From Candidatus Cloacimonadota bacterium (GTDB lineage Bacteria > Cloacimonadota > Cloacimonadia > Cloacimonadales > Cloacimonadaceae), in the NCBI GenBank assembly GCA_030154085.1, contig JASKKR010000020.1, positions 1 to 40,591 on the forward strand: 40,591 bases of DNA. The letters run 5' to 3'. Made by a program: the position numbers and the translations under genes. Under the pieces are notes generated by a model. The model did no database searches. It saw only the letters and a list, made by a program, of their open reading frames with translations, and was not told where the DNA came from. The number at the start of each line of letters is the position of its first letter. Position 1 is the stretch's first letter. Shown here piece by piece: positions 1 through 40,591 of this stretch.

Positions 1-58
1 TGAAAAGATATTCTTTTTTGTCGATTTAGGGGTGTCATTTGCACAGGCTCTAACTCCT

Positions 59-150
59 TGCAAAAGTAGGGCACTTGATGCCTCCCCCGTTTCTCTCCCC
101 TTTGAGAAGTGAGCAAGAAACGGGAAAATAAGGAGTTACAGCTTTGTGAA
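59..150. repeat. 92-bp dispersed repeat, copy 1
   Basis: This stretch matches 12298-12389 over 92 bp without gaps; I count 5 mismatches by eye. Its core is a perfect 9-bp inverted repeat, CCCGTTTCT at 86-94 and AGAAACGGG at 116-124. This copy also has an outer inverted pair, TAACTCCTT at 51-59 and AAGGAGTTA at 130-138, whose left arm is lost in copy 2. Both copies have the same orientation and both lie about 100-140 bp beyond the stop codon of a minus-strand gene. It could be a REP/MITE-like element or a structured RNA. The rest of 1-287 shows no supportable gene. Confidence 0.8.
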
Positions 151-287
151 GGACATTGTTAAGCGCAATTATCGGCGGAAGTAGTAGGCTGGTTTTTCCA
201 TGACAAATTCATAACTGATAGCGAAGCCATAATCTGCATCTAACTTGTCCAAAATTTGTTACTTAAAAAGGGTGCTATCTGGTCATT

Positions 288-995
288 TTAGTATTTTTCC
301 ACCACTCTGCTGACTGCTTCCGCTTTGAGCCAGCCGCTTTTCCCATCCGGAAGTCGTAAAAGATACCAATCTCCATCTTCTTCTATGATGTCCATAATGA
401 TGCCTTCGTGTACCACTGCTACCCGGGGAGTATCAGGATCTGCTTCAGCTCTAAGCTCTGCTTGCTCCGTCAGCAACACGACCTTGGGATTGTGTACCTG
501 TCGATAGGCTTTAACCGTCAGAAAAGCAGAGGAAACGATCAAAAAGAAGAGCGAGATACTAAAGATCAAGATGGGAAGATCACGTTCTTTTTGAGGATTA
601 TAGTGCATCAGCCAATTCAATAGGAGGGCAGAAATCAAGAGCAAGACCAGACACAGCACAGCCAAGCGATTGAGATTCATAAAGTCATAAATCTCATAAA
701 AGAGTCTGAGAAGATAAGGTCTTTGGGGATAGAGCTCCCGATCCGGAGAAAGAGAAATGGAATAGTTCAGGTTTTCCTTGGCTAATTTGTGTGCTGAATC
801 CAGATTCAAAGCTTTGAGAAAATAGAGATTTGCCATACCAGTTTGCCCGCTCTGCCAATACGTGACACCGAGATTGTAATATAGATCGGCATTTTTAATG
901 CCGTGTCCTTCGATCATCTTAAGACGGTCAAATTCACTTGCAATCAATCCACCAAAAGTAAACAGTATTAACACACAGCAAAGGATTTTCTTCAT
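288..995 (-). CDS. batE: BatE-like TPR/SH3 membrane protein
   Basis: Last gene of the bat operon, 235 residues. It has an N-terminal signal peptide or membrane anchor (residues 1-19), one TPR-like unit (about 38-70, NADLYYNLGVTYWQSGQ), two hydrophobic segments (about 109-128 and 140-160), and a C-terminal SH3-like domain (about 170-235, with GDWYLLRLPDGKSGWL). This is the layout of BatE proteins, which act with the VWA proteins BatA and BatB at the envelope of spirochaetes and Bacteroidetes; the biochemical role is unsettled. Its start overlaps the batD stop by 4 bp (ATGA), implying translational coupling. I am confident of the family and less so of any function beyond an envelope-associated complex. 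Confidence 0.82.
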   Translation of the reverse strand: MKKILCCVLILFTFGGLIASEFDRLKMIEGHGIKNADLYYNLGVTYWQSGQTGMANLYFLKALNLDSAHKLAKENLNYSISLSPDRELYPQRPYLLRLFYEIYDFMNLNRLAVLCLVLLLISALLLNWLMHYNPQKERDLPILIFSISLFFLIVSSAFLTVKAYRQVHNPKVVLLTEQAELRAEADPDTPRVAVVHEGIIMDIIEEDGDWYLLRLPDGKSGWLKAEAVSRVVEKY

Positions 996-2749
996 CTCTT
1001 TTTCCCTTTTTTACTATAGAGATTCACGATGTGCCGGAGTTTCTGATAATCTTCCATGATCTCAGAACTTTTCTTTTTATCCGGACTAAAGCGTTGCCTT
1101 TCACAGATCTCGATGAAGTCCTTTGTTTCTTGCATGGTGGTTTCAGGCACATCTTTGTCACGAAGATGCTCTAAGATCTCAGCAGTTGAATATCGATTGG
1201 GAAATCCATATTTATCTCGCAGATATTTCATAAGCCCCTTTTCAGCGAGACTATAGAAATCTTCAGAGAGGTTTTTGACTGCCAGCGAAGCTTCTGCCAG
1301 ATATTTTTTTAGGGCTTTATCTGCCATCATTCGCGCAAAGTCTTCCGGATTATTACGCGCTTTGGCTTTGTGCCAGGCAAGATAACCGGAGAACGCAGTA
1401 GCCCCGAGGATAATCACCACTAAAAGCCAATACCAGAAAGTGTAAATAATATTTACATGATCTGGATAAGTATCACGGGAAATCATGGGACGCAGCGTTT
1501 GAGGATTGTCTTTATCCAGTAGTCCTGAAAAATAGCCGAGCACATTGGCGCCTTTTACTTCTATCTGACGAGGCTCGCTCTGGAAGCTGCAATATTTTTC
1601 CTGTTCAGGATCAAACCAATTGAAGGTCACCGGGCCCAGAGTGTAAGTACCTTTTTCGGAGGGGATAATGGTGTAATATAGCGTACGAGTCCCTTCGATG
1701 CCAGCATTTAGACGATCGACCACCATAGGACTGGAAACTTGAGCATTATTTGCCGGCAATTCTGGGTGGGAAAATTGATTGAAATTGCCTGTCCCAGCGA
1801 TGCGGATACTGTAGGTGATGGCTTCGCCAAGGCTGACCTGATCTGCACTGACATTATCAGATATCTCGAAGCTTCCCACAGCTCCGCTAAAAGATTCCGG
1901 CATACCATCTGTCGGCAAAGGCAAGACATTTAACCAAGCAGGTTCTGAACTCACAATTGTATTCCTGTAGCCCAATTCATAGATTCTGGCTGTGCCTCTT
2001 AAAGTAGGTACCTGCATCTCTCCTGTGTCATTTGGCAAGAGCATCAACCGCTTTATCAAAGCTCTTTGAAAGCGTTTGCCTTGATGAGTCACCGTCTCAT
2101 AATTTAGGGTATTGGGCTGTTCATAGTTGCTTTTGCCATATCCCGGAAAATCGCGCTCGTCTTCCAGATTGAATGAGCGCACCATCTGGTCGGTGTATAG
2201 ATAGTAGGATATTATCGTGGGCTGACCTTTATAAACCTCTTGCCTTTGGGGAAATGCCAGGATCGTTGTATTGCCTGTCATGCGATTTGCAGACCAAGGT
2301 AGATTGGGATCATCAAAATCAAATCCAGGCGAGATAGGTGGAGCGCTTTGAGATGATCCACTAGATCCGGAATCTACAATCCGCAGCTTGATTTCCTGCG
2401 TTTTATATGTCTTGTTGCCAATCCGGATTTCTTGGGAAGGTATGATGCTTTCGCCTGTGCGGAGAGGAATGTAATAATATGTATAACTGCGGACGTGTTC
2501 TGTGTGAGATTTAAAGTTTTGGATTGTTGTGCTAGTACGGCTGGAGCTGTTCATATTCACAAAACTGAAGTTCTCTATTTTAGGCGGAGCTGGCTCTGAG
2601 ATATCGATTCTCTCTTCGGCTGTAATTTTGATGCTATATTCTAAGCGATCAGTCAAGCTTAATGTGGTCAGGTTTGTAGATGCCGTGACCGAGATTGCCG
2701 ATAAAAGGATCGGCAATATAAGCATTCCGAGGAATAGCAGTTTTTTCAT
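992..2749 (-). CDS. batD: BatD family protein
   Basis: A large exported protein of 585 residues. I place the start at 2749 (MKKLLFLGMLILPILLS, a clean signal peptide), not at an upstream in-frame ATG, because 2749 sits one base after the batC stop with GGTGGTAAG just before it. The long periplasmic region has BatD-type beta-rich repeats (for example SVTASTNLTTLSLTDRLEYS near the start and GEAITYSIRIAGTGNF in the middle). One membrane segment follows (about residues 440-460, WLLVVIILGATAFSGYLAW), then a cytosolic helical tail. BatD proteins (oxygen-tolerance family, PF13584) are thought to be scaffolds for the MoxR/VWA system. The position between batC and batE supports the call. Confidence 0.85.
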   Translation of the reverse strand: MKKLLFLGMLILPILLSAISVTASTNLTTLSLTDRLEYSIKITAEERIDISEPAPPKIENFSFVNMNSSSRTSTTIQNFKSHTEHVRSYTYYYIPLRTGESIIPSQEIRIGNKTYKTQEIKLRIVDSGSSGSSQSAPPISPGFDFDDPNLPWSANRMTGNTTILAFPQRQEVYKGQPTIISYYLYTDQMVRSFNLEDERDFPGYGKSNYEQPNTLNYETVTHQGKRFQRALIKRLMLLPNDTGEMQVPTLRGTARIYELGYRNTIVSSEPAWLNVLPLPTDGMPESFSGAVGSFEISDNVSADQVSLGEAITYSIRIAGTGNFNQFSHPELPANNAQVSSPMVVDRLNAGIEGTRTLYYTIIPSEKGTYTLGPVTFNWFDPEQEKYCSFQSEPRQIEVKGANVLGYFSGLLDKDNPQTLRPMISRDTYPDHVNIIYTFWYWLLVVIILGATAFSGYLAWHKAKARNNPEDFARMMADKALKKYLAEASLAVKNLSEDFYSLAEKGLMKYLRDKYGFPNRYSTAEILEHLRDKDVPETTMQETKDFIEICERQRFSPDKKKSSEIMEDYQKLRHIVNLYSKKGKKR

Positions 2750-2750
2750 C

Positions 2751-3347
2751 TTACCACCAATTATCTGCCTTAGGAGGACTTGTGTGAGAACGATTTTGGC
2801 GCACTTGAGCCTCAAGATTGTCCAAAGCTTCTAAGATGTTTTGATATTGATCAGATTCCGTCTCATCTTGTTTTGTGCCATCCTGATCTTCTTTTTTAGG
2901 TTGAGGTGGTGGAGGATTTTCATCCAGTTTGCGCAGAGCCAATTCCAAATTTGCTTTGATGTCTTCATCGTCAGGATCTTTCAAAAGTGCTTCACGATAA
3001 TATTCCACAGCGGCTTGATAGTCTTCCTTTTCAAAGGCAATGTTTCCCATGTCATACAGTAGATCAGCAGAATCTTCATCCTGTTTTAAAGCTTTCTCCA
3101 TGGCGTCTTTAGCCTCATCATACTTGCCTTGTTTATACCGAGCTTTTGCCAGATTGGCATTGCTCACCGGATCCTCTTCCTTATTATGTTTATCCCAGAG
3201 CTTCTCCACACTTTCATAGCGACCAAAACGGAAAAGTTCATTAGCCAAGCTATTTATAAAACTGCGATGCCGGAAGATGATTTCCACCGCTAAGAATAGC
3301 AATAAGATAATCAGAATCCACATGATGCGCTTGGATTTGATATTCAT
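2751..3347 (-). CDS. batC: BatC-like TPR protein
   Basis: 198 residues. A single N-terminal membrane segment (about 8-25, IMWILIILLLFLAVEIIF) is followed by TPR units (about 60-145; SNANLAKARYKQGKYDEA, LLYDMGNIAFEKEDYQAA) and an acidic, proline-rich linker (PPPPQPKKEDQDG) leading to a charged tail. TPR proteins at this place in bat operons are called BatC and probably hold partner proteins together. Its ATG overlaps the stop of the preceding VWA gene by 4 bp, and its stop is one base from the batD start, so the genes are translationally linked. Confidence 0.8.
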   Translation of the reverse strand: MNIKSKRIMWILIILLLFLAVEIIFRHRSFINSLANELFRFGRYESVEKLWDKHNKEEDPVSNANLAKARYKQGKYDEAKDAMEKALKQDEDSADLLYDMGNIAFEKEDYQAAVEYYREALLKDPDDEDIKANLELALRKLDENPPPPQPKKEDQDGTKQDETESDQYQNILEALDNLEAQVRQNRSHTSPPKADNWW

Positions 3348-4324
3348 TGACTTTTCACCTTTTTGCGCCGTTTGACTGCCATGAAACTACTTTCTAGGAG
3401 CAGCAACAAAATTGCTGCAATCACAAAGATACCATATTGCTCTTCATATAGATTTGCCATTCGCGCTTGACTCTTTGTTTTTTCACTCTGATATATGCGC
3501 GAAAGTAGGAGTTGGATTTCCCCCGCTGAAGGCGTGATTTGATAGAACTCTCCAGAGCTGACTTTGGCAATTTGTCGGAGCATATCCACGTTTAGGCGGC
3601 TGATGCGCTCTTCTCCAGTGTATGGATTGCGTATTCTTCCACCTTCTGTAGAGCCGATTCCAATGGTGTAGATTCGAACTCCATCAGCGGCAAGATCCCG
3701 GGCTTTAGCAAGAGCATTTGAACCGATGTCCTCACCATCTGAGATTAGGATCAGGATTCCTGCCCCCGGTCCTGCCTGAAATGCAGAGCGCGCCAAATCT
3801 AGAGCGCGAGCAATGTCCGTCCCGGGACGCTGAGCGGATTCTGTGGACAAGGATTTCAATACCATCTTGACTGCTTCATGATCTTCCGTGAGAGGACATT
3901 CAAGGCTTGCTACCCCAGCAAATGAGATCACCCCCAGCCGGTCGCTTTGCAATTGTTCCACAAAAGCCAGTACTTGTAAGATGGAACGGGTAAGCCGACT
4001 GGGCTGAATGTCCGTGGCTTCCATGCTACGGGAAACATCTATGGCAAAGATGATGTCGCTGCCTTCACTTTCCAACTCGCTTTGACGATAGTCCCATTGC
4101 GGACGTGAGAGCGCAACGATCACAAAGCCTAAAGCAAGGACAATGAGCAGCAACTTGAGTCCTGTATAGTAGCTGGAGCGATCTTGAAGAAAGATATCTT
4201 TAAATTCTTTATCAGCAAAACTTGAGAAACGCGCAAGGAAACGCTTATCGCTTTTGGCAATTAGCCAGATCAAGATCGGTAACAGCAAGAGTAGATAAAG
4301 CATTGAAGGATGATAGATATTCAT
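3344..4324 (-). CDS. batB: VWA domain membrane protein BatB
   Basis: 326 residues with two N-terminal membrane segments (about 8-22 and 57-73), a von Willebrand factor A domain, and a C-terminal membrane segment (FVIAAILLLLLESSFMAVKRRKK). The metal-ion-dependent adhesion site is intact: DVSRS (D96, S98, S100), the threonine in RPGTDIARAL, and the aspartate in ILISDGED. VWA proteins of this type use the bound metal to hold partner proteins and work with MoxR ATPases. Two bases separate it from the upstream VWA gene, of which it is a paralogue. The A/B naming follows operon order and is conventional. Confidence 0.85.
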   Translation of the reverse strand: MNIYHPSMLYLLLLLPILIWLIAKSDKRFLARFSSFADKEFKDIFLQDRSSYYTGLKLLLIVLALGFVIVALSRPQWDYRQSELESEGSDIIFAIDVSRSMEATDIQPSRLTRSILQVLAFVEQLQSDRLGVISFAGVASLECPLTEDHEAVKMVLKSLSTESAQRPGTDIARALDLARSAFQAGPGAGILILISDGEDIGSNALAKARDLAADGVRIYTIGIGSTEGGRIRNPYTGEERISRLNVDMLRQIAKVSSGEFYQITPSAGEIQLLLSRIYQSEKTKSQARMANLYEEQYGIFVIAAILLLLLESSFMAVKRRKKVKSQ

Positions 4325-4326
4325 GA

Positions 4327-5322
4327 CTACTCCGGCAAAACAGGCATCAGAAAGCTGCGTAAGAAAAACTCAAGTAACAATAGGATAAATGCCAGCCATA
4401 AAAAGATTGGGAAACGATCTTCCCATTTGTATCTGATCGAGCTGCTAAATTCTGTGCGTTCCATCTTATCCAATTCTTCCATGATGTTGCGCAATTGATT
4501 CTCATCCATCGCTTTTGCTGCAGTACCAGTGCCAGTGATTTTGGCAATCTCATCCAAAGTCTTCATATCCAATTCGATCAAAGTGGGGATATTACGTGTT
4601 CCAAAAAAAGGATCAGGATATGGGAAAGGCACCATTCCCCCACTTCCAACACCGATTGGATAGACCTTCACTCCCATCGCTGCAGCCATGCGGGCAGCTG
4701 AGATGGGATCGATCTCGCCAGTATTGTTTACTCCGTCTGTAATGAGGATCACGATGCGGGATTTGGCACTGCTATCTCTGAGACGTGCTAGAGACTTTGC
4801 CAAGCCCATGCCGACCGCTGTGCCGGAGGCCTCAAGATTCACTTCCAGATTGTCTAAAGCGTGCATCACAGCCGCGTGATCATAAGTCAATGGACTGGCA
4901 GTAATGGCATATTCCGAAAAAGCCACCAAAGCAAAACGGTCATTGGGGCGTCCAGAAACGAAGTCCTTTGCCACTTTGACCGCTGCTCCAAGGCGGTTCT
5001 GGGGCATAAAATCCAACGCCAGCATGCTTCCGCTAACGTCCAAAGCTATCGCGATATCGACCCCTTTCTTGCTAAAATCACGCTGAGCCGAACCCCATTG
5101 AGGACGTGCCAAAGCTATAATCAAGAAAAAAAGAATGAGCGCTCTGATTCCGGGATATAGATATTGCCAATAGCTCTTTTTGCCTGAGATCTGCAAAAGA
5201 ATCCGCAGTCTGCTGGCAGGGAGGACAGAGCGTTTGTCTCTGCGCTTGACAATCTCCAAATATAGATATCCGGGAATGCAGACTAGCGCAAGCAAATAAA
5301 GGGGATTGGCAAATCTAACCAT
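4327..5322 (-). CDS. batA: VWA domain membrane protein BatA
   Basis: A VWA protein of 331 residues from the start at 5322. Two more ATGs lie in frame at 5331 and 5340, but 5322 has an AAGG at proper spacing and gives MVRFANPLYLLALV, the usual beginning of this family. Two N-terminal membrane segments (about 5-22 and 55-73) precede the VWA domain with DVSGSM (D95, S97, S99), SGTAVGMGL and ILITDGVNNTGE, all metal-site positions present. A C-terminal hydrophobic segment (FPIFLWLAFILLLLEFFL) closes the protein. The start overlaps the stop of the gene before it, so expression is coupled. It acts in the inner membrane with MoxR. Confidence 0.86.
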   Translation of the reverse strand: MVRFANPLYLLALVCIPGYLYLEIVKRRDKRSVLPASRLRILLQISGKKSYWQYLYPGIRALILFFLIIALARPQWGSAQRDFSKKGVDIAIALDVSGSMLALDFMPQNRLGAAVKVAKDFVSGRPNDRFALVAFSEYAITASPLTYDHAAVMHALDNLEVNLEASGTAVGMGLAKSLARLRDSSAKSRIVILITDGVNNTGEIDPISAARMAAAMGVKVYPIGVGSGGMVPFPYPDPFFGTRNIPTLIELDMKTLDEIAKITGTGTAAKAMDENQLRNIMEELDKMERTEFSSSIRYKWEDRFPIFLWLAFILLLLEFFLRSFLMPVLPE

Positions 5323-6202
5323 CAGTTTCATCCTTGGCATACTGCATCAAGCAAAGTCTGAGAGCTTGAGTCTGCAGTTTCAGCTCTTCCATCCTCGGCT
5401 CTACCTTGGCAAATTTGACTCTGTCACAATACCTAAGAATGCTGATAAAATCTTGCGTAAGGGGGGGATTTAACACTTTGAGGCTTTCTGATATTTCAGA
5501 GGTCGTCATCTCCATAGCATTGAAGTGATAGGTATGTTCCAAAAATTCACGCAAAATCATCGAAAGCTGATAGTGATATGCGAGTATGTCACTCTGCGCC
5601 AAGCCACTTTGTTCCAAATCATTGAGCTTTTTGAGGGCTTTTTTATATGGGGGAACCAGCTTGTGTGGAGGAGATTTGATCTGCGGTGGGGCTGCTTTTT
5701 TGACTGGCTTTTTCCGAGCAAGCAGCATGACCACCAATATAGTGGCTAACACTAAGCTGCTTAAGAAAACCAAAAGATATAGCCAAAAAGGAAGCTGAGC
5801 ATTGTATTTTAATGGAGGCTTGATGTCTCTGAGGAGACTATCCGCATCAGCTCGTGTGGCAAGGACATAAACCCGAAAAGCATCAGTGCTGCCCCCGGAA
5901 CGAAGCAGCCCTTTTGCCTTGAGATTCAGTTTGGGAAAGGTGACTGCTCCCACTCGCAAAGGAACTATTCTCAGCTCTGCCACACTGCCGGCATTCTGCT
6001 CTCGAATCTGGGTGTCAAGCACGCGAAAACTGCTCAGACTATCCGGAATTTGCACTTCTGCCAAAGGGAAATCTGTTTCAATCACAAAGCTAAACGGGGT
6101 ACCAATACTCAAGCTGTCCGCTCCAACCAAGCGTTGTCGAACTTCCGCTGATAGGATCGTTAAGGTCAAAACTAAAGAAAAGGCCAAAGTTAGCTTCTTC
6201 AT
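5315..6202 (-). CDS. Membrane-anchored BatD/DUF4381-like protein of the bat operon
   Basis: 295 residues. A signal peptide (1-19, MKKLTLAFSLVLTLTILSA) leads to a periplasmic beta-rich domain resembling a single BatD repeat (SLSIGTPFSFVIETDFPLAE), one membrane segment (about 137-160, FWLYLLVFLSSLVLATILVV), and a cytosolic helical domain (about 180-295, YHYQLSMILREFLEHTY). The topology is that of a miniature BatD. Genes of this kind are common between the DUF58 gene and batA in FCB genomes, where they are annotated as hypothetical or DUF4381-like. Its ATG overlaps the DUF58 stop by 4 bp and its stop overlaps the batA start. A structural partner of MoxR/VWA is the likely role, but that is inference. 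Confidence 0.75.
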   Translation of the reverse strand: MKKLTLAFSLVLTLTILSAEVRQRLVGADSLSIGTPFSFVIETDFPLAEVQIPDSLSSFRVLDTQIREQNAGSVAELRIVPLRVGAVTFPKLNLKAKGLLRSGGSTDAFRVYVLATRADADSLLRDIKPPLKYNAQLPFWLYLLVFLSSLVLATILVVMLLARKKPVKKAAPPQIKSPPHKLVPPYKKALKKLNDLEQSGLAQSDILAYHYQLSMILREFLEHTYHFNAMEMTTSEISESLKVLNPPLTQDFISILRYCDRVKFAKVEPRMEELKLQTQALRLCLMQYAKDETDG

Positions 6203-7089
6203 CCCTGCCTCCGTTTGACGCGAAGCGAGAAAAACTTCCTGAGCACCATCACGAATGAATCTTGATTACGAAAAAGGAGATGATCACAGCCCATGCTTTT
6301 GAGGCGTTCTTCTAGCTTCTTTTGCTCGAGGGCAGTCTGTGCCCGATAGGCTTCGCGCAATTTGGGATCTGAAGTATTGATCCAGGCTATCTGACCAGTT
6401 TCTGGATCCTGCAGGCGCAAAATCCCGGCATTTGGTAGTTCCAGCTCATTGTCATCAAGGATTTGTAATGCTACAAGATCGTGTTTTTTGGCAAGAATCG
6501 CCATCTGCTTCTCATAGCCTTGGTCTAAAAAATCTGAAAGCATAAAAATAACGGCACGTTTTTTAATGATCCTACCGGCATAAGCACACGCGGATGCCAA
6601 AGAAGTGCCCTTGCTTTTTGGATCATGATAGAGGATCTCACGCAGGATTTCCAGAGCGCGATTACGTCCCTTTTGCGGTGGAAGATATTTCTCAAGCGTA
6701 TCTGAATACATGATCAGGCTGCATCTATCCCCATTAGCTACTGCAGAAAACGCCAAAGTTGCGACAATCTCAGCTATGCGTTCCTTCTTGAGTGCTATTG
6801 AGCTACCTAACAATTGAGATCCACTGATATCAACTATGAAGACGATGTTGAGCTCTCTGCTTTCCTGATACTTTTTGATGTAGGGTAAGCCGAGACGCGC
6901 CGAAACGTTCCAATCTATATCCCGATAGTTATCGCCGGCTTGATATTCTCTCACCTCGCTAAACTCAATGCCTTGCCCTCGGAAGCTGGAATGGTATTCT
7001 CCGCTAAAGATCTCATTAACGATATTTTTGGTGGTGATCTCCAGCCGTCTGATGCGTTTGATTAGGTCTGAAGTGCTTACCAGATGCAC
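6199..7089 (-). CDS. DUF58 domain protein (VWA-like)
   Basis: 296 residues, no membrane segment. The DUF58 signature is clear (residues about 36-62: SFRGQGIEFSEVREYQAGDN, then YRDIDWNVSARLG). It runs into a degenerate VWA fold with DISGS (D87, S89, S91). DUF58 proteins accompany MoxR ATPases in nearly all bacterial phyla and are presumed soluble VWA-type partners. It lies 12 bp after moxR and overlaps the next gene by 4 bp. The family assignment is secure; the molecular role is not known for the family. Confidence 0.9.
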   Translation of the reverse strand: MHLVSTSDLIKRIRRLEITTKNIVNEIFSGEYHSSFRGQGIEFSEVREYQAGDNYRDIDWNVSARLGLPYIKKYQESRELNIVFIVDISGSQLLGSSIALKKERIAEIVATLAFSAVANGDRCSLIMYSDTLEKYLPPQKGRNRALEILREILYHDPKSKGTSLASACAYAGRIIKKRAVIFMLSDFLDQGYEKQMAILAKKHDLVALQILDDNELELPNAGILRLQDPETGQIAWINTSDPKLREAYRAQTALEQKKLEERLKSMGCDHLLFRNQDSFVMVLRKFFSLRVKRRQG

Positions 7090-7101
7090 TATTTCAGCTC
7101 C

Positions 7102-8088
7102 TTAGGGAACTTCTATCTCGTCCAAAATGCTCCCAATGATTTCTTCGCTCTTGATCTCTTCGGCTTCCGCTTCATAGGAGAGCACTATCCTGTGGCGTAG
7201 GATATCCTTACCGATAGCTTTAATGTCATCTGGAATCACATATGCTCTGCCTTCCATATAGGCATGAGCTTTGGCAGCTCTAGCGAGACAGATGCTGGCA
7301 CGCGGAGATGCTCCAAAACTGATCAGAGGAGCCAAATTGCCCAGCCTGGAATAACGCTCAGGATATCTGGTTGCCATCACCAAATGTAGGATATAATCCA
7401 CCAATTTTTCTTCCATATAGACGCTGTGCATAACTTCGCGCATATTTTTGATCTTTTGTGGGCTCAACACCGGTGCAATCTCGATCGGTTTGGGATCCAC
7501 CATCAAGTTTAGAATGCGGCGTTCCTCATCGATGCTGGGATAGCTAATGATCAATTTCATCATAAAGCGATCTACTTGTGCCTCCGGAAGTGGATAAGTG
7601 CCTTCTTGCTCTATGGGATTTTGCGTTGCCATAACAAAGAAGGGATCAGGAAGCAACTCCGTGCTATCACCGATAGTCACCTGTCGCTCTTGCATCGCTT
7701 CCAAAAGCGCCGATTGCACCTTAGAGGGAGCGCGATTAATCTCGTCGGCAAGTATAAAATTGGCAAATATTGGTCCCTTTTTGGGAGTAAATTCCGCGCT
7801 TTTTTGATTGTAGATCAAAGTTCCTGTGATATCTGCCGGGAGTAAATCCGGCGTAAACTGAATGCGGGCAAAGCTGGCTTCAAGACTGGCAGCAAGGCTA
7901 CTGACGATGAGGGTCTTTGCCAAGCCCGGTACACCCTCGATGAGGACATGCCCATCCGCCAGGATAGCGATCAAAAGACGTTTTATAATTGCATCTTGTC
8001 CCACTACTGCTTTGCCAATTTCTCGTTGCACATCCTGCAAGATAGCGGAGCTCTCTGCAACCTTGGCTTGTGTCTCTTCAATTAACAA
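7102..8088 (-). CDS. moxR: MoxR-type AAA+ ATPase
   Basis: 328 residues, first gene of the bat operon. It has Walker A GVPGLAKT (about 52-59), Walker B FILADE (about 111-116), the sensor-1 region ATQNPIEQEGTYPLPEAQ, the arginine-finger region GASPRASICLARAAKA, and a lid domain. MoxR ATPases are chaperone-like and remodel or insert metal cofactors into partner proteins through VWA adaptors. The start is a TTG at 8088 preceded by AGGGGG at good spacing, with no better ATG. The gene follows a terminator hairpin after rpmB by only about 20 bp, so its own promoter is not obvious, and read-through or a hidden promoter is possible. Confidence 0.92.
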   Translation of the reverse strand: MLIEETQAKVAESSAILQDVQREIGKAVVGQDAIIKRLLIAILADGHVLIEGVPGLAKTLIVSSLAASLEASFARIQFTPDLLPADITGTLIYNQKSAEFTPKKGPIFANFILADEINRAPSKVQSALLEAMQERQVTIGDSTELLPDPFFVMATQNPIEQEGTYPLPEAQVDRFMMKLIISYPSIDEERRILNLMVDPKPIEIAPVLSPQKIKNMREVMHSVYMEEKLVDYILHLVMATRYPERYSRLGNLAPLISFGASPRASICLARAAKAHAYMEGRAYVIPDDIKAIGKDILRHRIVLSYEAEAEEIKSEEIIGSILDEIEVP

Positions 8089-8109
8089 ATTACCCCCTGT
8101 TCTACTGGC

Positions 8110-8149
8110 AAAAGAGAAAACCGGGAATCTGGTTATACCGTAATTCCCG
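8110..8149 (-). terminator. Rho-independent terminator after rpmB
   Basis: Read on the minus strand, CGGGAAT (8149-8143) pairs perfectly with ATTCCCG (8128-8122), followed by the T-rich run GTTTTCTCTTTT. It lies about 40 bp after the rpmB stop and just before the moxR start, so it could also attenuate read-through into the bat operon. Confidence 0.65.
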
Positions 8150-8187
8150 ATTCATGATAAAAAAGTTCTGACGCGTAATGATGTATC

Positions 8188-8385
8188 TTATCTGGATACG
8201 GCTTTACGGACTTTATTTGCTTTGAGGCAAGAGCTACAGACTTTCACACGCTTCACTCCATCGCCAACTATGGCATGGACCTCGTGTAAATTCGGATAGA
8301 ACCGACGCTTGGTGGCGTTTAACGCATGAGAGCGATGATTCCCCACCTGAGCGGTTTTTCCACAGATATCGCATATTCTTGACAT
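8188..8385 (-). CDS. rpmB: 50S ribosomal protein L28
   Basis: 65 residues from the ATG at 8385, beginning [16 protein letters not shown], the usual L28 N-terminus. An upstream in-frame ATG would add 12 unrelated residues. AGGGA lies at proper distance before 8385. Two CxxC pairs (CDIC near the start, CSSC near the end) can bind zinc, as in the zinc-binding form of L28. The NRRFYPNL-like segment appears here as [11 protein letters not shown]. It is part of the large ribosomal subunit. It stands alone between the histidine kinase and the bat operon, with a likely own promoter and a terminator. Confidence 0.95.
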
Positions 8386-8419
8386 GATAAACCGTCCCTT
8401 AATTTTTGTTTTGAATGCC

Positions 8420-8447
8420 AAATTATTTGCAAGCCCTTTTTTGACAA
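8420..8447 (-). promoter_or_regulatory. Likely rpmB promoter
   Basis: On the minus strand, TTGTCA (8447-8442) and TAATTT (8425-8420) are spaced 16 bp apart, about 35 bp before the rpmB start and just after the stop of the kinase gene. The match to the sigma-70 consensus is moderate. Confidence 0.4.
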
Positions 8448-8453
8448 GTCTTT

Positions 8454-9569
8454 TTATTTAATCGTCTGTGGAATCCGGATATCAAATCGACTGCCCCCAC
8501 TTGTTAGCGGAATATACTCCAATCTCCCGCTATGCTCTTGCACCAGTTTACGGCAGATCGGAAGTCCAAGACCCGTACCATTTTCCTTCCCCTCTGAAAC
8601 AAACGGCTGGAATATTTTGTCCCTGATCGCCGGGGGCACTCCTGGCCCATCATCTATCACGCTGATCTGCAACCACCCCGAGGAAGTCGTTGCCAGAATT
8701 TTGATCTCGCCATCGGTTTGGATCGCTTCGCTGGAGTTCTTGATCAAATTCATCAATACTCGGCGAATCTTGGTTGCATCAAAATAGACATCCTCAGTAA
8801 CCTTATTTTCCACCACAAATTCTATCTTGCGTCCCTTGAGCGTAGCTTGATTCATCTCTCTAAGTTCATCCAAGAATTCCGAAAGATTGACCTTTTGAAT
8901 CAGCGGAGTGCTATCTACGCCCTTGGCAAAATCCAGAATCTCCCGCACCAATTGGTCAATAAGACGAGCCTGTTTGACGATGCTTTGGCTAAATTCCTCA
9001 GTTCCTGGGAAGAGATTCTCGATCAATTGGGCGGTCAGTACGATCACCGTCAACGGAGTCTTGATATCATGAATGATCTTGCTGGCTGCCATACCTATTG
9101 CCATCAGGCGGTTTTTGTCGATCATCTCATCCATCAGAGCTACAAATCTCTCGTTTGTGTCACGAAGTCTGCCGGATAGAGTGCGAGTCAGGTCAAAGAG
9201 GATCTCCGGATAAGTCGTGGCAATCTGGATGAAGAGGTCTTTGGATATACGAATCAGCTCGGTATCGTCCAAAGCAAAGACTGATGCACTGCGTGGCTCT
9301 TCGGTGATAATGCCCATCTCCCCGAATATTTCACCCTCTTCCAAGACGGATAACTGGGCATGCTGAGATTCATCTTGTTTCAAACCTTTGCTGATTTCTA
9401 CTTTACCCTTGCAAATGAAGTAAACACTTTCGGCTGCTTCATTTTCACCAATGATCTGCTCTCCCTTGGTATAAGTTATGGGCTTTATATCTTTGTCAAA
9501 ACCTTTAAAAAATTGCGCTGATAGCTTTCGTTTCCCCAATGGCTCACTTGGGCTCTTAGCTTGGTTCAT
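8454..9569 (-). CDS. Soluble sensor histidine kinase with cyclic-nucleotide-binding domain
   Basis: 371 residues without membrane segments. The N-terminal half is a cNMP-binding (CAP_ED) fold (about 30-130; [37 protein letters not shown]). A HisKA region follows with the phospho-acceptor H167 in [11 protein letters not shown], then a HATPase_c domain with the N box [10 protein letters not shown], the G1 box DDGPG (306-310) and the G2 box GTGLGLP (331-337). All catalytic motifs are present. The input could be cAMP or another small ligand, or the domain may simply be a protein-interaction fold. No response regulator lies nearby, so the partner is encoded elsewhere. AAGGGGGAAG precedes the ATG. 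Confidence 0.9.
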
Positions 9570-9739
9570 TCTTCCCCCTTTGGGATGAGGCTTATAATTC
9601 TTTAAAACAAATGATCTAAGGCTTTACTTATTTGTCAAGGCTTTTCATGCAGGCAAGTTCTTGCTCGCAGTAACTTTAATCCTCTGCTTGTGTCTCCACT
9701 CTGTTAGTCTTCATATTCTACTATAGTCAGCAATCCCAA

Positions 9740-9756
9740 AACCAGCCTCTCTGGTT
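9740..9756 (-). terminator. Possible terminator hairpin after typA
   Basis: AACCAG and CTGGTT form a 6-bp stem with a 5-base loop, followed on the minus strand by TTTTGG. It lies about 95 bp after the typA stop. The T run is short, so this is weak. The remainder of 9570-9848 shows no gene. Confidence 0.3.
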
Positions 9757-9848
9757 ATGCTTTATACCCTGCTGCTCGAGGGTCAAGATAGAATCTGGTG
9801 GTGCTTTGATCATCATAACGGGAAGATTTAATGGCGCTGTAATATCGA

Positions 9849-11657
9849 TCAGCTTGCGAATCCTTGGCGTTTCCGCTCCGTATGATGCAAGATCTTTTTG
9901 CGCATACGAATGCTATCCGGTGTGATCTCCAAAAGCTCATCATCACCAATGTATTCCATAGCTTGTTCAAGACTGAAGACTCTGGGCGGGATAAGCTTGA
10001 TCGCGTCATCTTTGCCAGCTGCACGATTGTTGGTGAGCTTTTTGCCTTTGCAGACATTGATCACGAGATCGGAATCCTTACTGTGTTGCCCCACAATCAT
10101 GCCACCATAGACCTCAGTATTTGCCCCAATAAAGAGTGTCCCCCTTGGCTGGAAGGCATTCAGTGAATAGCCCAGGGCTATGCCATTTTCCATGGCAATG
10201 AGTGAGCCGTGGGAAGTGCCGGTGATCTCTCCCTTATACTCTTCATAACCAAAGAAATATTGGCTAATGATTCCAGTGCCTCTGGTCTCGGTGAGAAATT
10301 CATTGCGAAATCCGATCAAGCCTCGCGCTGGAACTTTAAATTCTAAGCGGGCATAGCCATCGATGGCTGGGCTCATATGAATCACTTCACCCCTTCTTTT
10401 GCCCATGATCTCGATAGTAGCGCCAACATATTCTTTATTAACATCCACAGTCGCTATCTCGATCGGTTCCAGAAGCTTGCCATTTTCGTGCTTATAGAGC
10501 ACTCGCGGCTTGGAAACCTGAAATTCATAACCTTCGCGCCGCATGTTTTCCATGAGAATAGAAAGCTGAAGTTCTCCTCTGCCTTTGACCGTGAAGGATT
10601 CGCCATTGGGACTGCGTTCCACCACCAAGGAAATATTGGTCTTTAGTTCGCGCTGCAATCTCTCCCAGATCTTGCTGGAGGTCAACCACTTGCCACTACG
10701 TCCCATAAAGGGAGAATTATTGACGTAAAATTCTACGGCAATCGTCGGTTCATCAATGTTGATGGCGGGAAGAGCGCTGCCTTGTTCCTTGTCTGCCACT
10801 GTCTCACCGATGTCGATGGTTGGCAAACCTGCCACTGCGACAATGTCACCCGCATGAGCTATCTTGATCTCTTTTTTGTGTAGCCCTTCATAGCTATAAA
10901 GTGCTGAAACCCGATAGCACTCTTTGCTGCCATCACGTTTTAACAAAGCTACTTCGCTCCCGCTTATGATACTCCCATTGTGAATCTTACCCGTGCCTAT
11001 CTTGCCCACATAGTTATCATATTCAATTGCCGAAACCAGCATTTGCAGAGGCTGATGACGGTCACCCGCTGTATCTGGCACTTCCTTGATGATCAGATCC
11101 AAGAGCGGGAAGATATCCCGAGGCTCGTCCTCCAGATCCATTACGGCATAGCCCTCTTTTCCGGATGCATAGATCACCGGAAAGTCCAATTGTTCATCGG
11201 TCGCACCAAGTTCCATAAAGAGCTCAAACACCATATCTAATACAGCATGTGGGCGTGCATTCGGTCGGTCGATCTTGTTGATTACCACGATCGGGTTTAG
11301 TCCTAAAGCCAAAGCATTTTTGAGGACATACTTCGTCTGCGGCATGGGTCCTTCAAAAGCGTCCACCAAAAGTAAAACGCTATCCACCATATCCATGATG
11401 CGTTGCACTTCGCCACCAAAATCCGCATGACCGGGGGTATCCACCAGATTGATTTTATAGGAATGATAATGCAGAGACGCACTCTTGGAAAAGATGGTGA
11501 TCCCCCGCTCTCTTTCTATATCGTTTGAATCCATCACCCGCTCTGTGAGCTGTTCATTGGCCCTAAATACTCCGGCTTGACGGAGGATGGCATCAATGAG
11601 AGTTGTCTTACCGTGATCCACGTGAGCGATGATGGCTATGTTCTTGATCTTTTGCAT
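9849..11657 (-). CDS. typA: Translational GTPase TypA/BipA
   Basis: 602 residues, the normal length. The GTPase motifs are G1 AHVDHGKTT (about 11-19), G2 ERERGITI, G3 DTPGHADFGGEV and G4 NKIDRPNARP, followed by EF-G-like domains and the BipA C-terminal domain (RGTLFIGANTEVYGGMIVGQ). TypA is a ribosome-associated GTPase that helps 50S assembly and growth under stress or cold. It is a single-gene unit between the kinase and a long gene-poor region. Identity is secure. Confidence 0.96.
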   Translation of the reverse strand: MQKIKNIAIIAHVDHGKTTLIDAILRQAGVFRANEQLTERVMDSNDIERERGITIFSKSASLHYHSYKINLVDTPGHADFGGEVQRIMDMVDSVLLLVDAFEGPMPQTKYVLKNALALGLNPIVVINKIDRPNARPHAVLDMVFELFMELGATDEQLDFPVIYASGKEGYAVMDLEDEPRDIFPLLDLIIKEVPDTAGDRHQPLQMLVSAIEYDNYVGKIGTGKIHNGSIISGSEVALLKRDGSKECYRVSALYSYEGLHKKEIKIAHAGDIVAVAGLPTIDIGETVADKEQGSALPAINIDEPTIAVEFYVNNSPFMGRSGKWLTSSKIWERLQRELKTNISLVVERSPNGESFTVKGRGELQLSILMENMRREGYEFQVSKPRVLYKHENGKLLEPIEIATVDVNKEYVGATIEIMGKRRGEVIHMSPAIDGYARLEFKVPARGLIGFRNEFLTETRGTGIISQYFFGYEEYKGEITGTSHGSLIAMENGIALGYSLNAFQPRGTLFIGANTEVYGGMIVGQHSKDSDLVINVCKGKKLTNNRAAGKDDAIKLIPPRVFSLEQAMEYIGDDELLEITPDSIRMRKKILHHTERKRQGFAS

Positions 11658-11927
11658 TTTAGTCCTTTTATTTCTGTCTATGTTGCCATTTTCCTAAATA
11701 GGGTAAATCCGTCAATGAACAATCTAAGACTATTGAACAATCTACATTCAGTTTTGCCTGAGCTATAGTACATACGTACAAGAGAAATCTACGCTGCACA
11801 ACTCTGTATTAACCTGAAAGCTCTTGCAACACGTCAAGTGGTCATCCTAAATTGTGCAAAAAAACCATATTTCCCCTTTAAAGAATCGTAAGTTATTGAT
11901 ACATATCCATCGGAGAGGTTGGATAAT

Positions 11928-12024
11928 GCACTTTAGTGTCCGCAAATAAGATGATAGGCGGTGCACTTTCCCCACTGTATACTGTGATCCAATTCCACAA
12001 ATAAGATGATTTCCGGTCGACTTT
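11928..12024. repeat. Short direct repeats, IS21-like end remnant
   Basis: The 13-mer CAAATAAGATGAT occurs exactly at 11943-11955 and 11998-12010. Each copy is followed by a related 14-mer (AGGCGGTGCACTTT and TTCCGGTCGACTTT), and a further GCACTTT lies at 11928-11934. Multiple short direct repeats with CACTTT/ACTTT ends are the style of IS21-family termini, but no istA or istB gene remains in this window. The region 11658-12297 otherwise shows no open gene. Confidence 0.4.
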
Positions 12025-12297
12025 AGTCACTGGCAAAAGCGGTAATTATAAAACGAGATATCTCAGCACACATTCTTTCAACCAGTCTTTCCGTTTTTGG
12101 TGGCACCCCATCGCTGGCATATGGAATATGACGCAATAAAGCTGAACTTTATATTTAGATCGCTGTATCCCAAAGACAGACTGTCGAATGAGAGTCTCTG
12201 TGCAAAGGTCTTTACACAGCCAAGCGCGATTTATATTAATCCAAGATCATGCTCGGCAGAGGCTATTAACAGCTGAATTTTAGCCTGGCTAAATGCC

Positions 12298-12389
12298 TGC
12301 AAAAGTAGGGCAGTTGCCGCCTCCCCCGTTTCTCTCCCTTTTGCGAAGTGAGCAAGAAACGGGAAAATAAGGAGTTACAGCTTTGTGAA
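12298..12389. repeat. 92-bp dispersed repeat, copy 2
   Basis: Partner of 59-150 with 87 of 92 positions identical by eye. The 9-bp stem CCCGTTTCT/AGAAACGGG is kept, while the changes fall in the flanking arm and the loop. It lies about 95 bp beyond the stop of the minus-strand radical SAM gene. Confidence 0.8.
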
Positions 12390-12402
12390 CTGCGTTGTGA
12401 TG

Positions 12403-12453
12403 CCTGTAAAACTTTTGTACTTACAGGACAAGTGCAAAACCACCAAAAGTGGT
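12403..12453 (-). terminator. Two small hairpins after the radical SAM gene
   Basis: ACCAC/GTGGT (12439-12443 and 12449-12453) and CCTGTAA/TTACAGG (12403-12409 and 12421-12427) are perfect short stems just beyond the radical SAM stop. The first is followed on the minus strand by TTTTG. They may serve as a weak terminator or mRNA 3' end structure. Confidence 0.3.
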
Positions 12454-12484
12454 AAAGCTGGGTAACTTATTTTTAGTAGATCAT

Positions 12485-13924
12485 CTATGTGCGGTCTATA
12501 AAGTCCGATCTCCATACCGGATCCATGACAGCAGCAATCTGTGCGTCATACTCTTCCATCTGTTTATGGTAAATATCGCTCTTCAAGGCATCCTCAGCAT
12601 AGGGATTAAGCGGTTTCGCGTCATTTTCTTTTAAAATCCTGAGAGCATCGCGGTGATGATCTCTCATGGGACATGGCATTAGCCTGTTTCCTATCTTATC
12701 CTTTTGCTGCATATACCCATATTCTCTCTGCCAGCTTCTGATGTCCTTGAAAAATTTTGTATTGAAGGCTGTATTCAAATCTCCGCCGGTTTTGTAGATA
12801 TCGCAAATATTTGCCGTATAATAGGGCATGAAAACACAGGGCGCAACATTGCCATTCCCATCTATATATGCCTGTCCTCCCTTTCTTCCTGCCGCAATAC
12901 AGCCATGACTCAGGTAACCGTTATTCCAAAAATCTACATATGAGTAACCCTTTTCCTCCATAATGTACTTGATTCTTTTGTACATATGTAACCGCTGTTC
13001 CGGAGTGACAGTGAGACTGAAATCGATGTCTCTCCCAATGGGCATATACTGAAATGCCCAGCCGAAAAGAGCTTTCTGTTTCTCAAAGTAGAAATCAACA
13101 AATTCATCAGATACAAGCAATTCGGCATTTTTCCGAGTCGGGGTAACCGATATACCGAATGGATTGCCCGCTTCGCGGAGATTCGCAAATGCCTGCAAGA
13201 CCTTTTCAAATACTCCCTTACCTCTTCTTGCATCTGTCTCGTTTTCGAATCCCTCAACTGAAATTGCCGGAGCCACATTACCTGCCTCGGCTATCTTTCT
13301 GACATTTTCTCTGGTGAGCTGTGTCCCGTTTGTATAAACCATAAAATATTGATTCTTATGCTTTGCAAACATGTCATAGATAGTTCTGTCACCGTCTCTC
13401 CACAGAAACGGCTCTCCACCAGTAATTGTCGTAAAATAGCTTTGCCACAGTTCCTCTTTCTCTGTCAGGATTCTGTCAAAGGTATCCCAGTCAAGGCTGG
13501 CAGCTGTGTCTTTGTTGCTGCCGGCGGAACAGCCAATACAGTTAAGATTACAGCGCATTGTGGGACTAATGACAAGGAGGGTCGGGTATTCCAAGTTACT
13601 TTCAGCATATGCCTTATCCTTGGCTGCCGGGGATTTGTAGAAAACATTGTCTACCATACTATTGAATATTTTTTTTAGAATATCCGGGGATAGCAGATTT
13701 TCATCCATTCTTTCGGAGGCTCTCATCAATAGATTTTTTACAAACCAGTATTGACCATCTAATTCTGCAGGCAGCTCATAGGGACTGTCCAGTTTTTCTG
13801 CGAAAAGGGCTTTAAGCTTCTTGTCTGATTCTGGCAGCAGCAAGTGTCTCATCTTGGAGTTGGTAAATATTAATTTAGATAACTCCTTCAAACCTAACCT
13901 TTTAACATTTTCATCAAGCTTCAT
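12485..13924 (-). CDS. Radical SAM protein, SPASM-like, function unknown
   Basis: 479 residues. An N-terminal helical region (1-110) precedes the radical SAM core with CX3CX2C (C125, C129, C132 in MRCNLNCIGC) and the GGEP motif (TTITGGEPFLW). The C-terminal part carries extra cysteines arranged like an auxiliary cluster domain (SHGCIAAGRKGG, GNGNVAPCVF, MPCPMRDH), so a second 4Fe-4S cluster is likely. Substrate unknown. SPASM-type enzymes often modify peptides, and a 14-codon reading frame lies just upstream (13938-13982). AGGAG precedes the ATG. The gene is isolated, sits beside IS debris, and its promoter region is duplicated at 25638-25800, all of which suggest acquisition by transfer. Confidence 0.85.
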   Translation of the reverse strand: MKLDENVKRLGLKELSKLIFTNSKMRHLLLPESDKKLKALFAEKLDSPYELPAELDGQYWFVKNLLMRASERMDENLLSPDILKKIFNSMVDNVFYKSPAAKDKAYAESNLEYPTLLVISPTMRCNLNCIGCSAGSNKDTAASLDWDTFDRILTEKEELWQSYFTTITGGEPFLWRDGDRTIYDMFAKHKNQYFMVYTNGTQLTRENVRKIAEAGNVAPAISVEGFENETDARRGKGVFEKVLQAFANLREAGNPFGISVTPTRKNAELLVSDEFVDFYFEKQKALFGWAFQYMPIGRDIDFSLTVTPEQRLHMYKRIKYIMEEKGYSYVDFWNNGYLSHGCIAAGRKGGQAYIDGNGNVAPCVFMPYYTANICDIYKTGGDLNTAFNTKFFKDIRSWQREYGYMQQKDKIGNRLMPCPMRDHHRDALRILKENDAKPLNPYAEDALKSDIYHKQMEEYDAQIAAVMDPVWRSDFIDRT

Positions 13925-13937
13925 AATAGCATCTCCT

Positions 13938-13982
13938 CTAATAACTATTGAGTCTCAAATGTTGATGTAAATTCCAACTCAT
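13938..13982 (-). CDS. Candidate micro-ORF in the radical SAM leader
   Basis: Fourteen codons reading MSWNLHQHLRLNSY and then TAG, ending just at the Shine-Dalgarno of the radical SAM gene. A homologous frame at 25752 begins MNWNVHQDLGLNTY, giving the shared pattern M-x-W-N-x-H-Q-x-L-x-L-N-x-Y. No good Shine-Dalgarno precedes it (only GAGAAACA). The differences between copies are not clearly concentrated in third positions, so coding is unproven. It could be a leader peptide, a peptide substrate of the neighbouring enzyme, or part of a conserved RNA. Confidence 0.3.
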   Translation of the reverse strand: MSWNLHQHLRLNSY

Positions 13983-14056
13983 TGTTTCTCTGGTTGTTCG
14001 AGAGCATCTGATCTCCCGCGTGACGCACAATCTATATTGATTAAACGAACGATTAC

Positions 14057-14085
14057 ATTATTTTACAATTTATAATTCCTGTCAA
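14057..14085 (-). promoter_or_regulatory. Promoter of the radical SAM gene (copy A)
   Basis: On the minus strand, TTGACA (14085-14080), a 17-bp spacer and AATAAT (14062-14057). The spacer shares ATAAATTGTAA with the copy at 25648-25676. It predicts a leader of about 125 nt before the radical SAM start. Confidence 0.6.
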
Positions 14086-14248
14086 GTTTTTTTTACCAAA
14101 ACTCACAGCACCTCCCAGTTTGAGACTATTCACAAAGCACAACCATACAGCGAAGGTCTCACACAATGCGTTATGCGTTATGCGTAGTATTTGACTAACA
14201 TCAGGACACCATATCAGTCCATAGCGTAATTGCCTCACGCCAGGCACC

Positions 14249-14338
14249 TCATCTGAAGATAGCAGGTTGTTTATGAAGATCAATGTATCTGGTTCTTTCG
14301 CTGTGATAGCATTTGTCGGCATAAACCGTATCGCCCAT
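14249..14338 (-). pseudogene. Degraded IS5-type transposase fragment
   Basis: On the minus strand the frame reads GDTVYADKCYHSERTRY, closely matching the second-aspartate block of IS5/IS4-type DDE transposases (usually VYADKGY-S). It stops after about 29 codons, and the flanks up to about 14480 and down to about 14100 are broken in several frames. It is therefore an inactive relic. The D in YADK would be the catalytic residue. The ends of the original element are not recognisable. It borders the promoter of the radical SAM gene on one side and the island promoter on the other. Confidence 0.55.
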
Positions 14339-14467
14339 TGACAAAGTATTCCTAATATAGTCGGTCGGAAGAAAGTCTATGTGCAGAGGTATTTGCGATA
14401 GTATACTTCCCTTTTTGTTTATTCTAGCTCTCGCTATATGGGTAATGTCTGTTTTTCGATTTGCCTA

Positions 14468-14495
14468 TTGACAGAATAATCCTGCTCTGTATAAT
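14468..14495 (+). promoter_or_regulatory. Consensus sigma-70 promoter of the island
   Basis: TTGACA at 14468-14473 and TATAAT at 14490-14495, both perfect, with a 16-bp spacer. It points into the HTH remnant (ATG 14577) and the helicase/methyltransferase genes, predicting a leader of about 75 nt. It is probably a strong promoter, perhaps held in check by the HTH product when that was intact. Confidence 0.7.
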
Positions 14496-14576
14496 GACAT
14501 TAATCAAATTTTATCCCATTTTACACTGATTTGATGAGGTTTCCAGATATAATTCCTCTGGAAAGGAGCTTATAGT

Positions 14577-14764
14577 ATGGAAGACAGATGGCTAACAGTC
14601 GAGGAACTTAATGTCCATCTTTGAGGGTCACATTGGATGCTATGTATAACTGGCAGAGTGCGAGGGAATTGCCAGCTCATAAGCTCGGTAGGTTATGGAA
14701 GTTTAAAAAAGAAGACATTGATGTATGGGTTAAGAACCAAGCCAATTTTTGTAAAAGACGATAG
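14577..14764 (+). pseudogene. Frameshifted excisionase-type HTH gene
   Basis: After GAAAGGAG, the ATG opens a frame reading MEDRWLTVEELNVHL and then TGA. In the -1 frame the rest follows at once: RVTLDAMYNW and then ELPAHKLGRLWKFKKEDIDV, ending at the TAG at 14762. Joined, this is a complete 60-residue excisionase/MerR-like DNA-binding domain (usual form LTVEE-YLGV--DTIY-W--LPAHK-GRLWKFKK--VD-W). A single frameshift near 14622 separates the halves, with no classical slippery heptamer. Small genes of this kind often precede restriction-modification operons as regulators. It ends 26 bp before the helicase gene. It is either a mutation, a sequencing error, or unusual recoding. Confidence 0.65.
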
Positions 14765-14790
14765 CGGCATTCAAAAAGGATTAGTAGCTA

Positions 14791-17700
14791 ATGAGTAATT
14801 TTATCACCAATACAGGCAGTGCACAGCTAAAGACCAGGCTTGTCACCCTTATCAAGGAAAGCCAGGAGTTAAAGTTCCTGGTAGGGTTCTTTTATTTCTC
14901 CGGGATCAGTGAGCTGATTGAGAGTTTGAAAGTCAATGCAGACCTATCTCTTAAGATACTGGTCGGTCTAAATGTGGACGCACAGAATTACGGTTTGGTT
15001 GAATACGCTGAAAAAGCTGGCAAGAAAAGAATCGAACGCATTGAAGACTATCATGAATCGGTACTGAAAGCCCTCAATAATGATGTCTTTGACAATGAGC
15101 TATTTTACAATCAAGCTGGCTACATCCTCGAACAAATCATTAATGGCAGGATTATCATCCGTAAGACATCCAGACCTAACCATGCGAAGCTCTATCTATT
15201 CAAACTTAAAGAAGATCAGGTAGTTCGCCCCAATCTCTTCATCACCGGGAGTAGTAACCTCAGCAAGGCAGGTCTCACCGATCGGGAAGAGTTTAATGTG
15301 GAAATCTCAGATTATGGCTTTGAAGAGGCAGAGAAATACTTTGATGAGCTTTGGAATTCTGCCATCCCGATTACTGAGACTGATATAGAGAAAACCAGGC
15401 TTATCTATAACGTCCGTGAAAATACACTACTGAAATCCGTCCATCCCTTCGATGCTTACATGTTTGTCGTAAAAACCTGGTTGGATAGTTTCTACAAACA
15501 AGAATCAGGCCGCTATATCTCACTCCTGCTGGAGAAAAAGGGCTACAAGCCTTTCAAATATCAGATTGATGCCGTCACACAAGCGCTTTCCATCATCGAA
15601 GATAATGGTGGAGTTATCTTGGCAGACGTAGTGGGCTTGGGTAAATCTATAATCGCTTCTTTGATAGCGCGTAAACTGGAGAAACGGGGCATCGTAATCT
15701 GTCCTCCCGGGCTAATCGGAGATGATAGTGCAAATTCGGGTTGGAAGAAGTATAAAGAGGACTTTGAATTGTATGATTGGGAAGTCCGCTCCGGAGGTGA
15801 TCTGGACGGTATAATTGAGTTCATTGGCAATACCGATGGCATCGAAGTGATCATAGTGGATGAAGCCCATCGTTATCGTAATAGCTCCACGGAAACCTAT
15901 GAAAAGCTGAAGACTATCTGTCGCGGCAGAAGTGTGATTCTGCTCACTGCAACTCCGTTTAATAACTCTCCCGCAGATATCCTTTCTTTACTCAGCCTGT
16001 TTATCGTCCCCAAGAAATCCAATATCACGCTCAGCAACAACCTGGTAGATCTTTTCCGGTTCTACAACGCCTTGTTCAAAGACCTCGCCTATATTCGCAA
16101 GAATTGGCAGTCCAAAGACCCGCTGAAGAAAGAGGAAGCCCGGAAGAAGTATCAGGCTCTGTTTGCAGAAAAAGAGGTCAAGATTAGCAAAGTCCTTGCC
16201 CGGGCTACTTTGCTCTCCCAACAGATCAGGGAAGTGATAGAACCTGTCACGATTAGAAGAAACAGGCTCGATCTGATCAATGACCCTGATTACCGTGATG
16301 AAGTTAAGAAGCTCTCCCAAATCGACAATCCCCAGGAGTGGTATTATCAGCTTACTCCTGAACAATCAGCTTTTTATGACCATGTGATTGAGCTTTATTT
16401 CACAGACAATCCCGAAAGTACGGAAAGGTTTAAGGGCCCTATATATAAGCCCTACCGCTATGAAGGTGATGAAACCAGTATGGAAAAACTCAGTCGGCAA
16501 GAGCAGATCGACCGCTTGAATCAGGATAACTTGTATGACATTTTGCGGCGACAGATGGTTAAACGCTTTGAGAGCTCATTTGGTGCCTTCCGGCAGAGCA
16601 TTGTTAATATTCGGGATTCCTATGAGAAAATCAAAGAGTTCATCAAGAGCTCAAACGGCAGATATGTGCTTAATCGCAAGCTGATAAACAAAGTGGATAG
16701 TGATGATCCCGACCAAATCGATGAATTGCTCCGCCAGTTCGCTGAAGAAAACAAAGATAAAGACAGCAAGAAAAACCGGATTTACGAGGTGAACAAATTT
16801 GCTTTCAAAGAGCAATTCTACGCCGATATTGAATCCGATATCTGTCTCTTTAACAAGATGATCACTGAGATTGATACCCTGGCTCTGGTAGAGAACGATC
16901 CCAAGCGTTTCGCCTTACTGCTGAATGTGGAAGCCACACTGCAAACATCACCAAACAAAAGAGAACCTGCTCCCAAAATCGTGATCTTCTCGGAGTATGC
17001 CGATACGGTCAAATACCTGGAGCCTGCTTTGAAAGAGCATTTCCCAGGTCGGGTTCTGGTTATCACGGGAAGTATCGGCAAACAGCATCTGGAAGAGATC
17101 AACACCAATTTTGACGCTGCCTATCCCAAATCTAAACAGAGGGATAACTACGATATACTGCTGTCTACTGATAAGCTCTCCGAAGGCTTCAACCTGAACC
17201 GGGCCGCAATGGTGATTAATTATGATATCCCCTGGAATCCAGTGCGGGTTATCCAGCGGGTGGGGCGTATCAACAGGATCAGTAAAAAAGTGTTTGATAC
17301 CCTCCACATCACCAATTTCTTCCCTACTGAGCAAGGTGCGGACATCGTAAAAAGCAGGGAGATTGCCTCAAATAAGATGTTTATGATCCATCAAACCCTG
17401 GGTGAAGACGCCCGCATCTTTGATGCTGATGAAGAGCCCAGCCCTGCCAAACTCTTTGCCAAAGTGCAAACCAATCCCTATGATCTGGATCAGGAAGGTC
17501 TCTACACCAAACTTAAGAAATTGATGCGGCTATGGGAAAAGCTTTATCCCGAAAGAGTAGAAGCCCTGGCAGAAATGCCAATTCGCATCAAAACCGCCAA
17601 AGCTTTTGACGTGGATTCGCTGGTCATGTTCATTCGCAAGGGTAAGCTCTTTAGCGTTAGCCAGGACTTCATGGATGAAAACAAGCAACTGATACCTCTC

Positions 17701-18150
17701 CCCATCGAGGAAGCACTACTTAGGATAGAATGCAGTCCGGACACAACGCAATTGCCTCTCAGTAAGAGTTTTTGGGAGGATTACAAAATGCTGAAAGAAG
17801 AAGCGGAAAAGTTCAGCTTCAAACAATCCCAACAGAGCAATTCGGTGAAGGCATTCAACTTCCTTTCTTACTTATTGGAGCAGGAAATAAGCGAACTTGT
17901 CCCTTGGCGATCATTCCTGATCATGCTCCGTGATGACATAGAAAACTATGGTACTTTGCCGGAATATACGCTTAAAAGCATCTGTGATTGGGAAAACGGC
18001 GGGAAGCCGGATTATCAGGTAATTGCCCAAGAATTGGAAAAACTGAGTAAGACCCTGGGCAAGAACTACCTGAAAAAAGTTAAAGATAGCCTGAAAGCCT
18101 ATGAACAACAGGTGATTGTGGCTATTGAAAACCAAGCAAAGGATATGTAG
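14791..18150 (+). CDS. PLD-domain SNF2/SF2 helicase (defence-type translocase)
   Basis: 1119 residues. The N-terminal phospholipase D-type nuclease domain has one HxK motif (H131, K133 in HAKLYLF) and the downstream GSSNLSKAGL (153-162). A single motif implies a dimer for activity, as in the BfiI class. An SNF2-type motor follows: Walker A ADVVGLGKS (about 275-283), DEAH in IIVDEAHRYRN (about 356-359), LLTATPFNNSP, and motifs V-VI STDKLSEGFN and QRVGRINRISK (about 820). The long C-terminal region is unassigned. The methyltransferase gene follows directly, so the pair resembles a restriction-modification system in which the motor-nuclease acts on unmodified DNA. DISARM-type systems also use PLD and SNF2 proteins, but no DrmA or DrmB is seen here. 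Confidence 0.85.
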   Translation: MSNFITNTGSAQLKTRLVTLIKESQELKFLVGFFYFSGISELIESLKVNADLSLKILVGLNVDAQNYGLVEYAEKAGKKRIERIEDYHESVLKALNNDVFDNELFYNQAGYILEQIINGRIIIRKTSRPNHAKLYLFKLKEDQVVRPNLFITGSSNLSKAGLTDREEFNVEISDYGFEEAEKYFDELWNSAIPITETDIEKTRLIYNVRENTLLKSVHPFDAYMFVVKTWLDSFYKQESGRYISLLLEKKGYKPFKYQIDAVTQALSIIEDNGGVILADVVGLGKSIIASLIARKLEKRGIVICPPGLIGDDSANSGWKKYKEDFELYDWEVRSGGDLDGIIEFIGNTDGIEVIIVDEAHRYRNSSTETYEKLKTICRGRSVILLTATPFNNSPADILSLLSLFIVPKKSNITLSNNLVDLFRFYNALFKDLAYIRKNWQSKDPLKKEEARKKYQALFAEKEVKISKVLARATLLSQQIREVIEPVTIRRNRLDLINDPDYRDEVKKLSQIDNPQEWYYQLTPEQSAFYDHVIELYFTDNPESTERFKGPIYKPYRYEGDETSMEKLSRQEQIDRLNQDNLYDILRRQMVKRFESSFGAFRQSIVNIRDSYEKIKEFIKSSNGRYVLNRKLINKVDSDDPDQIDELLRQFAEENKDKDSKKNRIYEVNKFAFKEQFYADIESDICLFNKMITEIDTLALVENDPKRFALLLNVEATLQTSPNKREPAPKIVIFSEYADTVKYLEPALKEHFPGRVLVITGSIGKQHLEEINTNFDAAYPKSKQRDNYDILLSTDKLSEGFNLNRAAMVINYDIPWNPVRVIQRVGRINRISKKVFDTLHITNFFPTEQGADIVKSREIASNKMFMIHQTLGEDARIFDADEEPSPAKLFAKVQTNPYDLDQEGLYTKLKKLMRLWEKLYPERVEALAEMPIRIKTAKAFDVDSLVMFIRKGKLFSVSQDFMDENKQLIPLPIEEALLRIECSPDTTQLPLSKSFWEDYKMLKEEAEKFSFKQSQQSNSVKAFNFLSYLLEQEISELVPWRSFLIMLRDDIENYGTLPEYTLKSICDWENGGKPDYQVIAQELEKLSKTLGKNYLKKVKDSLKAYEQQVIVAIENQAKDM

Positions 18151-18151
18151 C

Positions 18152-21100
18152 ATGAGTAAGATTGTTTTATCCCAAAACTTTTCTATCGACAACTGGCTAG
18201 ACTATTTCGATGCTCACTCGAATTATTTCACTCTCCTAAACTCTCATTCACGCCATTATCAAAATGATGATTTCAATACAGTTATCCAACTTGGAGTTAT
18301 AGAATTACCTGAAGGTAATGATGTATCTGTGTTTCTGATAAGTTCGACCCAGCAACTAAATGAGCGGTCTTACCGCAAGAAGCAATTTAATAAATCTGTT
18401 GATATCCTAAAAGCAGAAAACTCCCAGGCCGGTTTGTTTATATTTCATGATAATGATTACAGCTTTCGCCTAAGTCTTGTGTATCCTGTTTATAAGGGCA
18501 CAAGGAGAGGCTTTAGCAGTTTTAAACGTTTCTCGTACTATATTTCTGCAGAAACGCCTCATCACACCTACGAACAGCAACTTAGTCTGGTAAGATTTGA
18601 TGATCTGGCGACGATAAAGAGAGCGTTTTCTGTTGAACCAGTTACCAATGAATTCTTTATCGAAGTATCATTGAAATTCCTAGAACTGGTTAGTGGAGAA
18701 AGAAGGATTGGAAACAAATCATACAAATATCCTGGCATTTTGGTGCTGCCAACCTCAAACCCCGAAGCTAAGAAGGAATTTGCAGTCAGATTGTTGGGCA
18801 GACTCATCTTTTGCTGGTTTTTGAAGCTAAAAAAGTCAAAAAATAAAGTACCGCTAATCCCCAACCATCTGCTATCAACCGATGCTGTTGCACAGTTTAC
18901 AGACAGTAGTTACTACCACAGCATCATTGAACCTTTATTCTTCGAAGTACTTAACAAACACAAAGATAATCGAATATCAAAGTATCGAGGAGAATTTTGG
19001 GATACTATCCCGTTTCTGAACGGAGGACTCTTTGAACATGATAACATAGATTATTACTCACTAACAGAAACCGGAATATCAGTCTTCTTAAATACGGTTA
19101 AGATCCCCAATAAATGGTTTATGGACTTGTTTACGGTTTTCGAACGCTACAATTTTACCGTAGATGAATCTACCAGCTCCGACATCGAAATAGCCGTAGA
19201 TCCTGAAATGCTGGGAAAAATATTTGAAAATCTCTTGGCAGAATTAGATAAAGACACTGGAGAAACCGCCAGAAAAAAAACCGGTAGTTATTACACACCC
19301 CGTGATGTGGTAGATTACATTGTAAATACCAGCTTATATCATTACCTGTCAAGCCATCTTTCCATTGATGAACAAGCTATCCTACAATTGATTGAAACGC
19401 CTGATAACCCACCTTCGCTGCAGCCAGATGATATTAACCAGATACTTAATGTGATTAGCTCATTGAAGATTATGGATCCGGCTTGCGGTAGTGGAGCTTT
19501 TGTAATGGGAGCCATGCAGAAGATGATGGAGATTATCAAAGAATTGGATCCAAAATCCGATTATTGGAAAGGTAAGATTTTAAAAAGCATCGTTGATCCA
19601 GTATTCAAGCGCTACATAGAGGACAAGTTAAAGACAGAAAACCTCTATTATATAATAAAACTCGGTCTTATTAGGGACAACATTTACGGTAATGATATCC
19701 TTACTATGGCGGTGGAAATCTCAAAATTACGTTTTTTCCTATCTCTGATTGTAGATGAGACCATAGATGATGATAAAGACAACCGCGGTATCCTGGCTTT
19801 GCCTAATCTGGATTTTAAGTTTATTGCTGCAGATTATGTACTCGATTTGGCATCCTCAATAATGCATAATGCGAATTATTCCCCATATGTAACCGAACTC
19901 AAAGATATCATAGATAACTACTTCACAGCTTATGGATCAGAAAAGGAACAAATAAAACATCAATTCATTGTTAAGCAGAGGGAAATCAGTTTTAAACTAT
20001 CGCAATCTGCTCTATTAACACCGGATATTGCTGAACTACTCAATTGGAATCCCTTTTCTAATACCTCTGTTGATTGGTTTAACCCGGAATGGATGCTGGG
20101 TCTGAATGAGGATTTTGATATTATCATAGCCAATCCACCCTATGTGAGTAACAAGAATACTGATAAGAAAAAAGTACCGCTATACGTAGATAAATACGGC
20201 TTCTCCGATGACCTGTACAATTACTTTTTTATCCGTTCTTTGGATTTGGTCAAAACGGGAGGCATCCTTTCTTTTATAACCTCAAACACATACTTGTCAA
20301 TAAACTCAAAGCAAAACCTAAGAACGGCATTTCTTGATAACAGGATTATCGAGATATTCAAAATCGATAACCCCTTTGAGAATCCTATGGTCTCACCCGC
20401 CATCATAACCATACAGAAAACTGATGAATTCAAGAACTATGATTTAAGGTACAAGATTGCTGAAGAGCGGGAGGATTTCCTTGATCCCGCCGAATACAAT
20501 ATCAACACCTCAGTCTTCAAGAATACTGCCTTCAATACTTTTTTCCCTCCCACTGAGTTCAACATGCGGGTTTGGGATAAGTATGGAAAACAGATCAAAA
20601 GGCTTATAACTCAATACTGGTCTATGATTGATTCCAGTAAGGGTATCGCTAAGAACCAAAAGTACCTTGAGGAGTATCGCAGCTCATTAAAGCCTGGCGA
20701 TCTTACACTGCTGGGTCTGATAACTGAAGGTGGGCAAGGTTTGGCTACTGCAGATAATGGCAGATTTGTGGGTGTACGGGATAAAACCAAAGAAGCGTAC
20801 CGGATTAAAGCCACCAGAGCCCAGAAATTACTCAAGGCAGTAGTAAGTAAAAACATCCACAATCTTGGGATAGATTCATTACAGGATGCGAGAGACCTGC
20901 TTGCTGATATGGAAGAATTGGAGATAAGAGAGATGTTCAGTAGTTTGAAAAGTGGATATGGCAGGGACATTTTTGGCAGTGGTTATCTCTATCAGATTAT
21001 ATCAGAAAGCGAGATTGCTGACCCGGCAAAGATGAGTCCAGCCGATATTAGCAAAGGTATTGCGTCTGATAAACCTCACTTTGTTCCTTATGACAAAGGT

Positions 21101-21628
21101 GACAAGGACGGCAACCGCTGGTTCTTGGTCACCCCATATTGCCTTGACTGGTCAGAAGAAAGCGTACTTTATTATCAGACTAGTACTAATTGTAGGTGGC
21201 AAGGTTATAACTTCTATTTCCGTGAAGGCTTTTGTTGGAGTGATATAAACACGGTATACCTAAAATGCAGACTCAAGGGTAAAAGCGTCCACGATGTAAA
21301 GAGCATGAGTTTGTTTACACTAATTCCGAGCATTCCTGATTGGTTCTACGTTTGCATAATAAACTCATCATTCATTAGCGAGTACGTTAACGACTTTTTA
21401 AACAATACACAGACCTTCCAGATAAATGATGCCAGGCAACTACCGATAATTATCCCTTCCCAAGATCAGCTTGAGGAGTTTCACTGCATCTTCAATGATG
21501 CCTATGCGATAAAGCTTATGCAGTTTGCCGATGAGATATCGAAAAGCAAAGCGGAAGAGAAACTGGCACAGATACAACAGAACCTGGATGCCTATGTTTT
21601 AGATTATTACGGATTTAGCAATAATTGA
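18152..21628 (+). CDS. Eco57I-type N6-adenine DNA methyltransferase
   Basis: 1158 residues from the ATG at 18152, chosen because AAAGGA precedes it and it follows the helicase stop by one base; an upstream in-frame ATG lies inside the helicase gene. The N-terminal region (1-370) has the FLNGGLFE segment typical of Eco57I/type IIG-like enzymes. Then come KTGSYYTPRDVVDYI, the SAM-binding motif DPACGSGAF (about 441-449), NIYGNDI, and the catalytic NPPY (about 661-664 in IIANPPYVSNK). The C-terminal third looks like a target-recognition region (FQINDARQLPIIIPSQDQ). BREX PglX is related in architecture, but no other BREX genes are present. I see no certain nuclease motif of its own. Confidence 0.88.
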   Translation: MSKIVLSQNFSIDNWLDYFDAHSNYFTLLNSHSRHYQNDDFNTVIQLGVIELPEGNDVSVFLISSTQQLNERSYRKKQFNKSVDILKAENSQAGLFIFHDNDYSFRLSLVYPVYKGTRRGFSSFKRFSYYISAETPHHTYEQQLSLVRFDDLATIKRAFSVEPVTNEFFIEVSLKFLELVSGERRIGNKSYKYPGILVLPTSNPEAKKEFAVRLLGRLIFCWFLKLKKSKNKVPLIPNHLLSTDAVAQFTDSSYYHSIIEPLFFEVLNKHKDNRISKYRGEFWDTIPFLNGGLFEHDNIDYYSLTETGISVFLNTVKIPNKWFMDLFTVFERYNFTVDESTSSDIEIAVDPEMLGKIFENLLAELDKDTGETARKKTGSYYTPRDVVDYIVNTSLYHYLSSHLSIDEQAILQLIETPDNPPSLQPDDINQILNVISSLKIMDPACGSGAFVMGAMQKMMEIIKELDPKSDYWKGKILKSIVDPVFKRYIEDKLKTENLYYIIKLGLIRDNIYGNDILTMAVEISKLRFFLSLIVDETIDDDKDNRGILALPNLDFKFIAADYVLDLASSIMHNANYSPYVTELKDIIDNYFTAYGSEKEQIKHQFIVKQREISFKLSQSALLTPDIAELLNWNPFSNTSVDWFNPEWMLGLNEDFDIIIANPPYVSNKNTDKKKVPLYVDKYGFSDDLYNYFFIRSLDLVKTGGILSFITSNTYLSINSKQNLRTAFLDNRIIEIFKIDNPFENPMVSPAIITIQKTDEFKNYDLRYKIAEEREDFLDPAEYNINTSVFKNTAFNTFFPPTEFNMRVWDKYGKQIKRLITQYWSMIDSSKGIAKNQKYLEEYRSSLKPGDLTLLGLITEGGQGLATADNGRFVGVRDKTKEAYRIKATRAQKLLKAVVSKNIHNLGIDSLQDARDLLADMEELEIREMFSSLKSGYGRDIFGSGYLYQIISESEIADPAKMSPADISKGIASDKPHFVPYDKGDKDGNRWFLVTPYCLDWSEESVLYYQTSTNCRWQGYNFYFREGFCWSDINTVYLKCRLKGKSVHDVKSMSLFTLIPSIPDWFYVCIINSSFISEYVNDFLNNTQTFQINDARQLPIIIPSQDQLEEFHCIFNDAYAIKLMQFADEISKSKAEEKLAQIQQNLDAYVLDYYGFSNN

Positions 21629-21677
21629 TCACATGTATGGTTATATATACTGACTAAAGTTACATTAGGAGTTTAAC

Positions 21678-22103
21678 ATGGACGGACATCATTGCTCAGA
21701 ATGCGCCCAAAAAAATCATGGGTTCAATCCAAATATTTATGACACAATTAACTTCACGGGTAGCAGCTATTTGCTTGGAAAGTATCTCAAACACACGCAA
21801 TTCATGAGTGGATCTGGAGCTATTTCAGTTTATGCATCATCTGATTACGATGATTATAGAAATTGTTTGTTAATATCTATCAACTCAGGATCAGTTGATA
21901 TCGCCAATGGGGTTGCTGTTAGTGCTGTTTGGAATGCATATCAGTTTCTTGGTGATACTTCTATTAATGGAGTTTATTCACATCCGTGTTTTGAAAACAA
22001 AGTGGTCAAGTTGGATGATTTATCAAAGACACATGGCTACTGCACTAATTCGTTTTCTATCCCTAATGGTTATTGTGTAGATTGTGGAAAACTAATTCAA
22101 TGA
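21678..22103 (+). CDS. Unknown small protein with terminal CxxC pairs
   Basis: 141 residues; I do not recognise the family. A CxxC pair lies at each end (HHCSECAQK near residue 7 and GYCVDCGKLIQ near the C-terminus). The two ends could therefore meet in one zinc site, with the middle domain between them (SGSGAISVYASSDYDDY, ISINSGSVDIANGVAVSA). No signal peptide or membrane segment is visible. AGGAG precedes the ATG. It lies 49 bp after the methyltransferase stop, in the same direction, and its stop overlaps the next start by 4 bp. A role in the island's system is inferred only from position. Confidence 0.7.
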   Translation: MDGHHCSECAQKNHGFNPNIYDTINFTGSSYLLGKYLKHTQFMSGSGAISVYASSDYDDYRNCLLISINSGSVDIANGVAVSAVWNAYQFLGDTSINGVYSHPCFENKVVKLDDLSKTHGYCTNSFSIPNGYCVDCGKLIQ

Positions 22104-22321
22104 TAAATGCAAAACTAATGTGCTTTGAAATACTGCCTTCGTCTGTGACATCACGAATAATAGCTGTTTTTCGATGCCAGTCCATTGCTTGGCAGAAAAG
22201 ACCGGGACGAAGTGTCTGTCTAACTCTTGGATTGACTGACCTGGAGATTAAAGAGCTATATGCTGGAATGCTTGAGCTGACAGCTAATAGACTCAGGAAA
22301 GCTAAGACATTCGTAAATTAG
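22100..22321 (+). CDS. Unknown 73-residue protein
   Basis: The start at 22100 overlaps the previous stop as ATGA, so translation is probably coupled; no independent Shine-Dalgarno is visible. The product begins MINAKLMCFEILPSS and has a basic middle (IAWQKRPGRSV) and a helical end (LGLTDLEIKELYAGMLE). The C-terminal helix is amphipathic. The family is not recognised. The next gene begins 17 bp later after a full AGGAGGTGAT. It is probably real given the spacing, but the evidence is limited. Confidence 0.5.
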   Translation: MINAKLMCFEILPSSVTSRIIAVFRCQSIAWQKRPGRSVCLTLGLTDLEIKELYAGMLELTANRLRKAKTFVN

Positions 22322-22338
22322 GAGGTGATGTAATTCTT

Positions 22339-23439
22339 ATGGCAACTCACAACATTGTTACATACCCAGGAAAGCCCTATTATGCATGCAAGTACGAGGA
22401 GCAGACCAAGATCAAACATCAAGTCTTCGCTTCGTACTTCGACACATGGGTCAAAATCGTTGGTAAAGATAGCCCTCTAAACTTCATTGATTGTTTTGGT
22501 GGTTGTGGGCTATATGATGATAATGGTAACCTACAACCAGGTAGTCCTATCATCGCAGCCCAGATTATTGAGCAGAATGCTATCTCTCTCAAAAGAGATT
22601 GTTGTGTTACAATACTTGATATTGATAAGAATTGCACGGATAACATTCCTCAGGCCTTCAAACTATTTAATTGCAATTGCAGTTATGAGTTAATCAACGC
22701 CGATTTCGAAGCATACATCAATACCGAGCTTGCTATGTTAGAAGCTAAAGGAAAAACACTTAGTCCCACATTCTTTTTGATAGATCCATATGGGTATAAA
22801 ATCAAGCTAGAAACAATAAAACGCCTTATGTCTGTAAAAAACAGCGAAGTTTATTTCAATTTTATGTTCAATGCCGTTAATAGAGGCATCAGTTCAGGTA
22901 AAGTTGACAATACAATGGATGAACTTTTCGGCTGCACTGAATGGAGGGATTGCCAACAGCTTCATGGAATTGAACGAGAAGCGTGCATTGTAGACTTGAT
23001 AAGGAACCAATTCAAGCAGTTCTCGAGATACGTCCTCCCATACAGGATATGTTTTCCATCGATAGATCGGACTTACTTTTATATGATTCATTTGACTAAC
23101 CATGTAAGAGGATGTGAGATTATGAAGGCATGTTTTGCCGAGTTGAATCATGGAAAGATAGAGTATATTGGTAAAAATCAGAATCAGAGCTTCATTTTCG
23201 ATCTAATTGAAGATCCTGTCCAAGAGATCGAATCATATATTAGCACTAATTTCAAGAATTCCCGAGAGTCATTCGATGAGTTACTTGATAAAATGATAGA
23301 TACAACACCATATCTTGGCAAAGACATATCTTCTGCAGTATTAAGTCTATACAACAGACAGTTGGCGAATATTAGGCGTGTTTCATCGAAGAGGCAAAGC
23401 AGTAAACCGACCAAAAAAGACATAATTGAGATTTACTAA
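22339..23439 (+). CDS. tcmP: Three-Cys-motif partner protein TcmP
   Basis: 366 residues. The N-terminal part has the TcmP pattern KHQVFASYFDTW followed by NFIDCFGGCGLYDDNG and PGSPIIAAQII, a Rossmann methyltransferase-like fold in which family members usually read F-AGPG; here it is FGGCG. A second block is FFLIDPYGYK, with FNFMFNAVNRG after it. TcmP proteins almost always sit next to a radical SAM protein of the phage Gp37/Gp68 (DUF5131) type, and that partner follows here after 2 bp. The function of the pair is unknown. A perfect AGGAGGTGAT lies 9 bp before the ATG. The FGGCG change may matter for cofactor binding. Confidence 0.85.
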   Translation: MATHNIVTYPGKPYYACKYEEQTKIKHQVFASYFDTWVKIVGKDSPLNFIDCFGGCGLYDDNGNLQPGSPIIAAQIIEQNAISLKRDCCVTILDIDKNCTDNIPQAFKLFNCNCSYELINADFEAYINTELAMLEAKGKTLSPTFFLIDPYGYKIKLETIKRLMSVKNSEVYFNFMFNAVNRGISSGKVDNTMDELFGCTEWRDCQQLHGIEREACIVDLIRNQFKQFSRYVLPYRICFPSIDRTYFYMIHLTNHVRGCEIMKACFAELNHGKIEYIGKNQNQSFIFDLIEDPVQEIESYISTNFKNSRESFDELLDKMIDTTPYLGKDISSAVLSLYNRQLANIRRVSSKRQSSKPTKKDIIEIY

Positions 23440-23441
23440 TA

Positions 23442-25274
23442 ATGATAAGAAAAACCTTGCTTTACAAAACAGGGGTTGAATACGGCGACTACACAATTAA
23501 CCATGTGTTGGGTTGTTCTCATGGTTGCAATTATCCCTGTTACGCATTTATGATGGCCCGTAGATTTGGACGAGTCAAAGACTATAATGACTGGTTACAA
23601 CCCAAGCTGGTGGAAAATTCACTGGACTTATTACGGAAAGAGATTCCCAAAAAACAGAAAAGCATTAAATCCGTGCATCTTTGTTTTACCACCGATCCAT
23701 TCATGGCTGAGTATCCCGAAGTAACCGAGATGAGCCTTGAAATCATCAAGTTGCTGGATCATTACGGTATCAAATGCACAGCACTTACCAAGGGAGTACT
23801 ACCTTCAGAACTTTCAAGATTTGATGATAAGCATGAATGGGGCATTTCTTTGGTTTCTTTAAATGAAGATTTTAGAAAGCATTATGAGCCCTTTTCTGCA
23901 GATTATACCACACGCTTAGCGAGTATGAAAAACTTGCACGATTGGGGTTGTAAAACATGGGTTAGCATAGAGCCTTATCCAACGCCTAATATTGTTGAGC
24001 AAGACTTGCGAGTCTTGCTTGATAGAGTTTCCTTTACTGATAGGATTATCTTTGGCAGGTTGCACTATAACAAGTTAGTATCAGCCTATATGGGATTTCA
24101 GGATTTCTACGATGATGCGATAACATCAGTAGTTACCTTTTGTAAGAGGCGAGGTATAGACTACCATATAAAAGAGAAAACGACTACCAAAGATTCTATC
24201 GAATACATTGAAAGAATAACGAAACCTGTGATCCCAATTCTGCATCATAATGATGCCAAGGATTTTAAACAATTCCAAAACTATCTAAACTATGCTGATC
24301 TTCCGGATAGCTACACCAACCTTTTATTCAAGTTAAAACTCGACAATTCTAAACTCAAAAAAACAATCAAGAAGTTATCAGATTCTAATAATAGCATTCA
24401 TTTCTTACATGAACTTATTGTAGGATATTCTCTTAATGAGTATTGCAAGAGGAACTCATTAAAGCTTGAGTACTCTCCGGAATGTAAATATTCAAATGAC
24501 GAAAAAACAGCAACTCCAGATTGGATTGTGTATGATGGAAACAAGAAAGTATTGATTGAAGTTGTCACTACAGATAAAAGCAAGCGACAAAGTGCCTTCA
24601 ACGCTTGTATTGGTTTGATACACAGCCTTGCTAGGGAGGGGTTAAAAAGCAATGGTATGAATACTGATCTTGATTTCAAAACGTCTAGGTTCAAAATACC
24701 TACTTTTCAAAATAAATTGGAAAAGCAAGTATTAACAGAATTTTGTAGGGTAGTTTCCAATAGAATTATCGCTAAAGTGATGCTTGGATATGGAATAGAT
24801 GAGTATGCAACTGATGATAGTGGTCTTAAGTTTAAAATAGGGTCAGGAGGCAAATCACACATGACAACTTGTGGGCATAAAACGTATAGAGTGGTTAACA
24901 ACATTCTTGATAAAGGAATGGCTTACAAAGAATTATCCAAGCAGATACCCATAATCGTGGCTGTGGCTGATAATCACAAAAACAGATCAGAAGCATACTC
25001 CCCCCAAGAAATAGCAAAGCTTCTTTACTACCCTAACACCGTCTATGAGTATCAGTTCAACAGGATAACCGATAAAGAAAAGCATATTAAGAATATACAA
25101 GACCGCATAGAAGATTTGAATGTACTGGAAGGCATTTTATTTTACGGTATCAATGTCAGCAGTATATATACAACTATTTATGAGTATTATCCGAATCCCC
25201 ACAAGACCACGAAGTGGGAAATTCCAGATAGATTCAAAGCTTACTTGGACGGAAGTAGTAATGAATGCATATAA
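23442..25274 (+). CDS. Three-Cys radical SAM protein (DUF5131/Gp37-like) with C-terminal extension
   Basis: 610 residues, about twice the usual length. Residues 1-270 form a radical SAM-like barrel of the spore-photoproduct-lyase/DUF5131 kind, with C25, C29 and C33 (GCSHGCNYPCYAFMMARRFG) spaced CX3CX3C, VHLCFTTDPFM and CTALTKGVLP. From about residue 310 a second domain begins. Around D360 and E373 (TPDWIVYDGNKKVLIEVVT) it resembles the PD-(D/E)XK nuclease core, although the lysine position after the glutamate is valine. The end of the gene overlaps the next start by 14 bp. It pairs with TcmP just upstream. A nucleic-acid-modifying role is a reasonable guess, unproven. Confidence 0.82.
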   Translation: MIRKTLLYKTGVEYGDYTINHVLGCSHGCNYPCYAFMMARRFGRVKDYNDWLQPKLVENSLDLLRKEIPKKQKSIKSVHLCFTTDPFMAEYPEVTEMSLEIIKLLDHYGIKCTALTKGVLPSELSRFDDKHEWGISLVSLNEDFRKHYEPFSADYTTRLASMKNLHDWGCKTWVSIEPYPTPNIVEQDLRVLLDRVSFTDRIIFGRLHYNKLVSAYMGFQDFYDDAITSVVTFCKRRGIDYHIKEKTTTKDSIEYIERITKPVIPILHHNDAKDFKQFQNYLNYADLPDSYTNLLFKLKLDNSKLKKTIKKLSDSNNSIHFLHELIVGYSLNEYCKRNSLKLEYSPECKYSNDEKTATPDWIVYDGNKKVLIEVVTTDKSKRQSAFNACIGLIHSLAREGLKSNGMNTDLDFKTSRFKIPTFQNKLEKQVLTEFCRVVSNRIIAKVMLGYGIDEYATDDSGLKFKIGSGGKSHMTTCGHKTYRVVNNILDKGMAYKELSKQIPIIVAVADNHKNRSEAYSPQEIAKLLYYPNTVYEYQFNRITDKEKHIKNIQDRIEDLNVLEGILFYGINVSSIYTTIYEYYPNPHKTTKWEIPDRFKAYLDGSSNECI

Positions 25275-25629
25275 TGAAACGAAGTATATTTCTCCCAATG
25301 AAAAAAAGGAGCTACTTGAAGTGATGGATAATCACTATCAGACATATCTGAGAGCAAGGTCTCTCACGCCCTTCCTAGACAAAACGATGATTGATAGACT
25401 TTTATCCTGTAAAACAAGAACCTGCTTCGATATCCCTACATCAACATTATACCAAAGCTTGGGCTATGATTGCCGTATAGTATTGAATTCGAGCCAGTTC
25501 GACACTAAGGAGAAGTGTCAGCAGTATCAGGATATCGGGCATTGGATTAACCAGAGTTTCTTTATTGAATTGAAATGCATTCTTGACACATTTATAAATT
25601 GGAAGGACAACCCGTCGCAGCAAGGTTGA
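25261..25629 (+). CDS. Unknown 122-residue protein ending the island
   Basis: The start at 25261 (MNAYNETKYISPNEKKEL) lies inside the end of the radical SAM gene, with GGA a few bases before it; a longer frame from 25120 would overlap too much. The product is charged, with a helical beginning (ISPNEKKELLEVMDNHYQTY) and a mixed core with cysteines (LLSCKTRTCFD, GYDCRIVLNSS). No membrane segment or known motif is seen. It is the last gene of the run, and the duplicated promoter block starts directly after it. Probably co-expressed with TcmP and the radical SAM protein. Confidence 0.65.
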   Translation: MNAYNETKYISPNEKKELLEVMDNHYQTYLRARSLTPFLDKTMIDRLLSCKTRTCFDIPTSTLYQSLGYDCRIVLNSSQFDTKEKCQQYQDIGHWINQSFFIELKCILDTFINWKDNPSQQG

Positions 25630-25647
25630 TTATTTATGAAAAAGAAC

Positions 25648-25676
25648 TTGACATGGAATATAAATTGTAAAATAAT
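25648..25676 (+). promoter_or_regulatory. Promoter copy B, in front of the outer-membrane protein
   Basis: TTGACA (25648-25653), a 17-bp spacer and AATAAT (25671-25676), matching the minus-strand copy at 14057-14085 nearly base for base. The predicted leader to the ATG at 25874 is about 190 nt. Confidence 0.55.
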
Positions 25677-25751
25677 GCAATTGGTCGCTCGGTCTTACAA
25701 AGATTGAGAGTAATGCGGAATATTAGATGCCCTCATACAAACTGAGAAACA

Positions 25752-25847
25752 ATGAATTGGAATGTACACCAAGATTTGGGACTCAACACATACACAAGCC
25801 AGAGAAGCAATGAATTGGTTCTTATGGTAGTATGGGAACCAATGTAA
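25752..25847 (+). CDS. Candidate micro-ORF in promoter block B
   Basis: A 31-codon frame beginning MNWNVHQDLGLNTY, the relative of the 14-codon frame at 13938-13982, with an extra tail ending VVWEPM and TAA. It stops 26 bp before the outer-membrane protein ATG. No convincing Shine-Dalgarno is present. A further part-copy of the local sequence (CAGAGAAGCAATGAATTGG, about 25800-25818) lies inside it. Coding is possible but not shown. Confidence 0.25.
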   Translation: MNWNVHQDLGLNTYTSQRSNELVLMVVWEPM

Positions 25848-25873
25848 TACTTGTTTAGAGAAAGGAGAAAGAA

Positions 25874-27022
25874 ATGAAGCATCTTGTTTTATGTTCTATG
25901 TTTTTGTTTATGGTCAGTCTAGGAGCGATCTCATCACCTGCCTTACTGACTTTGTCATTTGAAACTTCGGCGACGACCCATGCCATGGGAGGATACAACA
26001 CCACAGTGGCTAATGCCTGGAATAGCGATCCGCTGATGAGCTACACCAATCCGGCACTGGCCGCGTTTCAAGAAGGATTTTCTTATTCAGTGATCAAGTA
26101 TAAGTGGCTGCCCGATGCTTTTGACGACTACTATTATCATGCCGCTTTTGCTGTTATCGGATATAAGGGCATAGCGCTTAGTTTGCCCGCCTTAAATCAA
26201 AACAGCGATTGGGGAATCCATATGGATTATGGTGAGCAGGAGCAAAGGGATTCGGCAGGAAACAACCTGGGGACTTCCCATTCTTACGACGCCTACAAAG
26301 CTTATGGTTTGGCCATCAATCCCTTGGAGACCTACCGTGAATTCACCAATAATCCTCATCCTTTGCTAAATCACTTCGACCTGGCTTTGGGACTGAGCTA
26401 CATTGATATAGATTCATTTCTGGCACCTCCCCCCGGGTTTTCGGAATCCGTGGGCAAGACTGATACCAATATCTACAATCTGGGGCTGCTGGCCAAAGCT
26501 AACTACAGATTTGGTGATTATCTGAATGCAGAAGGATCATTTGGTCTGACCCGCTTTAACCCGGAAAACAAGAAGGTGAGCTATACTGAAGATATAGAAG
26601 CTGATCCCATTGTGCGCTATCGTAACACTGGGTTTGGAGTGTTTTGCTCCGTTCCGTTGGAGCTGATTCGGGATTATCTTCCCACTGAGTATATGTTTAC
26701 AGACAATCTCATTTCCCTGAAGTGGCTTCATGGACAGCAGGATATGCTATTTGGCTACGATGATGAGATTACGACGGGCTATGGGATGGAACTGGGATTG
26801 CTGGATACCATCTATCTCCGACAAGGCTATTACGACGATGAAGCAGGCCATATTACCGGCGACACCAAAGGCTTTGGCATCAATCTCCATTACAAGGACT
26901 ACTTTGCAATAAAATACAATAGTGCAAGCTTCCCCGGAGGAGATCTCACCAAAGAACACAAATCCCATGACATGGGGGTGAATATAAACTTCTTGAAGGT
27001 CATGGAAGCTATTCAGAATTGA
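25874..27022 (+). CDS. PorV-like outer-membrane beta-barrel protein
   Basis: 382 residues with a signal peptide (about 1-20, LVLCSMFLFMVSLGAISS). The N-terminal HAMGGYNTTVANAWNSDPLM and SYTNPALAAF match the PorV/PorQ (UPF0164-like) start, where a GMGGA segment and a NPA segment are typical. Repeating amphipathic strands follow to the end. AAAGGAG precedes the ATG. Such proteins sit in the outer membrane and in FCB bacteria often serve secretion; the exact role is unknown. It lies outside the island but takes its transcript from promoter block B. No convincing terminator is seen after it. Confidence 0.75.
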   Translation: MKHLVLCSMFLFMVSLGAISSPALLTLSFETSATTHAMGGYNTTVANAWNSDPLMSYTNPALAAFQEGFSYSVIKYKWLPDAFDDYYYHAAFAVIGYKGIALSLPALNQNSDWGIHMDYGEQEQRDSAGNNLGTSHSYDAYKAYGLAINPLETYREFTNNPHPLLNHFDLALGLSYIDIDSFLAPPPGFSESVGKTDTNIYNLGLLAKANYRFGDYLNAEGSFGLTRFNPENKKVSYTEDIEADPIVRYRNTGFGVFCSVPLELIRDYLPTEYMFTDNLISLKWLHGQQDMLFGYDDEITTGYGMELGLLDTIYLRQGYYDDEAGHITGDTKGFGINLHYKDYFAIKYNSASFPGGDLTKEHKSHDMGVNINFLKVMEAIQN

Positions 27023-27264
27023 TGCCGGTTTATCTTGGCGCCGCTATCCCAATGTGCAACGTTGCGGGCTAAGGTTCTGTTTGTGCCTGCTACAGAAACT
27101 CTGTGACACCCATCTTCACTGAGATCAATTGCTATCAAAACAGAGGGTGGAATCCAGCTCAACTTTTTTCTTAATCAGGCTGATGCTAATTTACGGCAAA
27201 TTTTGAGACACTACTGCTCAAGTTGGTTGAGGCATAAAGTTAAGTTACTTTCTCTATTGATACC

Positions 27265-27675
27265 TCATAATCCCTTATCGGATAGTTTTTTCAAGAGCGA
27301 GCTGATTTGATCCTCACTGAAATCAAAATTCGGTTCTTTCTTGATGCCCAATTGGGTAACAATCACATGATTATAATGCGTCTTACCCTGTTTATCAAAG
27401 ATCTTCTTTACGCAGCCCACTTTACAGCCGTCGATCAAGAGGTCTTTGGGTCCTTCATTATCACTGCCACAACCGCAATCTCCCACGGCAACGCAAGAGC
27501 TGCAGCCCATTGTGTAGCGATTTTCATTGTGTAACGCCTTAGCTAATTCCAGGGAGATGATTCCCACGTTGCTGGCTCCAGCACAGGCATAAACGCTGGA
27601 AGCTGCAGTATTTGTGACGCAACCATCAGAACTACAATCCGAACCACACGAGCATGAGCAAGTTTGCTGTTCCAT
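27265..27675 (-). CDS. DGC-domain putative zinc-binding protein
   Basis: 136 residues from the ATG at 27675; an ATG at 27684 overlaps the previous stop, but the AAGG abuts it and is better placed for 27675. The N-terminus is a cysteine-serine cluster (TCSCSCGSDCSSDGC). The DGC domain (PF08859) follows: YACAGASNVG, MGCSSCVAVGDCGCG and the namesake IDGCKVGC. Members are presumed to bind zinc or other soft metals and often accompany ArsP-type permeases in anaerobes. It ends the ArsR-regulated operon. The cysteine-rich leader is extra compared with the basic domain and could carry a metal or metalloid. Confidence 0.8.
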   Translation of the reverse strand: MEQQTCSCSCGSDCSSDGCVTNTAASSVYACAGASNVGIISLELAKALHNENRYTMGCSSCVAVGDCGCGSDNEGPKDLLIDGCKVGCVKKIFDKQGKTHYNHVIVTQLGIKKEPNFDFSEDQISSLLKKLSDKGL

Positions 27676-27680
27676 AGCAC

Positions 27681-27917
27681 TCATCCTTGTGAGATCAGGG
27701 TTTGTATCTCATCAGCAGAAAGCACCTTTCCGCTGGCCACTACTTTCTCGTCGATCACCAAAGCTGGAGTCAACATCACTCCGTAATCCATGATATCATC
27801 CAGATTGGTAATTTTTTCTATAGACGCATCAATGCCGGTTTTGTTTAAAGCTTTCCGGGCATTTTCTTCCAGTTTTTTACACTTGGGGCAGCCTGTGCCC
27901 AAAATCTTGATAGTCAT
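27681..27917 (-). CDS. Small thioredoxin-fold redox protein
   Basis: 78 residues, the typical size of redox-active disulfide protein 2. The active site is CPKC (GTGCPKCKKLEENARKAL), and the cis-proline region reads GVMLTPALVIDEKVVASGK. It has a thioredoxin fold without a signal peptide. It lies between the permease and the DGC gene, and such triplets recur in anaerobes. It probably reduces or shuttles thiols or metalloids for the transporter, by inference. Its stop overlaps the first possible DGC start by 4 bp. Confidence 0.88.
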   Translation of the reverse strand: MTIKILGTGCPKCKKLEENARKALNKTGIDASIEKITNLDDIMDYGVMLTPALVIDEKVVASGKVLSADEIQTLISQG

Positions 27918-27940
27918 TTTGTTCTCCTTATATTTATTTA

Positions 27941-29260
27941 TTATCCCAAGAATGCACCAAATAAAAAGCCGGTCACAGTCGACATGATCACCACCAGCAA
28001 GATGAAAGCAGCAGTTTTCTTGAAGCCTAAGACGGTATTGATCACCAACATACTGGGCAACGACAGCGCCGGACCACTCAACAGCAAGGCCAGGGCTGGA
28101 CCCTTACCCATGCCACTCCCCAAAAGACCTTGCAGGATGGGCACTTCGGTGAGTGTGGCGAAATACATGAAGGCGCCAGAGATGGAAGCAAAGAAATTTG
28201 CCCATAGTGAATTTCCGCCAACAGCCAGCTCTATCCATCGTGATGGAATCCAAGCCTCATGACCCGGACGCCCCAAGAGCGCTCCGGCTATCAGTACGCC
28301 CAGAAATAGAAGAGGAATGATGAGTTTGGCAAAATCCCAAGTCGAACCCAGCCACTCCTTGAGCTCGCCTTGTTCAAAAGCCAAAAACAAACTAATCAGT
28401 ACAATAGCCGTCACAAAAGGAATGAGCGGTTGCATGGGAAAAAGAATTCCGACGATGAGCACGATGATACCGCTTACTATCACCTTCCACAACTTAAATC
28501 CATAGAAAAGATGTAGGGCAATACCCAAAAGAAGTGCCAATATCGCAGAAATGACCCATCTCCAACTGTATGCCCAGAGCATTAATCCGTTTGAGGTAGC
28601 GCTATTTGGTTGCGCCCAATTCAGGAAGATTAAGATCAGAATCATCAGGGCAAAATAGATAACCGTCTGCCATAAAGGACGGGATTGCTCCGCACCACCA
28701 AATCCGGCAGCATTTTTTTGACGCTCACTTTCTTCTTTTCTGAACCATACATGCATAATGAGCCCGATGATAATGCTGAAGATTACGGCTCCCACTGCTC
28801 GGGCGATGCCAATCTGCAGCCCCAATATCCGCGCTGTCATCACAATCGCCAGAACGTTGATTGCCGGTCCAGAATATAAGAATGCAATCGCCGGACCCAA
28901 GCCAGCTCCACGTTTATAGATCCCACTAAAAAGTGGTAAGATGGTACAAGAACATACAGCCAGAACCGCTCCCGACACCGAAGCCACAGCATAGGCCACA
29001 GTCTTTTTGGCAGCTGGGCCCAAATATTTCATCACACTGGCACTGCTGATAAAGACGCTTACTCCTCCAGCAATAAAAAGTGCTGGAATCAGGCAGAGCA
29101 GCACATGCTGACGCGCATATTCTTGCAACATGTAAAATGCTTCCAGAATACCGCCCTTAAACCGAGCCGATTCAAAGGGGATGAAGTATGCCGCGATAAA
29201 AACTGCGACCATTAACCCCAGGATTTTTAGCTCCTTCCAATTAACTTTCAACTGCTTCAT
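27941..29260 (-). CDS. ArsP-type permease (PF03773)
   Basis: 439 residues, about ten membrane segments. The two repeats of the family are visible: VCSCTILPLFSGIYKRGAGL with SGPAINVLAIV in the first half, and LTEVPILQGLLGSGMGKGPA with LALLLSGPALSLPSM in the second. The neighbouring cysteines of CSC are positioned as in SO_0444/ArsP-like exporters, which move organoarsenicals or other soft-metal species out of the cell. The substrate cannot be told from sequence. Its start overlaps the arsR stop by 4 bp, so the two are coupled and the permease is likely derepressed by the ArsR ligand. Confidence 0.85.
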   Translation of the reverse strand: MKQLKVNWKELKILGLMVAVFIAAYFIPFESARFKGGILEAFYMLQEYARQHVLLCLIPALFIAGGVSVFISSASVMKYLGPAAKKTVAYAVASVSGAVLAVCSCTILPLFSGIYKRGAGLGPAIAFLYSGPAINVLAIVMTARILGLQIGIARAVGAVIFSIIIGLIMHVWFRKEESERQKNAAGFGGAEQSRPLWQTVIYFALMILILIFLNWAQPNSATSNGLMLWAYSWRWVISAILALLLGIALHLFYGFKLWKVIVSGIIVLIVGILFPMQPLIPFVTAIVLISLFLAFEQGELKEWLGSTWDFAKLIIPLLFLGVLIAGALLGRPGHEAWIPSRWIELAVGGNSLWANFFASISGAFMYFATLTEVPILQGLLGSGMGKGPALALLLSGPALSLPSMLVINTVLGFKKTAAFILLVVIMSTVTGFLFGAFLG

Positions 29261-29547
29261 TCAGCTTGCTCTTTGATCTTTATTACACATTTATACATGT
29301 CCAGAACGCAGGGACAAAGCAGGTGATAGATCATCTGATTATTCTGCTTTTTGGCAGCAATGATGCCGTTCTGTTTCAGCACGGACAGATGCCGGGAGAT
29401 GGTAGACATATCCATACCCACCATTTCGGTGAGTTCTCCCACATTGCGGGGTCCTTTGCTCAGTTCGTCTACGATGAAAAGGCGAGTAGGATGCGCCAGG
29501 GCTTTCATCACCCCGGCCATATATGTGTATCTTTCTTCTTGCAGCAT
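29257..29547 (-). CDS. ArsR-family repressor
   Basis: 96 residues from the ATG at 29547, preceded by GGGAG; an upstream in-frame ATG gives 18 extra residues crossing the promoter and is unlikely. The winged helix is clear (LAHPTRLFIVDELSKGPRNV, then MDMSTISRHLSVLKQNGII). Near the C-terminus CPC and a later C (LLCPCVLDMYKC) form a possible thiol site for As(III) or a related metalloid, at a different place from the classical ELCVCDL site. It probably controls itself and the permease, thioredoxin and DGC genes through the palindrome at 29569-29582. Confidence 0.88.
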   Translation of the reverse strand: MLQEERYTYMAGVMKALAHPTRLFIVDELSKGPRNVGELTEMVGMDMSTISRHLSVLKQNGIIAAKKQNNQMIYHLLCPCVLDMYKCVIKIKEQAE

Positions 29548-29568
29548 GTTTAGCTCCCGTCTAGTGGT

Positions 29569-29582
29569 TATTTGGTCAAATA
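29569..29582. promoter_or_regulatory. Candidate ArsR operator
   Basis: TATTTGGTCAAATA is a perfect 14-bp palindrome. It overlaps the predicted -10 element of the arsR promoter, the expected place for a repressor of this family. Confidence 0.55.
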
Positions 29583-29606
29583 GACAAATACTGGCTCCCA
29601 TGTCAA
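29579..29606 (-). promoter_or_regulatory. arsR operon promoter
   Basis: On the minus strand, TTGACA (29606-29601) and TCTATT (29584-29579) with a 16-bp spacer. The -35 is perfect and the -10 is weak. A leader of about 25 nt is predicted. Confidence 0.5.
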
Positions 29607-29790
29607 GCAGATTCTTGCCCTTTCCCTAAAATACTGATTGGGATTGACCCTATTCCATTTATCACAACCCTTGTGCAGTGACAGGTTTGTTATCAACTTA
29701 AAATTGAGGGCAGAATCAAGGGTCTATCCAAATATAAAAGGGGAAGTACATTATCGGCGGGTATCTGTGTATGAAGAGTGGAATTTCTTC

Positions 29791-29820
29791 TTGACGTATA
29801 AGCGGCTTTTGGAATATGTA
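29791..29820 (+). promoter_or_regulatory. Possible promoter of the C25 peptidase operon
   Basis: TTGACG (29791-29796) and TATGTA (29815-29820) with an 18-bp spacer, about 40 bp before the ATG at 29864. The match is moderate. Confidence 0.35.
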
Positions 29821-29863
29821 TTATAGATAAGAATTATTTTTAGTGCAAGTGAAGGAAAAGAAT

Positions 29864-32800
29864 ATGATAAATATGCGCAAGATACTGGTGATTATGTCGT
29901 TAACCATGCTATTTGGGATGCTGTGGGGAATTGAGCTGCAGATCTCGGTAGACGGCAGCAAACTCGATAATGGATACCCCCGGCTGATGGAACCAGGTCA
30001 GCCAAAATTGGCTTACTATCCGCTACGTGTGCTGCTACCTTTTGGCGAAGAATATGAGTCTATGGAGATTGTTTTTTCGGCTTCCAAGACACTGCTCAGC
30101 GGGCAATATGTGGATTTTGCTCAAGCTCAAGTGCCAATTTCGCGTCCGCAGGATTTTGTGCCAATGACGGCTGATCCCGCAGTCTATGAATCAGACAGCT
30201 TTTTCCCAGCACGTGATTTTGATTATCTTGGTACCCAATATTATCGCGGTTTTGGGATAGCGCTGTTCAATATATATCCATTCCGTTACAATCCCGTCGC
30301 AAAAGAGATCGTGTTTTCCGACGAGTTTGAGATTCGGATTAAGAGTAGCTTTAACAGCCAGCGAGCAGAAGAACAAGCAAGATTTATAACTCAAAGCAGC
30401 AATAGCCTCCGTCAACTTGAAAGGATAGTGGAAAATCCCGAGATGATGAGCAGCTATATGGATTCCTCAACATTTCAATCGCACAGTCGTAATCTCAGTC
30501 CGGCAGACGCAAAACAGATGATCATCATCACAGACGCTTTGCGCCTGGATTGGTTTACAGATTATGTAGCATGGCGCGAAAATCATGGTATCAGCACCGG
30601 GATCTATAGTACGGACTATATTTTTGCAAATTATGCGGGTGTGGACGAAGCTGAGAAAGTAAGGAACTTCATTATCGATGCATATTCCACTTTTGCGGAG
30701 ACAGATAGTCCCTTGGAATATGTAATTCTGGGTGGCGATGATGAGATCGTGCCGGAACGAGGAGTATGGGGTAGAGTAGGCAGCACTTTGGACAATCGCA
30801 TGCCTTCTGATTTGTATTTTAGCAATCTTGATGGAAATTGGAATGCGGATGAGGACAGCATCTATGGTGAATTGACAGATCAGACAGACATGATCCCGGA
30901 ATTGCACATCGGACGCTTTACCGCTGAGACACAAACAGAATTTGAAAACATGTTCCACAAGATTAAGCAATATGTAGACTACAACACTTTTAGCAATAAT
31001 ATCGCCGTCTTCTATGGCGAAAATCTGAATAATAGCCCCCTTACTTGGGGTGGTGACTATAAAGATGACATCCACCAATATCTCCCCGAAGAATATGTCT
31101 ATAGCACACAATATCAGAGAGATGGAACCTATAGCAGTGCCAGTGTATGGGAAAGTCTAAATGCTGGAGTGAATGTAATGAACCATATGGGACATGCCAA
31201 TGAGACTTTGCTGATGGGGCAGGGCACTACCAGCATACGACAACTCACAAATACTGAATATGGTTTTTTGTATTCTCAAGGCTGCTATCCGGCAGCTTTT
31301 GACCAACGAACTTCTGGAGATGGCGAGAGCATCGGTGAGCATCTTTTGATGGCTACTGGTGGGACTATGGGCTTTGTAGGCAATACCAGATATGGGTGGT
31401 ATATGCCCGGAAGCATCGATGGGGCATCCCAATTTTATGACCGTGAATATTTTAGAGCGCTTTTTGAAGAGGGCTATCAGCAACTCGGTGCAGCATTGAC
31501 CTTTTCACGCTTGGAAAATCTCAACAGCGCACTCGCCAATGATGTGATGCGCTGGTGCTATATGGAGATGATTCTCTTCGGAGATCCTTCGGTAGAAATC
31601 AAGTTACCAGATCTTGATCTGCCTAGGTTACAGCTGGCAAGCTATGAATTCGACGACAGTCAAGGCAATAATGACGGGGTGCTCAATCCCGGCGAAACCG
31701 TAAGACTATATCCTCAGATCGAGAATCTTCCGGGCTGGGCTCCGGCGTATGATGTACATATCACTTTGGGAAACTTTCCCCAGGGCATTCAGCCTTTGGG
31801 CGGCGAACTTTTGGTGGGGCTGATTCAGCCCGGAGAGACCAGTCCAGAACATCTATATTTTGAATTTGAACTACCAGAAGATCTTGGTTATGGCACTTTT
31901 TATCTGGAGCTCGCGGCAGAAGCATCCCATCCTCTCACCGGCCTTAGCACCGGTCTGCAACTCTTTAACCTGAGCTTTGATGTAAGTCTATTTGACGGAA
32001 GATTTCCCTGGGAGAATGCAAATACTGGGAAATCTGCTCCGATCATTTCCGATATCGATGGGAACGGGACAAATGAGATACTCTTTACAGATGTTTTTGG
32101 CGAAGTCTATACCATCGATGAAGACGGAGCCAGCTCCGGATATTGGTCTCACCCTGAGCAACAAAATATCAATCGCAGCAGCGCTATGGGTCAGATCGAC
32201 AATCTTGGAGGTGATGACTTAGCATTTACCAGCCGTACAGGCAGAATCTATGCCATGACAACCGCGGGCGAGATGATCTTTGACTACTCTTCAGAAACAG
32301 CATTTATCTTTACTCCGGTTATTGCTGATATTGATGGTAATGGAGAAAATGATGTTATCGCTGGGGCAATTGACGGTCAGCTGCATGTAGTGAATTCTAT
32401 GGGTGAAGCTTTACCGGGGTTCCCCCTTGAACTGGGTTCATCTATTCAAAGCGAATTGGCCGTCGGCAAACTGGCTGAAAATGGAGATAACTTGATCGTG
32501 GCGGGGCTTTACAACGGAGACATCCGCGTTATTGGTCCCGGAGGGGTGATCTTGAATGATTACAGCCACAATCTTGGCAGCAGCATAACCGGATATCCTG
32601 TGATCTTGGATAATGGCAGATTTGCCGTGGCAACCAACACTCATCTTTATCTGCTTAATGAAGATGGCATTTTATTCCAAAAAGAGATCGATGGGCCCGT
32701 TGCCGGCGGATTGATAGCTGCAGATCTTTCCCAAAATGGCAGTTTGGAGATCATCTTCGTCTCCGTCTCAGGTAAACTCTGGGTAGTGGATCAATTGGGA

Positions 32801-33466
32801 CAAGATCTTGCCGGATTTCCCCAGGAGATCACAACCAATTTCAACTGTCCACCCTTGGTGGCGGATATCACCGGAGATGGAAATCTAGAACTGATCCTTC
32901 ACAGCTATCTCAATAGCATTTACTGCTATGATATGCTTGGCGAGATCGTTGATGGATTCCCCTTTATGACCAACTACAATGGCGCCACACCAGGTACATT
33001 ATTGGATTTTGATGGGGATGGCACTCTAAAATTGATTACAGGATTTTCCAGAGGAGTCCTGATGTCAAATCTCCGTCATCCTGCTTCAAATCGTATTATC
33101 TGGGGAACTTATCGCGGCTCGCTCAGCCGTCAAGGCTCATATGCCGGGACGGGATACGTATCAACTTTGGACGCTGTGCAACCGCCAGCTATAGACCAAC
33201 TCGGACAAAATTATCCGAATCCTTTTAATCCAACTACTACGATCGCATTTGATCTGGCTAAACCCGGGAATGTGAGCTTGGAGATCTATAATACAAAAGG
33301 GCAAAAGGTGCGCAGTCTCCTAAACGAAAACTTTACTGAAGGGATGCACACTGTGCTCTGGGACGCCACTGACGATTCCGGATGTACTGTGGCCAGTGGA
33401 TTGTATTTCTATCGGTTAAAAAGCTCCACCGGAGTTCAGAGCCGCAAAATGCTACTACTTAAGTGA
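29864..33466 (+). CDS. Secreted gingipain-type (C25) cysteine peptidase with FG-GAP-like repeats and sorting domain
   Basis: 1200 residues from the ATG at 29864 (GAAGGAAAAG precedes it); an earlier GTG is less likely. It has a signal peptide (LVIMSLTMLFGMLWG), then a peptidase C25 region with the histidine H444 (NHMGHAN) and the cysteine C474 (YSQGCYPAAFD), preceded by LGGDDEIVPERG. Beyond about residue 720, VCBS/FG-GAP-like units recur (ISDIDGNGTNEILF, IADIDGNGENDVIA, VADITGDGNLELIL, LLDFDGDGTLKLIT). The last 85 residues form the sorting-type domain with NYPNPFNPTTTI and GLYFYRL. Cell-surface export or release is expected. Activation and true substrate are unknown. Confidence 0.88.
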   Translation: MINMRKILVIMSLTMLFGMLWGIELQISVDGSKLDNGYPRLMEPGQPKLAYYPLRVLLPFGEEYESMEIVFSASKTLLSGQYVDFAQAQVPISRPQDFVPMTADPAVYESDSFFPARDFDYLGTQYYRGFGIALFNIYPFRYNPVAKEIVFSDEFEIRIKSSFNSQRAEEQARFITQSSNSLRQLERIVENPEMMSSYMDSSTFQSHSRNLSPADAKQMIIITDALRLDWFTDYVAWRENHGISTGIYSTDYIFANYAGVDEAEKVRNFIIDAYSTFAETDSPLEYVILGGDDEIVPERGVWGRVGSTLDNRMPSDLYFSNLDGNWNADEDSIYGELTDQTDMIPELHIGRFTAETQTEFENMFHKIKQYVDYNTFSNNIAVFYGENLNNSPLTWGGDYKDDIHQYLPEEYVYSTQYQRDGTYSSASVWESLNAGVNVMNHMGHANETLLMGQGTTSIRQLTNTEYGFLYSQGCYPAAFDQRTSGDGESIGEHLLMATGGTMGFVGNTRYGWYMPGSIDGASQFYDREYFRALFEEGYQQLGAALTFSRLENLNSALANDVMRWCYMEMILFGDPSVEIKLPDLDLPRLQLASYEFDDSQGNNDGVLNPGETVRLYPQIENLPGWAPAYDVHITLGNFPQGIQPLGGELLVGLIQPGETSPEHLYFEFELPEDLGYGTFYLELAAEASHPLTGLSTGLQLFNLSFDVSLFDGRFPWENANTGKSAPIISDIDGNGTNEILFTDVFGEVYTIDEDGASSGYWSHPEQQNINRSSAMGQIDNLGGDDLAFTSRTGRIYAMTTAGEMIFDYSSETAFIFTPVIADIDGNGENDVIAGAIDGQLHVVNSMGEALPGFPLELGSSIQSELAVGKLAENGDNLIVAGLYNGDIRVIGPGGVILNDYSHNLGSSITGYPVILDNGRFAVATNTHLYLLNEDGILFQKEIDGPVAGGLIAADLSQNGSLEIIFVSVSGKLWVVDQLGQDLAGFPQEITTNFNCPPLVADITGDGNLELILHSYLNSIYCYDMLGEIVDGFPFMTNYNGATPGTLLDFDGDGTLKLITGFSRGVLMSNLRHPASNRIIWGTYRGSLSRQGSYAGTGYVSTLDAVQPPAIDQLGQNYPNPFNPTTTIAFDLAKPGNVSLEIYNTKGQKVRSLLNENFTEGMHTVLWDATDDSGCTVASGLYFYRLKSSTGVQSRKMLLLK

Positions 33467-33474
33467 CGGGAAAT

Positions 33475-34179
33475 ATGCAAGACATCGCAAAAAACATCGC
33501 TACCCTCAAAGAAGAGATCGCTCTTGAGCTTCGCCGACTCGGGCGTGAAGATGAAGAGATCACCTTGGTGGGAGTCACCAAGACCCACTCAGTAGAAACC
33601 GTCGATTTTGCCCTGAGACACGGCATCCGACACATAGGGGAAAACAAAGTACAAGAAGCAATGCGCAAGCTGCCGATGCTTTCGGAAAGCTATGATGGAT
33701 TCCATTTCATCGGACATCTGCAAACAAATAAGATCAACCAATTGCTCTCCCTCAAGCCAACCCTCATCCAATCCATTGATTCCCTACACTTAGCTGAGAA
33801 ATTGCATCGTGCCCTGGGACGCACAAATCGGACTCAAGAAATCCTCGTCCAAGTGAATGTGACTGGTGAAGAGAGCAAAAGTGGAGTTACTTTTGAAAAT
33901 GCCCCTGAGCTGGTCTGGAAAATAGCCTCATATTCCACCCTCTATGTGCGGGGACTAATGACCATCGGCAAGCTGCATCCAGATCCCGAAGTGAGTAGAC
34001 CATATTTTCGGCAACTCAAGAAACTATTTGACGAAATCAAAAAAGAATTCCCCGGGGATTTTGATTTCCTTTCCATGGGCATGAGTCATGATTGGAAAAT
34101 AGCCCTGGAGGAAGGCTCAAATATGCTGCGCATAGGCTCACGCATCTTTGGGCAAAGAGATTACGGAGATAACAGATGA
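33475..34179 (+). CDS. yggS: YggS-family PLP homeostasis protein
   Basis: 234 residues. I use the ATG at 33475 after GACGGGAAAT; the frame could also open at a GTG four codons earlier. The PLP lysine is K36 in GVTKTHS, with HIGENKVQEA and FHFIGHLQTNKI following, and SMGMSHDWKIAL near the end. Members (YggS/PROSC/YBL036C) bind PLP and keep amino-acid and PLP pools in balance without a known catalytic reaction. It begins 8 bp after the peptidase stop and overlaps the next gene by 4 bp. Confidence 0.93.
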   Translation: MQDIAKNIATLKEEIALELRRLGREDEEITLVGVTKTHSVETVDFALRHGIRHIGENKVQEAMRKLPMLSESYDGFHFIGHLQTNKINQLLSLKPTLIQSIDSLHLAEKLHRALGRTNRTQEILVQVNVTGEESKSGVTFENAPELVWKIASYSTLYVRGLMTIGKLHPDPEVSRPYFRQLKKLFDEIKKEFPGDFDFLSMGMSHDWKIALEEGSNMLRIGSRIFGQRDYGDNR

Positions 34180-34820
34180 CTATCATTATAGCAATCCTTA
34201 TCATCGTTTTGAGCTATCTTTTCGGTGGCTTTTCTACGGCTCGTATCATAGCCAAAAGTGTGAGATCCTTAAATGTCTACAAAGTTGGCACTGGACTCGC
34301 GGATACGGAAAACATCTACACCAACATCAGCAAGCCTATGGGAGTCTTGGTAGGGACCATAGACCTAACCAAAGCATATGTCTATCTGATGATAGTGGAA
34401 TTTGTCCTGAGAAAACTGGGGGCAAGATTTGGCTTTGTGGATCTTGAAGTTCTCTACAGCTACAACATGATGCTTGCCTATGGTTGGGCATTGTTGGTCG
34501 GGCACTGTCTGCCGATAACCCACAAGTTCCAAGGCGGTCGTGGAATCTTCACCTATCTGGGGATAATCACATATTTTTCTTTGAGCACAACCGCTCTTAC
34601 CGCGGTGGTGGCAGCGATCCTCGTCTGGAAGTTTCACCAAGTTCGCTTTGCGCAATATACCATCGTGATCTTGCCACTGATCTTGTTTCAGATATTTTAC
34701 TCCTTCTCTCCTGCCTTTGCTGTAAGATTTCCAGCGCACTTTAATCTCATCTTGGCAGGCACCTGCGTCTTTATGGGGATGCTCAATATCATAGTTTCCA
34801 AGCGGTTGGGAGAATTTTGA
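34176..34820 (+). CDS. PlsY-like glycerol-3-phosphate acyltransferase, divergent
   Basis: 214 residues with about six membrane segments. The first motif (SYLFGGFSTARIIAK) and the third (GHCLPITHKFQGGRGI) fit PlsY, which moves an acyl group from acyl phosphate to glycerol-3-phosphate in the first step of phospholipid synthesis. The middle motif, usually GSGN-GATN, is altered to GTGLADTENIYTN. The enzyme may therefore be a functional variant or a paralogue with another acceptor. A second, standard plsY elsewhere in the genome would favour the latter. The PAP2 gene downstream also points to lipid metabolism. Confidence 0.78.
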   Translation: MTIIIAILIIVLSYLFGGFSTARIIAKSVRSLNVYKVGTGLADTENIYTNISKPMGVLVGTIDLTKAYVYLMIVEFVLRKLGARFGFVDLEVLYSYNMMLAYGWALLVGHCLPITHKFQGGRGIFTYLGIITYFSLSTTALTAVVAAILVWKFHQVRFAQYTIVILPLILFQIFYSFSPAFAVRFPAHFNLILAGTCVFMGMLNIIVSKRLGEF

Positions 34821-34828
34821 GGTAACTT

Positions 34829-35950
34829 ATGATAAAGATCATGCCGGTAACAAACAAGAAAGAGCTCAAGAGCTTTATAATGCTGCCCTTTAGGCTATAT
34901 GAGGCGGATCCAAATTGGGTACCCCCGCTCATCAGAGATCAATATAATTTTTTTGATCCCCACAAAAATCCCTATTACCAGCATTCGGAAGTGCAGCTAT
35001 TTCTAGCTGTCGAAGATGGTCAAGTAGTTGGTCGCATAAGTGCTCATACAAATGTTCAGCACCAAAAAGAGCACAACGAGGATATCGGCTTCTTTGGCTT
35101 TTTCGAGAGCGAGAACAGGCTGGAGGTGGCAGAGTTACTCTTCGAAGCTGCATCAGAGTGGAATCGCAAGCACGGATTTGAGAGCATGCGCGGTCCGATG
35201 AACTTCTCCGTAAACCAGGAAATCGGGCTCTTGGTGGATGGTTATGACTATCCACCCATGGTGATGATGCGACATGATCGTCCCTATTACAAAGATCTTT
35301 TTGAAGCTTGCGGGCTCAAAAAGAGCATGGATCTATATGCCTATTTGAGTGAACGTGACCAAATGCCGGAACGGATCAATCGACTTGCCGGTCTCATCGA
35401 AAAGCGCAGTGGAGTTAAAATCCGCAGTCTGTCCAAAAACAAGCGGCAACTGCAACGTGATATTGAGACTGTATTTGAGATCTATACCAAGGCCTGGGAA
35501 TACAACTGGGGAAATGTGCCCATGACTAAGGCGGAATTTGACCACACGGTCAAGGAGCTTTTACCATTGGCAGATCCCGACCTAATCTTCATAGCTGAAA
35601 AGAACGGAAAGCCAGCCGGTTTTTCGCTGGCCTTGCCAAATTATAACGAGGTGCTTGCAGTGATGCACGGGAGGGTCACTCCTTTAAGCCTTATCCGGGC
35701 AATGATAGCCAAAAAACGGATTTCCTCTGCCCGCGTGATCACAATGGGGGTAATCAAAGAGTATCAAGGAAAGGGAATAGATAGCCTCTTTTATTATTAT
35801 TCTTACAAAAATGGTCTACACAAAGGATATATCAGGGGAGAGTTTTCCTGGGTTCTGGAAAATAATACCATGATGATCAGGGTGGCACAAATGCTGGAAG
35901 CGGTTCCATATAAAACCTATAGGCTCTATGACAAAGACATCAAAAAGTAG
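34829..35950 (+). CDS. GNAT-fold N-acyltransferase (YghO-like)
   Basis: 373 residues, soluble. It opens with KSFIMLPFRLYEADPNWVPP, a hallmark of the YghO-like group, then FLAVEDGQVVGRISAH and GFFGFFE. The second half carries a GNAT-type acyl-CoA site in ITMGVIKEYQGKGIDSLFYY. The substrate is not known for the group. GAGGTAAC precedes the ATG. The gene lies between two lipid-type genes and overlaps the PAP2 start by 23 bp, so the three are probably one transcript; a link to lipid or envelope acylation is inference. Confidence 0.82.
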   Translation: MIKIMPVTNKKELKSFIMLPFRLYEADPNWVPPLIRDQYNFFDPHKNPYYQHSEVQLFLAVEDGQVVGRISAHTNVQHQKEHNEDIGFFGFFESENRLEVAELLFEAASEWNRKHGFESMRGPMNFSVNQEIGLLVDGYDYPPMVMMRHDRPYYKDLFEACGLKKSMDLYAYLSERDQMPERINRLAGLIEKRSGVKIRSLSKNKRQLQRDIETVFEIYTKAWEYNWGNVPMTKAEFDHTVKELLPLADPDLIFIAEKNGKPAGFSLALPNYNEVLAVMHGRVTPLSLIRAMIAKKRISSARVITMGVIKEYQGKGIDSLFYYYSYKNGLHKGYIRGEFSWVLENNTMMIRVAQMLEAVPYKTYRLYDKDIKK

Positions 35951-36830
35951 AAGATTTCTCTCCGCGATCGACATCATCACTCTGGCATATTGTGGCTGGA
36001 TCTTGATCTATATGTTAATCGGATTGCCCAGGGTTAAAGATCCTGGGATCCATTTTCCCGCGTATCTGAGCATCACTGTGGGCATATTGCTCTTAGCATG
36101 GTTACACAAATCACTAAATTCTGCCCTACACCCGAAATGGGATAAGGCATTACATCTGATCCGATCTTTGTATCCGATTGCCCTTTTTGGCTATTTCTTC
36201 ACCTCCGGATATAGTGTAAATCAGATTATATTTACCAATTGGTTAGACCCTTTCTTTATGCACATAGATCAAAGCATTTTTGGTTATCTACCTTCTCTGG
36301 AATGGGGAAACAACTATGCTCACCCTCTCTTAAGTGAACTCTTTCACTTTGCCTATTTCTGTTATTATCCTATGATTGTGGGACTACCGCTGTACTTATA
36401 TCTCAAAAAACCGGCTGCATTTGAGGAGTTGATTTTCAATCTCAGCTTTGTATTTTATCTTTGCTATTTTATATATAGCATCCTGCCGGTCATTGGAGCA
36501 CGCTATATCCCGGAAGCTATGGAGCTTACCAAAACCTTCCGCGCCGGACCCTTCACCCATATAATGGTCTTTATCTATCGCAATAGTCCTCACTTGGGCG
36601 GAGCATTCCCTTCCTCGCATATAGGCATAGCTTTAGTACTCACCGTGACTGCTCTCAAACATGTACGCCGCTTGGGTTACGTCTTTTTGGTGATATCTTT
36701 CTTTTTGAGCATAGCTACAATCTATTGCCATTATCATTGGTTTATCGATGCAGTCTTTGGCATACTTACCGGCATTGGAGGCTACTTTCTGGCAAATCAA
36801 GTACATCGTAAATTGCAAGGAGCAGTATAG
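35928..36830 (+). CDS. PAP2-family membrane phosphatase/phosphotransferase
   Basis: 300 residues with about six membrane segments. The PAP2 signature is present: GGAFPSSHIGIAL carries the first histidine, and CHYHWFIDAVFGILTG carries the second histidine and the aspartate. The long first half (FTSGYSVNQIIFTNW, DQSIFGYLPS) is like the Aur1/Ipt1-type phosphotransferase group, so it could transfer a lipid head group instead of only removing phosphate. The start lies inside the end of the GNAT gene. The PorV-like gene begins at the next base after the stop. Confidence 0.85.
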   Translation: MTKTSKSRRFLSAIDIITLAYCGWILIYMLIGLPRVKDPGIHFPAYLSITVGILLLAWLHKSLNSALHPKWDKALHLIRSLYPIALFGYFFTSGYSVNQIIFTNWLDPFFMHIDQSIFGYLPSLEWGNNYAHPLLSELFHFAYFCYYPMIVGLPLYLYLKKPAAFEELIFNLSFVFYLCYFIYSILPVIGARYIPEAMELTKTFRAGPFTHIMVFIYRNSPHLGGAFPSSHIGIALVLTVTALKHVRRLGYVFLVISFFLSIATIYCHYHWFIDAVFGILTGIGGYFLANQVHRKLQGAV

Positions 36831-37868
36831 ATGAAATATCTTTTTATGATCCTCATGACCATGATGATCTGCACGTTGGCGGCTCAGAGTCCTCTGCCAA
36901 TCAACGATTATGACTATGCCATTCCGGAAAACAACGTCTCCCCCATCGCCATCGGCATGGGAGGCATAAATGTCACAAATCCTTCGGATCCTTTTGCTTC
37001 TTATGGCAATCCGGCACTTTTGGCAAACAACGAAACAACAATGCTCTATATGGCATATCGAGTAGCAGACGATCAAGAAATGGATTTTTGGGAGACAGTG
37101 AATGTGAGCAACGTCCTGCATGAAAAGCAGTTTAAGTACTTCAGTTTAATCACAAAGCAGGCTGGCTTCTCATATCAACCTATGGCTTCCATCAATATCT
37201 CTACCTTTGATCCTCAGACCCAAAAAACTATGTATTTCGATTATAAGCTGGACAAGCTGCAGCTAACTCTCGGTATGAAGGATAATGACTGGCCATCCTT
37301 ACACGCAGGACTGAATCTGAAATATATCAGCGGTCGCTTGGTCTATCTGATCGAGCGTCAGGAAGGCAGCCAATTTGTTCGTGAACAATTTATTGATGAC
37401 AAAATCAAGGGTTTATCCGGAGATCTGGGTTTAACCTATCAGAACGGGGATGTGATCTATGGTATCGCCGCTTATGACCTTTTATCACGTCTGTGGTGGG
37501 AAAACTACGATCCCGTGAGCATCCAACGCAGAATCGCTACCGGGATCCAATACGGTAGTGGCCCTTCCAAGGTCAATTTTGGAATGCAAGGTAAAATAGC
37601 CACTAAACCCGAAACTACCTACCACGTAGGCTACAGCTATTCCACAAATTGGAATAGCCAAGACTTTATGGCCGAAGACGAGATCAGACAAGGGCTAGAT
37701 ACCAGAATCGGATTATATAGCAAGGACTTTTACGGAGCTGACAATATCAATTTGACCTTGGGCGGCGGATATTACTATCAGATGTTCCGCTTTGACTTCT
37801 CACTAAATTCTAAGGGAATCAAGTTAGCCGACAGCGAATTTCTTTTCTCACTGGGATTAAGCTTTTAG
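36831..37868 (+). CDS. PorV-like outer-membrane beta-barrel protein (second)
   Basis: 345 residues with a signal peptide (MKYLFMILMTMMICTLAAQS). PIAIGMGGINVTNPSDPFAS followed by YGNPALLANNET matches the PorV/PorQ-type start, as in the gene at 25874. Alternating beta strands run to the C-terminus, which ends FLFSLGLSF with the aromatic last residue usual for outer-membrane proteins. AAGGAG precedes the ATG. It lies between the PAP2 and VWA genes in a tight run. The role is probably structural or secretory in the outer membrane. Confidence 0.75.
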   Translation: MKYLFMILMTMMICTLAAQSPLPINDYDYAIPENNVSPIAIGMGGINVTNPSDPFASYGNPALLANNETTMLYMAYRVADDQEMDFWETVNVSNVLHEKQFKYFSLITKQAGFSYQPMASINISTFDPQTQKTMYFDYKLDKLQLTLGMKDNDWPSLHAGLNLKYISGRLVYLIERQEGSQFVREQFIDDKIKGLSGDLGLTYQNGDVIYGIAAYDLLSRLWWENYDPVSIQRRIATGIQYGSGPSKVNFGMQGKIATKPETTYHVGYSYSTNWNSQDFMAEDEIRQGLDTRIGLYSKDFYGADNINLTLGGGYYYQMFRFDFSLNSKGIKLADSEFLFSLGLSF

Positions 37869-37871
37869 ACC

Positions 37872-39806
37872 ATGTTCCAACTTTCTTTTCTGAATGCCGG
37901 ACTTTTGATCTTTGCCGCAGCGACTTTGCTGCCATTGATAATCTGGCTTTTAGCAAAGAAAAAACCGCCTCAGATAGTATTTTCCTCTATACGCTTTTTG
38001 AAGATAAGCTCGGAAGAGAAAAAAAAACGCACACGCCTGACTAATATCTTGCTGCTCATTATTCGCATGCTGATCATCCTTTTGATCGCTCTTGCTGTGT
38101 CTAGACCGATGCTACGCTCATCAATCTTTGGTAACTCGGATAAGCATCCACCCTCAGCTATCGCGATCGTAATCGACACATCCTACTCCATGGATTATAC
38201 AGAGGATCGCAAAAGTCGGATGGATCTTGCTCTGAATGCCATAAAGACTATAAATCAAAAGGCAAACCCCAGCGATAGATTGATTCTCATCAGCCGAGAT
38301 CAGAATTTCAATAATTTATATGCTCAGATTTATGCTGGACAAATCCCGGAAGAGCTGTTGACGAGCCTCAACTTTAGCTGGCAAGCCCTGAGCTGGGAAG
38401 AGACTTTCGCCCTCGCTCACGCACGTCTGAGGGACGCTCAAATGCCAAATAATGAGATATATCTGCTTTCGGACTTTGTCAATGAAGAGATCAGGGTGGA
38501 CAGCGAATATCCCATTCTGGCAATTCCTATCTTCGAAAAAGACCATCGCCAAAATATCTCAATCTCAGAAGCACAACCACTGCCACAAATCGTGGATCGC
38601 AATCAGCAACAGACTATCGAATATCGCATCACAAACCATGGCAATGAAGATCGTGCTGAGGTGCTCGTGCAAGCAGTATTGGGTGATATCAAGGTAGCAG
38701 AGAGCTTCGTTAGTATCCCAGCGCGGCAAAGTGTGAAGAAAAGCATCAGCTTTAACATCCGCAGAGATGGCTGGCAATCTGGCTATATTGAGGTATTAGA
38801 TGGTTATTTGGGTGCGGACAACCGCAGCTATTTTGCTTTTGAATATCACCAATATCCCCAAGTAGCAGTAATCACAACAAGTGTATTACCCAAGCACCTG
38901 GACAGTATCTTAAGACTATATTCCGGTGGTAAAGAGCCCGTCATCATCCCTCCTGCAGCTGCTAATATGCAAAGTTTAGCAGACTATCGCTTGGTGATCT
39001 TCTATGAGCCGGGAGAGTTGAGCCCAAGATTGCGAGATCTGATCCGCAGATTAGATTCTGAAGAGATCGGTAGCCTGTTTTGCTTGGGGAAAAACCTGAC
39101 AGAAGATTACAAGAGCTTCTTAAACAACAGATTCGAACAAAACATATCCGGATACAAAGCTGAACCCGTAAGCATAGATTATATTTCAAAGCAGCACCAT
39201 GCCAGTAGCCTAATTGCAGATAAGGAACTGCGCCTGAATCGGATCGACGCATATTGGGAAAGTCCTACTAAGGGGAACACCCTCATCGCAGCAGCTTCCA
39301 ATGCCATGGTAGTGCAAAAGGAGATGACTGGATTGTGGCTCTGGGACATCAGCTCTCATTCCGATTTCTTTAGTGACCCTGCCTATGCCGTTTTTGCCTA
39401 TCGCATGTTAAACACCCTGCAAAGCGGGAAAGTGCCGATCCATGAACTGAGCGTGGGAGATCCAATCTATACCTCAGATTTGCTGCTTCCATCCAACGAA
39501 CGTCTCAGCCTGGCAAAACCTATTTATATCACCCAAGAACCAGGCATCTATACCTTGCGTCCAGACGATACAGATCCGACCAAGATAGCTGTGAATATCG
39601 ATTATTACGATAGCGAAATCGAACGCAGCAAAATCCCCAATGATATCAAGATCCTCTCAGAAGATTATGCCAATAAAATATTTGTGTCACGGTTGGGAAG
39701 AGACCTTTGGAAACTGCTCTTGTGCCTGGCTTTGCTTCTGATGATACTTGAAATCATTATAGTCAAATATGAACAATACAAGTCTTCCCCAAGGAGAACA
39801 TCATGA
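37872..39806 (+). CDS. BatA-N/VWA membrane protein
   Basis: 644 residues. The N-terminal aerotolerance-regulator (BatA-N) domain holds two membrane segments (about 7-27 and 57-76, LLLIIRMLIILLIALAVSRP). The VWA metal site reads DTSYSM (D102, S104, S106). A long extracytoplasmic region follows, and a last membrane segment closes the protein (LLLCLALLLMILEIIIVKY). This is the separate FCB-type VWA family often found alone, unlike the two VWA genes at 3344-5322 in the bat operon. Its TGA overlaps the dxs start as ATGA. Confidence 0.82.
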   Translation: MFQLSFLNAGLLIFAAATLLPLIIWLLAKKKPPQIVFSSIRFLKISSEEKKKRTRLTNILLLIIRMLIILLIALAVSRPMLRSSIFGNSDKHPPSAIAIVIDTSYSMDYTEDRKSRMDLALNAIKTINQKANPSDRLILISRDQNFNNLYAQIYAGQIPEELLTSLNFSWQALSWEETFALAHARLRDAQMPNNEIYLLSDFVNEEIRVDSEYPILAIPIFEKDHRQNISISEAQPLPQIVDRNQQQTIEYRITNHGNEDRAEVLVQAVLGDIKVAESFVSIPARQSVKKSISFNIRRDGWQSGYIEVLDGYLGADNRSYFAFEYHQYPQVAVITTSVLPKHLDSILRLYSGGKEPVIIPPAAANMQSLADYRLVIFYEPGELSPRLRDLIRRLDSEEIGSLFCLGKNLTEDYKSFLNNRFEQNISGYKAEPVSIDYISKQHHASSLIADKELRLNRIDAYWESPTKGNTLIAAASNAMVVQKEMTGLWLWDISSHSDFFSDPAYAVFAYRMLNTLQSGKVPIHELSVGDPIYTSDLLLPSNERLSLAKPIYITQEPGIYTLRPDDTDPTKIAVNIDYYDSEIERSKIPNDIKILSEDYANKIFVSRLGRDLWKLLLCLALLLMILEIIIVKYEQYKSSPRRTS

Positions 39807-40591
39807 TACTTGAAAAAATTGATCATCCTGATAAAATAAAGAGTCTTAGTAATGAAGAATTGGAAATTCTAGCTCGGGAAATCCGTGCTCGCATCATCGA
39901 CGTAGTTTCAAAAAATGGCGGACACATTGCGCCTAGCTTGGGAACCGTCGAGCTCACTTTAGCCCTTTTGGTGGTCTTCAATCCTCTCAGTGACCGCGTA
40001 GTTTGGGATGTCGGACATCAGAGCTATAGCTGGAAAATCCTCACCGAACGCAATGACCGTTTTGATACTTTACGGCAGTTTGGTGGGATCAGTGGGTTTA
40101 CAAATCGGGATGAAAGCCCCTATGATGCTTTTAGCACCGGACATAGCAGCACATCTATCTCCGCAGCCTTGGGAATCGCTGCTGGACGCGATATCAAAGG
40201 TGAAAGCGGACACGCTATTGCTGTGATCGGCGACGGTGCTTTGACCGGAGGCATGAGCTTCGAAGCACTCAATCATGCCGGACATCTGCAACCCAACAAA
40301 TTTATCGTGATCCTCAATGATAATGCCATGTCCATCTCCAAAAATGTAGGTGGCTTACAGAAATATATGGCCCGTATGTATGCCTCCAAGGGCTACAACG
40401 CCCTCAAAAAGCAAGTATGGGACATCAGCTCCACGCTACCGGCATCGGTGCGCAGACGCTTCATTTATGGCGCTCAAAAACTCGAAGAATCAATGATGAA
40501 TATCTTAGTACCAAACATCATTTTTGAAGATCTTGGACTCAAATATGTGGGACCTATCGATGGACATGATACGCCACATCTGATCTCGATT
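39803..40591 (+). CDS. dxs: 1-deoxy-D-xylulose-5-phosphate synthase, 5' part
   Basis: The first 263 codons of DXS; the gene runs off the window end. The enzyme condenses pyruvate and glyceraldehyde-3-phosphate with thiamine diphosphate, the first step of the MEP isoprenoid pathway. Visible are the family start (GGHIAPSLGTVELTLAL), VWDVGHQSYSWKILT, STGHSSTSISAALG, and the ThDP/metal motif GDGALTGGM (about 143-151) with NDNAMSISKNVGG, then GLKYVGPIDGHD. AAGGAG precedes the ATG, which overlaps the stop of the VWA gene. Confidence 0.95.
   Translation, partial: MILEKIDHPDKIKSLSNEELEILAREIRARIIDVVSKNGGHIAPSLGTVELTLALLVVFNPLSDRVVWDVGHQSYSWKILTERNDRFDTLRQFGGISGFTNRDESPYDAFSTGHSSTSISAALGIAAGRDIKGESGHAIAVIGDGALTGGMSFEALNHAGHLQPNKFIVILNDNAMSISKNVGGLQKYMARMYASKGYNALKKQVWDISSTLPASVRRRFIYGAQKLEESMMNILVPNIIFEDLGLKYVGPIDGHDTPHLISI

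Follow-up and report, generated by a model that had tools for sequence, protein, structure and literature searches.

Composite transposons built from IS256-type elements are known, Tn4001 being one example, and activation of neighbours by insertion sequences (ISs) is familiar as a single event under selection. In ISCth4 and IS256, the −35 box lies in the right inverted repeat (IRR) and has to be joined to a −10 box from the left inverted repeat (IRL) or the flanking DNA; a junction-promoter principle is established for copy-out/paste-in elements (PMC7780238). The motif TGTAAA is named for the IS256 family in the same source. Complete outward-directed promoters are listed for 40 ISs in the review by Vandecraen (as cited in PMC9208149), and putative mobile promoters, or promoter propagation, were described by Matus-Garcia et al. 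2012 (cited in PMC9208149). The present analysis adds one IS family that leaves its promoter end in front of genes in many genomes of a largely uncultured phylum, the Cloacimonadota.

The starting point was the window, that is, the whole stretch of 40,591 nucleotides of DNA from a Candidatus Cloacimonadota bacterium that was analysed, in which two similar blocks flank an 11-kb defence island. A sequence-only reading had described these as an inverted duplicate of a promoter and leader, and alignment bears this out, since positions 13948-14094 on the minus strand match the plus-strand block from 25639 with ~78% identity over ~147 nt (E=3.6e-28). Identity does not drop to background outside the promoter hexamers, being 65% in the leader and 87% in the terminal segment, and no identical run exceeds 19 nt (TATAAATTGTAAAATAATG). 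The promoter TTGACA-17-AATAAT is present identically in both blocks, as had been claimed, and the two copies do face outward from the island. What needed correcting is the start of the right-hand block (25612, earlier than had been given) and the notion of an exclusive pair, because the host genome holds ~16 copies and relatives occur elsewhere.

We identify both blocks as right ends (REs, ~170 bp) of an IS256-family element, which probably stem from separate insertions and have their predicted promoters pointing outward. The left copy is a solo RE at 13947..14100 on the minus strand (nhmmer RE model, 118 bits, E=1.5e-34), whose terminus at 13947 points left towards a radical SAM gene, with its −35 box at 14080..14085 and its −10 box at 14057..14062 (both minus strand, 17-bp spacing). 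Its promoter scores 12.0, compared with a mean of 6.2 for random 65-mers. The right copy is a solo RE of the same family at 25612..25787 on the plus strand (137 bits), 87% identical to the IS consensus over 177 nt, whose terminus at 25787 points right towards an outer-membrane protein gene. It has its −35 and −10 boxes at 25648..25653 and 25671..25676 (again 17 bp apart), the position of a leader hairpin at 25715..25734 (imperfect in this copy) and its terminal inverted repeat at 25761..25787, all on the plus strand. The end branches of the two REs measure 0.10 and 0.32, which implies that they differ in age, and over the whole element the nearest relatives of each are IS copies in other genomes or species rather than the other window copy.

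That the blocks are parts of something larger became apparent from one related genome (G005), in which eleven contigs end with the same promoter sequence, always from the repeat's right side; the repeat must therefore be longer than the block and extend leftward. At another locus (L073), a Mutator-family transposase lies immediately to the left of the block (PF00872, E=5.9e-54), and a search with the transposase protein showed that it closely precedes blocks in several genomes. This transposase is homologous to the ISCth4 enzyme (structure 6XG8, E=2.2e-41). Complete copies consist of a left inverted repeat GGTAGTGTCTCAAAGGTTGGTGTAAATT, a transposase of 416-431 aa that starts 111-128 nt inside the element, the block and then the IRR (reverse complement GTTGAGTCCCAAATGTTGGTGTAAATT). 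In intact copies, IRR and IRL are imperfect repeats with 78-91% identity over 22-28 nt, and they contain TGTAAA. The best-preserved unit (L119) is 1573 bp long, encodes a 431-aa transposase and is flanked by a perfect 9-bp target duplication, TGGAAACAA; it is the one intact copy with a clean duplication, since that of L120 is partial (6/8) and none is recognisable in the other complete units. In G005, ~12 identical RE contig ends correspond to ~11 identical contig ends that carry the left end (LE). Eight LE..RE deletion derivatives also exist. Taken together, the complete copies, the ISCth4-homologous transposase and the TGTAAA-bearing repeats identify the block as the right end of an IS256-family element, and the parent is an IS256/Mutator-family IS of ~1.57 kb that is widespread in Cloacimonadota.

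How widespread can be judged from a search of related genomes, in which a 119-nt probe matched ~197 times, with copies in 26 of the 40 related Cloacimonadota genomes covered. In the host genome (1.95 Mb, 42 contigs), one block used as query gave a dozen strong matches and the 119-nt probe 16. Copies in different genera are up to 98% identical to one consensus, and nearly all strong copies share their final base (...GGGACTCAAC), after which the DNA is unrelated. A scan of GTDB-species contigs for the terminal motif found 24 stretches, and the record titles of 21 name Cloacimonadota or Cloacimonetes. Right ends outnumber left ends, with 197 and 88 matches, respectively, to probes of similar length, though the two differ in length and information content; per genome, the corresponding figures are 16:7 in the host, 8:3 in a closed genome (G020) and 5:0 in G015. 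The recent burst in G005 is balanced, with 12 identical RE ends and 11 identical LE ends.

An alignment of its copies shows what the right end carries: CTTGAC hardly varies, whereas conservation in the 17-bp spacer is ~40-50%, and of 59 solo copies 53 retain A2 and T6 of the −10 box. The RE carries a complete, presumably active sigma70-type promoter that lies ~110-140 bp from its tip and points outward. The left ends have weak promoter-like sites only (−35 match 4/6). Downstream of the promoter, a targeted test across 89 copies revealed a hairpin, GAGGR...YCCTC, with compensatory changes, its arms forming 5.27 of 6 pairs compared with 5.05 (s.d. 0.037) when the arms are permuted. This suggests that the leader has some conserved structure, be it DNA or RNA. 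RNAalifold found almost no common structure in the full alignment, and the Rfam 15 covariance models gave no match in the window at the gathering cut-off. The earlier proposal of a mobile promoter or leader RNA is borne out for the mobile promoter, which is the promoter-bearing RE; the leader is the IS right end, which matches no Rfam family but has the small covarying hairpin.

The most revealing property of these ends is where they lie. From 130 copies collected with their flanks, 123 distinct ones with enough downstream DNA were kept, and a copy was scored as reused when a sense ORF with an ATG and a ribosome-binding site started 5-120 nt past the IS tip. This was so for 52 of the 123, the proteins encoded downstream being mostly unrelated; the copies show no particular link to radical SAM genes or to the edges of islands. 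Broken down by context, such gene starts follow 35 of 63 solo REs, 10 of 29 REs with transposase sequence nearby and 7 of 31 contig-edge REs (mostly recent copies). By comparison, they follow 1 of 37 left ends read outward (Fisher P=1.6e-8 against solo REs) and 56 of 711 random intergenic controls (8%; Fisher P=2e-19). The genes concerned are also of a particular kind, since a crude signal-peptide heuristic predicts a lipoprotein or a signal-peptide/transmembrane protein in 33 of 48 cases, compared with 63 of 287 (22%) among the remaining genes at these loci (P=4e-10). One orthologous lipoprotein gene (84% identical) is preceded by an RE at a distance of 45 nt in the host and 42 nt in a second species (G011), and these two REs have diverged upstream of the tip except in their promoter boxes. 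On this evidence, the IS ends have very probably been recruited as gene promoters in Cloacimonadota.

A scenario in keeping with these observations has three steps: (i) joining of RE and LE in an IS circle would, in line with the junction-promoter principle, make the RE promoter read into the transposase gene, (ii) an IS that inserted RE-first upstream of a host gene would transcribe that gene from the same promoter and (iii) the transposase and left end would then decay, while selection would retain the RE as promoter and 5' leader.

The alternative to the last step that fares best is that the enrichment before genes reflects a preference of the IS for inserting into 5' untranslated regions in a fixed orientation, rather than later selection of a promoter. 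Such a preference could produce part of the enrichment, since copies that are IS-linked or at contig edges already precede genes in 17 of 60 cases (28%), and the Mutator-type transposases of TnGBS and ISLre2 are known to direct insertion, in a fixed orientation, to sites upstream of promoters (PMC3942029). However, the same study found IS256-family insertion to be random, several of the young, mutually identical G005 copies are located within coding regions, the enrichment doubles in solo copies (35/63, P=0.003) and right ends exceed left ends overall. We consider it rather unlikely that preference, and not promoter retention, accounts for the pattern.

In the window, the radical SAM gene (12485..13924, minus strand; an ORF with PF04055) has its ATG 22 nt past the left IS terminus and would be transcribed from the left RE promoter, and the gene for a PorV-like outer-membrane protein (25874..27022, plus strand; an ORF whose PorV family match is below the cut-off) has its ATG 86 nt past the right terminus and may likewise be transcribed from the right RE promoter. 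On the island side, the last gene (25261..25629, plus strand; BLASTP 65% over 118 aa, ending at WKDNP) has been shortened by the RE, its homology to a 202-aa G005 protein ending at residue 122, which is where the RE starts. A full-length homologue is present in L149. Since the homology stops there, the right RE must have come with a deletion or an insertion that cut the gene. Beyond the outer-membrane protein gene's end, at 27132..27215 on the minus strand, lies a left-end remnant of the same family (nhmmer E=1.8e-12; 79% over 81 nt). The ORF list of the window contains no IS transposase, so the blocks are not complete mobile copies, the IS parts present being the two REs and this separate LE remnant.

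The arrangement might nonetheless recall a composite transposon, in which the two REs would bound an 11.7-kb defence-island unit (or RE 13947 and LE 27215 a 13.3-kb one) that was moved by an IS256-type transposase. The ends do come from one transposable-element family and are inverted, and the minus-strand RE at 13947 and LE at 27215 are in the correct relative polarity. Yet the flanks of the RE/LE pair differ (CTAATAACT and GCTCAAGTT), those of the two REs do not match either, the REs differ in age and the right one truncates a gene of the island itself. In addition, given ~16 REs in a genome of 1.95 Mb, uniform placement would by chance yield ~1.4 pairs no more than 11.5 kb apart, so the flanking position of the two REs needs no special cause. 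Comparison with relatives offers no usable empty site for the island, because the radical SAM and outer-membrane protein genes that flank it are accessory among relatives and the conserved neighbours that border the region, typA and the PorU-like gene, are on one contig in no relative examined. Island insertion, one of the explanations first put forward for the two blocks, thus finds neither a target duplication for either pair of ends nor an IS transposase in the window, and we regard a composite transposon as very improbable; the outward orientation of the two REs around the island is most likely a coincidence.

It is even more doubtful that the IS captured its leader from an old Cloacimonadota family of regulatory RNAs or promoters. 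The covarying hairpin and the orthologous gene with a leader in two species would fit such an origin, but solo copies stop where the IS does and include its terminal inverted repeat, and it is this repeat, common to the left end, that is the best-conserved part of the block. The eight LE..RE deletion derivatives and the lack of an Rfam match also speak against capture.

Least credible of all is an inverted duplication able to flip the island (phase variation), another of the early suggestions, for which one can cite the inversion of the copies and a promoter core with 19 identical nt that no other comparable pair shares, but which must contend with 78% overall identity and a longest run of 19 nt (homologous recombination is unlikely), with closer whole-element relatives of each copy among IS copies in other species and with the fact that no recombinase gene is found among the ORFs and families examined. 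Two other candidates were dropped, an integron attC site (suggested by the terminal ACTCAAC/GTTGAGT) when the transposase and the two inverted repeats came to light, and a TnpB-type guide RNA or a 5'-truncated retroelement because short matches are diverged, not truncated, and the parent has a Mutator transposase.

The promoter core just mentioned is what independent insertion, our preferred reading of the two window copies, leaves unexplained. It is 84% identical over 25 nt, and among 2,989 pairs whose copies are diverged to a similar degree its 19-nt run is the longest. Either local gene conversion or a common operator may account for it. More speculatively, one transposable promoter-plus-leader may have been repeatedly recruited for secreted proteins and lipoproteins, so that scattered surface genes would share a promoter and a structured 5' leader and possibly common regulation, the window core then representing a control site common to both copies or the mark left by gene conversion. 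We hold this only as a tentative possibility and a rather improbable one, which if true would amount to a transposon-wired expression network of surface genes in Cloacimonadota. Independently of its fate, the IS family (i) suggests a promoter source for some surface genes of this phylum, (ii) provides, in the left ends of the same element, an internal control that separates insertion from retention, together with an age series and an orthologous case in two species, and (iii) could thereby make the long-term recruitment of bacterial transposon promoters measurable.

How do these elements compare with those already described? Like ISCth4 and IS256, the Cloacimonadota IS has a single gene for a Mutator-type transposase (PF00872), a size of ~1.5 kb, imperfect inverted repeats with TGTAAA, a target duplication of 8-9 bp and a predicted capacity to drive neighbouring genes. 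Unlike them, its RE has complete −35 and −10 boxes 110-140 bp from the tip followed by a leader of ~105 nt, and the window copies have neither transposase nor target duplication. As in the ISs with complete outward-directed promoters, as far as these are represented in the citing literature, a promoter inside the IS would drive flanking genes, but the Cloacimonadota copies are for the most part eroded right ends, with at least one case of retention across species, and they show a marked bias towards genes for secreted proteins. Tn4001 shares with the window inverted IS256-family sequences that flank a block of genes, and the window differs in having no target duplication, no transposase and ends of unequal age. 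Finally, as with the putative mobile promoters, in so far as the citing paper portrays them, near-identical promoters stand before unrelated genes within one genome; the difference is that here the carrier can be named, an IS256-family right end for which the left ends serve as a control and a decay series is available.

The two copies of the IS right end (RE) in the window, one at 13947-14100 on the minus strand before a radical SAM gene and the other at 25612-25787 on the plus strand before an outer-membrane protein gene, have an identical 19-nt promoter core, an identity that is absent from every other comparably diverged pair of RE copies. Elsewhere, genes downstream of the RE are homologous to each other, both within genome G009 (L198 and L221, 35% identity) and between G005 and G007 (L181 and L199, 27% identity), which hints that RE-gene units have been duplicated, or recruited repeatedly within one protein family.

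In G005, a genome of the same genus, some 11-12 identical IS copies lie at contig ends (e.g. L076-L083), several of them apparently located within coding sequence. This is a recent burst, which has broken the assembly. The conserved terminal motif of the RE is also carried by metagenome-assembled contigs labelled Fermentimonas, Firmicutes and Atribacteria (L256, L263 and L267), reflecting either mis-binning or transfer.

In L075, L084 and L085 the 3' end of the transposase gene, upstream of the RE, holds a long palindrome (GCGACGGGCTGGAGCCCTGC...GCAGGGCTCCAGCCCGTCGC) that encodes the last residues of the protein. In most copies (e.g. window 25752-25787), the conserved tip of the right terminal inverted repeat (IRR) has an ATG that starts a short frame (MSWNLHQHLGLN...) crossing the IS end into the flank.

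As for known systems, the radical SAM protein encoded at 12485-13924 is weakly similar to viperin-type models and to a mycofactocin-maturase model (far under its cut-off). Among the proteins of the defence island (14791-25629) are a PLD+SNF2 helicase, for which DrmD / HKD+Snf2 is the best PADLOC match, and a type IIG-like Eco57I methyltransferase/restriction protein. The island also encodes a TcmP protein, which scores above the cut-off of TIGR04474, and a DUF5131-like radical SAM protein, resembling the PADLOC candidate pair PDC-M30A/B.

Follow-up and report, generated by a model that had tools for sequence, protein, structure and literature searches.

A gene pair in the genome of a member of the Cloacimonadota (G000, 1.95 Mb) encodes a three-Cys-motif partner protein (TcmP) and a radical SAM protein whose C-terminal extension is probably a restriction-endonuclease-like domain, a fold class that we assign at moderate confidence. 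Many genomes and phages carry annotated TcmP/radical SAM pairs, and those related to the pair described here occur repeatedly beside restriction genes. We propose, as a reading with about an even chance of being correct, that the pair constitutes a nucleic-acid-modifying accessory module of restriction loci, equipped in this case with a tethered restriction-endonuclease-fold domain and placed within a putative composite anti-phage locus. To judge from gene neighbourhoods and distribution, it probably plays a role in phage defence. No paper on the function of TcmP or DUF5131 was found in the literature searched. A TcmP of Sinorhizobium (SMa2243) appears among upregulated genes, listed together with the phage-defence gene hna (PMC12445080). 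The sequence analysed, here called the window, is the whole stretch of 40,591 nucleotides of contig JASKKR010000020.1, and its relevant features are collected in Table 1.

Table 1. Features of the TcmP-radical SAM locus, in window coordinates
Feature	Position	Strand	Basis
PLD(HKD)-domain and Snf2 helicase (1119 aa), opening the restriction-like cassette upstream of the pair	14791..18150	+	Pfam PLDc_2, SNF2-rel_dom, Helicase_C
Type IIG-like adenine methyltransferase, 1170 aa from first TTG	18116..21628	+	Pfam Eco57I E=1e-26, N6_Mtase
Remnant of another methyltransferase (~1200 aa), severed C-terminal tail just 5' of TcmP	22214..22312	+	76% identity over 33 aa to G017 tail
TcmP, 366 aa, three-Cys-motif partner protein	22339..23439	+	TIGR04474 E=1e-45
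Radical SAM part, residues 1-250	23442..24191	+	Pfam Radical_SAM E=7e-7; relatives without extension
CX3CX3C cysteine motif (C25, C29, C33)	23514..23540	+	invariant, nine aligned relatives
Extension, residues 271-610, probable atypical PD-(D/E)XK (restriction-endonuclease-like) domain	24252..25271	+	five-member family; AlphaFold2 and structure search
E324, helix glutamate, HEL motif	24411..24413	+	invariant in 5/5 members
D360 of TPDW	24519..24521	+	invariant in 5/5 members
E373 of IEVVT	24558..24560	+	invariant in 5/5 members
K379, six residues past E373, candidate displaced active-site lysine	24576..24578	+	invariant in 5/5 members
122-aa gene, overlaps radical SAM stop by 14 nt	25261..25629	+	alignment; relatives G030, L032, G005, G049

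The TcmP-radical SAM gene pair

Gene order, the domain boundary within the fusion, the conserved residues and the recurrent link to restriction genes are direct observations. TcmP is followed on the same strand by the 610-aa radical SAM protein (23442-25274), exactly at the coordinates and in the reading frames given by the original prediction, and a Shine-Dalgarno-like aggagg (22320-22325) lies 5' of TcmP. The match of TcmP to TIGR04474 reaches 156.8 bits, above the curated cut-off of 53, and the adjacent radical SAM gene that goes with this family is present, 2 nt downstream and with its three cysteines. The C-terminal winged-helix domain of TcmP (residues 281-342) is recognised by Pfam GMT-wHTH (29.2 bits; cut-off 27). 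PDB sequence searches with TcmP and with the radical SAM part gave no useful match.

The SAM-binding motif of TcmP reads DCFGGCG. The FGGCG to which the original prediction had drawn attention, as a departure from the usual FAGPG, is literally present, but it is uninformative, because motif I (D.F.G.G) is variable among TcmP relatives (FGGCG, FAGCG, FCGKG, FGGIG, FSGPG or FAGYG); with its middle residues varying across TcmP, we rejected it as a sign of altered function. Some loci on viral contigs encode two TcmP proteins, both above the TIGR04474 cut-off and one with the degenerate motif IDCMCNSG. In L094 (3932-5967), tandem TcmP paralogues, one of them with a degenerate SAM-binding motif, precede the radical SAM gene, an arrangement that suggests a heterodimer.

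The radical SAM protein scores above the gathering cut-off of Pfam Radical_SAM (PF04055, residues 19-194; 30.1 versus 29.5 bits) and below that of DUF5131 (PF07505; 21.7 versus 28.9 bits). Its CX3CX3C motif exceeds the canonical CX3CX2C by one residue. It is invariant in the nine aligned relatives and recurs in relatives from viral contigs; the spacing in other TcmP partners is CX3CX2C or, as in DUF5131, CX6CX2C. Stand-alone relatives of the radical SAM part (59-84% identity) are present in six genomes (G017, G005, G006, G040, G019 and G050). Compared with their sizes, 248-265 aa in five and 296 aa by the longest reading in G019, the window protein is indeed about twice as large as normal, as had been noted.

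TcmP and radical SAM genes adjoin in nearly every locus, and in G125 the two proteins form a natural fusion of 596 aa (L064 8254-10044), encoded directly after the PLD-helicase and type IIG-like methyltransferase genes. On the strength of this near-constant adjacency and natural fusion, TcmP and the radical SAM protein belong together. The spread of TcmP in the phylum is patchy (16 of 125 genomes).

The C-terminal extension of the radical SAM protein

The extension defines a family of five members. The fusion with a radical SAM part is found, besides the window, in G030 (83% identical overall to the window protein) and in L032, whereas in G034 two overlapping genes encode the radical SAM protein (255 aa) and, after it, the extension (379 aa), and in G085 the extension domain has a 330-aa gene to itself. 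The sequences indicate that the extension is a separate, mobile domain with its own history, joined to the radical SAM protein by gene fusion. L032 is a contig of a Bacteroidetes-labelled MAG; it may be mis-binned Cloacimonadota sequence, because this MAG is the only one among 395 sampled genomes of its phylum to carry a copy of the extension. No homologues of the extension were found in the phage, plasmid and viral-contig collections searched.

Comparisons among the fused copies (window, G030 and L032) give Nei-Gojobori dN/dS values of 0.33-0.36 in the extension, as against 0.07-0.13 in the radical SAM part; for the extension compared with G034 the value is 0.14, with synonymous sites saturated. 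The extension is therefore under selection, yet evolving faster than the radical SAM part.

Invariant in all five members are E324, P359-D360-W361, E373-V374, T376 and K379. D360 and E373 provide the conserved acidic pair (PD ... D/E) of the PD-(D/E)XK superfamily, and they are retained even in the member at 27-29% identity. The original prediction had placed these two residues in a PD-(D/E)XK-like spacing with valine at the lysine position, and the sequence (P359, D360, W361, then E373, V374, V375) bears this out; every homologue found keeps both acids. The canonical lysine, two residues past the second acidic position, occurs in none of the five members. As the family has V, V, V, V and F there, V375 is not a local mutation; an invariant lysine, K379, lies instead at E+6. 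The active-site lysine varies in position within the PD-(D/E)XK superfamily, and a missing E+2 lysine therefore does not exclude this fold. As far as the alignment goes, K379 is the obvious candidate to replace the usual residue. The extension could also be inactive, since the canonical lysine is missing throughout the family.

An AlphaFold2 model of the extension, built on a shallow alignment, has a mean pLDDT of 57, with a core (model residues 46-109 and 205-315) mostly at about 70-87; its elements follow the order helix-strand-strand-strand-helix-strand (alpha-beta-beta-beta-alpha-beta). The comparison with nuclease folds by which the prediction was to be judged came out in its favour, with neighbours that are mostly restriction-endonuclease-like proteins, at modest confidence. 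The best Foldseek match was an R2 retrotransposon protein (E-value 3.7e-3), in a list consisting mostly of R2 and cap-snatching endonucleases, Holliday junction resolvases and Bax1. VIA-align placed XisH first (Z 8.3, rmsd 3.2, 120 aligned), then an FdxN element excision factor (8.0), Can2 (7.2), Bax1 (7.0), SfsA (7.0), AF1548 (6.8), McrC (6.6), BsmI (6.5) and MunI (6.2), in a list that includes unrelated rows (e.g. acetyl-CoA carboxylase); by the tool's own note, Z values of 7-8 can be reached by chance or through common arrangements, and the fold alone is therefore moderate evidence. PspGI and the R2 endonuclease were also among the structure neighbours. The extension is best interpreted, from the predicted fold, the motif spacing and the invariance of the residues taken together, as an atypical PD-(D/E)XK domain.

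Pfam nuclease families gave no match to the extension. A PDB sequence search with the extension profile returned weak xylanase-type chains only, which we took as chance, and a PADLOC PD-T7-1 match (residues 347-384, 20.8 bits) was too short to be relied on.

Flanking genes and module exchange

The helicase upstream of the pair matches the PADLOC profile C3a139 'HKD+Snf2' (E=4e-34), and copies of it occupy the same position in G030 (82% identical) and G006 (77%). The methyltransferase matches REase_MTase_IIG of PADLOC (E=2e-70); its true start is probably at 18152. In G030 and G006 the same helicase is followed by a methyltransferase of another type and then by TcmP and the radical SAM gene, while in G125 the helicase and methyltransferase precede the TcmP-radical SAM fusion protein. 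A 141-aa ORF of the window (21678-22103), without notable family match, has the methyltransferase on one side and the tail remnant on the other.

The small ORF preceding TcmP terminates in this remnant. The 63-aa tail concerned completes intact open frames of 1186-1203 aa in G007, G031, G010 and G025, and the same tail is found as a remnant 5' of TcmP in the window, in G017 and in G006. Read from these alignments, the remnant is a scar of module exchange, and the TcmP/radical SAM pair seems to ride at the 3' end of methyltransferase genes, swapped there.

The gene overlapping the radical SAM stop codon is a shortened copy of an all-helical protein, whose intact relatives (198-202 aa) carry the motif R[HN]LFAH, lost from the window copy. 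The copy beside TcmP in G005 has an internal stop, and G034 retains only about 40 residues. The motif resembles the R-x4-6-H motif of HEPN RNases and the intact relatives are modelled as helical; no HEPN chain was among the structure matches listed. A Fic gene accompanies the intact relatives of this gene in G030 and G005.

Association with restriction and defence genes

Linkage of the pair to restriction genes is recurrent. Of 39 non-duplicate loci belonging to this radical SAM clade, about 25 have a restriction gene no more than some four ORFs away. These were counted visually in ORF lists, with selected proteins checked against Pfam; contig ends truncate some of the loci, and the viral collection is biased towards mobile elements. 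The neighbourhood survey proposed together with the original prediction has thus found the link widely. The neighbours include the PLD-helicase and IIG-like methyltransferase genes (window, G030, G006 and G125, grouped as such), type I genes (G019, L091), type III genes (L053 and eight viral contigs: L093, L094, L096, L099, L103, L105, L107 and L111), a methyltransferase with a helicase (G005, G040), Eco57I methyltransferases (L104, L117), GmrSD (L101, L102) and Dcm with McrBC (L114). The gene that comes third, behind the TcmP-radical SAM pair, is repeatedly of restriction type, namely GmrSD in L101/L102 and an Mrr-like nuclease in G017 (Mrr_cat 18.9 bits, just below the cut-off of 21). No restriction gene was seen near the pair in G050, L092, L106, L110, L112, L115 and L116. 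The entire window genome yields four PF02384 and five PF07669 matches, which overlap and correspond to four or five such methyltransferases; with so few of them, the rate of adjacency is far above random expectation (on the order of 1%).

Among more distant TcmP pairs, one adjoins BREX genes on a Nostoc plasmid, one adjoins a Druantia DruA gene, and one lies in a PLD-helicase/IIG-like locus with DarTG. PADLOC treats PDC-M30 and PDC-M41, distant TcmP/DUF5131 relatives, as candidate defence pairs. On the phage-like contig L023 (6625-11068), TcmP and the radical SAM gene are followed by PRTase-CE and a NADAR gene. Genes of defence islands cluster for many reasons, and the neighbourhood therefore reveals neither function nor substrate.

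Proposed function and alternative explanations

In the explanation that we prefer, TcmP and the radical SAM protein would work as one enzyme unit acting on nucleic acid. TcmP, which combines a SAM-dependent methyltransferase fold with a winged helix, would bind and modify the nucleic acid, and the radical SAM enzyme would introduce a second modification by radical chemistry. A gene fusion in this lineage would have supplied the radical SAM protein with a PD-(D/E)XK-fold domain that has a likely metal site composed of E324, D360 and E373, and K379 in place of the usual lysine; this domain may cut or grip nucleic acid depending on its modification state. The pair, the upstream PLD/Snf2 helicase and the type IIG-like methyltransferase would together form a composite anti-phage locus. 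The substrate, the chemistry, the cleavage and the defence in this scheme are what we infer. The original suggestion, that the fusion implies action on nucleic acid and possibly defence, gains from the nuclease-like predicted fold and from the linkage to restriction genes, with cutting and defence themselves staying conjectural. It is a distinctly improbable extension of this scheme that one protein links radical SAM chemistry on DNA to a nuclease active site of restriction type. TcmP and the radical SAM part would then set or strip a hypermodification and the fused domain would cut according to this mark by means of the displaced lysine, as a self-contained modify-and-cut restriction enzyme.

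The extension might have a PD-(D/E)XK fold and be no nuclease at all, acting as a DNA-/RNA-binding or structural domain that targets the radical SAM enzyme to the substrate. Consistent with such a role, each of the five members has V or F where the lysine would be, the extension evolves at a faster rate than the radical SAM part, and XisH and SfsA, neither of which we know to be a proven nuclease, rank among the best structure matches; a pure binding domain, however, would have no need of E324, D360 and E373, all of which are kept, and the invariant K379 could stand in for the absent lysine. We consider this explanation somewhat unlikely. The modification of tRNA and rRNA often involves methyltransferases together with radical SAM enzymes, and the pair could modify RNA (e.g. 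tRNA) rather than DNA, as repair or as immunity against RNA-targeting toxins, with the extension as an RNase or RNA-binding domain. Toxin-like neighbours (Fic, DarTG, PRTase-CE, NADAR and the R[HN]LFAH helical gene) and the RNA-cutting cap-snatching endonucleases among the structure matches agree with this, but the commonest neighbours of the pair are DNA restriction enzymes and DNA methyltransferases, and we regard a function in RNA modification as unlikely.

It also seems quite improbable that the fusion arose recently and by accident, within a defence island undergoing gene shuffling, when an adjacent nuclease-like gene lost its boundary, and that the parts have no joint function. The split, overlapping state in G034, the frequent exchange at the locus evidenced by the methyltransferase-tail scars, and the broken downstream gene in the window and in G005 are in line with such an event. 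However, three genomes have retained the fusion, purifying selection acts on both of its parts, and restriction-type genes recur in the third position (Mrr-like in G017, GmrSD in L101/L102). 

Taking into account the fusions and the repeated placement beside enzymes that read modifications (GmrSD, McrBC, Mrr) or make them (types I, IIG and III), the accessory role in nucleic acid modification that we favour is a testable idea. If it is true, radical SAM enzymes join the tools of restriction-type immunity.

Comparison with known systems

The two genes upstream of the pair in the window, G030, G006 and G125 resemble the PLD(HKD)-Snf2 helicase and N6-methyltransferase systems represented by PADLOC C3a139. 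Similar HKD-Snf2 helicase and N6-MTase pairs occur in Type-2 BREX-related systems, and auxiliary PD-(D/E)XK and HEPN effectors have been described next to BREX-type loci (PMC12839542); unlike the window locus, these systems are presented in a text that makes no mention of radical SAM proteins or TcmP.

With the PD-(D/E)XK superfamily, the extension shares the PD and E residues in a D-x12-E spacing and the helix glutamate, and probably the alpha-beta-beta-beta-alpha core of its predicted model. It differs from this superfamily in having an invariant E+6 lysine instead of the E+2 lysine, and in matching no Pfam nuclease model.

The best sequence matches of the radical SAM part are the NCBIfam families rSAM_PA0069, Rv2578c and rSAM_mob_pairB (E about 1e-9 to 1e-10), with scores of only 38-41 bits against curated cut-offs of 360-430; it therefore forms a clade of its own, distinguished from these families by the extra residue in the cysteine motif and by the TcmP partner. 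The two-gene layout is that of the PADLOC candidate pairs PDC-M30 and PDC-M41, composed of TcmP and a DUF5131-type radical SAM protein (window TcmP versus PDC-M30A, 8e-19; radical SAM part versus PDC-M41B, 7e-7). Unlike these pairs, whose PDC-M30B and M41B profiles have 241 positions, the window radical SAM protein represents a distinct CX3CX3C clade with a 340-aa extension of probable restriction-endonuclease fold.
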